From positions 1 to 45,706 of the forward strand of contig NZ_CADCWD010000075.1 of the NCBI RefSeq assembly GCF_902806315.1: a stretch of 45,706 nucleotides of DNA, read 5' to 3'. Positions 1 through 45,706 of the stretch are shown piece after piece. Below the pieces are notes generated by a model. The model saw only the letters and a list, made by a program, of their open reading frames with translations. It made no database searches and was not told the origin of the DNA. Both the position numbers and the translations under genes were made by a program. The DNA is from an uncultured Sphingosinicella sp. Its GTDB lineage: Bacteria; Pseudomonadota; Alphaproteobacteria; Sphingomonadales; Sphingomonadaceae. Positions within the stretch are counted from its first letter, which is position 1; every line of letters starts with the position of its first letter.

Positions 1-79
1 TGAGGATGTGAATGGCGAGCTTTGCTCGCTGGTTGCGCGCGGTCATGGACCCTCAGAGGTGTCCCTCCGGGTGGTGACT

Positions 80-103
80 CTCTGCGCCTCTGCGTCTCTG
101 CGC
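80..103. repeat. Three 8-bp tandem units in terminase leader
   Basis: Three consecutive 8-base units (CTCTGCGC, CTCTGCGT, CTCTGCGC) lie just upstream of the terminase start. From memory, CTCTGCG-type strings recur in intergenic DNA of many high-GC proteobacteria; that was not checked here. The reading frame of the terminase is open through it, but the encoded residues look like translated repeat rather than protein. Confidence 0.5.
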
Positions 104-127
104 GAATTTCAAAAATTGGGAGCGGCC

Positions 128-1492
128 ATGGACAAGGAGGAGTCGCACGGCTCAGGCCCGGTGCTCGTGCGAAGGCTGATCGGGGCGAAGCGGGAGACGC
201 GGGAGCGGCTGTTGGCGGGGCTGGCTGCCGACGAGCTCAGGCAGTTCGATCTCGACTGGTCCGCATGGGTGCATGAGGGGCAGGCGGAGCCCGCCGGTGA
301 GGATTGGCGGGTGTGGGTGATGCTCGCCGGGCGCGGCTTCGGAAAGACGCGGGCCGGGGCGGAATGGGTGAGCGAGGTTGGGCGGCGGAGGCCGGGCGCT
401 GCGATCGCGCTGGTCGCGGCGACGGTGGAGGAAGCGCGGGCGGTGATGGTGGAGGGGCGGAGCGGCCTCCTCGCGGTGGCGCGGCCGCACGAGCGAAAGG
501 CGATGGCCTGGGAGCCGAGCCGCCGAAGGCTGCGCTTTGCGAGCGGGGCGGAGGCGTTCCTCTATTCGGGGGCGCATGCGGACGGGCTGCGCGGTCCGGA
601 GCATCATCTGGCCTGGTGCGACGAGCTTGCCAAGTGGGCGCAGGCGCAGGCGGCCTGGGACAATCTGATGCTGGGGCTGCGGCTGGTCGATCCTTCGACG
701 GGCGCGGGACCGCGCGCGCTGGTGACGACGACGCCGCGACCGATGCGGCTACTCAAGACCATCATCGGCGCGGAAGGAAGCGTGCGCAGCGGCGGCGCGA
801 CGGGCATGAACCCGCATCTGGCTGGGAGTTTCGTCGCGGCGATGGAGCGGGCGCATGGCGGCACGCGCTTCGGGCGGCAGGAGCTTGGCGGCGAGCTGAT
901 CGAGGAGGTCGAGGGGGCGCTGTGGCCGCGGGCGTTGCTCGATGCGTGCCGGGTGCCGCTCGACGCCGCTCGGGGCGAACGGTTCGGAAGAGTGGTGATC
1001 GGAGTCGATCCGCCGGCCGGAATGGACGGCGATGCGTGCGGCATCGTCGCGGTCGGGCTGGACCGGGACGGCGTCGCTCATGTGCTGGCGGACCATTCGG
1101 TGGCGGGACTGTCGCCCGATGGATGGGCGAGGAAGGTCGCGGCCGCGGTGGAGGCGCATGGCGCCGCTTTGGTGGTGGCGGAGGCGAACAATGGCGGGGC
1201 GATGGTGGAAGCGGTGCTGCGCGGCGCGGGGCTGCGGCTGCCGGTGCGGCTGGTCCATGCGAGCGAGCGGAAGGTGGCGCGGGCGGCGCCGGTCGCGACC
1301 CTGTTCGAAAGCGGTCGGGCGAAGCTGGCCGGGCGATTTGCCGCGCTGGAGGACGAGCTGGCGGGGCTGAGCTGGAGCGGGGCCTATGACGGGCCGGGGA
1401 GGTCTCCCGACCGGGCGGACGCGATGGTCTGGGCGATGACCGAGCTGATGCTGCGCGGCGGCGGGGCCGAGCCGCGGATCCGGGTGCTGTGA
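128..1492 (+). CDS. Phage/GTA-type terminase large subunit
   Basis: A 454-residue DNA-packaging motor that would couple ATP hydrolysis to DNA translocation into a capsid and cut DNA with its C-terminal nuclease. Visible motifs are Walker A GRGFGKT (68-74), Walker B LAWCDELA (Asp165/Glu166) and RNase-H-like nuclease acidic residues Asp294 (IGVDPPAG), Glu352 (AEANNGG) and Asp431 (PDRADAMVW), so both domains look intact. ATG 128 was chosen because GGGAG lies five bases upstream; the frame is open to position 8, but that extension is translated repeat. In gene transfer agent and HK97-type clusters a portal gene normally follows. Here the next gene is a convergent TonB receptor, so the gene is either the end of a cluster lying to the left or an orphan. 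Family call is sure; the GTA assignment is inferred. Confidence 0.9.
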   Translation: MDKEESHGSGPVLVRRLIGAKRETRERLLAGLAADELRQFDLDWSAWVHEGQAEPAGEDWRVWVMLAGRGFGKTRAGAEWVSEVGRRRPGAAIALVAATVEEARAVMVEGRSGLLAVARPHERKAMAWEPSRRRLRFASGAEAFLYSGAHADGLRGPEHHLAWCDELAKWAQAQAAWDNLMLGLRLVDPSTGAGPRALVTTTPRPMRLLKTIIGAEGSVRSGGATGMNPHLAGSFVAAMERAHGGTRFGRQELGGELIEEVEGALWPRALLDACRVPLDAARGERFGRVVIGVDPPAGMDGDACGIVAVGLDRDGVAHVLADHSVAGLSPDGWARKVAAAVEAHGAALVVAEANNGGAMVEAVLRGAGLRLPVRLVHASERKVARAAPVATLFESGRAKLAGRFAALEDELAGLSWSGAYDGPGRSPDRADAMVWAMTELMLRGGGAEPRIRVL

Positions 1493-1493
1493 A

Positions 1494-1519
1494 GGGCCGC
1501 CCGGATCGGCGGGCGGCCC
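1494..1519. terminator. Bidirectional hairpin between convergent genes
   Basis: A perfect 10-bp stem (GGGCCGCCCG / CGGGCGGCCC) with a 6-base loop begins one base after the terminase stop and ends nine bases before the TonB receptor stop on the other strand. There is no T-tract, but the position fits a shared terminator. Confidence 0.7.
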
Positions 1520-1528
1520 CTCAGCCGG

Positions 1529-4369
1529 TTACTGGCGGACGATGACGGAGAAGCCGAAGCGGCGGCCGATCACGTCGTAGGAGGCCGGGAAGGTGTTGGC
1601 GTCGGCCTGCTGGGTGCCGACGATCGGCGGCTTGCGGTCGAGAAGGTTCTCGACCCCGACCACGAAGGTGAAGTCCTCGCTTGCCTGGAACGAGGCGGCG
1701 AGGTCGAAATAATGGCGGGCGCCGATCCGCTCGACCTTGAAGACGGTCGGGGAATCGTCCCTGACCGCGCCGAGCATCCGCCAGGTGGCGCGAAGGCCGA
1801 CGCCGTCCTCCTGACGCCAGCCGACCGTGGCGCGGTGGCGGTATTTGGGGAGGGCGCGGCGGAATTCGAGGCCGCAGGTGGCGCCGAAGCGGCCTGCGCA
1901 CTCGATGGTGGTCGCCGCCTCGCCGTTCTTCTGCTTCTGGCTGGTGACGATGTCGCCGGCATATTCGAGGCTCGTCCGGCCGCCGCCGAGGTCGAAAGCG
2001 TAGCGGGCGCCGAGATCGATGCCCTGGACGCGGAGAAGGGCGACGTTGACGTCGGAGCTGTCGACCGCGTCGATCTGGCCGTCGGCACCGCGGCGGACGC
2101 GGGCGCAGAAGGGGTTCGCGGCGTCCTTGGTGATGACATAGCAGGTGTCGAGCGTCGCCTGCGGCAGGACGGCGCCGATCGCATTGTCGATCTTGATGTC
2201 GTAATAGTCGCCGGTGAGGCTGAAGCCAGGCAGGAATTCGGGCGTGAGCACCGCGCCGACCGTGTAGGTGCGGCCCTCTTCCGGCTGAAGGTCCGGATTG
2301 CCGCCGAACAGGAAGAGCGCGCCGGTGAGGTCCTGCGTGTAGGGCGCGGCCGGGGCGCCGGTTGCCTGGCAGACTTGGGGCGAGGCGCCGGAGGTCGCCG
2401 GGTTGGCGCACGGATCGGTCGCATTAAGGGCGATGCTGCCCGGCGCACCGAAGAGCTCGCCGATGTTGGGGGCGCGGACGACGGTCTGATAGGCGCCGCG
2501 AATGCGGATGCTGCGGTTCAGCGCCCAATTGCCGCCGAGCTTGTATGCATCGACGGTCCCGGCGGTCGAGTAATCGGAGATGCGGTAGGCGGCTTCGACG
2601 TCGAGACGCTCGAAGAAGGGCCGGTCGGCGAGGATCGGCACGCGGATTTCGGCGAACGCCTCCTTCACGTCGTAACCGCCGCCGAAGTTCGGGCGGGTGC
2701 CGGCGCCGAAGGCGAGGCCTTGGTTGATTTCCGGATCGAAGAAGACGGTGCCGTTCTCCTCACGATATTCGACGCCGAGCGCGAAATCCACGCCGCCGGC
2801 GGGGAGGGTGAAGAAGTCGCCGGTGTCGCCGGTGAGGGCGAGGGCGGCGACGAGCTGGTCGCGGTCGCGGCCCTGCTCCAGGTCTTCGCTGACGAAGGCG
2901 ACGGCTTCGGGGCTGAGCGAGCCGGGGCCGAACAGGTTGATGGGGACGCAGCCGTTCGAGGGATCGACGCAGACCGGGGCACCCGAGGGGCCGCGGGTGA
3001 CGTTCACGCCCTGCCGGAGCCGGTTGACGATGCCCTCGCCGAGGAGGAGCGTGTCCTCCTTGGTCTCGCCGTACTGGATGTACGCGTCCCAGCGGACGTG
3101 GGGCGTCAACGCGCCGCGGACGCCGATCTGGCCCTGGTAGGAGACGCGCTCGGTGTCGAAGCCGCGCACGCCGAGCTCCGGGAAGGCCCGGAGCGCCGTC
3201 GCCTGGAACGCGTCGGTGCCGCCCAGCGCGCCGGTGCGGGTGCGGTTGAAGGCGGGCGCGAGGACCTGCGCGAGCGCGGGCGTGATGAACGGATTGTCGC
3301 GCTGGACGAGGAAGCTGACGGAGGCGTTGGGCGGGACGAGGAAATCCTGCGTTTCGATCTTGGAGGCCATGGCGCGGCCGTAAAGCTCGAACGCGTCGCT
3401 CGCCTCGAAGTGGGCGAAGAGCGCGCCGGTCAGCCGCTCCTGCGGCTGGATCAGCGACTCGCCGCCGCTGAACTCGCTGAACTGGGCGGTCGAGCCGAGC
3501 GCGCCCGCGTCGCTGAAGGCGAAACGGGGCTGCAGGGCGCCGCCGAAATTGAAGACGTTGGCATTGTCGGAACGGGTGAAGGTGCCGCCCGCGGGACGCC
3601 CGGTGATGATGCCGGCATCGTTGCGCTCGGGCGTCGCGAAATCGGAGCGGTCGCGCTTGATGAGCGACCCGCGCCGGCTCCATCCGAGATAGCCGCTGAT
3701 GTTGCCGCGCCCGTCGCCGAAATTGGTGCCGATCGTGAGATTGCCGCCATAGCTCTCGGCGTCGCCCTCTTCCGAGATGTTTGCGATGCCCGCGGCCTCG
3801 ATGCCCTCGAAGTCGCGGCGCAGGATGAAGTTGACGACGCCGGCGACCGCATCCGCGCCGTAGACGGCCGAAGCGCCGCCGGTGAGGACCTCGACGCGCT
3901 CGATCAAAGGCGCCGGGATGGCGGCGACGTCGACCGAGTTGCGGAAGCCGAACGGAACGGCGCGGGTGCCGTTGAGAAGGATGAGCGTGCGGTTCTGGCC
4001 GAGGCCGCGCAGGTCGAGCGTCGATGCGCCGCGGGCGTCGTTGCCGTTGCTGACGGCGCCGAGGCTGCCGGTGAATTGCGGCAGCTCGTTCAGGACGGTC
4101 TCGATGTTGAGCGCGTTGTCGAGCACGATGTCGTCGCGCCCCAGCGTGGTCACCGGGCTCGTCGAGGTAAGATTGGTGCGGCCGATGCGCGAGCCGGTGA
4201 CGACGATCTGCTCGCCCGGCACCGCGGCGGTTTCCTCAGCCTCGGGAAGTGTGGTCTGCGGCTGGTCGGGCGTGGTCTGCTGCGTCTCCTGCGCGAGCGA
4301 CGCACCGGCAAGGAACATGGCGCAGGCCGAAGCCGCGGTGGAATGAAGAAGCCATTTGGCGCGCTGCAC
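1529..4369 (-). CDS. TonB-dependent outer-membrane receptor
   Basis: A 946-residue outer-membrane receptor that would take up a large or scarce ligand using TonB/ExbBD energy. It starts with a Sec signal peptide (about 1-26, ending ASLA) and an acidic linker. A plug domain follows, with EQIVVTGSRI near residue 53 and the hallmark RVEVLTGGASAVYGADAVAG segment near 155-185, then a long beta-barrel ending in an aromatic/charged C terminus (FGFSVIVRQ). The start is GTG with GGGGAGAG six bases upstream; no in-frame ATG fits the signal peptide better. The ligand cannot be read from sequence: no regulator, transporter or hydrolase partner adjoins it. Many sphingomonads carry dozens of such receptors for plant polymers, siderophores or other substrates. 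Confidence 0.95.
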   Translation of the reverse strand: MQRAKWLLHSTAASACAMFLAGASLAQETQQTTPDQPQTTLPEAEETAAVPGEQIVVTGSRIGRTNLTSTSPVTTLGRDDIVLDNALNIETVLNELPQFTGSLGAVSNGNDARGASTLDLRGLGQNRTLILLNGTRAVPFGFRNSVDVAAIPAPLIERVEVLTGGASAVYGADAVAGVVNFILRRDFEGIEAAGIANISEEGDAESYGGNLTIGTNFGDGRGNISGYLGWSRRGSLIKRDRSDFATPERNDAGIITGRPAGGTFTRSDNANVFNFGGALQPRFAFSDAGALGSTAQFSEFSGGESLIQPQERLTGALFAHFEASDAFELYGRAMASKIETQDFLVPPNASVSFLVQRDNPFITPALAQVLAPAFNRTRTGALGGTDAFQATALRAFPELGVRGFDTERVSYQGQIGVRGALTPHVRWDAYIQYGETKEDTLLLGEGIVNRLRQGVNVTRGPSGAPVCVDPSNGCVPINLFGPGSLSPEAVAFVSEDLEQGRDRDQLVAALALTGDTGDFFTLPAGGVDFALGVEYREENGTVFFDPEINQGLAFGAGTRPNFGGGYDVKEAFAEIRVPILADRPFFERLDVEAAYRISDYSTAGTVDAYKLGGNWALNRSIRIRGAYQTVVRAPNIGELFGAPGSIALNATDPCANPATSGASPQVCQATGAPAAPYTQDLTGALFLFGGNPDLQPEEGRTYTVGAVLTPEFLPGFSLTGDYYDIKIDNAIGAVLPQATLDTCYVITKDAANPFCARVRRGADGQIDAVDSSDVNVALLRVQGIDLGARYAFDLGGGRTSLEYAGDIVTSQKQKNGEAATTIECAGRFGATCGLEFRRALPKYRHRATVGWRQEDGVGLRATWRMLGAVRDDSPTVFKVERIGARHYFDLAASFQASEDFTFVVGVENLLDRKPPIVGTQQADANTFPASYDVIGRRFGFSVIVRQ

Positions 4370-4559
4370 TGATACTCTCCCCGAAATCTTACGATTGTGT
4401 CCCGGGTGCTACATCATTCATTTCGGAGGAAAAGCCGCTGAGGGCTCGGGACGGACGCTCGAACGAGGAAAGCCGCAGCTGCGTTGCTTACTTGCATCAG
4501 GTTCGGGCGCCCCAAAGCCGCCAAACCTGGTCGCGGGGCAAAGAAGGGGGCCTTTCGTC

Positions 4560-4584
4560 GGAACATGACAGCGTCCCCGCCGTT
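4560..4584 (+). promoter_or_regulatory. EcfG-type stress promoter
   Basis: GGAAC (4560-4564), exactly 16 bases, then CGTT (4581-4584). This matches the consensus GGAAC-N16/17-CGTT of the alphaproteobacterial general stress sigma factor EcfG (PhyR-NepR-EcfG system) without mismatch. Transcription would begin near 4591, about 73 bases before the small gene at 4664. Confidence 0.7.
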
Positions 4585-4632
4585 CTCTTTTGACGGGACC
4601 TGTGTCCTTTCACGAGAAGAGGGTCCGCCGAA

Positions 4633-4663
4633 GGATCTCTCCTCCACCAAAGGAGAGTTATCC
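4633..4663 (+). promoter_or_regulatory. Hairpin occluding the ribosome-binding site
   Basis: GGAT-CTCTCCT (4633-4643), a 7-base loop and AGGAGAG (4651-4657), with a 2-base bulge and ATCC (4660-4663), pair to give 11 bp ending directly before ATG 4664. The Shine-Dalgarno AGGAG (4651-4655) is wholly inside the stem. This architecture is that of a translational switch such as an RNA thermometer; function is inferred. Confidence 0.55.
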
Positions 4664-4846
4664 ATGCGCATGACCATCATCGAGCGCGCCTTCGACCTCG
4701 CCAGTTCCGGGCCTTGCGAGAATGTTCGCGACATATCGGCGACGCTGAAGCGGGAATGCTTCAGCTCGGTCGACGCACATCTTCAGGGATCACAGATCAA
4801 GTCGAGCCTGAACGCGCTCATCGCCGGGCGGCGCGCTACGAACTGA
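4664..4846 (+). CDS. Small conserved protein, possible stress regulon member
   Basis: A 60-residue soluble protein (MRMTIIERAFDLASSG at the N terminus, HLQGSQIKSSLNAL near the C terminus). Its composition and predicted helices resemble a small family I recall from sphingomonads and relatives, with an ERAxELAxxG start and a basic LKxEGYxxVxxHL core; no function is known to me. The start is ATG 4664 with a strong AGGAG eight bases upstream; a second ATG follows at 4670. An EcfG-type promoter lies upstream and an RBS-occluding hairpin sits immediately before the start, so both transcription and translation may respond to stress. The last 11 bases overlap the end of the convergent gene 4836-5021. 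Confidence 0.75.
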   Translation: MRMTIIERAFDLASSGPCENVRDISATLKRECFSSVDAHLQGSQIKSSLNALIAGRRATN

Positions 4847-5021
4847 TCGTCGGGCCGGCTGGGCTCGGAAGAGCGTCCAGCCGGTCAGCTTCCGTTTCAT
4901 ATCTGGTCGCGATGCCGCTGAGCGCGCTGGCTCCAGCGGACGTTCGCGCGCGAGTCGCGAGCCTTCGGCACGCCGCCGCCTGCTCGCGATATTCGCCCGC
5001 AAAGTCGGACCCGGCGCTCAC
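4836..5021 (-). CDS. Small helical protein, GTG start coupled to upstream gene
   Basis: A 61-residue reading frame beginning GTG, where the GTG overlaps the TGA of the preceding gene (GTGA). The core EYREQAAACRRLATRA...ALSGIATRYETEADRLDA resembles a common alphaproteobacterial small-protein pattern (YREQAAxCRxLA...YExEADrL), probably one or two amphipathic helices; function unknown to me. The frame is open further upstream to 5267, but those residues overlap the neighbouring gene in another frame and show no conserved character. Translation coupling to 5018-5179 is likely. The 3' end overlaps the convergent gene ending at 4846 by 11 bases. Confidence 0.6.
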   Translation of the reverse strand: MSAGSDFAGEYREQAAACRRLATRARTSAGASALSGIATRYETEADRLDALPSPAGPTISS

Positions 5022-5179
5022 GCCGCTACGGGTTTTGCGCGTTGCGTCCTGGCGTGGCTGATGAGGCGCATATAAGCGTCGGCCAGCCATTGGTGGGACA
5101 GCCGCGCTGCGTCGCAGGCGGCGGTGTCGGCACGCATCTGCGACACCTGCTGGCGATGATAATAATAGTTGAAGTCCAC
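5018..5179 (-). CDS. Small protein VDFNYYYHRQ-type, GTG start
   Basis: A 53-residue protein starting GTG at 5179 with GGGAG seven bases upstream; translation begins (M)DFNYYYHRQQVSQMRADTA and ends KPVAA. It is too short for a typical gene finder cut-off, but RBS, start spacing, coupled stop/start with the next gene and ordered composition (aromatic N terminus, helical middle with His/Ala/Arg) support it. I recall similar YLYxRHQVS...AD-AAC...H small proteins annotated as hypothetical in sphingomonads. No function can be assigned. It would be the first gene of a two-gene unit with 4836-5021. A longer same-region frame (5026-5262) is a shadow. Confidence 0.65.
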   Translation of the reverse strand: MDFNYYYHRQQVSQMRADTAACDAARLSHQWLADAYMRLISHARTQRAKPVAA

Positions 5180-5509
5180 GATCGGCTCCCTTCGACAACA
5201 AGCGGGAGCGCATCGGGTCTCTCAGCCACGAACGCTTGGAAAGACCAGCCCGTGATGGACATCCCATAGCACCGGCCGGGCCGATCGCCTAATCGGAAAG
5301 GCCGTCATCGACCGCACCCAGGCACCTTGCGGGCGGTGCCGAAACGGTTCGAAAGGCTTGACTTTGCCGGGCCATTCCGCTTTTGGACCGGGCAACAGAG
5401 CGGGGCCGCGGCTCCGCTTTGCTGCATTGGAGTTTGGGCGGTCCTCCATCACGATCGCCTGGCCGGAATTACCTGACACGGGTTCCGGACGAACGAAAAG
5501 GAAATACCC
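5180..5509. other. Gene-free leader before rplQ
   Basis: This 330-base stretch holds no convincing gene and no remnant of rpoA. A weak promoter-like TTGACT sits at 5358-5363. A hairpin (AGCGGGGC 5399-5406 / GCTCCGCT 5411-5418, one G-T pair, 4-base loop) and a second short dyad (CCGGAA 5463-5468 / TTCCGG 5483-5488) fall in the presumed rplQ leader. Leader autoregulation is possible but unproven. Confidence 0.4.
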
Positions 5510-5932
5510 ATGCGTCATCGCGTCGGCGGGCGTAAGCTCCAGCGTACTTCGAGCCACCGTGCGGCCCTGTTCCGCAACATGGCGGCAGCGCTCATCAAGC
5601 ACGAGCAGATCACCACCACCCTCGCCAAGGCGAAGGAGCTCCGGCCCTATGTCGAGAAGCTGATTACGCTGGCAAAGAAGGGCGGCCTTTCGAACCGCCG
5701 CCTCGCCCATGCGCGGATGCTCGACGACGCGCAGCTGGTGAAGCTGTTCGACACGCTGGCGCCGCGCTACGCGGACCGCAACGGCGGCTATACCCGCATC
5801 ATCAAGGCCGGCCTTCGTGCCTCGGACGCCGCTTCGATCGCGATCATCGAACTGGTCGACCGCGACGTTTCCGCCAAGGGCCAGGATTCGGGCCCGGTGC
5901 AGAACCAGGACGAGTTCGACGAAGCGGCGTAA
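5510..5932 (+). CDS. rplQ: 50S ribosomal protein L17
   Basis: A 140-residue large-subunit ribosomal protein located near the peptide exit tunnel. The N terminus [19 protein letters not shown], the segment [20 protein letters not shown] and the ending [23 protein letters not shown] are diagnostic of bacterial L17. An acidic tail of about 20 residues ([15 protein letters not shown]) extends it. AAGGA sits eight bases before ATG 5510. In most bacteria rplQ directly follows rpoA at the end of the alpha operon. Here rpoA is absent and rplQ has its own 330-base leader and its own terminator, so it is probably a monocistronic unit. Confidence 0.97.
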
Positions 5933-5938
5933 AGCGAT

Positions 5939-6001
5939 CAAGCCAAAGTGTTACTTTGGCTTGGCTGAGAGATAGGAGGGGTCGCTTGGGCGGCCCCTTT
6001 T
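5939..6001 (+). terminator. Double hairpin and T-run after rplQ
   Basis: Two hairpins follow the rplQ stop. The first has an 11-bp perfect stem (5939-5949 / 5953-5963) with a 3-base loop. The second (GGGGTCGC 5978-5985 / GCGGCCCC 5990-5997, one G-T pair, 4-base loop) is followed by TTTT at 5998-6001, a normal intrinsic terminator. Confidence 0.85.
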
Positions 6002-6151
6002 GCTTTCGGTGGGAGCTCGTCGTCAGGTAGGACTCGTCCAGCAACCAACGTCGAGCGTACGCCGCCGGAAGCTAGGGGCTGCAACAGCCACGCCGCGAGC
6101 TTTGGCCTTGCCGCTTGGAGCGTTAAATGCGGGGCTATGATGCCCGACGTC

Positions 6152-6184
6152 AATGTCCGCAACGGGTGGAAAACGGACGTTCGC
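6152..6184. repeat. Dyad repeat copy 1
   Basis: AATGTCCG (6152-6159) and CGGACGTT (6174-6181) form an 8-bp stem with one G-T pair around GGGTGGAAAA. It aligns along its whole length with the copy at 6600-6633. I recall such elements, which translate as NVRNGWKxDV or NVRIGSKADI, as abundant in sphingomonad intergenic DNA. Confidence 0.55.
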
Positions 6185-6376
6185 GGCCGCCCGGAATCCT
6201 GCTGGCCCAGGATCGCGTCCCCGCCGCCGGCCGCGTCGCCGCCCCTTGTCGGCGATGATCACCGGAGGGGGAAGCTAGACGACGGAAGCGAGAACAGGCA
6301 AGCGTTCCAGGAGGAACAAGTCATTGTGGAGCAAACAAAATTCTGACGCTGTGGTAATCCTACCTCGCTCCTCGGC

Positions 6377-6586
6377 TCAAGTCCGTTCGCCGACGCCCAC
6401 GATCCCCGCAGCTAATGATAGGCAGGTGCCAATGGACAGGATTGGGTTGAGGTAAACCACGAGCAAATACATCAACGAAAAGAAGGGCCCGAAGCCGATT
6501 GCGATCACCTCGGACATCAGGGACGGCCTGCTCTCGTCGTAAAGCCTGAAGGCCAGCGCTAGAACAACTCGTTCATGGAAGCGGTG
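6377..6586 (-). pseudogene. Remnant or tiny gene for a membrane segment
   Basis: This minus-strand frame is open for 69 codons and reads like real protein: HERVVLALAFRLYDESRPSL, then SEVIAIGFGPFFSLMYLLVVYL, then LSIGTCLSLAAGIVGVGERT before TGA. It would form two membrane segments. The only ATG (6517) gives 46 residues and has no Shine-Dalgarno sequence, and there is no good start farther up. I therefore prefer a 3' fragment of a decayed membrane-protein gene, but a short functional peptide is possible. Confidence 0.35.
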
Positions 6587-6599
6587 TTACCGTGCGTGC

Positions 6600-6633
6600 G
6601 AATGTTCGCATTGGGTCGAAAGCAGACATTCCG
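6600..6633. repeat. Dyad repeat copy 2
   Basis: GAATGT (6600-6605) and ACATTC (6626-6631) form a stem extended inward by a wobble, a mismatch and a GC pair, around GGGTCGAAA. It shares the pattern AATGTnCGCAnnGGGTnGAAA with the copy at 6152 and lies just beyond the end of pcm. Confidence 0.55.
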
Positions 6634-6648
6634 CATAGGGCGGCTCCT

Positions 6649-7320
6649 TCAGACCTCCAGCTGAGTGAAGCGGACCGGGATGACCTCCCGGATCTCGGCG
6701 TCGCCGGTCGCGGATTTCGTGACCACGCTGAGTTGCTGCACATCCTTGGAACCGATCGGCACGACCATTCGCCCGTCCGGGGCGAGCTGCTCCAGGAGCG
6801 GGGGCGGCGGCGCCTTGGCGGCGGCGGTGACGAGGATGCGGTCGTAGGGGGCGTGCTCGATCCAGCCGCGCGAGCCGTCGCCGACGCGGACCTGGACGCG
6901 GTTATAGCCCAGTTGCTGGAGGCGCAGGCTCGCCTCGCCGGCGAATTCCTCGACGATCTCCACCGTCCACACCTCGGCGCCCAGTTCGGCCAGCAAGGCG
7001 GCCTGGTAGCCGTAGCCGGTTCCGACCTCGAGCACCTTGTGGCCGGGGCGCACCTCCATCAGGTCGAGCATGAGGGCGCCGATGTACGGCTGCGAGATGG
7101 TCTTGTCGAAGCCGATCGGGAGCGGGCCGTCATGATAAGCGACCGCGGCGAGTTGGGCCGGGACGAAGAGGTGGCGGGGGACCTCCATCATCGCGGCGCG
7201 GACATGGGGGTCGAGCTCGCTTTTGCCGAGCTCGGCCTCGGTCAGATCGAAGTGGAGGTCGACCACCTCGACCATGTGGCGGCGAAAGATGGCGAGATGC
7301 TGTTCGGTCATCGGCTTCAT
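6649..7320 (-). CDS. pcm: Protein-L-isoaspartate O-methyltransferase
   Basis: A 223-residue cytosolic enzyme that methylates L-isoaspartyl residues with S-adenosylmethionine to start repair of aged proteins. The PCMT pattern is clear: VPRHLFVP (about 48-55), KTISQPYIGALM (about 73-84), SAM motif I VLEVGTGYGYQAALLAEL (about 95-112), then GDGSRGWIEHAPYDRILVTAAA and LLEQLAPDGRMVVPIG. Either ATG 7320 or ATG 7311 (MTEQHL) may start it; neither has an obvious Shine-Dalgarno sequence, and I keep the longer. It is usually found beside surE or nlpD, but here stands alone, divergent from the DUF1622 gene. Confidence 0.92.
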   Translation of the reverse strand: MKPMTEQHLAIFRRHMVEVVDLHFDLTEAELGKSELDPHVRAAMMEVPRHLFVPAQLAAVAYHDGPLPIGFDKTISQPYIGALMLDLMEVRPGHKVLEVGTGYGYQAALLAELGAEVWTVEIVEEFAGEASLRLQQLGYNRVQVRVGDGSRGWIEHAPYDRILVTAAAKAPPPPLLEQLAPDGRMVVPIGSKDVQQLSVVTKSATGDAEIREVIPVRFTQLEV

Positions 7321-7397
7321 GAAGGGGGAAGTGCTCGGGGCGCGACTGGGTTCCGGGCGCGCGGCAACTCCCGGGGGCGCGGCTCGTTCGTTTCGGC

Positions 7398-7766
7398 ATG
7401 GAAGAGATGTTCAGCCAGTCCGTCCACTGGACGGCGCGCGGGATCGAGATCGTGGGCATCGCGATCATCGTCGCGGGCGCGGCGGCGGCGCTCGTCGGCT
7501 ATATCCGCGAGACGCTGAGGCGGACGGATAAGGAGCAGCGGGTTGCCGAGTTCCGCTCGGACCTCGGACGAACGATCCTGCTCGGTCTGGAATTCCTGGT
7601 GGCTGCCGACATCATTGCGACGGTCGCCATCGAGCCGACGCTCGAGAGCCTGGCGGTGCTTGCCGGGATCGTGCTGATCCGGACCTTCCTTTCGTTCAGC
7701 CTGGAAGTGGAGATCGAGGGGCGGTGGCCCTGGCAGCGCCCCGCCGGCCAGGAGCGGGGCGACTGA
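7398..7766 (+). CDS. DUF1622 family membrane protein
   Basis: A 122-residue inner-membrane protein with three hydrophobic segments: about 16-37 (IEIVGIAIIVAGAAAALVGYI), 60-80 (ILLGLEFLVAADIIATVAI) and 83-104 (LESLAVLAGIVLIRTFLSFSL). The spacing, the RSDLGRTILLGLEFLVAADI core and the LSFSLEVEIEGRWPW tail match DUF1622, whose function is unknown. It diverges from pcm across 77 bases. A weak stress-promoter-like sequence falls just upstream but too close to the start to be convincing. Confidence 0.8.
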   Translation: MEEMFSQSVHWTARGIEIVGIAIIVAGAAAALVGYIRETLRRTDKEQRVAEFRSDLGRTILLGLEFLVAADIIATVAIEPTLESLAVLAGIVLIRTFLSFSLEVEIEGRWPWQRPAGQERGD

Positions 7767-7770
7767 GGGC

Positions 7771-7795
7771 GGACCCTCGCGCGAGGGCCGGCGTT
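7771..7795 (+). promoter_or_regulatory. EcfG-like promoter (one mismatch)
   Basis: GGACC (7771-7775), 16 bases, CGTT (7792-7795): one mismatch from GGAAC-N16-CGTT. It lies 33 bases before ATG 7829, a natural distance for a promoter of the glycine-rich gene. Confidence 0.5.
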
Positions 7796-7828
7796 ATCCT
7801 TGTCGACCAGAGATGAAAGGCACCAGCC

Positions 7829-8170
7829 ATGGCCGACAAGAAGACCAGGGACGCGATGTTCCCGAACAAGCACACGCACAGCGGCGACAATCCGACGAGC
7901 TGGGGCCAGGCGGGCGATCTGTCGCGCGAGGATCCCGAAACGGTGGAGACGATGAACGGCCGCGAGGGCGGCGGGGATTCGGGCGGCGGCGCTTATCCGA
8001 ACCCGCATACCGGCAAAGGCGGATCGAACAGCGAAGGCTTCATGGGGCATGGCGGCCAGACCGAGATGCCGTACCATGGCGGGGAGCAGCTCGGCGAGAA
8101 GAGCGTCGGCGGGAACGTCAATTCCGCGGCGCAAAAGGCAAAGCCGGGCCGGAGCGGAAAGAAGGACTAG
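7829..8170 (+). CDS. Gly/Asn-rich hydrophilic small protein
   Basis: A 113-residue, very hydrophilic and probably disordered protein with no signal peptide and no hydrophobic segment. It begins [20 protein letters not shown] and is rich in Gly, Asn, His, Ser and Lys (for example [19 protein letters not shown]). The composition recalls hydrophilin or KGG-type stress proteins, but I do not recognise a named domain. GAAAGG lies upstream of ATG 7829 and an EcfG-like promoter precedes it, which fits a general-stress role by inference. Its TAG overlaps the GH43 stop on the opposite strand (shared CTAG). Confidence 0.7.
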
Positions 8171-9570
8171 CCGACCTCCACCCCCGCGTCGGTGAAGCGG
8201 AGCGGCGTCGTCAGCAGGGCGCGAAAGGCGTTGTAGCCGCCGGTGTTTGGAAAAAAGGCGTGGAAGAAGAGCTGGGGGTTCCCGTCCAGGCCCGGAGCGA
8301 CCGAGGCGTGGCCGGGGGCCCACCAGGTGCGGGTCGACTTGAGCAGCGGCTCGAGATGCTTCTCGTAGGGGCCGAGCGGGTGGTCGGCGACGGCGACTCC
8401 GATGCCGTAATTGGGCGTGCAAAAATCGTTGCCGGCGTAGAACAGCCAGTAGCGGCCATTCTGGCGCGTGACCCAGGGGCCCTCGATGAGATGGCCTTCC
8501 CAGTCGAGGTCGTTGGCGAGCACGATCGTCGGCTCGCCGATCAGGGTGCCGTCGCGGGCGATGCGCTGGCCGCGAATGGGGGTGCGCATCGCCTCAATGA
8601 TGTGGCCGGCATGAGCAAACTCCTCGAGCACTCGGCGGACGCGCGGCCAGGACCCGAGCGCCGCGTCGATCAGCGGCTGCATGAGGAAGAAGCGCTCCAT
8701 CGGTCGGCGGCCATTGGCCCAGGGCTGGACGGCGGCGGCAAAGGCGGCGGTGCGGCGGTCCTCCTCCGAGTCGAACAGCTCCGCGATGAGACCGGGATGC
8801 TCGCGCAGCAGGCCGGCGAGCGGGCGCGGCCAGACGCCGTTCGTGTCCTGCTTCCAGAAGAGATAGGGCTCGCCGTCGGCGTCGATGAAGATGTGGGAAT
8901 CGATGACGCCGCCGCTCATCGCGGGCTTGGGCGCATTCGGGTCGGCGGGCGGGTAGAGCATGACGCCGCCGCTGAGCAGCGGGCGGCCGAGATCCGTCCA
9001 GGGACCGGTCGGGCTCGGGCTGCGGGCGAGGCCGATGGCGAGCGCGTTGCTCTTCTCGCGAGCGGTGTAGGCGAGCCAATATTCATCGCCCACCTTCGCC
9101 ATTTCCGGAGCCCAGAAATCGGCGACGTGGCGCCCCTGCGCGGTCCATTCAGGAGCATGGCCTTCGGGGAAGACGAAGCCGAGATGCTCCCAGCTTTGAA
9201 GGTCGGTCGAGCGCAGGATCGGAAAGGCGTCGGGGGCGTCGTTGGAGGTCGCAACGAGGTAATAGCCGTCCGGCGTCTTTAGCATGGCGGGGTCGCCATA
9301 GCCTGAGAGGATGGTCGGGCTGACATTCTCGGTGAGCAGCGGCTGCCAGGCCGGGCCTTTCGCTTCGGAGACCGGCACATCGAACCTGTGGGGGATGCGG
9401 GTGCCATAGTCGTGCGCCACGGCGGTGTAGAAGGCGATGTAATCCGCCTGCTCGCCGCCGGTCACATGATAATGGCGGGTCGTGCCGCCGAGTTCGGTCA
9501 CGGCGAAGCGCGTGCCCTCGCCTTCGGCGACGGCTTCAACCTGGAAGGCAGGAGGTACGGAGTCGGTCAT
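8167..9570 (-). CDS. Glycoside hydrolase family 43-like enzyme
   Basis: A 467-residue five-bladed beta-propeller glycosidase, cytosolic since no signal peptide is seen. The catalytic pattern of GH43 is present: Asp93 (SGYGDPAML, general base), the DFWAPEM signature (151-157), Asp224 ([19 protein letters not shown], pKa modulator) and Glu363 ([20 protein letters not shown], general acid). A helical stretch (about 250-335) separates the last two. Typical substrates are arabinosides or xylosides from plant polysaccharide; which one cannot be told. ATG 9570 gives MTDSVPPAF; the frame is open to 9705, but that extension has no protein character. No transporter or other glycosidase adjoins it. Confidence 0.82.
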
Positions 9571-9640
9571 GTGCGGGGCCGATAGACCCGCCGAACGGGC
9601 GAGAGAAGGCCCTCGGTAAAACAGTGCGCAAAGGCCGCCG

Positions 9641-9660
9641 CATGTCCCAGATGGGACATG
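9641..9660. promoter_or_regulatory. Operator-like dyad upstream of GH43
   Basis: CATGTCCCAGATGGGACATG has 9-base arms that are perfectly complementary around a 2-base centre, 71 bases upstream of the GH43 start. It could bind a dimeric regulator of the glycosidase, or be a dispersed intergenic repeat; no regulator gene is nearby. Confidence 0.35.
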
Positions 9661-9752
9661 GACAAGCCGTTGGTTCAGCAGGAGGAGTCCGCATTGGGAA
9701 CGCACGACACATAAAGGGTCGGCACATGATTCTACTTTGCGGGGGCGAGGCC

Positions 9753-9776
9753 GCCGCCGGCGTGAAAACCGGCGGC
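9753..9776. terminator. GC hairpin after the esterase gene
   Basis: GCCGCCGG (9753-9760) and CCGGCGGC (9769-9776) form a perfect 8-bp stem with loop CGTGAAAA. It lies about 190 bases beyond the minus-strand esterase stop. The T-rich side (9779 onward) is on the plus strand, so it may instead be a dispersed hairpin. Confidence 0.35.
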
Positions 9777-9969
9777 GTGTTCTTCTTGTTCGTGAGCTTC
9801 AGAGGTGCCGGCAGCCACGGCGGTTTCAAGGATCTCGAAGTCGCCGCACGGGAGCGGCCGACGCGAGGGTTGCCGATGACGATAAGCGGGTTCGGCGGGA
9901 GCAGGAGGCCGGCCAGCTGGCGCGACGTCCCGGCCCTGCACCTGGTGGAAGGGCGCTAGACGCGCGAAG

Positions 9970-10770
9970 TCAGGTCGAGGGCGCGCGGGGGCCGACGAAC
10001 GCCTCCAGCGCCTGGCGAGCGAGGTCGGGCGGGACCGTGTGGCCGCCGGGAAACTCGACATATCTGACGCGGTAGCCGGCCTGTTCCAGCCGGGGGACGA
10101 GCCGGCGGCTGCACTGGTCGATCGGGAGCACCCTGTCCGCCACGCCGTGGGAGATGAAGATGGCCGGCCGCCCCGCGGCGCGTTGGGGCGCCATGAAGCC
10201 GGGCGAAAAGGCGATGATGTCGCTGAACGTCTCGCCGCGATCGATGCCGACCGAGAGAGCGTAGGACGCGCCGTCCGAGAAGCCTGCGACGGCGATGCGC
10301 TCGGGGTCGACGGCATAGTCGCCGGTTATTCGAGCAACAAAGGCGTCGAGCGCGGACGCATCCGCGCCGAAGCGGCGCTCCGCGATGATGTCCCAGGTCA
10401 CGGCCCGGGACTTGGGCGCGAGCAGGAGGAAGCCGAGTTCGTCGGCGAGGGCGCGGGCGAGGTCGATGCCGTGCCGCGCGCTTCCGCCGGCGCCGTGGAG
10501 CATCACGACGAGCGGCATCGGCCTGTCCGCGCGATAGCCTGCAGGAACGTGCAGCAGGGCGGCCGCGCGCCCGGCCGTGATCTCCTTCAGCCCCGGCGTC
10601 ACGGCGAGCTTCGTCGCCATCGCTGCCGGTGTGGCAGGACCGGAGGGCGAGCGGCGGGTCTCATCGCCCGCAGGCGTGCAGGCAGCGCACAACCCCGCCA
10701 ACAGGACCGCCGGCAGGATCCGAACCGAGCGGCGACAGCGCTTGGAGCCCGGATCCTGCCAATGCCGCAC
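9970..10770 (-). CDS. Lipoprotein alpha/beta-hydrolase (esterase-like)
   Basis: A 266-residue secreted hydrolase. A basic N region and hydrophobic core (16-30) end in LCAAC, a weak lipobox with Cys31, so it is probably a lipoprotein. The alpha/beta-hydrolase machinery is complete: oxyanion-hole LHGAGG (91-96), nucleophile Ser165 in GFSDG, Asp212 in SHGVADRVLP and His244 in PGGHTVPP. The layout matches the phospholipase/carboxylesterase and PHB-depolymerase-like esterases; the substrate is unknown. It is followed upstream by two WGxxG peptide genes on the same strand, three bases after the second, so they may share a transcript. Confidence 0.8.
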   Translation of the reverse strand: MRHWQDPGSKRCRRSVRILPAVLLAGLCAACTPAGDETRRSPSGPATPAAMATKLAVTPGLKEITAGRAAALLHVPAGYRADRPMPLVVMLHGAGGSARHGIDLARALADELGFLLLAPKSRAVTWDIIAERRFGADASALDAFVARITGDYAVDPERIAVAGFSDGASYALSVGIDRGETFSDIIAFSPGFMAPQRAAGRPAIFISHGVADRVLPIDQCSRRLVPRLEQAGYRVRYVEFPGGHTVPPDLARQALEAFVGPRAPST

Positions 10771-10773
10771 CTC

Positions 10774-11004
10774 TTAGGAGCGAGTGCGGTTGTCGACGTG
10801 GATCGCGTCCTTGCGCTTGCGGGGCATCAGGCCGAGCAGCCCGAGGAGGCCGAGCAGGCCCCAGGGAAAGCCACGCTCCTCTTGCGGCTGCGGGTTGCCG
10901 TAGGACGTGTCGACGGTGCCGCCCTGCGCCGCGGAGGCGGCCGTGGGCGTGAGAGCCGCGAGCGCGGCGGCGGCGAGAATGGCTGAAATGTTGCGAGTGC
11001 GCAT
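10774..11004 (-). CDS. WGxxG-type secreted peptide, paralog 2
   Basis: A 76-residue protein with a Sec signal (MRTRNISAILAAAALAALTP, cleavage after ASA), a short polar stretch, then FPWGLLGLLGLLGL followed by the basic cluster MPRKRKD and a polar tail. The Trp-Gly, hydrophobic, basic order is that of the WGxxGxxG family of short envelope proteins, which resemble sorting-signal domains; function is unknown. AAGGAA precedes ATG 11004. It is exactly the same length as the gene at 11037-11267 and aligns with it end to end, so the two arose by tandem duplication. Confidence 0.75.
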   Translation of the reverse strand: MRTRNISAILAAAALAALTPTAASAAQGGTVDTSYGNPQPQEERGFPWGLLGLLGLLGLMPRKRKDAIHVDNRTRS

Positions 11005-11036
11005 TGAAGTGGTTCCTTTGCCTGGAGAGAAGCGGA

Positions 11037-11267
11037 TCAGCGGCGAGTGCCGTTATCGTTGTCGCGCTTCCTGAGGCCCGCCAGGCCGGCGAGGCCGAGC
11101 AGGCCGAGCAGATCCCATGGGAACTCGTTGGTCTGACCTTCGGAGCGGCGCTCCTGCGTCTCGGTCGCGGTGCCGGTGTCGTTGCCCGTCTGCTGCGCGG
11201 AAGCGCCGAACGCTCCGAGCGCGGCGAGCGCAGCGGCCGCCAATATGGCCGTCAGCTTGGTTCGCAT
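11037..11267 (-). CDS. WGxxG-type secreted peptide, paralog 1
   Basis: A 76-residue protein with signal peptide MRTKLTAILAAAALAALGAF (cleavage after ASA), a Thr/Glu/Gln-rich spacer, then FPWDLLGLLGLAGLAGL and RKRDND. Here the Gly after Trp is Asp, unlike paralog 2. ATG 11267 has a perfect AGGAGG seven bases upstream; the frame is open to 11360 but that extension lacks an RBS. A perfect EcfG-type promoter and an FNR-like dyad lie upstream. Thirty-two bases separate it from paralog 2, so both are probably one stress-induced transcript. Confidence 0.78.
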   Translation of the reverse strand: MRTKLTAILAAAALAALGAFGASAQQTGNDTGTATETQERRSEGQTNEFPWDLLGLLGLAGLAGLRKRDNDNGTRR

Positions 11268-11324
11268 TGCATTCCTCCTGTTGGGCCGCGCGCCAGCCGG
11301 GGCGGACGTTACGGCTGCGGAGGC

Positions 11325-11349
11325 AACGGGCCTGGCATCGGCCCGTTCC
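11325..11349 (-). promoter_or_regulatory. EcfG-type stress promoter
   Basis: On the minus strand, GGAAC (11349-11345), exactly 16 bases, then CGTT (11328-11325): a perfect match to the EcfG consensus. Transcription would begin near 11318, about 50 bases before the WGxxG paralog 1 start. Confidence 0.7.
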
Positions 11350-11357
11350 ATCGCTGT

Positions 11358-11375
11358 CACTGATCTGGATCAGTG
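11358..11375. promoter_or_regulatory. FNR/FixK-like dyad
   Basis: CACTGATCTGGATCAGTG is a dyad with 8-base arms. Its centre CTGAT-CTGG-ATCAG differs from the Crp/FNR-family site TTGAT-N4-ATCAA only in the outermost base of each arm. It lies nine bases upstream of the minus-strand EcfG -35 element and about 92 bases before the S9 peptidase start, so it could serve either gene. Confidence 0.45.
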
Positions 11376-11466
11376 GCGGAGCGGCGCCGAGCCATCGCGC
11401 GGCTTTTCAAAGCCATGCCCGGCGTTGTAGGTCGGACATTCGCATTGCCTCAAAGGAAGGTCCCCC

Positions 11467-13647
11467 ATGCGCCATGCCGCTCTGCTTCTTCTGCTTTCAA
11501 CTGCCGCTTGCGCGATGAACGACGCACAGACCCAAACGGCCGCCGCGCCCGCTCCGGCGCCCACGGCGTCGCTGGTTTATCCGAACACGGAGCGGCAGAA
11601 TATCGTCGAGGCGCAGTTCGGGCAGCAGGTCGCGGACCCGTATCGCTGGCTCGAGAACGATGTGCGCGAAGACAGCAAGGTGGCTGCGTGGGTCGCGCAG
11701 CAGAACGCGCTGACCAACTCCTACCTCGCCACTCTGCCCGCGCGGGCCGTGTTCGAGCAAAGACTGCGCGAGCTGTTCGACTTCGAGCGGTTCGGGATCC
11801 CGGAAAAGGCGGGGAGCCGCTATTTCTACAGCCGCAATACCGGCCTTCAGAACCAGAACGTCCTTTATGTGCGCGAGGGGCTGAGCGGTGCGCCGCGCAT
11901 GCTGATCGACCCCAACACCTGGTCGAAGGACGGCGCGACGGCGCTTGCCGAATGGACTCCCTCGGAAGACGGCAAGAGGGTGCTCTACTCCGTCCAGGAA
12001 GGGGGCACCGACTGGCGCGTGGTGCGCGTGCTCGACGTCGATACCGGCCGGGTGATGACTGACGAAGTGAAGTGGGTGAAGTTCGCCAATGTCGATTGGG
12101 CGAAGGACGGATCGGGCTTCTATTACTCCCGCTTTCCCGAGCCCAAGGCGGCCGAGCAGTTCCAGTCGCTGAACGAGAACCACACGGTCTATTTCCACAA
12201 GCTGGGCACGCCGCAGGCGCAGGACCGGCTGATCTATGCCGACACGGCGCGGCCCAAGGTGAGCAACATCGTCCAGGTTTCGGACGACGGGCGCTGGCTG
12301 GTCATCACGTCGTCGGAAGGCACGGACGAGCGCTACGACATCACGCTGATCGACCTCACCCAGCCTCGCGCCACGCCGCGAAAGCTGGTGACGGGCATGC
12401 AGAATCAGTGGGATTATATCGGCAATGTCGGCAACACCTTCTACTGGTCGACCAACACGGAAGCGCCGCGGCTGCGGATCGTTTCCACCGACATCAGCCG
12501 CCCCGGCCTGGACGTTAAGCAACTGGTCGCGCAGGACGAGGCGACGCTGGGCGGCGCCTCGATCGTCGGCAACCGGCTGATCGCCTCCTACCTGGTCGAT
12601 GCGAAGACGGAGGTCCGGACCTTCTCGCTCGACGGCAAGCCGATGGACAAGGTGACTTTGCCGGGGATCGGCACGGCCGGCGGATTTTCGGGCGACGCGA
12701 CCGACACCGAAACTTTTTTCGCTTTTTCCAGCTTCAACATGCCGACGACCATCTACCGTTATGACGCGGCGAGCGGGCAGGTGACGCCTTGGGCGCAGCC
12801 TCAGGTGCGGTTCCGGCCCGAGGACATCACGGTCAGCCAGCGCTTTTACCGGTCGAAGGACGGAACGCGGGTGCCGATGTTCATCGTCCACCGGCGCGAC
12901 CTCGACATCAAGAAGCCGCAGCCGACGTTGCTCTACGGCTATGGCGGGTTCAACGCGTCGATGCTGCCGGGCTTCTCGGCCTCGCGCATGGCATGGGTGG
13001 AGCAGGGCGGCGTCTTCGCGCTCGCCAACATCCGCGGCGGCGGCGAATATGGCAAAGCGTGGCACGATGCGGGGCGGCTTGCCTACAAGCAGAACGTGTT
13101 CGACGATTTCATCGCGGCCGGCGAATATCTGGTCCGCGAAGGCATCACGAGCCGCAACAAGCTCGCGATTCAGGGCGGCTCGAACGGCGGCCTCTTGGTC
13201 GGCGCAGTGGTGAACCAGCGGCCGGACCTGTTCGCGGCCGCTTTGCCGGCCGTGGGCGTGATGGACATGCTGCGCTTCGACCGCTGGACGGCCGGACGCT
13301 ACTGGGTCGACGATTACGGCTACCCGAACAAGGAGGCGGACTTCCGCCGCCTCGCGGCCTATTCGCCTTATCACAATATCAGGTCGGGCAAGGACTATCC
13401 GGCGATCCTGGTGACCACCGCCGACACCGACGACCGGGTGGTGCCGGGGCACAGCTTCAAATACACCGCCGCCCTGCAGGCGACGCAGACCGGGCCGCAG
13501 CCAAAGCTGATCCGCATCGAGACCCGCGCCGGCCACGGATCGGGCAAGCCGACCGAAAAGATCATCGAGGAATATGCCGACATGTGGGCCTTCATCGCGC
13601 ACCACACCGGGATGAGCGTGCCGGCGGTGCAGACCGCGGCGCGATGA
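11467..13647 (+). CDS. Prolyl oligopeptidase family serine peptidase (S9A)
   Basis: A 726-residue exported peptidase that cuts peptides, typically after proline. The N terminus (MRHAALLLLLSTAACAMND) is a signal peptide with possible lipidation at the Cys of TAAC. A beta-propeller (about 60-450) gates a C-terminal alpha/beta-hydrolase. The S9A triad is visible: Ser572 in QGGSNGGLLVG, Asp in TADTDDRVVPGHS, His690 in RAGHGSGKP. AAGGAAGG precedes ATG 11467. Its stop overlaps the start of the DNA methyltransferase (ATGA), so the two are translationally coupled although no functional link is obvious. Confidence 0.95.
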   Translation: MRHAALLLLLSTAACAMNDAQTQTAAAPAPAPTASLVYPNTERQNIVEAQFGQQVADPYRWLENDVREDSKVAAWVAQQNALTNSYLATLPARAVFEQRLRELFDFERFGIPEKAGSRYFYSRNTGLQNQNVLYVREGLSGAPRMLIDPNTWSKDGATALAEWTPSEDGKRVLYSVQEGGTDWRVVRVLDVDTGRVMTDEVKWVKFANVDWAKDGSGFYYSRFPEPKAAEQFQSLNENHTVYFHKLGTPQAQDRLIYADTARPKVSNIVQVSDDGRWLVITSSEGTDERYDITLIDLTQPRATPRKLVTGMQNQWDYIGNVGNTFYWSTNTEAPRLRIVSTDISRPGLDVKQLVAQDEATLGGASIVGNRLIASYLVDAKTEVRTFSLDGKPMDKVTLPGIGTAGGFSGDATDTETFFAFSSFNMPTTIYRYDAASGQVTPWAQPQVRFRPEDITVSQRFYRSKDGTRVPMFIVHRRDLDIKKPQPTLLYGYGGFNASMLPGFSASRMAWVEQGGVFALANIRGGGEYGKAWHDAGRLAYKQNVFDDFIAAGEYLVREGITSRNKLAIQGGSNGGLLVGAVVNQRPDLFAAALPAVGVMDMLRFDRWTAGRYWVDDYGYPNKEADFRRLAAYSPYHNIRSGKDYPAILVTTADTDDRVVPGHSFKYTAALQATQTGPQPKLIRIETRAGHGSGKPTEKIIEEYADMWAFIAHHTGMSVPAVQTAAR

Positions 13648-14876
13648 GCGAAGCGGCCGTCCGGCACCGGAAGCGGGGCACCCGGACGACCGCTCAGCTC
13701 TTTCTCGACCAGGTCCGCGCCTTCGATGAATTCGGCGCGCGGACCCGGGAGGAGGTTGCGGGAGGCATTCCCTACCTCGTCAACGAATATTGGACCGCCG
13801 GGCAGCGGCAGGCGCATTCGATTCACGAGGTAAGCTATCGGGCCTGCTTCAAGCCGCAGTTGCCCGAATTCTTCATCTCGCGGCTGAGCGATCCAGACGA
13901 GGGCGTGTACGATCCCTTCATGGGGCGCGGCACGACGCCGGTGCAGGCGGCGCTGATGGGGCGCAGACCGATCGGGAGCGACATCAATCCACTGTCCGTG
14001 TTGCTGACCCGGCCGCGGCTGCGGGCGCCGGCGCTCGGGGACGTCGCAGCGGCACTGGAGCGCGTACCGTGGGAGCGGAGGCCCGATGTGCGGGAGGACC
14101 TGCTCGCTTTCTATCACCCCGAGACACTTCGCGAAGTGACGGTGCTGCGCGACTGGCTGCTCGATGAGGCGCCGCTCTCGCGCGGCGATCCGGACCCGGC
14201 CGCGGACTGGGTGCGAATGGTGGCGCTCAACCGGCTCACCGGTCATTCGCCGGGCTTCTTCTCGGTCTATACGCTTCCGCCCAACCAGGCGGTGAGCGTC
14301 GAGGCGCAGCGCAAGATCAACGTTCGAAGGGCGCAGGTTCCGACGCGGCGGAACGTGGCGGAGCTGATCCTGAAGAAGAGCAAGGCGTTGCTCGCAGACG
14401 GAGCGCCGACCCACTCTTCGAAGGCGATCCTCGCCACCGCACCCGCGCATCGCTCGCCTTCCGTCCCCGATGCGGCGGCTGCCCTGGTGATCACCTCGCC
14501 GCCCTTTCTGGACGTGGTCCAGTATGACGACGACAATTGGCTGCGCTGCTGGTTCGCGGGCATCGACCTGGGGGCGGTCGAGATTGCCATGCATAAAGGC
14601 GAGGCGGCATGGGGCCGGATGGTCCGGGATGTGCTCGAGGAGCAGGCGCGGATCGTGCGGCCTGGCGGCCACGTCGCCTTCGAGGTCGGCGAGGTGCGGG
14701 GCGGCCGGGTTTTGCTGGAGCGGCTGGTCTGGAAGGCGGCCGCGGGACTGCCGTTCAAGCGGCTGGCAGTGATGGTGAACAGTCAGGAGTTCACGAAGAC
14801 GGCAAATTGCTGGGGCATCTCGAACAACAAGAGCGGTACGAACAGCAACAGGATCGTGCTGCTGCAGCGGCATTGA
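13644..14876 (+). CDS. Orphan DNA N4/N6-amino-methyltransferase
   Basis: A 410-residue SAM-dependent DNA modification enzyme. A motif X-like region (HEVSYRACFKPQLPEFFI, about 61-78) leads into motif I DPFMGRGTTPVQAALMGR (90-107) and SDIN (112-115). Catalytic motif IV is TSPPF (284-288), and a C-terminal NKSGTNSNRIVLL segment closes it. TSPPF is typical of N4-cytosine or some N6-adenine enzymes; the X-I-...-IV order matches the group with IHPYPAKF-like N termini. No restriction enzyme, specificity subunit or repair nuclease adjoins it, so it is an orphan. A longer in-frame reading from 12789 is spurious because it overlaps the peptidase; ATG 13644 overlaps the peptidase TGA. Target sequence unknown. 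Confidence 0.85.
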   Translation: MSEAAVRHRKRGTRTTAQLFLDQVRAFDEFGARTREEVAGGIPYLVNEYWTAGQRQAHSIHEVSYRACFKPQLPEFFISRLSDPDEGVYDPFMGRGTTPVQAALMGRRPIGSDINPLSVLLTRPRLRAPALGDVAAALERVPWERRPDVREDLLAFYHPETLREVTVLRDWLLDEAPLSRGDPDPAADWVRMVALNRLTGHSPGFFSVYTLPPNQAVSVEAQRKINVRRAQVPTRRNVAELILKKSKALLADGAPTHSSKAILATAPAHRSPSVPDAAAALVITSPPFLDVVQYDDDNWLRCWFAGIDLGAVEIAMHKGEAAWGRMVRDVLEEQARIVRPGGHVAFEVGEVRGGRVLLERLVWKAAAGLPFKRLAVMVNSQEFTKTANCWGISNNKSGTNSNRIVLLQRH

Positions 14877-14982
14877 AGACGACGCGAAGATGAACGCCAG
14901 CCTTCAAGGGGGTTCAGCTTCGGATCAGGCCCGCTCCTGTAGAAGAGTCGCATATTAGAAGTGACTTTTCAGGAGGTTCGGC

Positions 14983-15489
14983 ATGAATACGGTTTCAAAG
15001 GGCATCACCGGCGCCGTTGCGGCCGCGCTCGTCACGCTCACTGCGGCGGCTCCGGCCGACGCGCAGCGATATTACGGCGATCGCTATCGCCATTATGACC
15101 GCGGCATCGACGCCGGCGACGTGATTACCGGGGTCGCGATCCTCGGCGGCATTGCGGCGATCACTTCCGCGATAAGCCGCGATGGCTCCAGCTACGGCTA
15201 CAGCAACCGCTATCGCTACCGCGACTTCTACCGCGACGGCGTGAACGCCTGCGGTTACGAAGCCGAGCGTTACGGCCGGGGCGGACGCGTCAGCGTCACC
15301 GATATCGACCGTCGCGGCAACGGCCTTCGGGTGCGTGGCGTGATCGGCGGCCATGGCGGCGGTTACGGCTACGATCGTTATGATCGCTACGACCGTTACG
15401 ATCGCTACGGCTCGCAGTTGACCTTCACCTGCCACACCGACCGCTACGGCCGGGTGCGCGACTTCGACGTCAACCGCTACCGCTACTAA
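14983..15489 (+). CDS. Secreted Tyr/Arg/Gly-rich protein
   Basis: A 168-residue periplasmic or surface protein. A signal peptide (about 1-28, ending ADAQ) is followed by YYGDRYRHYDRG. Next comes a hydrophobic stretch (DVITGVAILGGIAAITSAIS, about 46-65), then YSNRYRYRDFYRDGVNACGYEAERYGRGG. A tandem YDR tract (YDRYDRYDRYDRYG) precedes the TFTCHTDRYGRVRDFDV ending. Two cysteines (in NACGYE and FTCHTD) could form a disulfide. AGGAGG precedes ATG 14983. I recall many sphingomonad proteins of this style annotated as hypothetical; function unknown. It has its own strong terminator. Confidence 0.8.
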   Translation: MNTVSKGITGAVAAALVTLTAAAPADAQRYYGDRYRHYDRGIDAGDVITGVAILGGIAAITSAISRDGSSYGYSNRYRYRDFYRDGVNACGYEAERYGRGGRVSVTDIDRRGNGLRVRGVIGGHGGGYGYDRYDRYDRYDRYGSQLTFTCHTDRYGRVRDFDVNRYRY

Positions 15490-15495
15490 GTCTTC

Positions 15496-15518
15496 GTCCA
15501 GCCAGTAACTTGCTGGAC
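15496..15518 (+). repeat. Hairpin preceding terminator
   Basis: GTCCAGC (15496-15502) and GCTGGAC (15512-15518) form a 7-bp stem with a 9-base loop between the stop codon and the main terminator; it may help release or protect the 3' end. Confidence 0.5.
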
Positions 15519-15522
15519 AGGG

Positions 15523-15556
15523 ATGCGCGCCGGAGAAATCCGGCGCGCATTTTTTT
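15523..15556 (+). terminator. Strong intrinsic terminator
   Basis: ATGCGCGCCGGA (15523-15534) and TCCGGCGCGCAT (15539-15550) form a perfect 12-bp stem with a GAAA loop, followed by a run of T to 15556. This is the clearest intrinsic terminator in the window. Confidence 0.95.
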
Positions 15557-15651
15557 GTGCCGTCCCCATGGAACGGGGCGATCGAGCCAGCCTCCGCGCC
15601 AGGCTCCTTGCTCCGCTTTACAGGTGCAGAGGGGCTCCCTATCGCCCCGGC

Positions 15652-17226
15652 ATGACAGTCCAGCCCCCCACCATCCACACTGGCGACTCCATCCTCATCG
15701 TCGATTTCGGAAGCCAGGTGACGCAGCTCATCGCCAGGCGGGTGCGCGAGGCGGGGGTGTATAGCGAAATCGCGCCGTTCGGCAGCGCGGGCGAAGCGTT
15801 CGAGCGGCTGAAGCCGAGGGGGATCATCCTCTCCGGCGGTCCTGCCTCCGTCACCGTGGACGAGAGCCCGCGCGCGCCGCAGGAATTCTTCGATGCCGGC
15901 GTGCCGGTGCTCGCCATCTGCTACGGGCAGCAGACCATGTGCTCGCAGCTGGGCGGTGCCGTCGCGCCGTCCGACAGCCGGGAATTCGGCCGCGCTTATA
16001 TCGACGTGGTGGCCGACAGCGCGTTGTTCGACGGGCTGTGGCAGGTCGGTGAGCGCCATCAGGTCTGGATGAGCCATGGCGATCGGGTCGAGGCCCTGCC
16101 CGAAGGGTTCAACGTCGTCGCCAGATCGGAAGGCGCGCCGTTCGCGGTCGCCACCGACGAGGCGCGGCGCTTCTACAGTTTAATGTTCCACCCGGAGGTC
16201 GTCCACACGCCTGATGGCGCCAAGCTGCTCGCCAATTTCGTCCGCCATGTCTGCGGCCTGCCGGGCGACTGGACCATGGCCGAGTTCCGCCAGAACAAGA
16301 TCGCCGAGATCCGCGAACAGGTGGGCAAGGGCCGCGTGATCTGCGGCCTGTCGGGAGGCGTCGACAGCGCGGTCGCGGCGGTGCTGATCCACGAGGCGAT
16401 CGGGGAGCAGCTCACCTGCGTCTTCGTCGACCACGGCCTGATGCGCGCGCATGAGGCCGAGCAGGTGGTGAGCCTGTTCCGCAACAGCTACAACATCCCG
16501 CTCGTGCACGTGGACGCCGAGGCGATGTTCCTGGGGGGGCTCGAGGGCCTCACCGACCCCGAAGCCAAGCGCAAGTTCATCGGCAAGACCTTCGTCGAAG
16601 TGTTCGAGGAAGAAGCGAAGAAGATCGGCGGCGCCGATTTCCTGGCGCAGGGGACGCTTTATCCGGACGTGATCGAGAGCGTCAGCTTCACCGGCGGGCC
16701 GTCTGTGACGATCAAGAGCCACCACAATGTCGGCGGGCTCCCCGAGCGAATGAACATGAAGCTCGTCGAACCCTTGCGCGAGCTGTTCAAGGACGAGGTG
16801 CGCGAGCTCGGCCGGGAGCTGGGACTTCCGGAGGCGTTCGTCGGGCGCCACCCGTTTCCGGGACCCGGCCTAGCGATCCGCATTCCCGGCGAGGTCACCA
16901 AGGAGCGCTGCGACATCCTGCGCAAAGCCGACGCGATCTATCTGGAGGAGATCCGCAATGCCGGCCTTTACGATGCAATCTGGCAGGCCTTTGCGGTGCT
17001 GCTGCCGGTGCGCACCGTCGGCGTGATGGGCGATCACCGCACCTATGACAGCGTCTGCGCCCTGCGGGCCGTGACCTCCACCGACGGAATGACCGCCGAT
17101 ATCTACCCGTTCGACGCCACCTTCCTCAGCCGCGTCGCGACCCGGATCATCAACGAGGTGCGGGGCATCAACCGGGTGGTCTACGACTATACGTCGAAGC
17201 CGCCCGGGACGATCGAGTGGGAATGA
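15652..17226 (+). CDS. guaA: GMP synthase (glutamine-hydrolysing)
   Basis: A 524-residue enzyme making GMP from XMP, ATP and glutamine in the last step of de novo guanine nucleotide synthesis. The class I amidotransferase domain shows [20 protein letters not shown], Cys nucleophile in AICYGQQ, and His/Glu in FHPEV. The ATP pyrophosphatase domain has the P-loop [12 protein letters not shown]. The C-terminal dimerisation domain ends [14 protein letters not shown], exactly as in the family. ATG 15652 ([13 protein letters not shown]) gives the usual length; the open frame back to 15523 runs through the upstream terminator and is not coding. No riboswitch is evident in the 95-base leader. Confidence 0.98.
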
Positions 17227-17229
17227 GCC

Positions 17230-17820
17230 TTAAACGTGCTTGCCGCGGTGCCAGCCGGCGGCGCTGAGCTGGCGTTCGCCGATCTCGGCCGCGCCGGGCT
17301 CCAGAGTCGTCCCCATGCTGTCGTTCCAGCGGTTGAGAAAGCCGAACAGGGCGATGACTCCGAGGATTTCGACGATCTCCCCCTCGTCCCAGTGGCGCCG
17401 GAGTTCCACCGCAACCTCCGCGGTCACCGCGTTCGGAACGCTGGACGCGCCGATTGCGAAGTCGAAGGCGGCACGTTCGGCGTCGGTGAAGAGCAAGCTG
17501 GTGCGATAGGCCCAGATCGCATCGAGCCGCTCGCGCGTGGCGCCGTAGCGCTCGGCAGCAAGCACGGTGTGCGCCTCGCAATAGCGGCAGCCAGCAGACA
17601 TCGAGGCGAGGTAGCCGATCAGCCGCTTCTGCTCGCTGGTAACGCGGCCGCGGTTCGCCATCACCGCTTTGTTGAGGTTGATGAACGCCGAAGCGATCTC
17701 CGGCCGCCGCTGCATGGTGAGCACGCTGTTCGGCGTGAAGCCCAATGTCTCGTCGAAGAAGGTGGCGAGCGCGTCGACCTCGGGCGAGGTGCCCTTCTCG
17801 AGCGGGGCGACTAAAGGCAT
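17230..17820 (-). CDS. AhpD-like carboxymuconolactone decarboxylase family protein
   Basis: A 196-residue all-helical protein of the CMD/AhpD superfamily, probably a peroxidase or disulfide reductase. The AhpD signature is present: SMSAGCRYCEAHT with Cys78, Cys81 and His84. A second CMD-like half (about 110-190) contains WDEGEIVEILGVIALFGFLNRWNDSMG. ATG 17820 (MPLVAPLEKG) has GGGAG upstream; the frame is open to 17919 but that part overlaps the divergent transporter start and lacks character. It converges on guaA with three bases between stops, and diverges from the EamA transporter. Confidence 0.85.
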   Translation of the reverse strand: MPLVAPLEKGTSPEVDALATFFDETLGFTPNSVLTMQRRPEIASAFINLNKAVMANRGRVTSEQKRLIGYLASMSAGCRYCEAHTVLAAERYGATRERLDAIWAYRTSLLFTDAERAAFDFAIGASSVPNAVTAEVAVELRRHWDEGEIVEILGVIALFGFLNRWNDSMGTTLEPGAAEIGERQLSAAGWHRGKHV

Positions 17821-17873
17821 CCCAATACTCTCCCGAATAGATAATCCGCCGAGCGTCGCTACAGCGAGCCACA

Positions 17874-18731
17874 ATGGATAGCACCTCCCTCGCGATCTGC
17901 CTCGGGCTCTTTTCGGCACTGACGCTCGCCACTGCCAACGTGTCGGTTAAAATGGGCGGCGACATCCTCGTCACGCGGGCCACTCTTTCGGCATGTGCCG
18001 CGGCGCTGATCCTCCCGGCGACTTTCTTCGTGCGGGCGCCCGACGCTGCGACCTGGCAGGCGCTGGCTTTCGCGCTCCCGGCCCACTTCTTCTATCAGGT
18101 CTGCATGATCCGCGCGCTTCAGCGGGGCGATCTTTCTCTGGTGTTTCCAGTGATGCGCGGCGTGGCACCGCTGCTCACCGCCTTTACCGCGCTCATCTTC
18201 CTTCGCGAAGAGCTGGCGCCGCTCGCATGGTCGGGGCTCGTGCTGGCGACGCTTGCCGCGGCGGCCTTTGCGGTGCCGCCGCGTGGGGTGGCGCTTCGCA
18301 ATCATCCTCATGCGGCCGCCCTGCTCTGGGCACTGGGAACCGCGATCGGCATCGCTCTCTACAACGTCACCGATGCGAGAGGCGTGCGCGTGGCGCCGAG
18401 CCCGTTCACGTTCATCGTGTGGCTGTTCCTGCTCGACGGTGCAGCTGTGGTCCTGCTGGCGTTGATCCTGCGGCGGAACGCGATCTCTCCCGCCGTGGCA
18501 GCGCGGTGGCGGTATGGCCTCGCCGGCGGGGCACTTTCCATCCTCTCTTTCGGTTCGGCGCTTTACGCCTTCACGCTCATCGAGACGGCCAAGGTGTCGG
18601 CACTGCGAGAGACGTCGGTGGTGTTCGCCGCCGCGATGGGCAGCCTGTTCCTCGGTGAACGCTTCGGTGGGCGCAGGATCGTGGCCGCTGTCGCGCTCGC
18701 GGTCGGCCTGGTGCTGATGCAGTTCGGCTGA
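17874..18731 (+). CDS. EamA/DMT family transporter
   Basis: A 285-residue inner-membrane protein with about ten transmembrane segments in two EamA repeats (about 5-135 and 145-283). Family features include the first-repeat ending VFPVMRGVAPLLTAFTALIFLREEL and the second-repeat ending VSALRETSVVFAAAMGSLFLGERF. Relatives export amino acids, metabolites or drugs; the substrate here is unknown. It diverges from the AhpD-like gene across 53 bases, hinting at joint regulation, and has no strong Shine-Dalgarno sequence before ATG 17874. Confidence 0.9.
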   Translation: MDSTSLAICLGLFSALTLATANVSVKMGGDILVTRATLSACAAALILPATFFVRAPDAATWQALAFALPAHFFYQVCMIRALQRGDLSLVFPVMRGVAPLLTAFTALIFLREELAPLAWSGLVLATLAAAAFAVPPRGVALRNHPHAAALLWALGTAIGIALYNVTDARGVRVAPSPFTFIVWLFLLDGAAVVLLALILRRNAISPAVAARWRYGLAGGALSILSFGSALYAFTLIETAKVSALRETSVVFAAAMGSLFLGERFGGRRIVAAVALAVGLVLMQFG

Positions 18732-18770
18732 GCGGTTGCCCGCCGCGCGCTCGCGTGGAAGGAAGCGGGG

Positions 18771-19355
18771 ATGGCAAAGCTCTATTTTTACTACGCCTCC
18801 ATGAACGCGGGGAAGTCGACCATGCTGCTGCAGGCCGACTTCAACTATCGCGAGCGCGGGATGCACACGATGCTGTTCACCGCCTCGGTGCACGACCGGG
18901 ACGGACACGGAGTGATCGCGTCGCGGATCGGCCTCGATCAGCAGGCATCGGTTTTCACAGGAGAGACGGATTTACGCGCTCAAGTCGAGGCGGAGCATGC
19001 ACGCGCCAAGCTCCACTGCGTGCTGGTGGACGAGGCGCAGTTCCTGGCACGCAGCCAAGTACTGCAGCTCGCTTCCATCTGCGACGAGCTCGACATTCCG
19101 GTGCTGGCGTACGGCCTGCGTACCGACTTCGAAGGCAATTTGTTCGAGGGGAGCGGGGCCTTGCTCGCGCTTGCGGACACGCTGACGGAGATCAAGGCGA
19201 TCTGCCGATGTGGGCGCAAGGCGACGATGAACCTGCGTGTCGATGCAGAAGGGCGCGCAGTCGTGGAGGGCGCGCAGACGGAGATTGGCGGCAACGAGCG
19301 CTATGTCGCGATGTGCCGCCGTCACTTCATGGAAGAGCGGCGGCGTTCAGCCTAG
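18771..19355 (+). CDS. tdk: Thymidine kinase, type II
   Basis: A 194-residue cytosolic enzyme phosphorylating thymidine to dTMP for nucleotide salvage. It shows P-loop SMNAGKST (about 10-17), Walker B-like VLVDEAQFL (about 84-92), the lasso segment with [15 protein letters not shown], and zinc ligands in CRCG and the terminal CRRH. Length and order match bacterial type II TK. GAAGGAAG precedes ATG 18771. It follows the EamA gene by 39 bases and converges on cfa, the two stops being directly adjacent. Confidence 0.97.
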
Positions 19356-20624
19356 TTACTCCGCTGCCTTGGCGAGGTGCCATTCCGGGGGCTGTTCCAG
19401 CGCGCGGAGGCGTTCCGCTTCCTCGAACATATAGTCGCGGGTCATCGGTAGGGCGTCGCGGCGCTTCACATATTGAAGCTGCCAGTTGACGAGCCCGCCA
19501 TAGCGGAAGGCGGCTTCCGCGCCGGCGAGATAGAATTCCCACATGCGGTAGAAGCGCTCGTCATAGAGCTGGACGATCTCGTCGCGGTGCGCGACCGTGC
19601 GGTAATACCATTCCTCCAGCGTGTGCGCATAATGGTAGCGCATCGCCTCGACGTCGCTGACGATCAGGTGGTTCTTCTCGGCTTCGGTCACGAGCTCCGA
19701 AAGTGCGGGGATGTAGCCGCCGGGAAAGATGTATTTGCGCGTCCATTTGTCGGTGAGGCCCGGCCCGCCCATGCGGCCGCAGCAATGCGAGAACATCACG
19801 CCGTCTGGCTTGAGCAGCCGGTGCATGTGCTTGAAGAAGCCGGGATAGTGGGGCGTGCCGAGATGTTCGATCAGGCCGACGCTGGTGATGCGGTCGAACT
19901 CGCCCTGGAGATCGCGATAATCCATCAGCTCGAACTTGACACGGTCCGACACGCCGGCTTCGGCCGCGCGCTCGTTGCAGAAGGCGATCTGGTCGGGCGC
20001 CAGCGCAATGCCGAGGACGTCAACGTCGTAATGGCGGTTCAGGTAGAGCGCGAGACCGCCCCAGCCGCAGCCGATGTCGAGCACCTTCATGCCGGGCTTG
20101 AGGTAAAGCTTGGAGGCGATGTGCGCCTTCTTGTCGAGCTGCGCCTGCTCGAGGCTGTGTCCGGTGTCGCGGTAATACGCCATCGTGTACTGGCGGTCCT
20201 CGTCGAGGAACAGCTCGTAGAGGCGCCGCGTCAGATTGTAGGTGTGCTCGGCATTCTTGCGCGAGCGTGTCTTCCAGTTGACCTGGTCGAGCTTGCCGGC
20301 CGCGGCGTTGACGGCGAGGCGCAGGGGGCTCGGGGGCTTGAGCGCGGAGGGCTTCTCCCACGGCGCATTGTAGATGATGAGCAGGATGAAGTCGCGAATG
20401 TCGCCCTGCTCCATGACGAGGCGCCCGTCCATATAGGCTTCGCCGGCGCCGACCCGCGGGTCGCGCGCGATGTGGAGCGCGGCGCCCTTGTCGGTCAGCC
20501 GTGCCCTGACCGGCGCGTGAGCAGGGTCGGGGCTCCCGTAGCGATACTGCTTTCCGTCATGGTCGACGATTGTGAGCTCACCCTTGCGGACGAGCCGGCG
20601 GAGCATCTTGTCGAGAAGCCACAT
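19356..20624 (-). CDS. cfa: Cyclopropane-fatty-acyl-phospholipid synthase
   Basis: A 422-residue enzyme that adds a methylene bridge from S-adenosylmethionine to unsaturated acyl chains in membrane phospholipids, protecting them from acid and other stress. The N-terminal lipid-binding region (1-170) carries GAGEAYMDGRLV. The SAM domain shows VLDIGCGWGGLALYL (181-195), and the catalytic domain has SVGLIEHLG, FSHCCGRMGG and KYIFPGGYIPALSE. I chose ATG 20624 (MWLLDKMLRR); the frame is open to 20852 but that part overlaps panB. No Shine-Dalgarno sequence precedes it, so ATG 20606 (MLRRLV) is an alternative. Confidence 0.93.
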   Translation of the reverse strand: MWLLDKMLRRLVRKGELTIVDHDGKQYRYGSPDPAHAPVRARLTDKGAALHIARDPRVGAGEAYMDGRLVMEQGDIRDFILLIIYNAPWEKPSALKPPSPLRLAVNAAAGKLDQVNWKTRSRKNAEHTYNLTRRLYELFLDEDRQYTMAYYRDTGHSLEQAQLDKKAHIASKLYLKPGMKVLDIGCGWGGLALYLNRHYDVDVLGIALAPDQIAFCNERAAEAGVSDRVKFELMDYRDLQGEFDRITSVGLIEHLGTPHYPGFFKHMHRLLKPDGVMFSHCCGRMGGPGLTDKWTRKYIFPGGYIPALSELVTEAEKNHLIVSDVEAMRYHYAHTLEEWYYRTVAHRDEIVQLYDERFYRMWEFYLAGAEAAFRYGGLVNWQLQYVKRRDALPMTRDYMFEEAERLRALEQPPEWHLAKAAE

Positions 20625-20737
20625 GGGCTGGGAGAATAAGCAAGATGGGCCGATGCGCAACTGGTCGAACGAGCAGCATTTGCGGGTTGCCGCAGGTGCG
20701 TTTTGCCATGGGAAGTCCGAGGGAGTAGGGCTGCTCC

Positions 20738-21607
20738 ATGTCCACCTACACGATCGACACCTCCACCAGCCGCGCCAACCCGACGCCCGCGCCGATGCGG
20801 CGGCTGACGGTGCCGAAGATCCAGGAGCGCAAAGGCCCGGACGGTAAAACACACGAGCCGATCGTCATGCTGACCGCGTACACCGCGCGGATGGCGCAGT
20901 TGCTCGACCCGCATTGCGATCTGCTGCTGGTCGGGGACAGCCTGGGGCAGGTGATCTACGGGCTTCCCTCCACCATTCCAGTGACGCTGGAGATGATGTG
21001 CGCGCATGGCGCTGCGGTGGTGCGCGGGTCGTGGCATGCGGTTGTCGCGATCGACATGCCGTTCGGTTCCTACGAAGCGAGCCCGGAGCAGGCTTTCGCG
21101 AGCGCGTCGCGGGTGCTGAAGGAAACCGGCGCTGCGGCTGTGAAGCTCGAGGGCGGTGAAGCGATGGCCGAGACTGTCGCGTTCCTGGTGAAGCGCGGCA
21201 TCCCGGTGATCGGCCATGTCGGGCTCACGCCCCAGGCGGTGAATTCGCTGGGCGGCTATCGGGCGCGGGGGCGCGACGATGCCGAAGCCGCGAAGATCCT
21301 GGCGGACGCGCGCGCGGTCGCGGAGGCCGGCTGCTTCGCGCTGGTGCTTGAAGGGGTCATGGAAGAGATTGCGATCGAGGCGACGCGATCGGTGCCCTGT
21401 CCGACGATCGGGATCGGCGCCTCGGCGCACTGCGATGGGCAGGTGCTGGTGACGGAGGACATGCTCGGCCTGTTCGAACGCACGCCGCGCTTCGTGAAGC
21501 GCTACGACGATCTCGCGACCCGGATCGGAGAAGCCGCCGCGACTTATGCGGGAGAGGTTCGCGCGCGGTCGTTCCCGACCGAAGAGCAGATCTACCGCCC
21601 CAAGTAG
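20738..21607 (+). CDS. panB: 3-methyl-2-oxobutanoate hydroxymethyltransferase
   Basis: A 289-residue TIM-barrel enzyme that makes ketopantoate from 2-oxoisovalerate and methylene-tetrahydrofolate, the first step of pantothenate synthesis. Signatures are [13 protein letters not shown] (metal-binding Asp), [58 protein letters not shown] and [22 protein letters not shown] motif lies upstream of ATG 20738. The usual partner panC is not in the window. It is followed by the YfgM-like/bamB pair after 143 bases. Confidence 0.97.
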
Positions 21608-21750
21608 CGCTTTCGTTTGGCGGCGCCTGTCTTTAGAAGCGGCGGTGGGGCAGCCGTGGGGGGCGCCAATCTCCCGTTCATCTTCGATGCTGTTGAAGTC
21701 GAACGGGGTGCGCGCCGCGCAGGTTGCCGTCATGACGTTTGGAGAGTGGG

Positions 21751-22479
21751 TTGGCGATCAAGCCGAGGGAAAACGAGACCTTCTATCGCGAGGTCGACGA
21801 AGAGCTCAGGAAGGAGCAGCTGGGCAGCCTCTGGAAGCGCTATGGCGTGCTTGCCATCATCGCTCTCGTCCTGCTGCTCGCCGCCATCGGCGGGTACATC
21901 TGGTGGCAGAACCGACAGCAGGCAGAGGCCGGCGAGCGCGGCCAGGCGCTGATCGCGGCGTTTGACGACGTGCAGGCGCGCCGGCTGAAGGATGTGCCGA
22001 AGCAGCTCGACAGCATCGCAGCCGAGGGCTCGCCCGGCTACCGCGCCGCGGCGCTGCTCACCAAAGCGGACGTTGCCCTGCAGGAGAACAACCTCAAGGC
22101 GGCGGCCCAGAATTTCAAGACGGTGGCCGACGACGCCGAAATGGCCGAGCCGTATCGGCAGCTGGCGCTGGTGCGGCAGACGGCGGTCGAGTTCGACACG
22201 CTTCCGTCCGCCGAAGTGATCCGGCGCTTGCAGCCGCTGGCGCAGGCGGGGAGCCCCTGGTTCGGGAGCGCCGGCGAGATGGTCGCGCTCGCGCACCTCA
22301 AACAGAAGCAGCCCGCGCGCGCGGCGCCCATCTTCGCCGCATTGGCGAAGGACCAGACCCTGCCGGCGAGCATCCGCTCGCGCGCGGTGCAGATGGCGAG
22401 CGCGCTCGGGGTGGACGCAGTGACTGACGCGGGAGGTGCCGCCAAGGGCGGCCCCGCAACGAAGGAAGTGACGCAATGA
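21751..22479 (+). CDS. YfgM-like TPR membrane protein
   Basis: A 242-residue inner-membrane-anchored protein with a short cytoplasmic N region, one transmembrane segment (about 30-50, YGVLAIIALVLLLAAIGGYIWW) and a periplasmic helical TPR-like domain. It matches the YfgM/DUF2133 type, found in many bacteria directly before bamB and linked to periplasmic chaperones. I prefer TTG 21751 (LAIKPRENETFYREVDEELR), six bases after GGAGAG; TTG 21739 in frame would place that site inside the gene. Its stop overlaps the bamB start (ATGA). The Ala/Gly/Lys C-terminal tail is probably disordered. Confidence 0.85.
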   Translation: MAIKPRENETFYREVDEELRKEQLGSLWKRYGVLAIIALVLLLAAIGGYIWWQNRQQAEAGERGQALIAAFDDVQARRLKDVPKQLDSIAAEGSPGYRAAALLTKADVALQENNLKAAAQNFKTVADDAEMAEPYRQLALVRQTAVEFDTLPSAEVIRRLQPLAQAGSPWFGSAGEMVALAHLKQKQPARAAPIFAALAKDQTLPASIRSRAVQMASALGVDAVTDAGGAAKGGPATKEVTQ

Positions 22480-23837
22480 AGCGAGTGATTGGCGTAGTGG
22501 CGGCCGCAGCGATGCTGAGCGGCTGCGGGATTTTGAGCGGCCGGGAGAAGGCCAAAACCCCAACCGTCGGCGAGCGCATCCCGGTGCTCGGCGGCGAGGC
22601 GAGCGTGGAAGTCGACCCGGCCCTTGCCGACGTGGCGATCAGCCTGCCCCCCGCGGCGCCCAATGCCGACTGGACGCAGCCCGGCGGCAACCCTTCCAAG
22701 TCGATGGGCCATCTGGCGCTTGGGGCAACGCCGACGCGCGCCTGGACGGCGAAGATCGGCCGCGGCAGCGAATCGCGCGCCCGGCTCGCTTCCGCCCCCG
22801 TCGTGGGCGGCGGCCGCGTCTACACGATCGACACGATCGCCAATGTTCGCGCGTTCGACGCGACCACCGGCGCGCAGGTCTGGTCGGTCGGCGTCGGACG
22901 GCCGGAGGACCGCCAGGGCGGCATCAGCTGGATCAACGGCGAGTCGACGGGTGCTTTCGGCGTGCTCTTCGGCGGCGGCGTGAGCTACGACAACAACCGC
23001 GTCTATGCGACGAGCGGCATCGGCGACGTGGCTGCCTTTGACGCCGCGACCGGCGCCCAGATCTGGCGCGTGCGCCCGGGCGGACCGATGCGCGGAGCTC
23101 CGACGATCGCCAACGACAATGTCTATGTGACGACCCAGGACAACCAGCTCTTCGCGCTCAACCCGGCCGACGGCGCGGTTCGCTGGACCGCTTCGGGCAC
23201 GCTGGAGACCGCGGGCGTGTTCGGCACTGCCGCTCCGGCCGCCTCGCAAGGAACGGTCGTCGCCGGCTTCTCGTCGGGCGAGCTCACTGCCTATCGTTAC
23301 GAGAATGGCCGCGTGCTGTGGCAGGACGCGCTTGCGCGGACCAGCATTTCGACCGCCGTGTCCTCGCTGTCCGACATCGACGCCGACCCGGTGATCGATG
23401 CCGGCCGCGTTTATGCGGTCGGCCAGGGCGGGCGCATGGTGGCGCTCGAGCTCAACACCGGGCAGCGCGTCTGGGAGATCAACCTGGCGGGCATTTCGAC
23501 GCCGTGGGTGATCGGCGAGTGGATCTACGTCGTCAACGACCAGGCCCAGCTGCTCGCGATCGCGAGGGCCACCGGCAAGGTGAAGTGGATGACCCAGCTT
23601 CCGCGCTGGCGCGATGTCGAGGACAAGGAAGGGCCGCTCAGCTGGGTGGGTCCGGTGCTCGCGGGCGACCGGCTGGTCCTCGCGAACAATCGCGGTCAGA
23701 TCACCAACGTGAACCCCGTCGACGGAACCGTGATCGGCACGCAGGAGACCAAACTCGGCGTGTCGCTGCCGCCGGTGGTGGCGAACAACACGCTCTACAT
23801 CCTGCACGACGAAGGCACGCTGACCGCCTGGCGCTGA
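22476..23837 (+). CDS. bamB: Outer-membrane assembly lipoprotein BamB
   Basis: A 453-residue lipoprotein of the BAM complex that assists folding of outer-membrane beta-barrels. The signal peptide ends in lipobox LSGC (Cys17). The mature part is an eight-bladed PQQ-type beta-propeller with repeats such as VYTIDTIANVRAFDATTGAQVWSV, VAAFDAATGAQIWRVRP, LFALNPADGAVRWTASG, MVALELNTGQRVWEI and LLAIARATGKVKWM. The usual family order is yfgM-bamB-der; here der lies 2.4 kb away. A 10-bp hairpin follows the stop. Confidence 0.93.
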   Translation: MKRVIGVVAAAAMLSGCGILSGREKAKTPTVGERIPVLGGEASVEVDPALADVAISLPPAAPNADWTQPGGNPSKSMGHLALGATPTRAWTAKIGRGSESRARLASAPVVGGGRVYTIDTIANVRAFDATTGAQVWSVGVGRPEDRQGGISWINGESTGAFGVLFGGGVSYDNNRVYATSGIGDVAAFDAATGAQIWRVRPGGPMRGAPTIANDNVYVTTQDNQLFALNPADGAVRWTASGTLETAGVFGTAAPAASQGTVVAGFSSGELTAYRYENGRVLWQDALARTSISTAVSSLSDIDADPVIDAGRVYAVGQGGRMVALELNTGQRVWEINLAGISTPWVIGEWIYVVNDQAQLLAIARATGKVKWMTQLPRWRDVEDKEGPLSWVGPVLAGDRLVLANNRGQITNVNPVDGTVIGTQETKLGVSLPPVVANNTLYILHDEGTLTAWR

Positions 23838-23845
23838 TGGAGATC

Positions 23846-23870
23846 GGGCCGGCAGCGGCGCTGCCGGCCC
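23846..23870 (+). terminator. Hairpin after bamB
   Basis: GGGCCGGCAG (23846-23855) and CTGCCGGCCC (23861-23870) form a perfect 10-bp stem with a 5-base loop, nine bases after the bamB stop. The following T-run is short and interrupted. Confidence 0.75.
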
Positions 23871-23876
23871 GTCTCG

Positions 23877-23966
23877 TTACTGGCCCGCTGCCGCCACGCC
23901 GAGGATCAACAAGGTCGAGGCGCCCCAGCCGGCGAGGATCAGTGCCTTGAAGCGTCTATAGCGCAT
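23877..23966 (-). CDS. Possible 29-residue membrane peptide after terC
   Basis: ATG 23966 lies inside the last codons of terC, overlapping its stop by 11 bases in another frame. It reads MRYRRFKALILAGWGASTLL and ends GVAAAGQ before TAA. The basic N terminus followed by one hydrophobic segment has the shape of a single-pass inner-membrane peptide. A GAGGCGGG string lies upstream within terC. Overlap favours translational coupling, but with so short a frame chance cannot be excluded. Confidence 0.35.
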   Translation of the reverse strand: MRYRRFKALILAGWGASTLLILGVAAAGQ

Positions 23967-24978
23967 CGGCCACCCGCCTCTCGTCGGTCGAGGCCGGCCA
24001 GTCCGGCTCCTCCGCACCTCTGGTCTTCCAGAGCGAGTAGAGGATGCCGCCCAGGATCAGGCCGAAGGTTACGCCCAGGCTCGCCACCGGCGGGAACTTG
24101 TCGCCGCCGAGCAGGAAGTCGGAAACGAAGATCTTCGTTCCGATGAACACCAGCACGAGCGCGAGCGCATATTTCAGATAGTGGAAGCGGTGCACCATCG
24201 CGGCGAGCGCGAAATAGAGCGCGCGCAGGCCGAGGATCGCCATGATGTTCGACGTGTAGACGATGAAGGTGTCGGTGGTGATCGCGAAGATCGCCGGCAC
24301 CGAGTCCACCGCGAAGACGAGGTCGGCGAGGTTGATTACCACCAGCGCCAGGAAGAGCGGAGTCGCCGCCCGAACCAGCTTTCCGGTCTTCTCGTCCGGC
24401 ACCTTGGCGAAGAATTTCTGGCCGTGCAGATCGGGCGTGACGCGCATCCGGTTGGAGATGAACTTCACCGCCGGGTTGTTCGCGACGTCCATCGGCTTGT
24501 CGCCCGCGAACAGCATCTTGATTCCGGTCGCGACCAGGAAGGCGGCGAAGATGTAGAGCAGCCAGTAGAATTCCTGCACCAGAGCCGCGCCGGCCGCGAT
24601 CATGATGCCGCGCAGCACGATCACCGCGATGATGCCCCAGACGAGGGCGCGATATTGGTACATTCGCGGGATCGCGAAATAGGTGAAGATGAGGCTGATC
24701 ACGAAGACGTTGTCGATCGACAGCGCCTTTTCGATGAAGAAGCCGGTATAATATTTCATGCCGAGATCGGCGCCCTTCTGCGCCCACACCCAGGCGCCGA
24801 ACAGCAAGGCGATGCCGATATAAAATGCGGAGAGCTTGAGGCTCTCGCCGATGCCCATCTCGCGGTCCTCCTTGTGGAGGATGCCGAGGTCGAAGGCGGT
24901 GAGCGCCGCGACGAGGCCAAGAAAGGCGAGCCAGAACCAGACCGGCGTTCCCAGCCAGTCCATCAACAGGAATTCCAT
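23956..24978 (-). CDS. TerC family integral membrane protein (Alx type)
   Basis: A 340-residue inner-membrane protein with about nine transmembrane segments. The two TerC signatures are clear: FFIEKALSIDNVFVISLIF (about 80-98) and LALVVINLADLVFAVDSVPAIFAI (about 205-228), with acidic residues that line the predicted metal path. A linker (FISNRMRVTPDLHGQKFFAKV) separates the halves. Relatives such as Alx are manganese exporters or support metalation of secreted enzymes. GAGGATC precedes ATG 24978. The roughly 130-base upstream region shows no yybP-ykoY riboswitch that I can recognise; it does carry the sequence blocks shared with the DUF465 promoter. Confidence 0.9.
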   Translation of the reverse strand: MEFLLMDWLGTPVWFWLAFLGLVAALTAFDLGILHKEDREMGIGESLKLSAFYIGIALLFGAWVWAQKGADLGMKYYTGFFIEKALSIDNVFVISLIFTYFAIPRMYQYRALVWGIIAVIVLRGIMIAAGAALVQEFYWLLYIFAAFLVATGIKMLFAGDKPMDVANNPAVKFISNRMRVTPDLHGQKFFAKVPDEKTGKLVRAATPLFLALVVINLADLVFAVDSVPAIFAITTDTFIVYTSNIMAILGLRALYFALAAMVHRFHYLKYALALVLVFIGTKIFVSDFLLGGDKFPPVASLGVTFGLILGGILYSLWKTRGAEEPDWPASTDERRVADAL

Positions 24979-25008
24979 GGGTCAGATCCTCTTTCGATCG
25001 ATATTCGA

Positions 25009-25053
25009 TCCGACATCACGGCCGCTCGTGGAGCAGCCGCCAGAGGGGCCCGG
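25009..25053. repeat. Shared block pair, copy upstream of terC
   Basis: TCCGACATC (25009-25017) and CGCCAGAGGGGCCCGG (25038-25053), 20 bases apart, recur in the same order before the DUF465 gene with a 13-base gap. Both copies sit upstream of a minus-strand start and are read in the same orientation, so they may be promoter or operator parts. Confidence 0.5.
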
Positions 25054-25062
25054 ATCCTGTGG

Positions 25063-25100
25063 AAAAGGTGCCGCCGCCGGCTGGGGCGGCCGGCGGCGGC
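25063..25100 (-). terminator. Terminator after Bax-inhibitor-like gene
   Basis: On the minus strand, GCCGCCGCCGGC (25100-25089) and GCCGGCGGCGGC (25081-25070) form a perfect 12-bp stem with a 7-base loop, followed by ACCTTTTCC. It lies just beyond the stop at 25108 and separates the DUF465/Bax-inhibitor unit from terC. Confidence 0.85.
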
Positions 25101-25107
25101 GGGTTCG

Positions 25108-25824
25108 TCAGCCTTCCTCCCGCTGCCCGAAGAAGGTCAGCAGCAGCTGGAAGAGGTTGACGAGGTTCAGGTAGAGCGAGAGCGCACCCATGATGCCGAG
25201 CTTCTCGGCATGCTCGGTACCCGCGAAGGCGAGATAGTCGGACTTCGCGCGCTGGGTGTCCCAGGCGGTAAGCCCGGTGAAGACGATCACGCCCGCGACC
25301 GACACGATGAGCTGCAAAGTCGTCGAGCCCAGGAAGACGTTGACGATGCTGGCGATCACCACCCCGATCAGGCCCATGAAGAGGAAGGTCGTCCACTTCG
25401 TGAGGTCGCTTCTGGTCGTGTAGCCCCACAGGCTCACGCTCCCGAACATCGCTGCCGCGACGAAGAACGTCCGCGCGATGCTCGTCTCGGTGAAAGCGAG
25501 GAAGATGCTCGCCATCAAGACGCCCATCACCGCCGCGAAAGCGAAAAAGGCGGTGCGGGCGCTCGCCACGCTCATCCGTTCCATCCTGAACGACAGGAAG
25601 AAGACGAAGGCGAGCGGCGCGAACATCGCCGCCCACTTGAGCGGCGTGCCGAAGATGGGCTGGTACAAAGCAGGGGTGCTGGCGACGAGCGCCGCAACCA
25701 GGCCAGTGATCACCAGGCCCACGCCCATATTGTTGTAGATGCCGAGCATATGGCGCCGCAGCCCCGCATCGAACGGGACTGCCAGCCCCGGATCGATCCG
25801 GGGCGTGGTGATGGGCCTGTTCAT
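25108..25824 (-). CDS. Bax inhibitor-1/YccA family membrane protein
   Basis: A 238-residue inner-membrane protein with seven hydrophobic segments (from about residue 35 to the end). It follows the BI-1/YbhL-YccA plan, including FSFRMERMSVASARTAFFAFAA, SIFLAFTETSIARTFFVAAAMFGSVSLWGY and the ending ALSLYLNLVNLFQLLLTFFGQREEG. Relatives interact with FtsH or act as calcium-leak channels. ATG 25824 (MNRPITTPRIDPGL) has GGAGGG upstream, inside the end of the DUF465 gene; the open frame to 26112 overlaps that gene and is not used. Two bases separate the genes, so they are co-translated. Confidence 0.9.
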   Translation of the reverse strand: MNRPITTPRIDPGLAVPFDAGLRRHMLGIYNNMGVGLVITGLVAALVASTPALYQPIFGTPLKWAAMFAPLAFVFFLSFRMERMSVASARTAFFAFAAVMGVLMASIFLAFTETSIARTFFVAAAMFGSVSLWGYTTRSDLTKWTTFLFMGLIGVVIASIVNVFLGSTTLQLIVSVAGVIVFTGLTAWDTQRAKSDYLAFAGTEHAEKLGIMGALSLYLNLVNLFQLLLTFFGQREEG

Positions 25825-25826
25825 GG

Positions 25827-26000
25827 TCAGACCCTCCGCGCCTTGAACACCTGGTGGTGCAGGCGGTCCTTGATGGCGAGCTTGAGCTTCTTGAGCCGAA
25901 GCAGGCGAATGTTGTCGGGGAAACGGCGCTTCAGTTCGCGCCTGATCTCTTCGTCCAGCCTGCGGTGAAGTGCCGTCAGCCGATACATGATCACATTCAT
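25827..26000 (-). CDS. DUF465 (YdcH family) small protein
   Basis: A 57-residue, highly basic helical-hairpin protein: MNVIMYRLTALHRRLDEEIR, then LKRRFPDNIRLLRLKKLKLA, then IKDRLHHQVFKARRV. The LxxLHxxLDxxI...RLKKxKLxIKD pattern is characteristic of DUF465, whose function is unknown. GGAGAG lies upstream of ATG 26000. It is the first gene of a unit with the Bax-inhibitor-like gene, and a stem-loop lies 31-91 bases upstream. Confidence 0.88.
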   Translation of the reverse strand: MNVIMYRLTALHRRLDEEIRRELKRRFPDNIRLLRLKKLKLAIKDRLHHQVFKARRV

Positions 26001-26030
26001 AGCCACTCTCCAATCGATGGTTGTTCATCG

Positions 26031-26091
26031 ATCGGGTCAGCCCAAATGCAGGGAAGGGAGCCAAAAAGAACCTGCACCGAGCTAACCCGAT
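26031..26091 (-). promoter_or_regulatory. Structured leader upstream of DUF465 gene
   Basis: Read on the minus strand, ATCGGGTTAGC (26091-26081) pairs with GCTGACCCGAT (26041-26031): 11 bp with one G-T. Inside it TGCAGG (26076-26071) pairs with CCTGCA (26052-26047) around a loop containing TTCTTTTTGG. The wobble is favourable only in minus-strand RNA. It sits between the shared promoter-like blocks and the RBS, so it is a candidate leader switch. Confidence 0.5.
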
Positions 26092-26095
26092 GCGG

Positions 26096-26133
26096 TCCGA
26101 CATCGCGATCAATCGATCGCCAGAGGGGCCCGG
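26096..26133. repeat. Shared block pair, copy upstream of DUF465
   Basis: TCCGACATC (26096-26104) and CGCCAGAGGGGCCCGG (26118-26133), identical to the blocks before terC (25009-25053) but with 13 instead of 20 bases between them. Confidence 0.5.
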
Positions 26134-26217
26134 TCCGCAGGTGCCAGCTAGCGCAAGTCGAGCGGATTTTCAAGAGGGTCTGTTGACCCACCTCCGCCGA
26201 GGCGGCACTGCCGCGCC

Positions 26218-27576
26218 ATGGCGAAGCTCCCCACAGTCGCGATCGTAGGCCGGCCGAACGTCGGAAAATCGACGCTTTTCAATCGCCTGGTCGGGCGAAA
26301 GCTGGCGCTTGTTGACGACCGTCCGGGCGTGACTCGCGACCGCCGCGAGGGTGAGGCGACCCTGCTCGGGCTCGACTTCCGTGTGATCGATACAGCCGGC
26401 TACGAGGATGAGGATCCCGAGACGCTGCCGGGCCGGATGCGGGCGCAAACGGTGGCCGCGGTGAAGGAGGCGGACGTCGCCCTCTTCCTGTTCGACGCGC
26501 GCGCCGGGCTGACGCCGCTCGACGAAGAGATCGGGCGCTGGCTGAGGAGCGAGACCACGCCCGTGGTCCTGGCCGGCAACAAGGCCGAGGGCAAAGCGGG
26601 CGAGAGCGGGATCATGGAAGCCTATGCGCTCGGCTTCGGCGAGCCGATCGCGATGAGCGCGGAGCATGGGGAGGGCGTCGTCGACCTGTTCGAGCATATC
26701 CGCCCCTATGTGGAGCGCGAGGAGGACGAGGAGGAGGAAGAAGGCGAGGGGCCGCTGAAGCTCGCCATCGTCGGGCGCCCGAATGCCGGCAAGTCGACGC
26801 TGATCAACCGCATCCTCAACCAGGAGCGGCTGATCACCGGGCCGGAGGCGGGCATCACGCGCGATTCCATCGCGATCGATTGGGAATGGCAGGCGCCGGA
26901 CGGCCAGCGGCACCCGGTGCGGCTGATCGACACGGCCGGCATGCGCAAGAAGGCCAAGGTCGAGGACAAGCTCGAGAAGCTGTCCGTGGCCGACGCGCGG
27001 CGGGCGGTCGACTTCGCGGAGGTGGTGGTGCTGCTGCTCGACGGCACGCGCGGGCTGGAGGCGCAGGACCTCAGGATCGCCGACAACGTGCTGCAGGAGG
27101 GCCGCGCCCTCATCGTCGCGATCAACAAATGGGACGTGGCCGAAGGGCCGAGCGCGCTGTTCAACGGCATCAAGGGGGCGCTGGACGAAGGTCTTAGCCA
27201 GGCGCGCGGCGTGCCGCTGCTGACCGTGTCGGGGATGACGGGCAAGGGTATCGACCAGCTGCTCGGCGCCGCCATGGAGGTGCGGGAGATCTGGTCGAAG
27301 CGCGTCTCGACCGGCCAGCTCAATCGCTGGTTCGAGGAGGCGGTGGAAAGGAACCCGCCGCCCGCGCCCGGCGGCAAGCGCATCAAGCTTCGCTATATCA
27401 CCCAGGTGAACACGCGCCCGCCAAGCTTCGTCCTGTTCGGGACGCGGGTCGACCAGCTGCCGGACAGCTATCTTCGCTACCTCATCAACGGCATTCGCAA
27501 GGAGCTGGGCTTCGGGGCGGTGCCGGTCCGTCTGAGCGCGCGCGCGTCGCGCAACCCGTTCGACAAAGACAAATAA
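26218..27576 (+). CDS. der: GTPase Der (ribosome biogenesis)
   Basis: A 452-residue essential GTPase that assists 50S ribosomal subunit maturation. Two tandem G domains are followed by a KH-like domain. Domain 1 has GRPNVGKST (10-18), DTAGYED and NKAE; domain 2 has GRPNAGKST (about 187-195), DTAGMRKKAKV and NKWD. The C-terminal domain contains TGQLNRWFEEAVERNPPP and RYLINGIRKELGFGAVPVRL. An acidic linker (EREEDEEEEEGEGP) joins the G domains. GAGGCGG lies upstream of ATG 26218. It is usually adjacent to bamB; here a 2.4-kb opposite-strand block lies between them. Confidence 0.97.
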   Translation: MAKLPTVAIVGRPNVGKSTLFNRLVGRKLALVDDRPGVTRDRREGEATLLGLDFRVIDTAGYEDEDPETLPGRMRAQTVAAVKEADVALFLFDARAGLTPLDEEIGRWLRSETTPVVLAGNKAEGKAGESGIMEAYALGFGEPIAMSAEHGEGVVDLFEHIRPYVEREEDEEEEEGEGPLKLAIVGRPNAGKSTLINRILNQERLITGPEAGITRDSIAIDWEWQAPDGQRHPVRLIDTAGMRKKAKVEDKLEKLSVADARRAVDFAEVVVLLLDGTRGLEAQDLRIADNVLQEGRALIVAINKWDVAEGPSALFNGIKGALDEGLSQARGVPLLTVSGMTGKGIDQLLGAAMEVREIWSKRVSTGQLNRWFEEAVERNPPPAPGGKRIKLRYITQVNTRPPSFVLFGTRVDQLPDSYLRYLINGIRKELGFGAVPVRLSARASRNPFDKDK

Positions 27577-27719
27577 GGGCCGGCGAACGATCCGCGCCGA
27601 AACGGACGAGAGCGGCCACGCCGCGGTTACAATCGGCTGCTTCTTAAACGCCCTGTTTACCCCGCTGGCTTAGATTTGTGCCGACAAGGTGGACATGCGG
27701 GCGCGAAAAGGACGGAACG

Positions 27720-28145
27720 ATGGCTGAAGCCAACCCAATAGTGGATTGGACCGTGTTCCAGCAGACCCGGGCCGAGCTGGGGCCGGGCTTCGTCCGCATT
27801 CTCGGCTATTTCCAGGAAGACGGCGAGAAATCCGTCGCCAAGATCGAGGACGCGATGCGCCGCAAGGACGCGGCCGCGCTCGTCATTCCCGCCCACACGT
27901 TGAAGTCCGAAGCGCGCCAGTTCGGCGCCGAGCCGCTCGGTGAGCTCGCAGAGGAGATCGAGTTCGTCGCCCGCCGCTCCATCGAGAGCCGGTTGTTCCC
28001 CGATCAACTGCTGCCCGCAGTGGCGAAGCTCCGCTCGCTCTACCAAACGACGATGGAGCTGTTCGAGAAAGAGGCCAACCCGCTGGCCCAGCGCCGGCCG
28101 AGTGGCAATCGCGACGCGAGCAACCAGGATTTTGGCCGCATCTAA
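27720..28145 (+). CDS. HPt domain phosphotransfer protein
   Basis: A 141-residue protein built on a histidine phosphotransfer four-helix bundle. The phospho-acceptor is His59 in VIPAHTLKSEARQFGAEPLG, the HPt signature, within helices from about 15 to 120. A polar tail (NPLAQRRPSGNRDASNQDFG) follows. It would relay phosphate between a hybrid kinase and a response regulator; neither is in the window. ATG 27720 (MAEANPIVDW) has AAGGAC upstream and is preferred over the frame start at 27678. A weak CtrA-like half-site pair lies near 27644. Confidence 0.85.
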   Translation: MAEANPIVDWTVFQQTRAELGPGFVRILGYFQEDGEKSVAKIEDAMRRKDAAALVIPAHTLKSEARQFGAEPLGELAEEIEFVARRSIESRLFPDQLLPAVAKLRSLYQTTMELFEKEANPLAQRRPSGNRDASNQDFGRI

Positions 28146-28151
28146 ACGCCG

Positions 28152-29351
28152 TTAGACAGGCACTTCCCTGCGCATTGGCTGGCGCTCGCCGCTCGCGAGG
28201 CTGCGCCAGAGCCATTCGAGCGGTCCGTAGCGATAGCGCTCCAGCCACGGCTTCGACCAGGCGAGGATCAGCACCCAGACCGCGAGCACCACCCAATAGA
28301 GCTCCGCGCGCGAAAGCTGCCCGAACATGCCGAAGCCGTATCCATAGAAGAAGGTGGTCGTGAGAAGCGACGTGCCCAGATAATTGCTTAAGGCCATGCG
28401 CCCCGCCGCTTCCAACCGGCTCGTAAACCAGCGCAGGTCGCCGCTTCGCACCAGCAGGATCACCGCCGCAGCGTGGGCAAGCGCGATGAAGGGGCGGAGA
28501 ATGAGGCTGAGCCCTTCGGTGAGCGACCCGAGGCCCGGCGCGAAGTCGCGAGCCAGCAATAACCAGGCGAGCGCCAGGGTGAGCGGAGCCGCGATGAGAT
28601 AACCGATCGCGATCGTGCGCCAGTAAGCTCTCCGCGACCAGGCTGCGCTGAGGAAGCCGTTGCGGTAGAAGAGGATGCCGAGCGCCATGAAGCCGATCGT
28701 CTCCGGCATGTAGGCGACCAGCGTATCCGTTTGGAACTGGACGGTCGTTCGCGCGCGCGCTGCGAACACGTCGGCGAAACCGCCGCGATAGCTCGCAATC
28801 TCCTGCGCCGCCTGAGCTGCGACGTCCCGCGCGCTCAGCGGGGTTGCACCTGCCTGCTGTAGATAGGTGGCGCCGAATTGCAGAAGTTCGATCGCGATCA
28901 TTCCCGCGAAGAGGATCCAGAGGGCGCGGGGCCGGAAGCGCCAGAGAACGAAAGCAAAGGCGCCGCCGACGGCATATTGGACCAGGATGTCGCCGAACCA
29001 GATGAGCCAGGCGTGGATCATGCCGAACATGAACAGCCAGAACATGCGTCGAAGGTGCGCCTCTATCGCGCTGCCGGTCTCCCGCGCTTCGGCGCGGTCG
29101 GCGATCAGCACCATGGAGGCGCCGAACAGCATGGTGAAAAGCGCCCGCATCTTGCCTTCGGCGAGAATGAAGTTGATCAGCCACGCCGCCATGTCTGCGC
29201 GCCCTTCCGCGCCGTAGAAAGTGGGGTTGTTATAGGCGCTGCCCGGGTGGCCCATGACGACGATGTTCATGAGCAGGATGCCGCAGACTGCCATCCCGCG
29301 CACAGCGTCCATCGACGCGATCCGGGGCGGGGGCGCGGACGTGTCGGTCAT
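28152..29351 (-). CDS. DUF418 domain membrane protein
   Basis: A 399-residue inner-membrane protein with about ten hydrophobic segments. The N-terminal RIASMDAVRGMAVCGILLMNI, the FTMLFGASMVL and MFWLFMFGMIHAWLIWFGDIL segments, and a C-terminal DUF418 region (AGRMALSNYLGTSLLTTTFFYG, ending GPLEWLWRSLASGE) identify the family; the substrate is unknown. It lies downstream of bfr on the same strand, separated by a hairpin, and converges on the HPt gene. No clear RBS is visible before ATG 29351. Confidence 0.9.
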   Translation of the reverse strand: MTDTSAPPPRIASMDAVRGMAVCGILLMNIVVMGHPGSAYNNPTFYGAEGRADMAAWLINFILAEGKMRALFTMLFGASMVLIADRAEARETGSAIEAHLRRMFWLFMFGMIHAWLIWFGDILVQYAVGGAFAFVLWRFRPRALWILFAGMIAIELLQFGATYLQQAGATPLSARDVAAQAAQEIASYRGGFADVFAARARTTVQFQTDTLVAYMPETIGFMALGILFYRNGFLSAAWSRRAYWRTIAIGYLIAAPLTLALAWLLLARDFAPGLGSLTEGLSLILRPFIALAHAAAVILLVRSGDLRWFTSRLEAAGRMALSNYLGTSLLTTTFFYGYGFGMFGQLSRAELYWVVLAVWVLILAWSKPWLERYRYGPLEWLWRSLASGERQPMRREVPV

Positions 29352-29358
29352 TCAGGCT

Positions 29359-29376
29359 CCCCCTTGCACAAGGGGG
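29359..29376. terminator. Hairpin between bfr and DUF418
   Basis: CCCCCTTG (29359-29366) and CAAGGGGG (29369-29376) form a perfect 8-bp dyad with a 2-base centre, eight bases upstream of the DUF418 start. It may end bfr transcripts or be a dispersed hairpin; no T-run follows on the minus strand. Confidence 0.4.
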
Positions 29377-29403
29377 TGACACCAGAGGCGGGGGAGGAGA
29401 AGC

Positions 29404-29883
29404 TCAGGCTTCGGCAGGCTTCGACTGAAGCTGGATGTAGTTCTGGATGCCCATGTTCTGGATCATGCCGAGATGCTGCTCGATCGTGTCGACATGCTCC
29501 TCCTCATTCTCGAGGATCTGAGCGAAAAGGTCGCGGCTGACATAGTCGCGGACGGTCTCGCAATAAGCGATCGCCTCGCGCAGCTGGGTCAGCGCCTCCA
29601 TCTCGAGCGCAAGGTCGGCGCGGAGCAATTCCTCGACGGTTTCGCCGATGCGCAGCCGGCCGAGCATCTGGAAATTGGGCAGGCCGTCCAGGAACAGGAT
29701 GCGTGCCGAGAGGATGTCGGCATGCTTCATCTCGTCGATGGATTCGTGCCGCTCGAACTGGGCGAGGCGGTGGATGCCCCAATTGTCGAGCATGCGGTAA
29801 TGCAGCCAATATTGGTTGACCGCCGTCAGCTCGTTCTTGAGCGCCTCGTTGAGGAACTCGATAACCTTCTCGTTGCCCTTCAT
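29404..29883 (-). CDS. bfr: Bacterioferritin
   Basis: A 159-residue subunit of the 24-mer, haem-binding iron storage shell. Ferroxidase ligands are in place: Glu18 ([18 protein letters not shown]), Glu51 and His54 ([11 protein letters not shown]), Glu94 ([12 protein letters not shown]), and Glu127/His130 ([11 protein letters not shown]). Met52, the haem ligand, lies between Glu51 and His54. AGGAGG precedes ATG 29883; the open frame to 30045 is not used. bfd lies 101 bases upstream on the same strand, so storage and release genes are linked. Confidence 0.97.
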
Positions 29884-29984
29884 GCACGGCCTCCTGTTGC
29901 AGGTGGCATAGCGGAAGGGGCTCTTCAAATCATCAAGAAAATGGCGGAAATCTGCGGGTTTGCGGAGCGGCCTAGCTGCTCTTG

Positions 29985-30155
29985 CTAGGCAGTCGCGCGC
30001 TCGGCTGCGATGATCTCGCGCGCGAATGAGAAGCATTGTCCGCAACGCGCCTTCTTGCCGCAGGCGCGGTAGGCGCTGCTGGGGCAGGACGCGCCGTGGC
30101 GAGCCGCTGCCCGGACGTCATTCTCGCGAATCGCATTACAGATACAAACGATCAT
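29985..30155 (-). CDS. bfd: Bacterioferritin-associated ferredoxin
   Basis: A 56-residue [2Fe-2S] protein that donates electrons to bacterioferritin to mobilise stored iron. It begins [20 protein letters not shown] and ends [19 protein letters not shown]. The cysteines Cys4, Cys6, Cys38 and Cys41 give exactly the CxC-x31-CxxC spacing of Bfd. It has no strong Shine-Dalgarno sequence. A Fur-like dyad overlaps its presumed promoter. A 6-bp hairpin (29970-29975 / 29985-29990) spans its stop codon, perhaps setting the bfd:bfr ratio. Confidence 0.93.
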
Positions 30156-30176
30156 GGACATCGGATATATCGCTAA

Positions 30177-30191
30177 TGCGAATAGGTCGCA
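30177..30191. promoter_or_regulatory. Fur-like box upstream of bfd
   Basis: TGCGAATAGGTCGCA, centred 29 bases before the bfd start, is an imperfect 7-1-7 dyad resembling alphaproteobacterial Fur/Mur sites (TGCGAAT-N-ATTCGCA, two mismatches in the right arm). Iron control of bfd-bfr is expected. Confidence 0.4.
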
Positions 30192-30200
30192 ATAGCTTCG

Positions 30201-32441
<2,241 letters not shown>

Positions 32442-32535
32442 GCGCGGCCTCTATTCGATCGATTCCACTTTGTCGAAGGGGCGGCGAGGGTGTATGGATG
32501 ATCATGTTTTGTTCTCAAGCAGGAGGAGATGGATC

Positions 32536-33006
32536 ATGGGCGTGAAGGCAAAACCGGAAGGCTATCATAGCGTTACACCCTATCTGATCGTGGACGGCGC
32601 GGAGGAGGCGATTCGCTTCTACGCGGAGGCGTTCGGCGCGACCGAGCAGATGCGCCTGCCGATGGGCGACAAGATCGGCCATGCCGAGGTGAAGGTCGGC
32701 GACAGCGTGATCATGTTGTCGGACGAATGGCCCGATTACGGCAAGCTCGGGCCCAAGTCCCGCGGCGGCGCGACGGCGGGGTTGATGATCTACCTGGAGG
32801 ATGTCGACGCGGCAGTGGAACGGGCGGTCGCAGCCGGCGCAACGGTCGAGCGGCCGGTGGAGGATCAGTTCTACGGGGACCGCTCGGGAACGGTGATCGA
32901 CCCGTTCGGCCACAGCTGGACCCTGGCCACCCATGTCGAAGACGTGCCGGAAGACGAACTGCAGCGCCGCATGGCGGAGTTCTCGAAACAGGCGGAACCT
33001 GCATGA
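32536..33006 (+). CDS. VOC/glyoxalase superfamily (PhnB-like) protein
   Basis: A 156-residue dimeric betaalphabetabetabeta-fold protein. It shows VTPYLIVDGAEEAIRFYAEAFGATE, GHAEVKVGDSVIMLSDEWPDYG and the C-terminal DRSGTVIDPFGHSWTLATHVEDV, the usual signature of PhnB-like (DUF1428/3-demethylubiquinone-type) VOC proteins. Candidate metal ligands are His48 or so in GHAEV and the terminal Glu/His; catalysis is unproven. AGGAGG precedes ATG 32536. Immediately after its stop begins the inverted-repeat-framed DUF559 unit. Confidence 0.85.
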   Translation: MGVKAKPEGYHSVTPYLIVDGAEEAIRFYAEAFGATEQMRLPMGDKIGHAEVKVGDSVIMLSDEWPDYGKLGPKSRGGATAGLMIYLEDVDAAVERAVAAGATVERPVEDQFYGDRSGTVIDPFGHSWTLATHVEDVPEDELQRRMAEFSKQAEPA

Positions 33007-33031
33007 CCTTAGTCTCTCCCCAAGCCCGCTT

Positions 33032-33065
33032 GGGGAGGGGGACCATGCGAAGCATGTGGAGGGGT
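33032..33065. repeat. Left inverted repeat of DUF559 unit
   Basis: Begins GGGGAGGGGGACCATGCG, contains the small palindrome CATGC-GAA-GCATG and ends TGGAGGGGT. It equals the reverse complement of 33416-33450 except for one missing G after GCATG. Confidence 0.9.
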
Positions 33066-33067
33066 AG

Positions 33068-33475
33068 ATGGCGCAAAACAGGATGGTCATTCGAGCTCGC
33101 GAGCTGCGTCGGCTGACAAGTCTGCCGGAAGGCGTTCTCTGGCAGGTGCTGCGGACCCGCCCTGGGGGTCTGAAATTCCGAAGGCAGCACCCAATCGGCG
33201 CCTTCGTTGTGGATTTCTACTGCGCGGCGGTGAATCTGGTCGTGGAAGTCGATGGGGCGAGCCATGGCATGGGCGGGCAGGCTCAGCGGGACGCGCGGCG
33301 TACCGCCTGGTTGAAGTCGCAAGGATTGCGAGTGCTACGATATACGGCCGCGGACGTACTGCACGACCCGCAGGCCGTGGCTTCCGGCATTGTCGCTCGG
33401 GTGTCGGGCAAAACCACCCCTCCACCATGCTTCGCATGGTCCCCCTCCCCATCGCGCGCGATGGGGAGGAAGTAA
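33068..33475 (+). CDS. DUF559 (Vsr-like endonuclease fold) protein
   Basis: A 135-residue protein of the DUF559 family, which has the PD-(D/E)xK/Vsr-like nuclease fold. The core FRRQHPIGAFVVDFYCAAVNLVVEVDG (37-63) carries the putative acidic site Asp49, Glu60, Asp62. RDARRTAWLKSQGLRVLRYTAADVL (75-98) follows, as in the family. The last ~20 residues (TTPPPCFAWSPSPSRAMGRK) are translated from the right inverted repeat, and the stop codon is in host flanking DNA, so the tail is not family sequence. ATG 33068 lies three bases after the left repeat with no ordinary RBS except the GGAGGGG of that repeat. Function and activity unknown. Confidence 0.8.
   Translation: MAQNRMVIRARELRRLTSLPEGVLWQVLRTRPGGLKFRRQHPIGAFVVDFYCAAVNLVVEVDGASHGMGGQAQRDARRTAWLKSQGLRVLRYTAADVLHDPQAVASGIVARVSGKTTPPPCFAWSPSPSRAMGRK
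33416..33450. repeat. Right inverted repeat of DUF559 unit
   Basis: ACCCCTCCACCATGCTTCGC leads into ATGGTCCCCCTCCCC: 35 bases, reverse complement of the left repeat plus one extra G/C. It codes for the C-terminal tail of the DUF559 frame. Confidence 0.9.
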
Positions 33476-33504
33476 AAGGCCGGCCGAGTATTGCTCGACC
33501 GGCC
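33474..33504 (-). terminator. Terminator of the MliC-like gene
   Basis: On the minus strand GGCCGGTCGAG (33504-33494) pairs with CTCGGCCGGCC (33488-33478), with one G-T and a 5-base loop, followed by TTTT (33477-33474). The DUF559 stop codon lies inside this tract, so the DUF559 unit abuts an older host terminator. Confidence 0.85.
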
Positions 33505-33526
33505 CTGCGTTACGATGAGAAGGTGA

Positions 33527-33910
33527 TCAGGCCTTGCAGCTCTGGCTGCCGCCCTGCGGCGACGAGTAGGTGATCTGCTCGCTATTTCCGCTGACGGTGA
33601 AGCCGTCGGCGGACTTGTAGGCGCCACCCGCCGTCTCCGCGGTGACCGTCGCGAGCGGGGGCTCGGCGCCCTTCTCCTTGCGGACCACGGCGGTGTTGTT
33701 GGACATGAAGTCGATATAGACGAGGCTGTTGTCCTTGCACCGATAGGTGCGGCTCGCCTGGATGGCGGGCGGGAGCTCGACCGGCGGTGCCTTTGCGAGC
33801 TCGGCGGCTTGAGGATCGGGAGTTTCGACGACCTCGGTCTCCGCCTGGCAGGCGGCGAGAGAGAGGGTGGCCGCGACGCACGCGGCGGCGAGGGAAAGGG
33901 TCTTTTGCAT
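33527..33910 (-). CDS. MliC/PliC-like lipoprotein (lysozyme inhibitor)
   Basis: A 127-residue lipoprotein: signal peptide with lipobox SLAAC (Cys21), an acidic/proline linker (about 22-50) and a small beta-barrel. The MliC domain shows YRCKDNSLVYIDFMSNNTAVV, GGAYKSADGFTVSGNSEQITY and a terminal QSCKA, with cysteines in YRC and QSC likely bonded. Members inhibit C-type lysozyme in the periplasm. It is followed by its own terminator and diverges from the 34055 gene. Confidence 0.8.
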   Translation of the reverse strand: MQKTLSLAAACVAATLSLAACQAETEVVETPDPQAAELAKAPPVELPPAIQASRTYRCKDNSLVYIDFMSNNTAVVRKEKGAEPPLATVTAETAGGAYKSADGFTVSGNSEQITYSSPQGGSQSCKA

Positions 33911-34054
33911 TGCGGCAATTTGCGGCAGCGCAGCGATGCGTCAAGTGAATTATTTGTTGCGGAAATCCGCGCCGTTCAGCTGATATTCGACAAAAGCGGA
34001 CGGCCGCGTTAACCTCTTTCCCGAAGCAGCGGGGTTTGGAGGGTAATCGAGCGG

Positions 34055-34312
34055 ATGCAGCGTGTACGCATCGGTTTGACGGGATTGGCTTTCGTGTTCG
34101 TGCTGGTCCTGCTCGCGGCGGTCTTCACCAGCCCGAGCGAAGAGGAGCCCATCACTGCCAACAGCATCGACCGGCAGATCCGGGGCGGCAAACAAGGCGC
34201 GGACGCAGGTGCTCGGGAAGAGCCCAAGGAACCGCTCGCCGAGCTCGGCGTAGCGCCGGGCAATGCCGATTCGAACAGCAGCAAGGACGGCGCGGCCGGA
34301 GCCGCCAAGTAA
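34055..34312 (+). CDS. Small single-pass membrane protein
   Basis: An 85-residue protein with a short basic N terminus, one transmembrane segment (about 5-25, IGLTGLAFVFVLVLLAAVF) and a polar, Glu/Gly/Lys/Ala-rich tail. No family recognised. GGAGGG lies upstream of ATG 34055 at a rather long spacing. The next gene begins 20 bases after its stop and both concern the envelope, so they may form one unit. Confidence 0.6.
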   Translation: MQRVRIGLTGLAFVFVLVLLAAVFTSPSEEEPITANSIDRQIRGGKQGADAGAREEPKEPLAELGVAPGNADSNSSKDGAAGAAK

Positions 34313-34331
34313 CAGGAGGCCGCTCCCGCTG

Positions 34332-35255
34332 ATGGCGCGCGCCGCCCTCTCTGCGGCGCGGGCGCTGGCCGCGGGCCTCCTTCTGTCTCTCATGTCCAGC
34401 GGGGTAGAGCCTTACGAGGCGGTGCTGGGCCACCGCGCTGCAGCGCAGACAGCGCCGGCATCCACCGCTCCGAAGCCCGATCTGATGCTGTTCACGGGTC
34501 TCCCGATAATCTGGGGCGAGGGCGGCGCGTTCGACCCCCGATCGCGCCCGGCAGCCTCCTTCAAAATGCTCCAGGCCGAGTTCCGCGTCCGCCCCCTCGA
34601 CGTGCTCGACGAGCCGAGCCTCGCTTCGGGCCGCCTGTTGCTGCTGGCCCAGCCGCGGGCGCTCGCGCCCGAGGAGCTGGTCGCGCTCGATGGCTGGGTT
34701 CGGCGGGGAGGGCGGGTGCTGATCCTCACCGATCCGCAACTGGTCTGGCCGTCCGAACTGCCGCTCGGCGACATCCGCCGCGCGCCCGCGATCGGCCTGC
34801 TCGACCCGCTGCTCACCCATTGGGGCGTGCGGCTCGAACGAGGCGGCCAGGATATCGTGGTGCGCGACCTGCCCGGCGGAAGAAGGCTGCGGATGGCGGC
34901 TCCAGGACGCTTCGTCGCGACGAAGCCGGCTTGCGCCACGGCGGATGGCCTTTGGGCACGCTGCCCGCTTGGCTCAGGCGAGGCGCTGCTGCTCGCCGAT
35001 GCAGACCTGATGAACGACGCGCTCTGGGTCGGGGAGGGTGGCGATACAAGTTGGAGCGATCGCGTGGCCGACAACCCGCTGGTCGTCGCCGATCGGCTCG
35101 ACGCGCTTGCCGGAATCGAGCGGGAGCGGATCGCCCCGAGTATCGATTGGTCGCGCAACGGCGAAGACAGACACGTCGCTTGGCTCGTTGCCGGCCTGGC
35201 TCTGCTCCTCGCCGCAGCCGCTGCCGCGACTCTCGTCCGACTCCGCCGCGCCTAG
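34332..35255 (+). CDS. GldG/DUF4350-like membrane-anchored protein
   Basis: A 307-residue protein with an N-terminal hydrophobic segment (about 8-23), a soluble Rossmann-like domain (about 50-260) and a C-terminal transmembrane segment (about 283-303, HVAWLVAGLALLLAAAAAATLV) before a basic end. The stretch LLLLAQPRALAPEELVALDGWVRRGGRVLILTDPQLVWPSELPLGD resembles the GldG/IFT52-like domain of ABC-associated proteins; I see no ABC ATPase nearby. AGGAGG lies 12 bases before ATG 34332; an in-frame start at 34263 overlaps the preceding gene. Family placement is tentative. Confidence 0.6.
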   Translation: MARAALSAARALAAGLLLSLMSSGVEPYEAVLGHRAAAQTAPASTAPKPDLMLFTGLPIIWGEGGAFDPRSRPAASFKMLQAEFRVRPLDVLDEPSLASGRLLLLAQPRALAPEELVALDGWVRRGGRVLILTDPQLVWPSELPLGDIRRAPAIGLLDPLLTHWGVRLERGGQDIVVRDLPGGRRLRMAAPGRFVATKPACATADGLWARCPLGSGEALLLADADLMNDALWVGEGGDTSWSDRVADNPLVVADRLDALAGIERERIAPSIDWSRNGEDRHVAWLVAGLALLLAAAAAATLVRLRRA

Positions 35256-35279
35256 CGCGCTGAGTCGGCTTCCCCATAC

Positions 35280-35427
35280 TTATCCACAGGCTTGTTCCAC
35301 GCGAACAGGAGAGGAACCACTTGTAGAACAAACCATAAATCCACAGGCGGAATCCACCTGATGGCATGAAATCCCCATGCAGGGCATGAAAACCCCTTCC
35401 ATCCCTACAGGCGTGATGTTATCCACT
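35280..35427. promoter_or_regulatory. DnaA-box-like cluster upstream of mraZ
   Basis: The 258-base gap before mraZ holds one perfect DnaA box TTATCCACA (35280-35288), the near-box TTATCCACT (35419-35427), and two weaker relatives AAATCCACA (35337-35345) and GAATCCACC (35350-35358). All four are in the same orientation. DnaA control of the division cluster is possible but inferred. Confidence 0.45.
35363..35396. repeat. 20-bp-spaced direct repeat before mraZ
   Basis: GGCATGAAATCCCC (35363-35376) and GGCATGAAAACCCC (35383-35396) differ at one base and are spaced 20 bp, two helical turns, consistent with paired sites for one regulator such as MraZ itself. Confidence 0.5.
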
Positions 35428-35513
35428 GGCTTCAAGATTTCGGGGCACTTCCAAGGCTGATGAACGAGCCACATGGCCGCGAGGGCGCGCGTCCGTGAAC
35501 GGGGAAGGTCCGT

Positions 35514-36020
35514 GTGCAGGGGACGGACGACCAAGTGGAGTTGGAGCACCTCTTCAACGGAAGCGCGCTGAACGCGGTGGACCCGAAGGGCCGCCTCTCC
35601 GTTCCGTCGTTCATCCGTTCAGTGGTGGAACGCCGCTCCGACGCCAAGGCGATCGTGATCGGCCAGCATTCCGTCGACTCTTGCCTCACCGCTTACGACC
35701 GCGGCTATGGCCGCCATCTCCAGGCCGAGATCGAGCGCAAGCGCCTGCTCGAGGAAGCCGCCGGCGGCGACGCCGCGGCGCACTTTGCCCGTGCCCGCCG
35801 CACCTTCGGCATCACGGAAGACGTGCCCTACGACACCAGCGGCCGCATCATCCTTCCCCCGATGATGCGCCGTAAGGGCCAGATCGAAGAGCTGGCATTG
35901 TTCGTCGGCGTCGGCGGCACCTTCGAGATCTGGAACCCCTATGTGGCGCTGAAGAGCGGCGACGAGGACCTGAAGGACCTCGCCGCATACCGGCTCGAAG
36001 AGAAGGGGCTGCCGCTATGA
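35514..36020 (+). CDS. mraZ: Transcriptional regulator MraZ
   Basis: A 168-residue ring-forming DNA-binding protein that controls the division/cell-wall cluster it heads. Two SpoVT/AbrB-like halves show the family motifs [14 protein letters not shown] (about 22-35) and [14 protein letters not shown] (about 105-118). The start is GTG 35514 with GGGGAAGG upstream; no ATG in this frame fits. Its stop overlaps the rsmH start (ATGA). The upstream region carries DnaA-box-like and direct-repeat sites. Confidence 0.93.
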
Positions 36021-36976
36021 CCCCGGCCGCTGCCCCGCACGTCCCCGTTTTGTTGGACGAAGTGATCGCCGGCCTGGCGATCCGGGAAGAAGAAATTCAC
36101 GTCGACGGCACCTTCGGGGCCGGCGGCTACACGAATGCCATGCTTGGTTTGGGTGCGCGAGTGTATGCGTTTGATCGCGACCCAGATGCCGTCCGCGAGG
36201 GGAGTAGGCTCGCGGACGTGAGCGGGGGGCGCCTGACGCTAGTTCCGGAGCGTTTTTCCCGGATGCGTCAGGCGCTTGCCGACCGCGGCGTCGAGGAGGT
36301 GGACGGTGTCACGCTCGACATCGGCGTCTCCTCCATGCAGCTCGACCAGGCGGATCGCGGCTTCTCCTTCCAGGGCGACGGCCCGCTCGACATGCGCATG
36401 AGCCAGGAAGGCGAGAGCGCGGCCGATTTCCTGAACAAAGCCGACGAAGGCGAGATCGCGGACGTCATCTACAAATATGGCGAGGAGCCCAAGTCCCGCC
36501 GCATCGCTCGCGCGATCGTGGCCGCGCGCCCGATCGAGCGCACCGGCCAGCTCGCCCAGATCGTGCGCAAGGCGCTCGGCTGGCATGCCGGCATGAAGAA
36601 GGATCCGGCGACCCGCACCTTCCAGGCGATCCGTATCCACCTCAACGAAGAGCTCGAGGAGCTCGAAGGCGGTCTCGAAGCCGCCGAGCAAATCCTGAAG
36701 GAAGGCGGCCGCCTCGCCGTCGTCACCTTTCACAGCCTTGAGGACAGAGTAGTAAAGCGTTTCCTGCGCGAGCGCAGCGGTTCTGTCCCCGCTGCCTCGC
36801 GCCATTTTCCGGCCGTGCCGGATGAAGGTCCCAAGCCGACGTTCGAAGCCGTCGCCAAGCCCGTCAAGGCTGGCGAAGCCGAACTCGCTGCAAACCCCCG
36901 TGCCCGCTCGGCCACCCTCCGGGTCGCGCGCCGCACCTCCGCTCCCCCTCGTTCGCGTAAAGGATTCCGCTCATGA
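36017..36976 (+). CDS. rsmH: 16S rRNA m4C1402 methyltransferase
   Basis: A 319-residue SAM-dependent enzyme that methylates N4 of C1402 in the ribosomal P site. Signatures are [29 protein letters not shown] (SAM site), [59 protein letters not shown] and [19 protein letters not shown] 36017 overlaps the mraZ stop; its own TGA overlaps the ftsL start. Confidence 0.98.
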
Positions 36977-37755
36977 TGCCCCGTGGCTTCAAGCCCGTCG
37001 GCTGGGTCGCCGCTGTCGGCGGCGCAGCGCTCAGCTGCTACATGCTCTCTTTGAACGTCGCCGCCGAGCGCGCCGAGGTTGCCAAGCTGGAGCGGCAGAT
37101 TCTGCTCGCCAAGCAGGACATCCGCACGCTGCAGACGGAGCTCGGCACGCGCGGGCGCCTGCAGCAGCTCGAGCATTGGAACGCGGAAGTGCTTGCTTTG
37201 TCGGCGCCGACCTCTGCCCAGTTCCTCGACGATGCAGTGACGCTGGCCCGCTTCGAGCAGCGCGACAAGAGCCTCGACGAAAAGGCGAAGGTGCAGATGG
37301 CATCGATGGAGACGACCCCCCGGGCCGCTCCGCAGGTGCAGGCTCCGGCGCCCGCGCAGGCCGGGCGTAAGCTCGCGCCGGTCGACTATGCCGCCGCCGC
37401 CGAGCGAGCCGCCGCCCAGCCGCAGCCGATGTTGCGCCAGGCGAGCTTCGATCCGTCCGAGGCCAAGGCGCGGGTGATCAAGGCTGCCGCGGTGAAAAGT
37501 GCAGCTCCGGCGCCCGTAAAGGCCGCTCCGGCGCCTGTGAAGGTCGCCGAGGCGAAGCCCCTCACGGTCAAAGTGGCTGCCGCCAAGCCGGCAGCGGTCA
37601 AGGAAGCCAAGAAGCCCGAGGCGAAGACGGCCGAGGTCAAGAAGGCCAAGCCCAAGGCCGCAAGCCTCAAGACGATGGTCGCCACGCTCGGCGACGAAAA
37701 GCCCGCGCAGAGCAGCGGCAGCTCCAAATCCAGGTCGGAGGCGGGCCTCCGGTGA
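36973..37755 (+). CDS. ftsL: FtsL-like division protein with long Lys/Ala tail
   Basis: A 260-residue protein in the usual ftsL position between rsmH and ftsI. It has one transmembrane segment (about 8-29, [22 protein letters not shown]), then a leucine-zipper-like coiled coil (about 30-70, [27 protein letters not shown]), as FtsL requires for binding FtsB. The remaining ~150 residues are low-complexity, rich in Ala, Lys, Pro and Val, reminiscent of histone-H1-like tails. Typical FtsL is about 100-130 residues. The start is ATGATG overlapping the rsmH stop; the stop overlaps GTG of ftsI. The FtsL call rests on position, topology and coiled coil. Confidence 0.8.
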
Positions 37756-39446
37756 CTACGCTCGCCGCCAAGGCCAACGCACGACGGGTGAAGGCGCCGG
37801 CGCAAAAGCCGGATGCCCTGGCGCTCACCTACCATCGGCTGATGCTGATGATGCTGGTCTTCGCCGGCGTCACCGCGTTGATCGTCGGGCGGCTCATGTT
37901 CCTCCAGCTCTCCACCGATCGTGGCGGCTCCGGGGCGGCGGTGAACCCGCTGCTCCCCGCCCGCGCCGATCTCGTGGACCGCAACGGCGTCACCCTGGCG
38001 AGCACGATCAGCGGCTGGTCGATCGGCGTTCACCCCAAGAAGCTGATCGGCAACCGGGCCGAGCTCGCGCTCAAGCTCGCCGCTTTGATGCCGGAGCGCA
38101 GCGCCGCCGAATATCAGCGGATGCTGCATTCCAAGAAGACCTTCGTCTACCTGAAGCGCCGCGCACTCCCTGAGCTGGTGACCGCGGTGAACGCGCTGGG
38201 CGAGCCCGGCATCGCCTTCGATCGCGAGCCCGAGCGGCTTTACCCCAATCTCGGCCTTGCCGCTCACATCATCGGCTACACCAACCTCGACGGCCGCGGC
38301 GAAGCGGGCATGGAGCGTGCGCTCGACGCCCGTCTGATCCGCGAGGACATGCGGGACAAGCCCGTCGCTCTTTCGCTCGATTCAAAGGTCCAGCATGCGC
38401 TGGAGGCCGAACTCCTCGGCGCCATGACCAAATTCAGCGCGGTCGGGGCGGCCGGCATCATCATGGACATCCACACCGGCGAGATCATGGCGATGACCTC
38501 GCTTCCGGAGCTCAACCCGAATGCGCCGGGCAAGGGCAGCGACGACCAGCGCTTCAACCGCGCTACGCTCGGCGTCTATGAGCTCGGCTCGACCTTCAAG
38601 CCCTTCACCGTCGCAATGGCGATGGACGACGGCCACGTGAAGAGCCTCGGGCAGATGTATCCCTGCCCGGGCGCTCTGAAGGCGGGTCGCTTCTCGATCA
38701 CCGACACGCATCCGTTCGGCCGCAACTGCTCGGTGGCCGAGATCATGAAGGAATCGTCGAACATCGGCACCGCGCAGATCGCGGCGCAGATCGGCGGTGC
38801 CCGGCAGAAGAGCTACCTGGAGCAGATGGCGTTCCTGGAGCCCGTGTCCGTGGAGCTCAAGGAGCGCGGGCGGCCGCTCTCGCCCGGCGCCAACTGGGGT
38901 GAAATCGCCACAATGACGGTCGGCTTCGGGCATGGCATCGCGGTGACGCCGCTCCACCTCGCCACCGGTTATGCCACCCTGCTCAACGGCGGCATCTGGC
39001 GGCCGGCAACCCTGCTCAAGGTCGACAAGAACCGCCCCGCGCCCAAGGGCCGCCGGGTGTTCAGCGAGGACACATCCTACAAGATGCGCGCGCTGCTCCG
39101 CCTCGTGGTCACTCACGGCACCGGCAAGAAAGCCGATGCTCCGGGTTACAGGATTGGCGGCAAGACAGGCTCGGCGGAGAAGTATCACAATCGGTCGCTG
39201 CTGGTGACCACCTTCGCGGGTGTGTTCCCGATGGACGATCCCCGCTATGTGATCGTCGCCATGCTCGATGAACCCAAGGGAATCTCCGAAACTCACGGCT
39301 TCCGTACTGCGGGTTGGAATGTCGCCGGCGTGGTGAGCAAGACGATCAGCCGCATCGCGCCGGTGCTCGGGGTCGTGCCGGACAGCCGCCGCGACGCCAA
39401 TCTCGCCGAGGTCCTTCCCTACGTTCAGGCCGAAAAGAAGCATTGA
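37752..39446 (+). CDS. ftsI: Septal penicillin-binding protein FtsI (PBP3)
   Basis: A 564-residue transpeptidase that cross-links septal peptidoglycan with FtsW. One transmembrane segment (about 28-50) is followed by the PBP dimerisation domain (LLPARADLVDRNGVTLAST...) and the transpeptidase domain with catalytic SxxK Ser in YELGSTFKPF (about 278-281), SxN in KESSNIGTAQ and KTG in GGKTGSAEKY. GTG 37752 overlaps the ftsL stop. murE follows after three bases. Confidence 0.97.
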   Translation: MTTLAAKANARRVKAPAQKPDALALTYHRLMLMMLVFAGVTALIVGRLMFLQLSTDRGGSGAAVNPLLPARADLVDRNGVTLASTISGWSIGVHPKKLIGNRAELALKLAALMPERSAAEYQRMLHSKKTFVYLKRRALPELVTAVNALGEPGIAFDREPERLYPNLGLAAHIIGYTNLDGRGEAGMERALDARLIREDMRDKPVALSLDSKVQHALEAELLGAMTKFSAVGAAGIIMDIHTGEIMAMTSLPELNPNAPGKGSDDQRFNRATLGVYELGSTFKPFTVAMAMDDGHVKSLGQMYPCPGALKAGRFSITDTHPFGRNCSVAEIMKESSNIGTAQIAAQIGGARQKSYLEQMAFLEPVSVELKERGRPLSPGANWGEIATMTVGFGHGIAVTPLHLATGYATLLNGGIWRPATLLKVDKNRPAPKGRRVFSEDTSYKMRALLRLVVTHGTGKKADAPGYRIGGKTGSAEKYHNRSLLVTTFAGVFPMDDPRYVIVAMLDEPKGISETHGFRTAGWNVAGVVSKTISRIAPVLGVVPDSRRDANLAEVLPYVQAEKKH

Positions 39447-39449
39447 GCG

Positions 39450-40865
39450 ATGCGCCTTGGCGACCTCGCCGGAGTCGATTCTGATTCGCAGGTGACGGGC
39501 TTCGCCATCGATCACCGCAAGGTGGCGCCGGGCACGGTGTTCGGCGCCTTTCGAGGCACGATGTTCAACGGCGAGGACTTCATTGCGAGCGCGGTGGACG
39601 CGGGCGCTGTGGCGGTCGTCGCGCGGCCTGAAGTCAGGATCGAAGGTGCGGCGCACCTGAGCGCGGACGAGCCGCGGCGCGAGTTCGCCCAACTGGCGGC
39701 GCGCTTCTTCAAACCGTTTCCGAGCACGGTGATCGCAGTCACCGGCACCAACGGCAAGACGTCGAACGTCGAGCTGACGCGCCAGCTCTGGCGGATGGCG
39801 GGCTTCCATTCCGCCTCGATCGGCACGCTCGGCGTCACCACCGCCGACGACCAGGTGACGACCGGCCTCACCACTCCCGACATCGTGACCTTCCTGTCCA
39901 ACATGGCGGGCCTGGCGCGGGAGGGCGTGACGCATGCCGCGTTCGAGGCGTCCAGCCACGGGCTTTCGCAATATCGGACCGAGGGGCTGCCGGTGCAGGC
40001 TGCCGCCTTCACCAATTTCAGCCGCGACCACCTCGATTATCACGGCACGATGGAGGCCTATTTCGAGGCCAAGATGCGGCTGTTCAGCGAGGTGGTGGAG
40101 CAGGACGGGACGGCGGTGGTCTGGGCCGACGATCCGAAATCCGTCGACGTGATCAAGAGGTGCGAGGAGCGGGGGCTCCGGCGGGTGACGGTGGGCGTGC
40201 GGGGAGAGACGCTGCGGCTTCTCTCGCGCGTGCCCACCCAACTCGGCCAGACGCTGGAGGTCGAAGCCGACGGCAAGACCCACAAGCTCAACATCCCGCT
40301 GATTGGGGCCTATCAGGCAGCCAATGTGCTGACGGCCGCGGGCCTCGTGCTCGCGACCGGAGGCGATCTCGCCACGACCTTTGCCAACCTCGGCCGGGTG
40401 CAGCCGGTGCGCGGGCGCCTGGAACGGGCGGTGATCACGCGGGCGGGCGCACCCGTCTACGTGGATTACGCCCATACGCCGGACGCGATCGAGAGCGCCG
40501 TCGAGGCGCTGCGGCCGCATGCCAAGGCGCGGCTGATCACGGTGTTCGGCGCCGGCGGCGATCGGGACGTGGGCAAGCGCCCGGAAATGGGTGCCGTCGC
40601 CATGCGGTTGTCGGACCTCGTCATCGTCACCGACGACAATCCCCGGAGCGAGGATCCGGCATCGATCCGCCGCGACATTCTCGCCGGTGCTCCGGGCGCA
40701 CGAGAAGTCCCTGGCCGGCGGGAGGCGATCGCCGAAGCGGTGGCTCAGGCGGGCGCCGACGACATTATCCTTCTTGCCGGCAAGGGTCACGAACAGGGGC
40801 AGATCGTGGGCGACCTCGTATTGCCCTTCGACGACGTGAGCGTGGCGAGGGAGTGCGCGGCATGA
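39450..40865 (+). CDS. murE: UDP-MurNAc-tripeptide synthetase MurE
   Basis: A 471-residue ATP-dependent ligase adding the third peptide residue to UDP-MurNAc-L-Ala-D-Glu. Signatures are TGTNGKTSNVELTRQLW (P-loop, about 98-105), FEASSHGLSQYR, FTNFSRDHLDYHGTMEAYFEAK, and DYAHTPDAIESAVEALRP. The motif DNPRSEDP (about 396-403) marks meso-diaminopimelate specificity, as expected for a Gram-negative. It ends in ATGA overlapping murF. Confidence 0.97.
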   Translation: MRLGDLAGVDSDSQVTGFAIDHRKVAPGTVFGAFRGTMFNGEDFIASAVDAGAVAVVARPEVRIEGAAHLSADEPRREFAQLAARFFKPFPSTVIAVTGTNGKTSNVELTRQLWRMAGFHSASIGTLGVTTADDQVTTGLTTPDIVTFLSNMAGLAREGVTHAAFEASSHGLSQYRTEGLPVQAAAFTNFSRDHLDYHGTMEAYFEAKMRLFSEVVEQDGTAVVWADDPKSVDVIKRCEERGLRRVTVGVRGETLRLLSRVPTQLGQTLEVEADGKTHKLNIPLIGAYQAANVLTAAGLVLATGGDLATTFANLGRVQPVRGRLERAVITRAGAPVYVDYAHTPDAIESAVEALRPHAKARLITVFGAGGDRDVGKRPEMGAVAMRLSDLVIVTDDNPRSEDPASIRRDILAGAPGAREVPGRREAIAEAVAQAGADDIILLAGKGHEQGQIVGDLVLPFDDVSVARECAA

Positions 40866-42259
40866 CCCCACTCTGGACCTCCGCCGAAATCGCCCAGGCT
40901 GTGGGCGGCACCGCGTCGGCGGACTTCGACGTGAATGGCCTGGCATTCGATTCTCGCGAGATCAGCACGGGCGACCTCTTCATTGCAATGAAGGGGGAGG
41001 TTACGGACGGTCATCGTTTCCTGGACAAAGTCTACGGCGCGGGCGCTGCCGGCGCGATCGTCAGCCAGGACCTGGCCCAGCCGCATGTCCGGGTGGAGGA
41101 CACGACCAAGGCGCTCAACGATCTCGGCCGCGCCTCCCGCGCACGCACGGATGCTCGCATCTGCGGGGTTACCGGTTCGGTGGGCAAGACCGGCACCAAG
41201 GAAGCGCTTTTCGCCGCGCTCGACCGCTCAATGCCAGGCCGCGCGCATCGCTCGGTGAAGAGCTACAACAACCATACCGGCGTGCCGCTGTCGCTGTCGC
41301 GCATGCCTCGCGAGACCCGCTTCGGCGTGTTCGAGATGGGCATGAACCATGCCGGCGAGCTTGCCGCGCTGACCCGGCTCGTTCGGCCGCACGTCGCCAT
41401 CATCACAGCCATCGCCTCCGCGCATCGGGAGTTCTTCTCAAGCGAAGAGGAGATTGCCGACGCGAAGGGCGAGATCTTCCAGGGGCTGGAGCCGGGCGGC
41501 GTCGCGATCGTGCCGTTCGACAGCCCCCATCGCGACCGGTTGCTGGCCGCCGCGCGGCCGCATGCGGCAAGGATACTGACCTTCGGCATGGGGGACGGCG
41601 CGGACATATACGCCCGCGACGTCGTCCGGGCCGACAATGGCGGCACGATGCTGACGGCCGTGCTTCCGGAAGCGGAACTCACCTTCACCATCTCGCAGCC
41701 GGGCGACCACTGGGTCAGCAATTCGCTCGCCGTGCTCGGCGCGGTCGAAGCCATGGGCGGCGACCTTGCGGCGGCAGGTCTGGCGCTCGCCGACATGCCG
41801 GGCCTGAAGGGTCGCGGCGAACGACACCGCGTCCGCGCCTCCGGCGGTGAGGCGGTGCTGATCGACGAAAGCTACAACGCAAACCCTTCGTCGATGCGGG
41901 CCACCTTGAAGAGCCTCGCCGAGCAGAAAGTAGAAGGCCGCCGCATCGTCGTGCTGGGCTCGATGCGCGAGCTTGGCGTCGGCTCGGACGACTTCCACGC
42001 CGGCCTCGCCGAGCCCATCGAAGCGGCCTGTGTCGATTATGCCATACTGGTCGGCGAAGAGATGAAGCCGCTCGCGAAAGCGCTTGGCCAAAAGGTTAAC
42101 ATGACGCATGTCCCGGATGCGAAGTCGGCGCTCCAGCCGCTGCGCGACGCGATCCGGCCGGGGGACGCCATACTCGTCAAGGGATCGAATTCGATCGGGC
42201 TTTCCGCAATTGTGGAAGCCTTGGCGCGCGACCCTTCGACTTCCCTCGGGACAGGCTGA
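40862..42259 (+). CDS. murF: UDP-MurNAc-pentapeptide synthetase MurF
   Basis: A 465-residue ligase that adds D-Ala-D-Ala to the UDP-MurNAc-tripeptide in the cytosol. Motifs are [37 protein letters not shown] (P-loop), [23 protein letters not shown] and [18 protein letters not shown]. The C-terminal residues DPSTSLGTG are coded by CCTTCGACTTCCCTCGGGAC-type sequence that resembles a dispersed intergenic repeat, so the original end was probably replaced. ATG 40862 is used; longer frames from 40160 overlap murE. Confidence 0.97.
42233..42259. repeat. Repeat-like sequence forming the murF end
   Basis: CCTTCGACTTCCCTCGGGAC followed by AGGCTGA. From memory, CTTCGACT-TC-CTC-GGGACAGGC strings are widespread in intergenic DNA of these bacteria; here one supplies the last codons and stop of murF. 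Confidence 0.4.
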
Positions 42260-43329
42260 TGTTTCTCTTCATTGCCGAGCAGCTTGGCTTTGCCGGCATC
42301 CTCAACCTCTTCCGCTACATCACCTTCCGCGCCGGCGCAGCGACCGCGACCGCCCTGATCCTCGGCCTCATCATCGGCCCGAGGTTCATTGGCTGGCTCC
42401 GGGTGCGGCAGGGCAAGGGCCAGCCGATCCGTGACGATGGCCCCCAGTCGCACCTCGCCAAGCGCGGCACGCCGACCATGGGCGGGCTGATGATACTGAC
42501 CTCCATCACCGTCTCGATGCTGATGTGGATGGACTTCTCGAACCGCTATCTGTGGGCGTGCCTGTTCATCACCGTCGGCTTCGGCCTGATCGGCTTCCTC
42601 GACGATTACGACAAGGTGACGAAGCGCAGCACCGCAGGCGTCTCCGGACGCACGCGGTTGCTGGCGGAGTTCGTGGTGGCCTCGATCGGCAGCTACGTGA
42701 TCCTGACCGGCACGGGCACTGAACTCTACATTCCCTTCTACACCGGCCCGGTGGTCGATCTGGGCCTCTTCTACATCGCCTTCGCGGCCTTCGTGATCGT
42801 GGCGTTCGGCAATGCGGTGAACCTGACCGACGGCCTCGATGGTCTCGCCAGCATGCCGGTGATCATCGCCAGCCTCGCTTTCCTGCTGATCAGCTATCTG
42901 GTCGGCAACTCACGTTATTCCGAATATCTCGGCATCCCCTTCGTGCTCGGCGCGGGCGATCTCACCGTTCTCTGCTCCGCGATCGTCGGGGCGAGCCTTG
43001 CCTTCCTCTGGTTCAACGCGCCGCCCGCCGCCGTCTTCATGGGCGACACGGGCAGCCTCGCGCTCGGCGGCGCGCTCGGCGCGATCGCCGTTTCGACGCA
43101 GCACGAGATCGTGCTCGGCATCATCGGCGGGCTGTTCGTCGCCGAGGCGATGAGCGTCATCATCCAGGTCTTCTTTTACAAGCGGACCGGCCGCCGCGTG
43201 TTCAAGATGGCGCCGATCCACCACCATTTCGAGCAGATGGGCTGGTCTGAATCGACGGTCGTGATCCGTTTCTGGATCATCGCCTTCGTGCTGGCGCTCG
43301 CCGGCCTCTCGACGCTGAAGCTCAGATGA
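42259..43329 (+). CDS. mraY: Phospho-MurNAc-pentapeptide transferase MraY
   Basis: A 356-residue integral membrane enzyme that transfers phospho-MurNAc-pentapeptide to undecaprenyl phosphate, giving lipid I. About ten transmembrane segments. Signatures are [27 protein letters not shown] (catalytic DD), [28 protein letters not shown] and [10 protein letters not shown]. Its ATG shares one base with the murF stop (TGATG). The stop overlaps murD (ATGA). Confidence 0.98.
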
Positions 43330-44615
43330 TCACCAGCCCCGCCTTTGCCGGCAAGTCCTACGCGGTGCTGGGGCTTGCGCGCTCGGGCCTCGCGGCCGTG
43401 GAGGCGCTCGCCGCCAGCGGGGCGACGATCATGGCCTGGGACAACCGCCCGGAAGCGCGGCTCCAGGTCGCGGACAAGGCGCGGCTTGCCGATCCTGTCA
43501 CCACGTCGATCTACGGCTATGCGGGCGTGGTCGTCTCACCCGGCGTGCCCTTGAACACGCATCCGATCGCGGAGCGGGCGAGAGCGGCCAAGGTGCCGGT
43601 CATCGGCGACATCGAGCTGTTCGCACAGGCTCGTCCCACCCTGCCGCCGCACAAGGTGGTCGGGATCACCGGCACGAACGGCAAGTCCACCACGACCGCG
43701 CTGATCCACCACATCCTGAAGACGGCCGACGTGCCCACGATGATGGGCGGCAATATCGGGCTTCCGATCCTTGGCCAGGACCCGCTCGCCCCCAACGAGA
43801 ATGGCGTCGGCGTCTATGTGCTGGAGCTTTCTTCCTACCAGATCGACCTGACGCAGAGCCTCGACTGCGACGTGTCGGTGCTGCTCAACGTCACGCCCGA
43901 CCATCTCGACCGCTACGACGGCGTGGAGGATTATGCCGCCTCCAAGGCGCGGCTGTTTGCGATGCAGTCGCCCGAACATGTCGCCGTCATCGCCGCCGAG
44001 GACGATTACACACGCGCGATTGCGGGCCAGTTGACCGGCCAGCGGATCCTCGTTTCCTCCGGAGATATAAAGGACCAGTCGCGCTGGCCTTCGCTGCAGG
44101 GTCCGCACAATGCGCAGAATGTCGCGGCGGCGGTGGCAGTCGCGCGGGTGCTGGGCATTTCGGACGAGGTAATCGGCCGCGCGCTCGTCACCTACCCCGG
44201 CCTGCCGCACCGCATGGAGCGGGTGGCCGAGAAGAACGGCGTCCTCTTCGTCAACGACAGCAAGGCAACCAACCCGACCTCCACCGCACCCGCGCTTGCG
44301 GCCTATCCGGCGGTGCACTGGATTCTGGGCGGTTTGCCCAAGGGCGACGACCTCGACGCCTGCGAGCCTCACCTCGGCCACGTGCGCGCGGCGTACACGA
44401 TCGGAGAAGCGGGGCCGATGTTCGCGCGGCTGCTGGCGGACAAGGTGCCGGTCAAGGAATGCGAGATGCTGATCGAGGCGGTCGGCGTCGCTGCGGAAGC
44501 GGCGCAGCCGGGGGAGGTGGTGCTTCTGTCGCCCGCCTGCGCCTCGTTCGACCAGTTCAGGGATTATGAGGCGCGGGGGGATGCGTTCCGCGCCGCTGTG
44601 GAGGCTTTGGCGTGA
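43326..44615 (+). CDS. murD: UDP-MurNAc-L-Ala-D-Glu ligase MurD
   Basis: A 429-residue cytosolic ligase that adds D-glutamate to UDP-MurNAc-L-Ala. The N-terminal Rossmann domain has [17 protein letters not shown]. The central domain has [17 protein letters not shown] (P-loop, about 113-121), [24 protein letters not shown] and [24 protein letters not shown], and the C-terminal domain has [19 protein letters not shown] and [26 protein letters not shown] overlap with mraY; ftsW begins 11 bases after its stop. Confidence 0.98.
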
Positions 44616-44625
44616 GGGTGGGGCA

Positions 44626-45706
44626 ATGAACGTGATGGGGGGCGTGGGGACCGCCGCGAAGAAATCCAAATCGGCCAAGTTCGGCCGATCGGACCGCAGC
44701 GCCGTCGGCCGCTGGTTCTGGGAGATCGACCGCGTGCTTCTGCTGCTCGTGGCGGTGCTGGTCTCGATCGGCCTCATCGCCGTTGCCGCCGCATCGCCCG
44801 CCGCCGGTCAGCGTTACTCCGGCGGGGCGGTGAGCTTCGCTCCGCTCCATTACTTCTGGCGCCAGCTCATCTGGATCATGGTTGCCGTCCCCGTGATGGT
44901 GGCCGTTTCGATGCTGCCGAAGGACAAGGCGCGCCGCTTCTGCCTGATGGGCGCGGTCTTCTTCACCGGCCTGCTGTTCCTCGTGCCCTTGATCGGCGCG
45001 GAAGTGAACGGCGCGCGGCGCTGGATCGGCCTCGGCTTCGCGCAATTCCAGCCTTCGGAGTTCCTCAAGCCTCTCTTCGTCGTCAGCCTCGCCTGGCTGA
45101 TCTCGCTCCGCGACAAGGACAAGACGCTGCCGGTCGTGTCGCTGTCCGGCATCGTCACCGCCCTTGTCGCCTTGCTCCTCATGCAGCAGCCCAATTTCGG
45201 CGAGACCATCATCTTCGCCGCGGCCTGGGTCATCCTGCTGACCTTGGCGGGCGTGCCGATGCGCTTTCTGATCATCCTCGGCGTTGCTGCCTTGGGCGGG
45301 ATCGTCGCCGCTTATTTCTTCTACGACGTGGCGACGATCCGCATCGACGCCTTCCTGTTCGGCGCGACCGGCGACACCGACACCTACCAGACCGACAGCG
45401 CGCTTCGCACGCTGACCGCAGGCGGGCTGTTCGGCACCGGACCCGGCGGCGGCACGCGCAAATTCTACCTGCCCGAGCCGCACACCGACTACATTTTCTC
45501 GGTGATCGGCGAGGAGTTCGGCATCATCGCCTGCCTCGCCATCGCGATCATCTATCTCGTCATCATCGCGCGCACGATGATCAAGCTCCTGCACGAGGAG
45601 GACCGCTTCACCGTCCTCGCCACCGCCGGCCTTGTGTCCCAGTTCGGGCTGCAGGCGATGATCAACATGGCGGTGAACGTGAACATCGCGCCATCCAAGG
45701 GCATGA
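44626..45706 (+). CDS. ftsW: Septal peptidoglycan polymerase FtsW (partial, runs off the end)
   Basis: The first 360 codons of a SEDS-family glycosyltransferase that polymerises lipid II at the septum with FtsI. After a basic cytoplasmic N region (MNVMGGVGTAAKKSKSAKFG) come transmembrane segments (about 36-56, LLLLVAVLVSIGLIAVAA, and others). SEDS signatures follow: GARRWIGLGFAQFQPSEFLK, LLMQQPNFGETIIF, GGLFGTGPGGGTRKFYLPEPHTDYIFSVIGEEFG, and NMAVNVNIAPSKGM at the window end. ATG 44626 has GAGGGTGGGG upstream. It is the ninth gene of the dcw cluster here. Confidence 0.95.
   Translation, partial: MNVMGGVGTAAKKSKSAKFGRSDRSAVGRWFWEIDRVLLLLVAVLVSIGLIAVAAASPAAGQRYSGGAVSFAPLHYFWRQLIWIMVAVPVMVAVSMLPKDKARRFCLMGAVFFTGLLFLVPLIGAEVNGARRWIGLGFAQFQPSEFLKPLFVVSLAWLISLRDKDKTLPVVSLSGIVTALVALLLMQQPNFGETIIFAAAWVILLTLAGVPMRFLIILGVAALGGIVAAYFFYDVATIRIDAFLFGATGDTDTYQTDSALRTLTAGGLFGTGPGGGTRKFYLPEPHTDYIFSVIGEEFGIIACLAIAIIYLVIIARTMIKLLHEEDRFTVLATAGLVSQFGLQAMINMAVNVNIAPSKGM

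Follow-up and report, generated by a model that had tools for sequence, protein, structure and literature searches.

We found that a block of about 0.45 kb at positions 33016–33469 of a 45,706-nucleotide stretch of DNA from an uncultured Sphingosinicella sp. (contig NZ_CADCWD010000075.1, assembly GCF_902806315.1; the whole stretch is called the window below) consists of a single DUF559 nuclease gene framed by two inverted, double-hairpin REP units. This block is likely to be a whole minimal mobile element, that is, a REP pair together with a DUF559 nuclease matched to its own repeats, which would act and spread as proposed below, and it is best read as a nuclease-borne counterpart of the REPIN-RAYT system.

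The left REP unit (33016–33064, plus strand) is composed of an outer hairpin (33016–33037), a linker, GGGGACC (33038–33044), an inner hairpin (33045–33055) and a tail, GTGGAGGGG, which ends at 33064 and is directed towards the gene. As the original prediction held, the gene starts three bases further on, the unit being followed by TAG and then by the ATG at 33068 of a plus-strand gene for 135 amino acids (33068–33475). This gene reads through the core of the right unit, GGGGAGGGGGACC-ATGCGAAGCAT-GGTGGAGGGG on the minus strand (33417–33450), and the right outer hairpin occupies 33444–33469 (no strand assigned). From the outside inwards, both sides have the order outer hairpin, GGGGACC, inner hairpin and GGTGGAGGGG, and the predicted framing by inverted hairpin repeats was borne out by a perfect 26-nt inverted match between the arms (33031–33056 and 33426–33451). 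The left copy lacks one G of the consensus (GCATGTGG instead of GCATGGTGG), so that the arms are unequal by one base. The outer hairpins, which had been described as mirrored, do mirror each other in structure, but in letters only partly: both stems contain CTCCCC/GGGGAG, and deeper in AAG/CTT stands against ATCG/CGAT.

The insertion is bordered on the left by a host VOC/glyoxalase gene (32536–33006, plus strand) and on the right by a small, convergent host gene (33527–33910, minus strand), and a terminator-like inverted repeat of the host (33479–33505, no strand assigned) lies between these two neighbors. The right neighbor had been called MliC-like; a host gene does border the block there, but the Pfam search gave it no family. 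The stop codon of the DUF559 open reading frame (33473–33475) lies just past the right repeat, and thus the repeat encodes about 19 residues at the C terminus, in line with the 20 or so that had been claimed. The stop itself had been placed in the host terminator; it adjoins the inverted repeat at 33479–33505. When folded as single-stranded DNA, each end formed two hairpins (left, z −2.45, with 4 of 200 shuffles equally good; right, z −5.93, equalled by 0 of 200). A search with the 34-nt right core, allowing at most three mismatches, gave one match in the window and none in 100 shuffles, and the Rfam search returned a single sub-threshold match, which we regarded as chance.

Pfam assigned the window protein to DUF559 (PF04480, E 7.1e-30), a Vsr-like nuclease of the PD-(D/E)XK type and the sole family above its cut-off; MTES_1575 fell below its own cut-off, and the search found no transposase domain in the protein. 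As shown by Foldseek with an AlphaFold model (pLDDT 74, below 50 in the repeat-encoded tail), matches were obtained to 3hrl (2.0e-6) and 3r3p (1.1e-4), and the second-best structural match was the catalytic domain of the homing endonuclease I-Bth0305I. These matches agree with the Vsr-like fold that had been predicted, E. coli Vsr itself (1vsr) being a weaker match (E 0.023). In two DUF559 alignments (24 and 9 sequences), E21, E60, H66 and D75 were invariant in both, and D49 was invariant in one and conserved to at least 90% in the other; we take residues of this kind to be catalytic. No function was gained from PADLOC (DpdF, E 3.6e-6 over 51 residues; HEase, 0.0066), from NCBIfam (PRK09767, far under its cut-off) or from PHROGs (one function-unknown family).

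The source genome (2.69 Mb in 97 contigs, about 96% complete) contains five DUF559 genes, each of which lies between inverted REP-like hairpins, as shown by score for L009, L011, L012 and L013 and by a 97% match over 29 nt for L010. The five use no fewer than three types of repeat, and within one gene both ends match. In one of these copies (L012, 1501–1800), an in-frame TGA interrupts the domain and the inverted ends still match.

To score framing, we took 180 bp from either side of the domain, reverse-complemented the downstream stretch and aligned it with the upstream one, applying a cut-off of 16; the score is independent of strand. Family loci were drawn from among the DUF559 matches listed (E up to about 1e-26). 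In the first batch, 80 of 91 loci, the source genome's five included, were framed, compared with 1 of 537 shifted windows; L030, L032 and L042 were excluded from this count owing to short flanks, and an earlier round of scoring had excluded these three and L010 for the same reason. The second batch comprised the next listed DUF559 rows minus three near contig ends and loci already taken, and here 37 of 40 lower-listed loci were framed, compared with 2 of 234 shifted windows, one of which scored 35. Among 20 extra loci chosen for their likeness to the window protein, 19 were framed, bringing the family total, with these likeness-chosen loci included, to 136 of 151. The genomes compared are related, and counts across them are not independent. 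Eleven of the 91 and 3 of the 40 loci were unframed, and among the 14 loci scoring below 18 many had, by eye, a one-sided hairpin of the REP kind. Ends mispaired between different genomes also reached 16 in 127 of 455 trials (median 12, versus 30 for true pairs), indicating that the arms have a common G-rich character; 97 of the left arms of 99 framed elements fell into one G-rich class.

One question raised by the original prediction was whether flanking repeats of this kind are systematic for DUF559 genes; the affirmative answer within the family became a mixed one farther afield. In a draw of Pseudomonadota, DUF559 occurred in 108 of 299 genomes, and of 27 new, best-scoring loci across the phylum, taken with 260-bp flanks, 13 were framed and 14 unframed, with the best control also reaching 16 in 3 of the 27. 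All eight loci from metagenome-assembled genomes (Deltaproteobacteria, Chloroflexi and Gammaproteobacteria), which were picked by likeness to the window protein, were framed (20.5–44.5, with controls at or below 11.5). From a plasmid collection we counted 17 loci out of 39 and 44 records: 7 were clearly framed, 9 were unframed, among them E. coli ycjD and loci of N. gonorrhoeae, Azospirillum, Methylobacterium and Photobacterium, and one, from Deinococcus, was borderline (18.5 against a control of 17.5). On a plasmid of the cyanobacterium Pseudanabaena, a framed locus (L191, score 57) had inverted palindromes of ~83 nt of the CCCCCTAAATCCCCC type, and two further loci (L196, Sinorhizobium meliloti Ak57 pSymB, score 104; L181, score 50.5) had inverted palindromes of roughly 114–132 nt that look like RIME repeats. 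The association of DUF559 with repeats is thus broad but not universal. A framed DUF559 gene on a Sphingomonas parapaucimobilis plasmid (L185, 1477–1872) lies within a transhydrogenase operon, after the subunit alpha gene. At the ends of four loci (L170, L173, L264 and L280), the palindrome, as judged by eye, extends beyond the outer hairpin by a few AT-rich bases, such as ATTCCTCCCC/GGGGAGGAAT; this extension may reflect target choice.

The type of repeat follows the type of protein. We compared 99 framed elements (score at least 16) that encode distinct proteins and come from 51 genomes; protein identity and repeat similarity were correlated over pairs from different genomes (rho 0.434), a value that none of 2000 permutations reached (maximum 0.144). 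For 68 of the 99 elements, the one with the nearest protein in another genome also ranked among the most similar 10% in its repeats.

The repeat also forms a population of its own. From the window we derived a core pattern, GGGGAGGGGGACC-N4-22-GGTGGAGGGG, here called REP-A, which has 27 copies in the source genome and was found in 54 of 119 family genomes, at up to 112 copies per genome; the reversed pattern, used as a control, was found in none of the 119. Where a genome encodes a close relative of the window DUF559 (E <= 1e-25, a cut chosen after the list was viewed), the core was present in 34 of 39 cases and missing from 5; the corresponding counts were 19 of 63 for genomes whose DUF559 proteins are all of other types and 1 of 17 for those with no DUF559. 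At least five copies were present in 27 of the 39 genomes with a close relative, where gene-bearing elements add to the copies, and also in 13 of the 63 with other DUF559 types only. The fixed 23 bases of the core contain no GTAG. CGTC REPs are marked by a CGTC tag and a CCA tail, and one CGTC-REP pattern, tried on 111 loci, had no match at a distance of up to 400 bp from DUF559.

The geometry of neighboring copies was examined in ten fully listed genomes (128 copies) among the 54 with a REP-A match. Of 37 neighbor pairs at most 500 bp apart, 34 were arranged head-in, and each of the other three arrangements was seen once. The gaps of the head-in pairs fell into two classes, 12–83 bp (27 pairs) and 350–392 bp (7 pairs), and all seven wide pairs bracket a DUF559 match. 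Head-in pairing at two spacings, with the wide ones around DUF559, indicates that the gene-free pairs resemble the element minus its middle. The inner stems covary: base pairing leaves a loop of at most 5 in 57 of 71 distinct inner regions (mean for shuffled sequences, 4.2), and the one gene-free doublet that was folded formed one long hairpin (−47.3 kcal/mol, z −8.4). REPINs are mostly inverted doublets, and the 34 head-in pairs of 37 agree with this pattern; singlets occur too.

We compared occupied and empty sites at two loci, and at both the presence or absence of the element was seen between species. At the window locus, the block was found in none of 11 same-genus relatives that keep both neighbors, which answers in the negative whether orthologous loci always carry it. 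By eye, nine of the 11 have a short spacer in which a terminator-like hairpin occupies the corresponding position; of the remaining two, one has an unrelated open reading frame in the gap (L064) and the other a lone hairpin (L065). The second locus, in a large genus, adjoins what is presumably a carboxyltransferase-like gene, and here 20 of 151 genomes were selected to cover different match patterns. The DUF559 element was present in 8 of the 20 alleles, four in each orientation, and 12 alleles were without it, four of them with a gap of just 9–24 bp. When the gaps were scanned, a REP-A pair was present in all eight alleles with the gene, and none of the 12 alleles without it had any REP-A-like sequence; one of these 12 has its left gene outside the stretch scanned. 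Thus, gene and repeats come and go together. In one gene-free allele (L268), the gap is occupied at 1034–1457 by a GIY-YIG gene (PF01541, E 2e-17), the inverted ends of which are 46 nt long and of the CGTC type. We looked by eye for target-site duplications in the empty and filled sites of the two loci, with no clear result, because the empty sites came from different species and were too diverged for a duplication to be defined; nor did we find a pair of strains that showed a site cleanly before and after insertion.

Within a single genome (G045), two copies of the element are 98% identical and a third is 89% identical, and at a fourth place about 180 bases inside the gene are missing while both REPs are kept. 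The occurrence of short inverted-repeat derivatives, one of them visibly internally deleted, beside a full-length element is reminiscent of MITEs and their autonomous partners; the partner here differs in that it encodes a nuclease only, with no DDE or other transposase. The copies in this genome (L160–L162) share about 30–39 bp past the REPs, including an inverted AGCGGAC/GTCCGCT, and sequence further to the right of the element also matches elsewhere in the genome. The element in this genome may be larger, or may be seated within another repeat.

In a homing model, only the gene would be selfish: the nuclease would cut bare REPINs, repair would insert the gene with the REPs as homology arms, and the REPs would have spread otherwise. 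The structural match to I-Bth0305I is in keeping with this model, as are the position of the gene in the spacer of a REP pair and the common flanks of copies within one genome. Homing predicts, however, a bare REPIN at gene-free sites, and no REP-A-like sequence was seen in the gaps of the 12 gene-free alleles at the second locus; nor was a REP pair seen in the 11 relatives at the window locus, where two (L064 and L065) have one REP-shaped hairpin each, although both samples are small. It also leaves unexplained the spread of the REPs and the match between REP count and DUF559 type. We regard homing as unlikely. Vsr-like homing endonucleases of the I-Bth0305I kind do resemble the window protein in the fold of the catalytic domain and in the working idea of spread driven by a nuclease, but the element differs from them in having its own multicopy palindromic frame, with gene-free derivatives that multiply, and in that its gene-free alleles are without repeats.

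Another explanation is that the hairpins are moved by a RAYT or an IS200-type transposase and that DUF559 is mere cargo. GTAG REPs elsewhere are tied to RAYTs, according to two studies (PMC3733652, PMC3116915). The Y1 transposase family PF01797 was, however, absent from the source genome, despite its 27 REP-A cores, and across the family it occurred in 21 of 119 genomes, compared with 102 of 119 for DUF559 among the matches listed, and the passenger explanation does not account for a repeat type that tracks the protein type. Since no RAYT was found in the source genome, a RAYT is not likely to be the mover here and was rejected as such for this genome, and we consider transport as cargo very improbable. 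The window element lies outside the RAYT class, as it has no Y1/HUH transposase domain (PF01797), and the original prediction of a transposase-less element agrees with the domain content of the protein and with the absence of PF01797 from the source genome. The likening to REP-associated tyrosine transposases that came with it is apt as an analogy. The inverted flanking REPs that serve as a criterion for RAYT elements are present in the window element, and like REPIN-RAYT it has a small gene between inverted REPs of a genome-wide type, gene-free inverted doublets and an enzyme type that matches the REP type. It differs in that the enzyme is a Vsr-like PD-(D/E)XK nuclease and in that the REPs are G-rich double hairpins.

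We also considered whether the gene is a resident one, encoding a Vsr-like repair nuclease that is inherited and not mobile, with the hairpins serving as terminators, expression controls or binding sites. Consistent with such a function, 87 of 99 framed open reading frames stop at or past the start of the right arm. Reading into the repeat is thus the rule; 1 of the 99 framed elements has an in-frame stop within the domain. In Caulobacter, VsrA, a protein with the same DUF559 domain, is tied to cytosine methylation and acts with ScmA methylation (PMC12907096). This tie suggests a repair role for DUF559. VsrA differs from the window protein in having been studied as a repair nuclease linked to ScmA methylation, and the words "palindrom" and "inverted repeat" are absent from the text of that study (PMC12907096). 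A resident gene is difficult to reconcile with the absence of the block from 11 of 11 relatives at the window site, the two orientations at the second locus, the several copies per genome, the gene-free pairs of the same repeat and a repeat type that follows protein type across genomes, and we consider it very unlikely. That G-rich repeats are so frequent that any short gene becomes flanked by them would fit the REP-A copy numbers and the mispaired ends that reached the cut-off, but we give chance framing next to no credence, and for the family sample we rejected it, given the rarity of shifted windows at the cut-off (1 of 537 and 2 of 234) and the head-in arrangement of 34 of 37 neighbor pairs.

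A similar design was seen in genes of a second nuclease fold. Among the 30 best-scoring GIY-YIG loci of the family genomes (L281–L310), 22 were framed by inverted palindromes, compared with 2 of 180 controls. The flanking repeats belong to families other than those of DUF559, namely CCGTTCGTCCTGAGC... (for example at L306) and CGTC-tagged REPs, of which plain examples lie at two loci (L301 and L308). CGTC-tagged REPs have been described as palindromic, mostly inverted dimers, mainly in alpha-proteobacteria, with no known dedicated transposase, and the same work left untagged palindromes open (Di Nocera 2013, PMC3733652). The DUF559 repeats resemble the CGTC-tagged REPs in these respects, and the latter differ in sequence and tag and in lying here at GIY-YIG genes, not DUF559 genes. 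The GIY-YIG nuclease is a candidate for the enzyme of the CGTC REPs. No literature linking DUF559 or Vsr-like proteins to REPs was found in a search that covered few subscription journals and no bioRxiv.

Returning to the element as a nuclease-borne REP pair, we infer from sequence comparison that DUF559 may cut its repeats and that the element may thereby move. The nuclease would recognize the paired hairpins, which probably form in single-stranded or cruciform DNA, and would cut there; host repair and replication would then join the broken ends or the freed strand to a new site, giving a new copy. Enzymes of the PD-(D/E)XK type hydrolyze DNA and have no known strand-joining activity, so that insertion would need help from the host; this repair-dependent insertion is the weakest step of the proposed mechanism. 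Loss of the gene with retention of both REPs at a spacing of 12–83 bp would generate the scattered miniature REPIN-like repeats, which could be moved in trans.

REPs are common bacterial repeats, and for the GTAG type the enzyme is known. A one-gene nuclease element would supply the enzyme for a large G-rich class of REPs and would give DUF559 a function; it would also represent a kind of mobile element that is below the size of an insertion sequence and has no strand-joining enzyme of its own. The GIY-YIG framing, if it holds, would make the discovery more general, with two nuclease folds that each have their own class of REP. The chances are about even that DUF559 with G-rich REPs and GIY-YIG with REPs of the CGTC and CCGTTCG types together constitute a second, transposase-free route by which REPs arise and spread, each of the two being a minimal selfish unit, a lone nuclease gene within a REP pair, with REPIN-like repeats as the gene-free offspring. 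Judged by the loci compared, this route would span Pseudomonadota, Chloroflexi and, with one locus, Cyanobacteria, and, if real, it would provide the missing enzyme for the CGTC REPs and the long rhizobial palindromes. An old question would thus be reduced to a direct one, namely whether DUF559 cuts its own REP.
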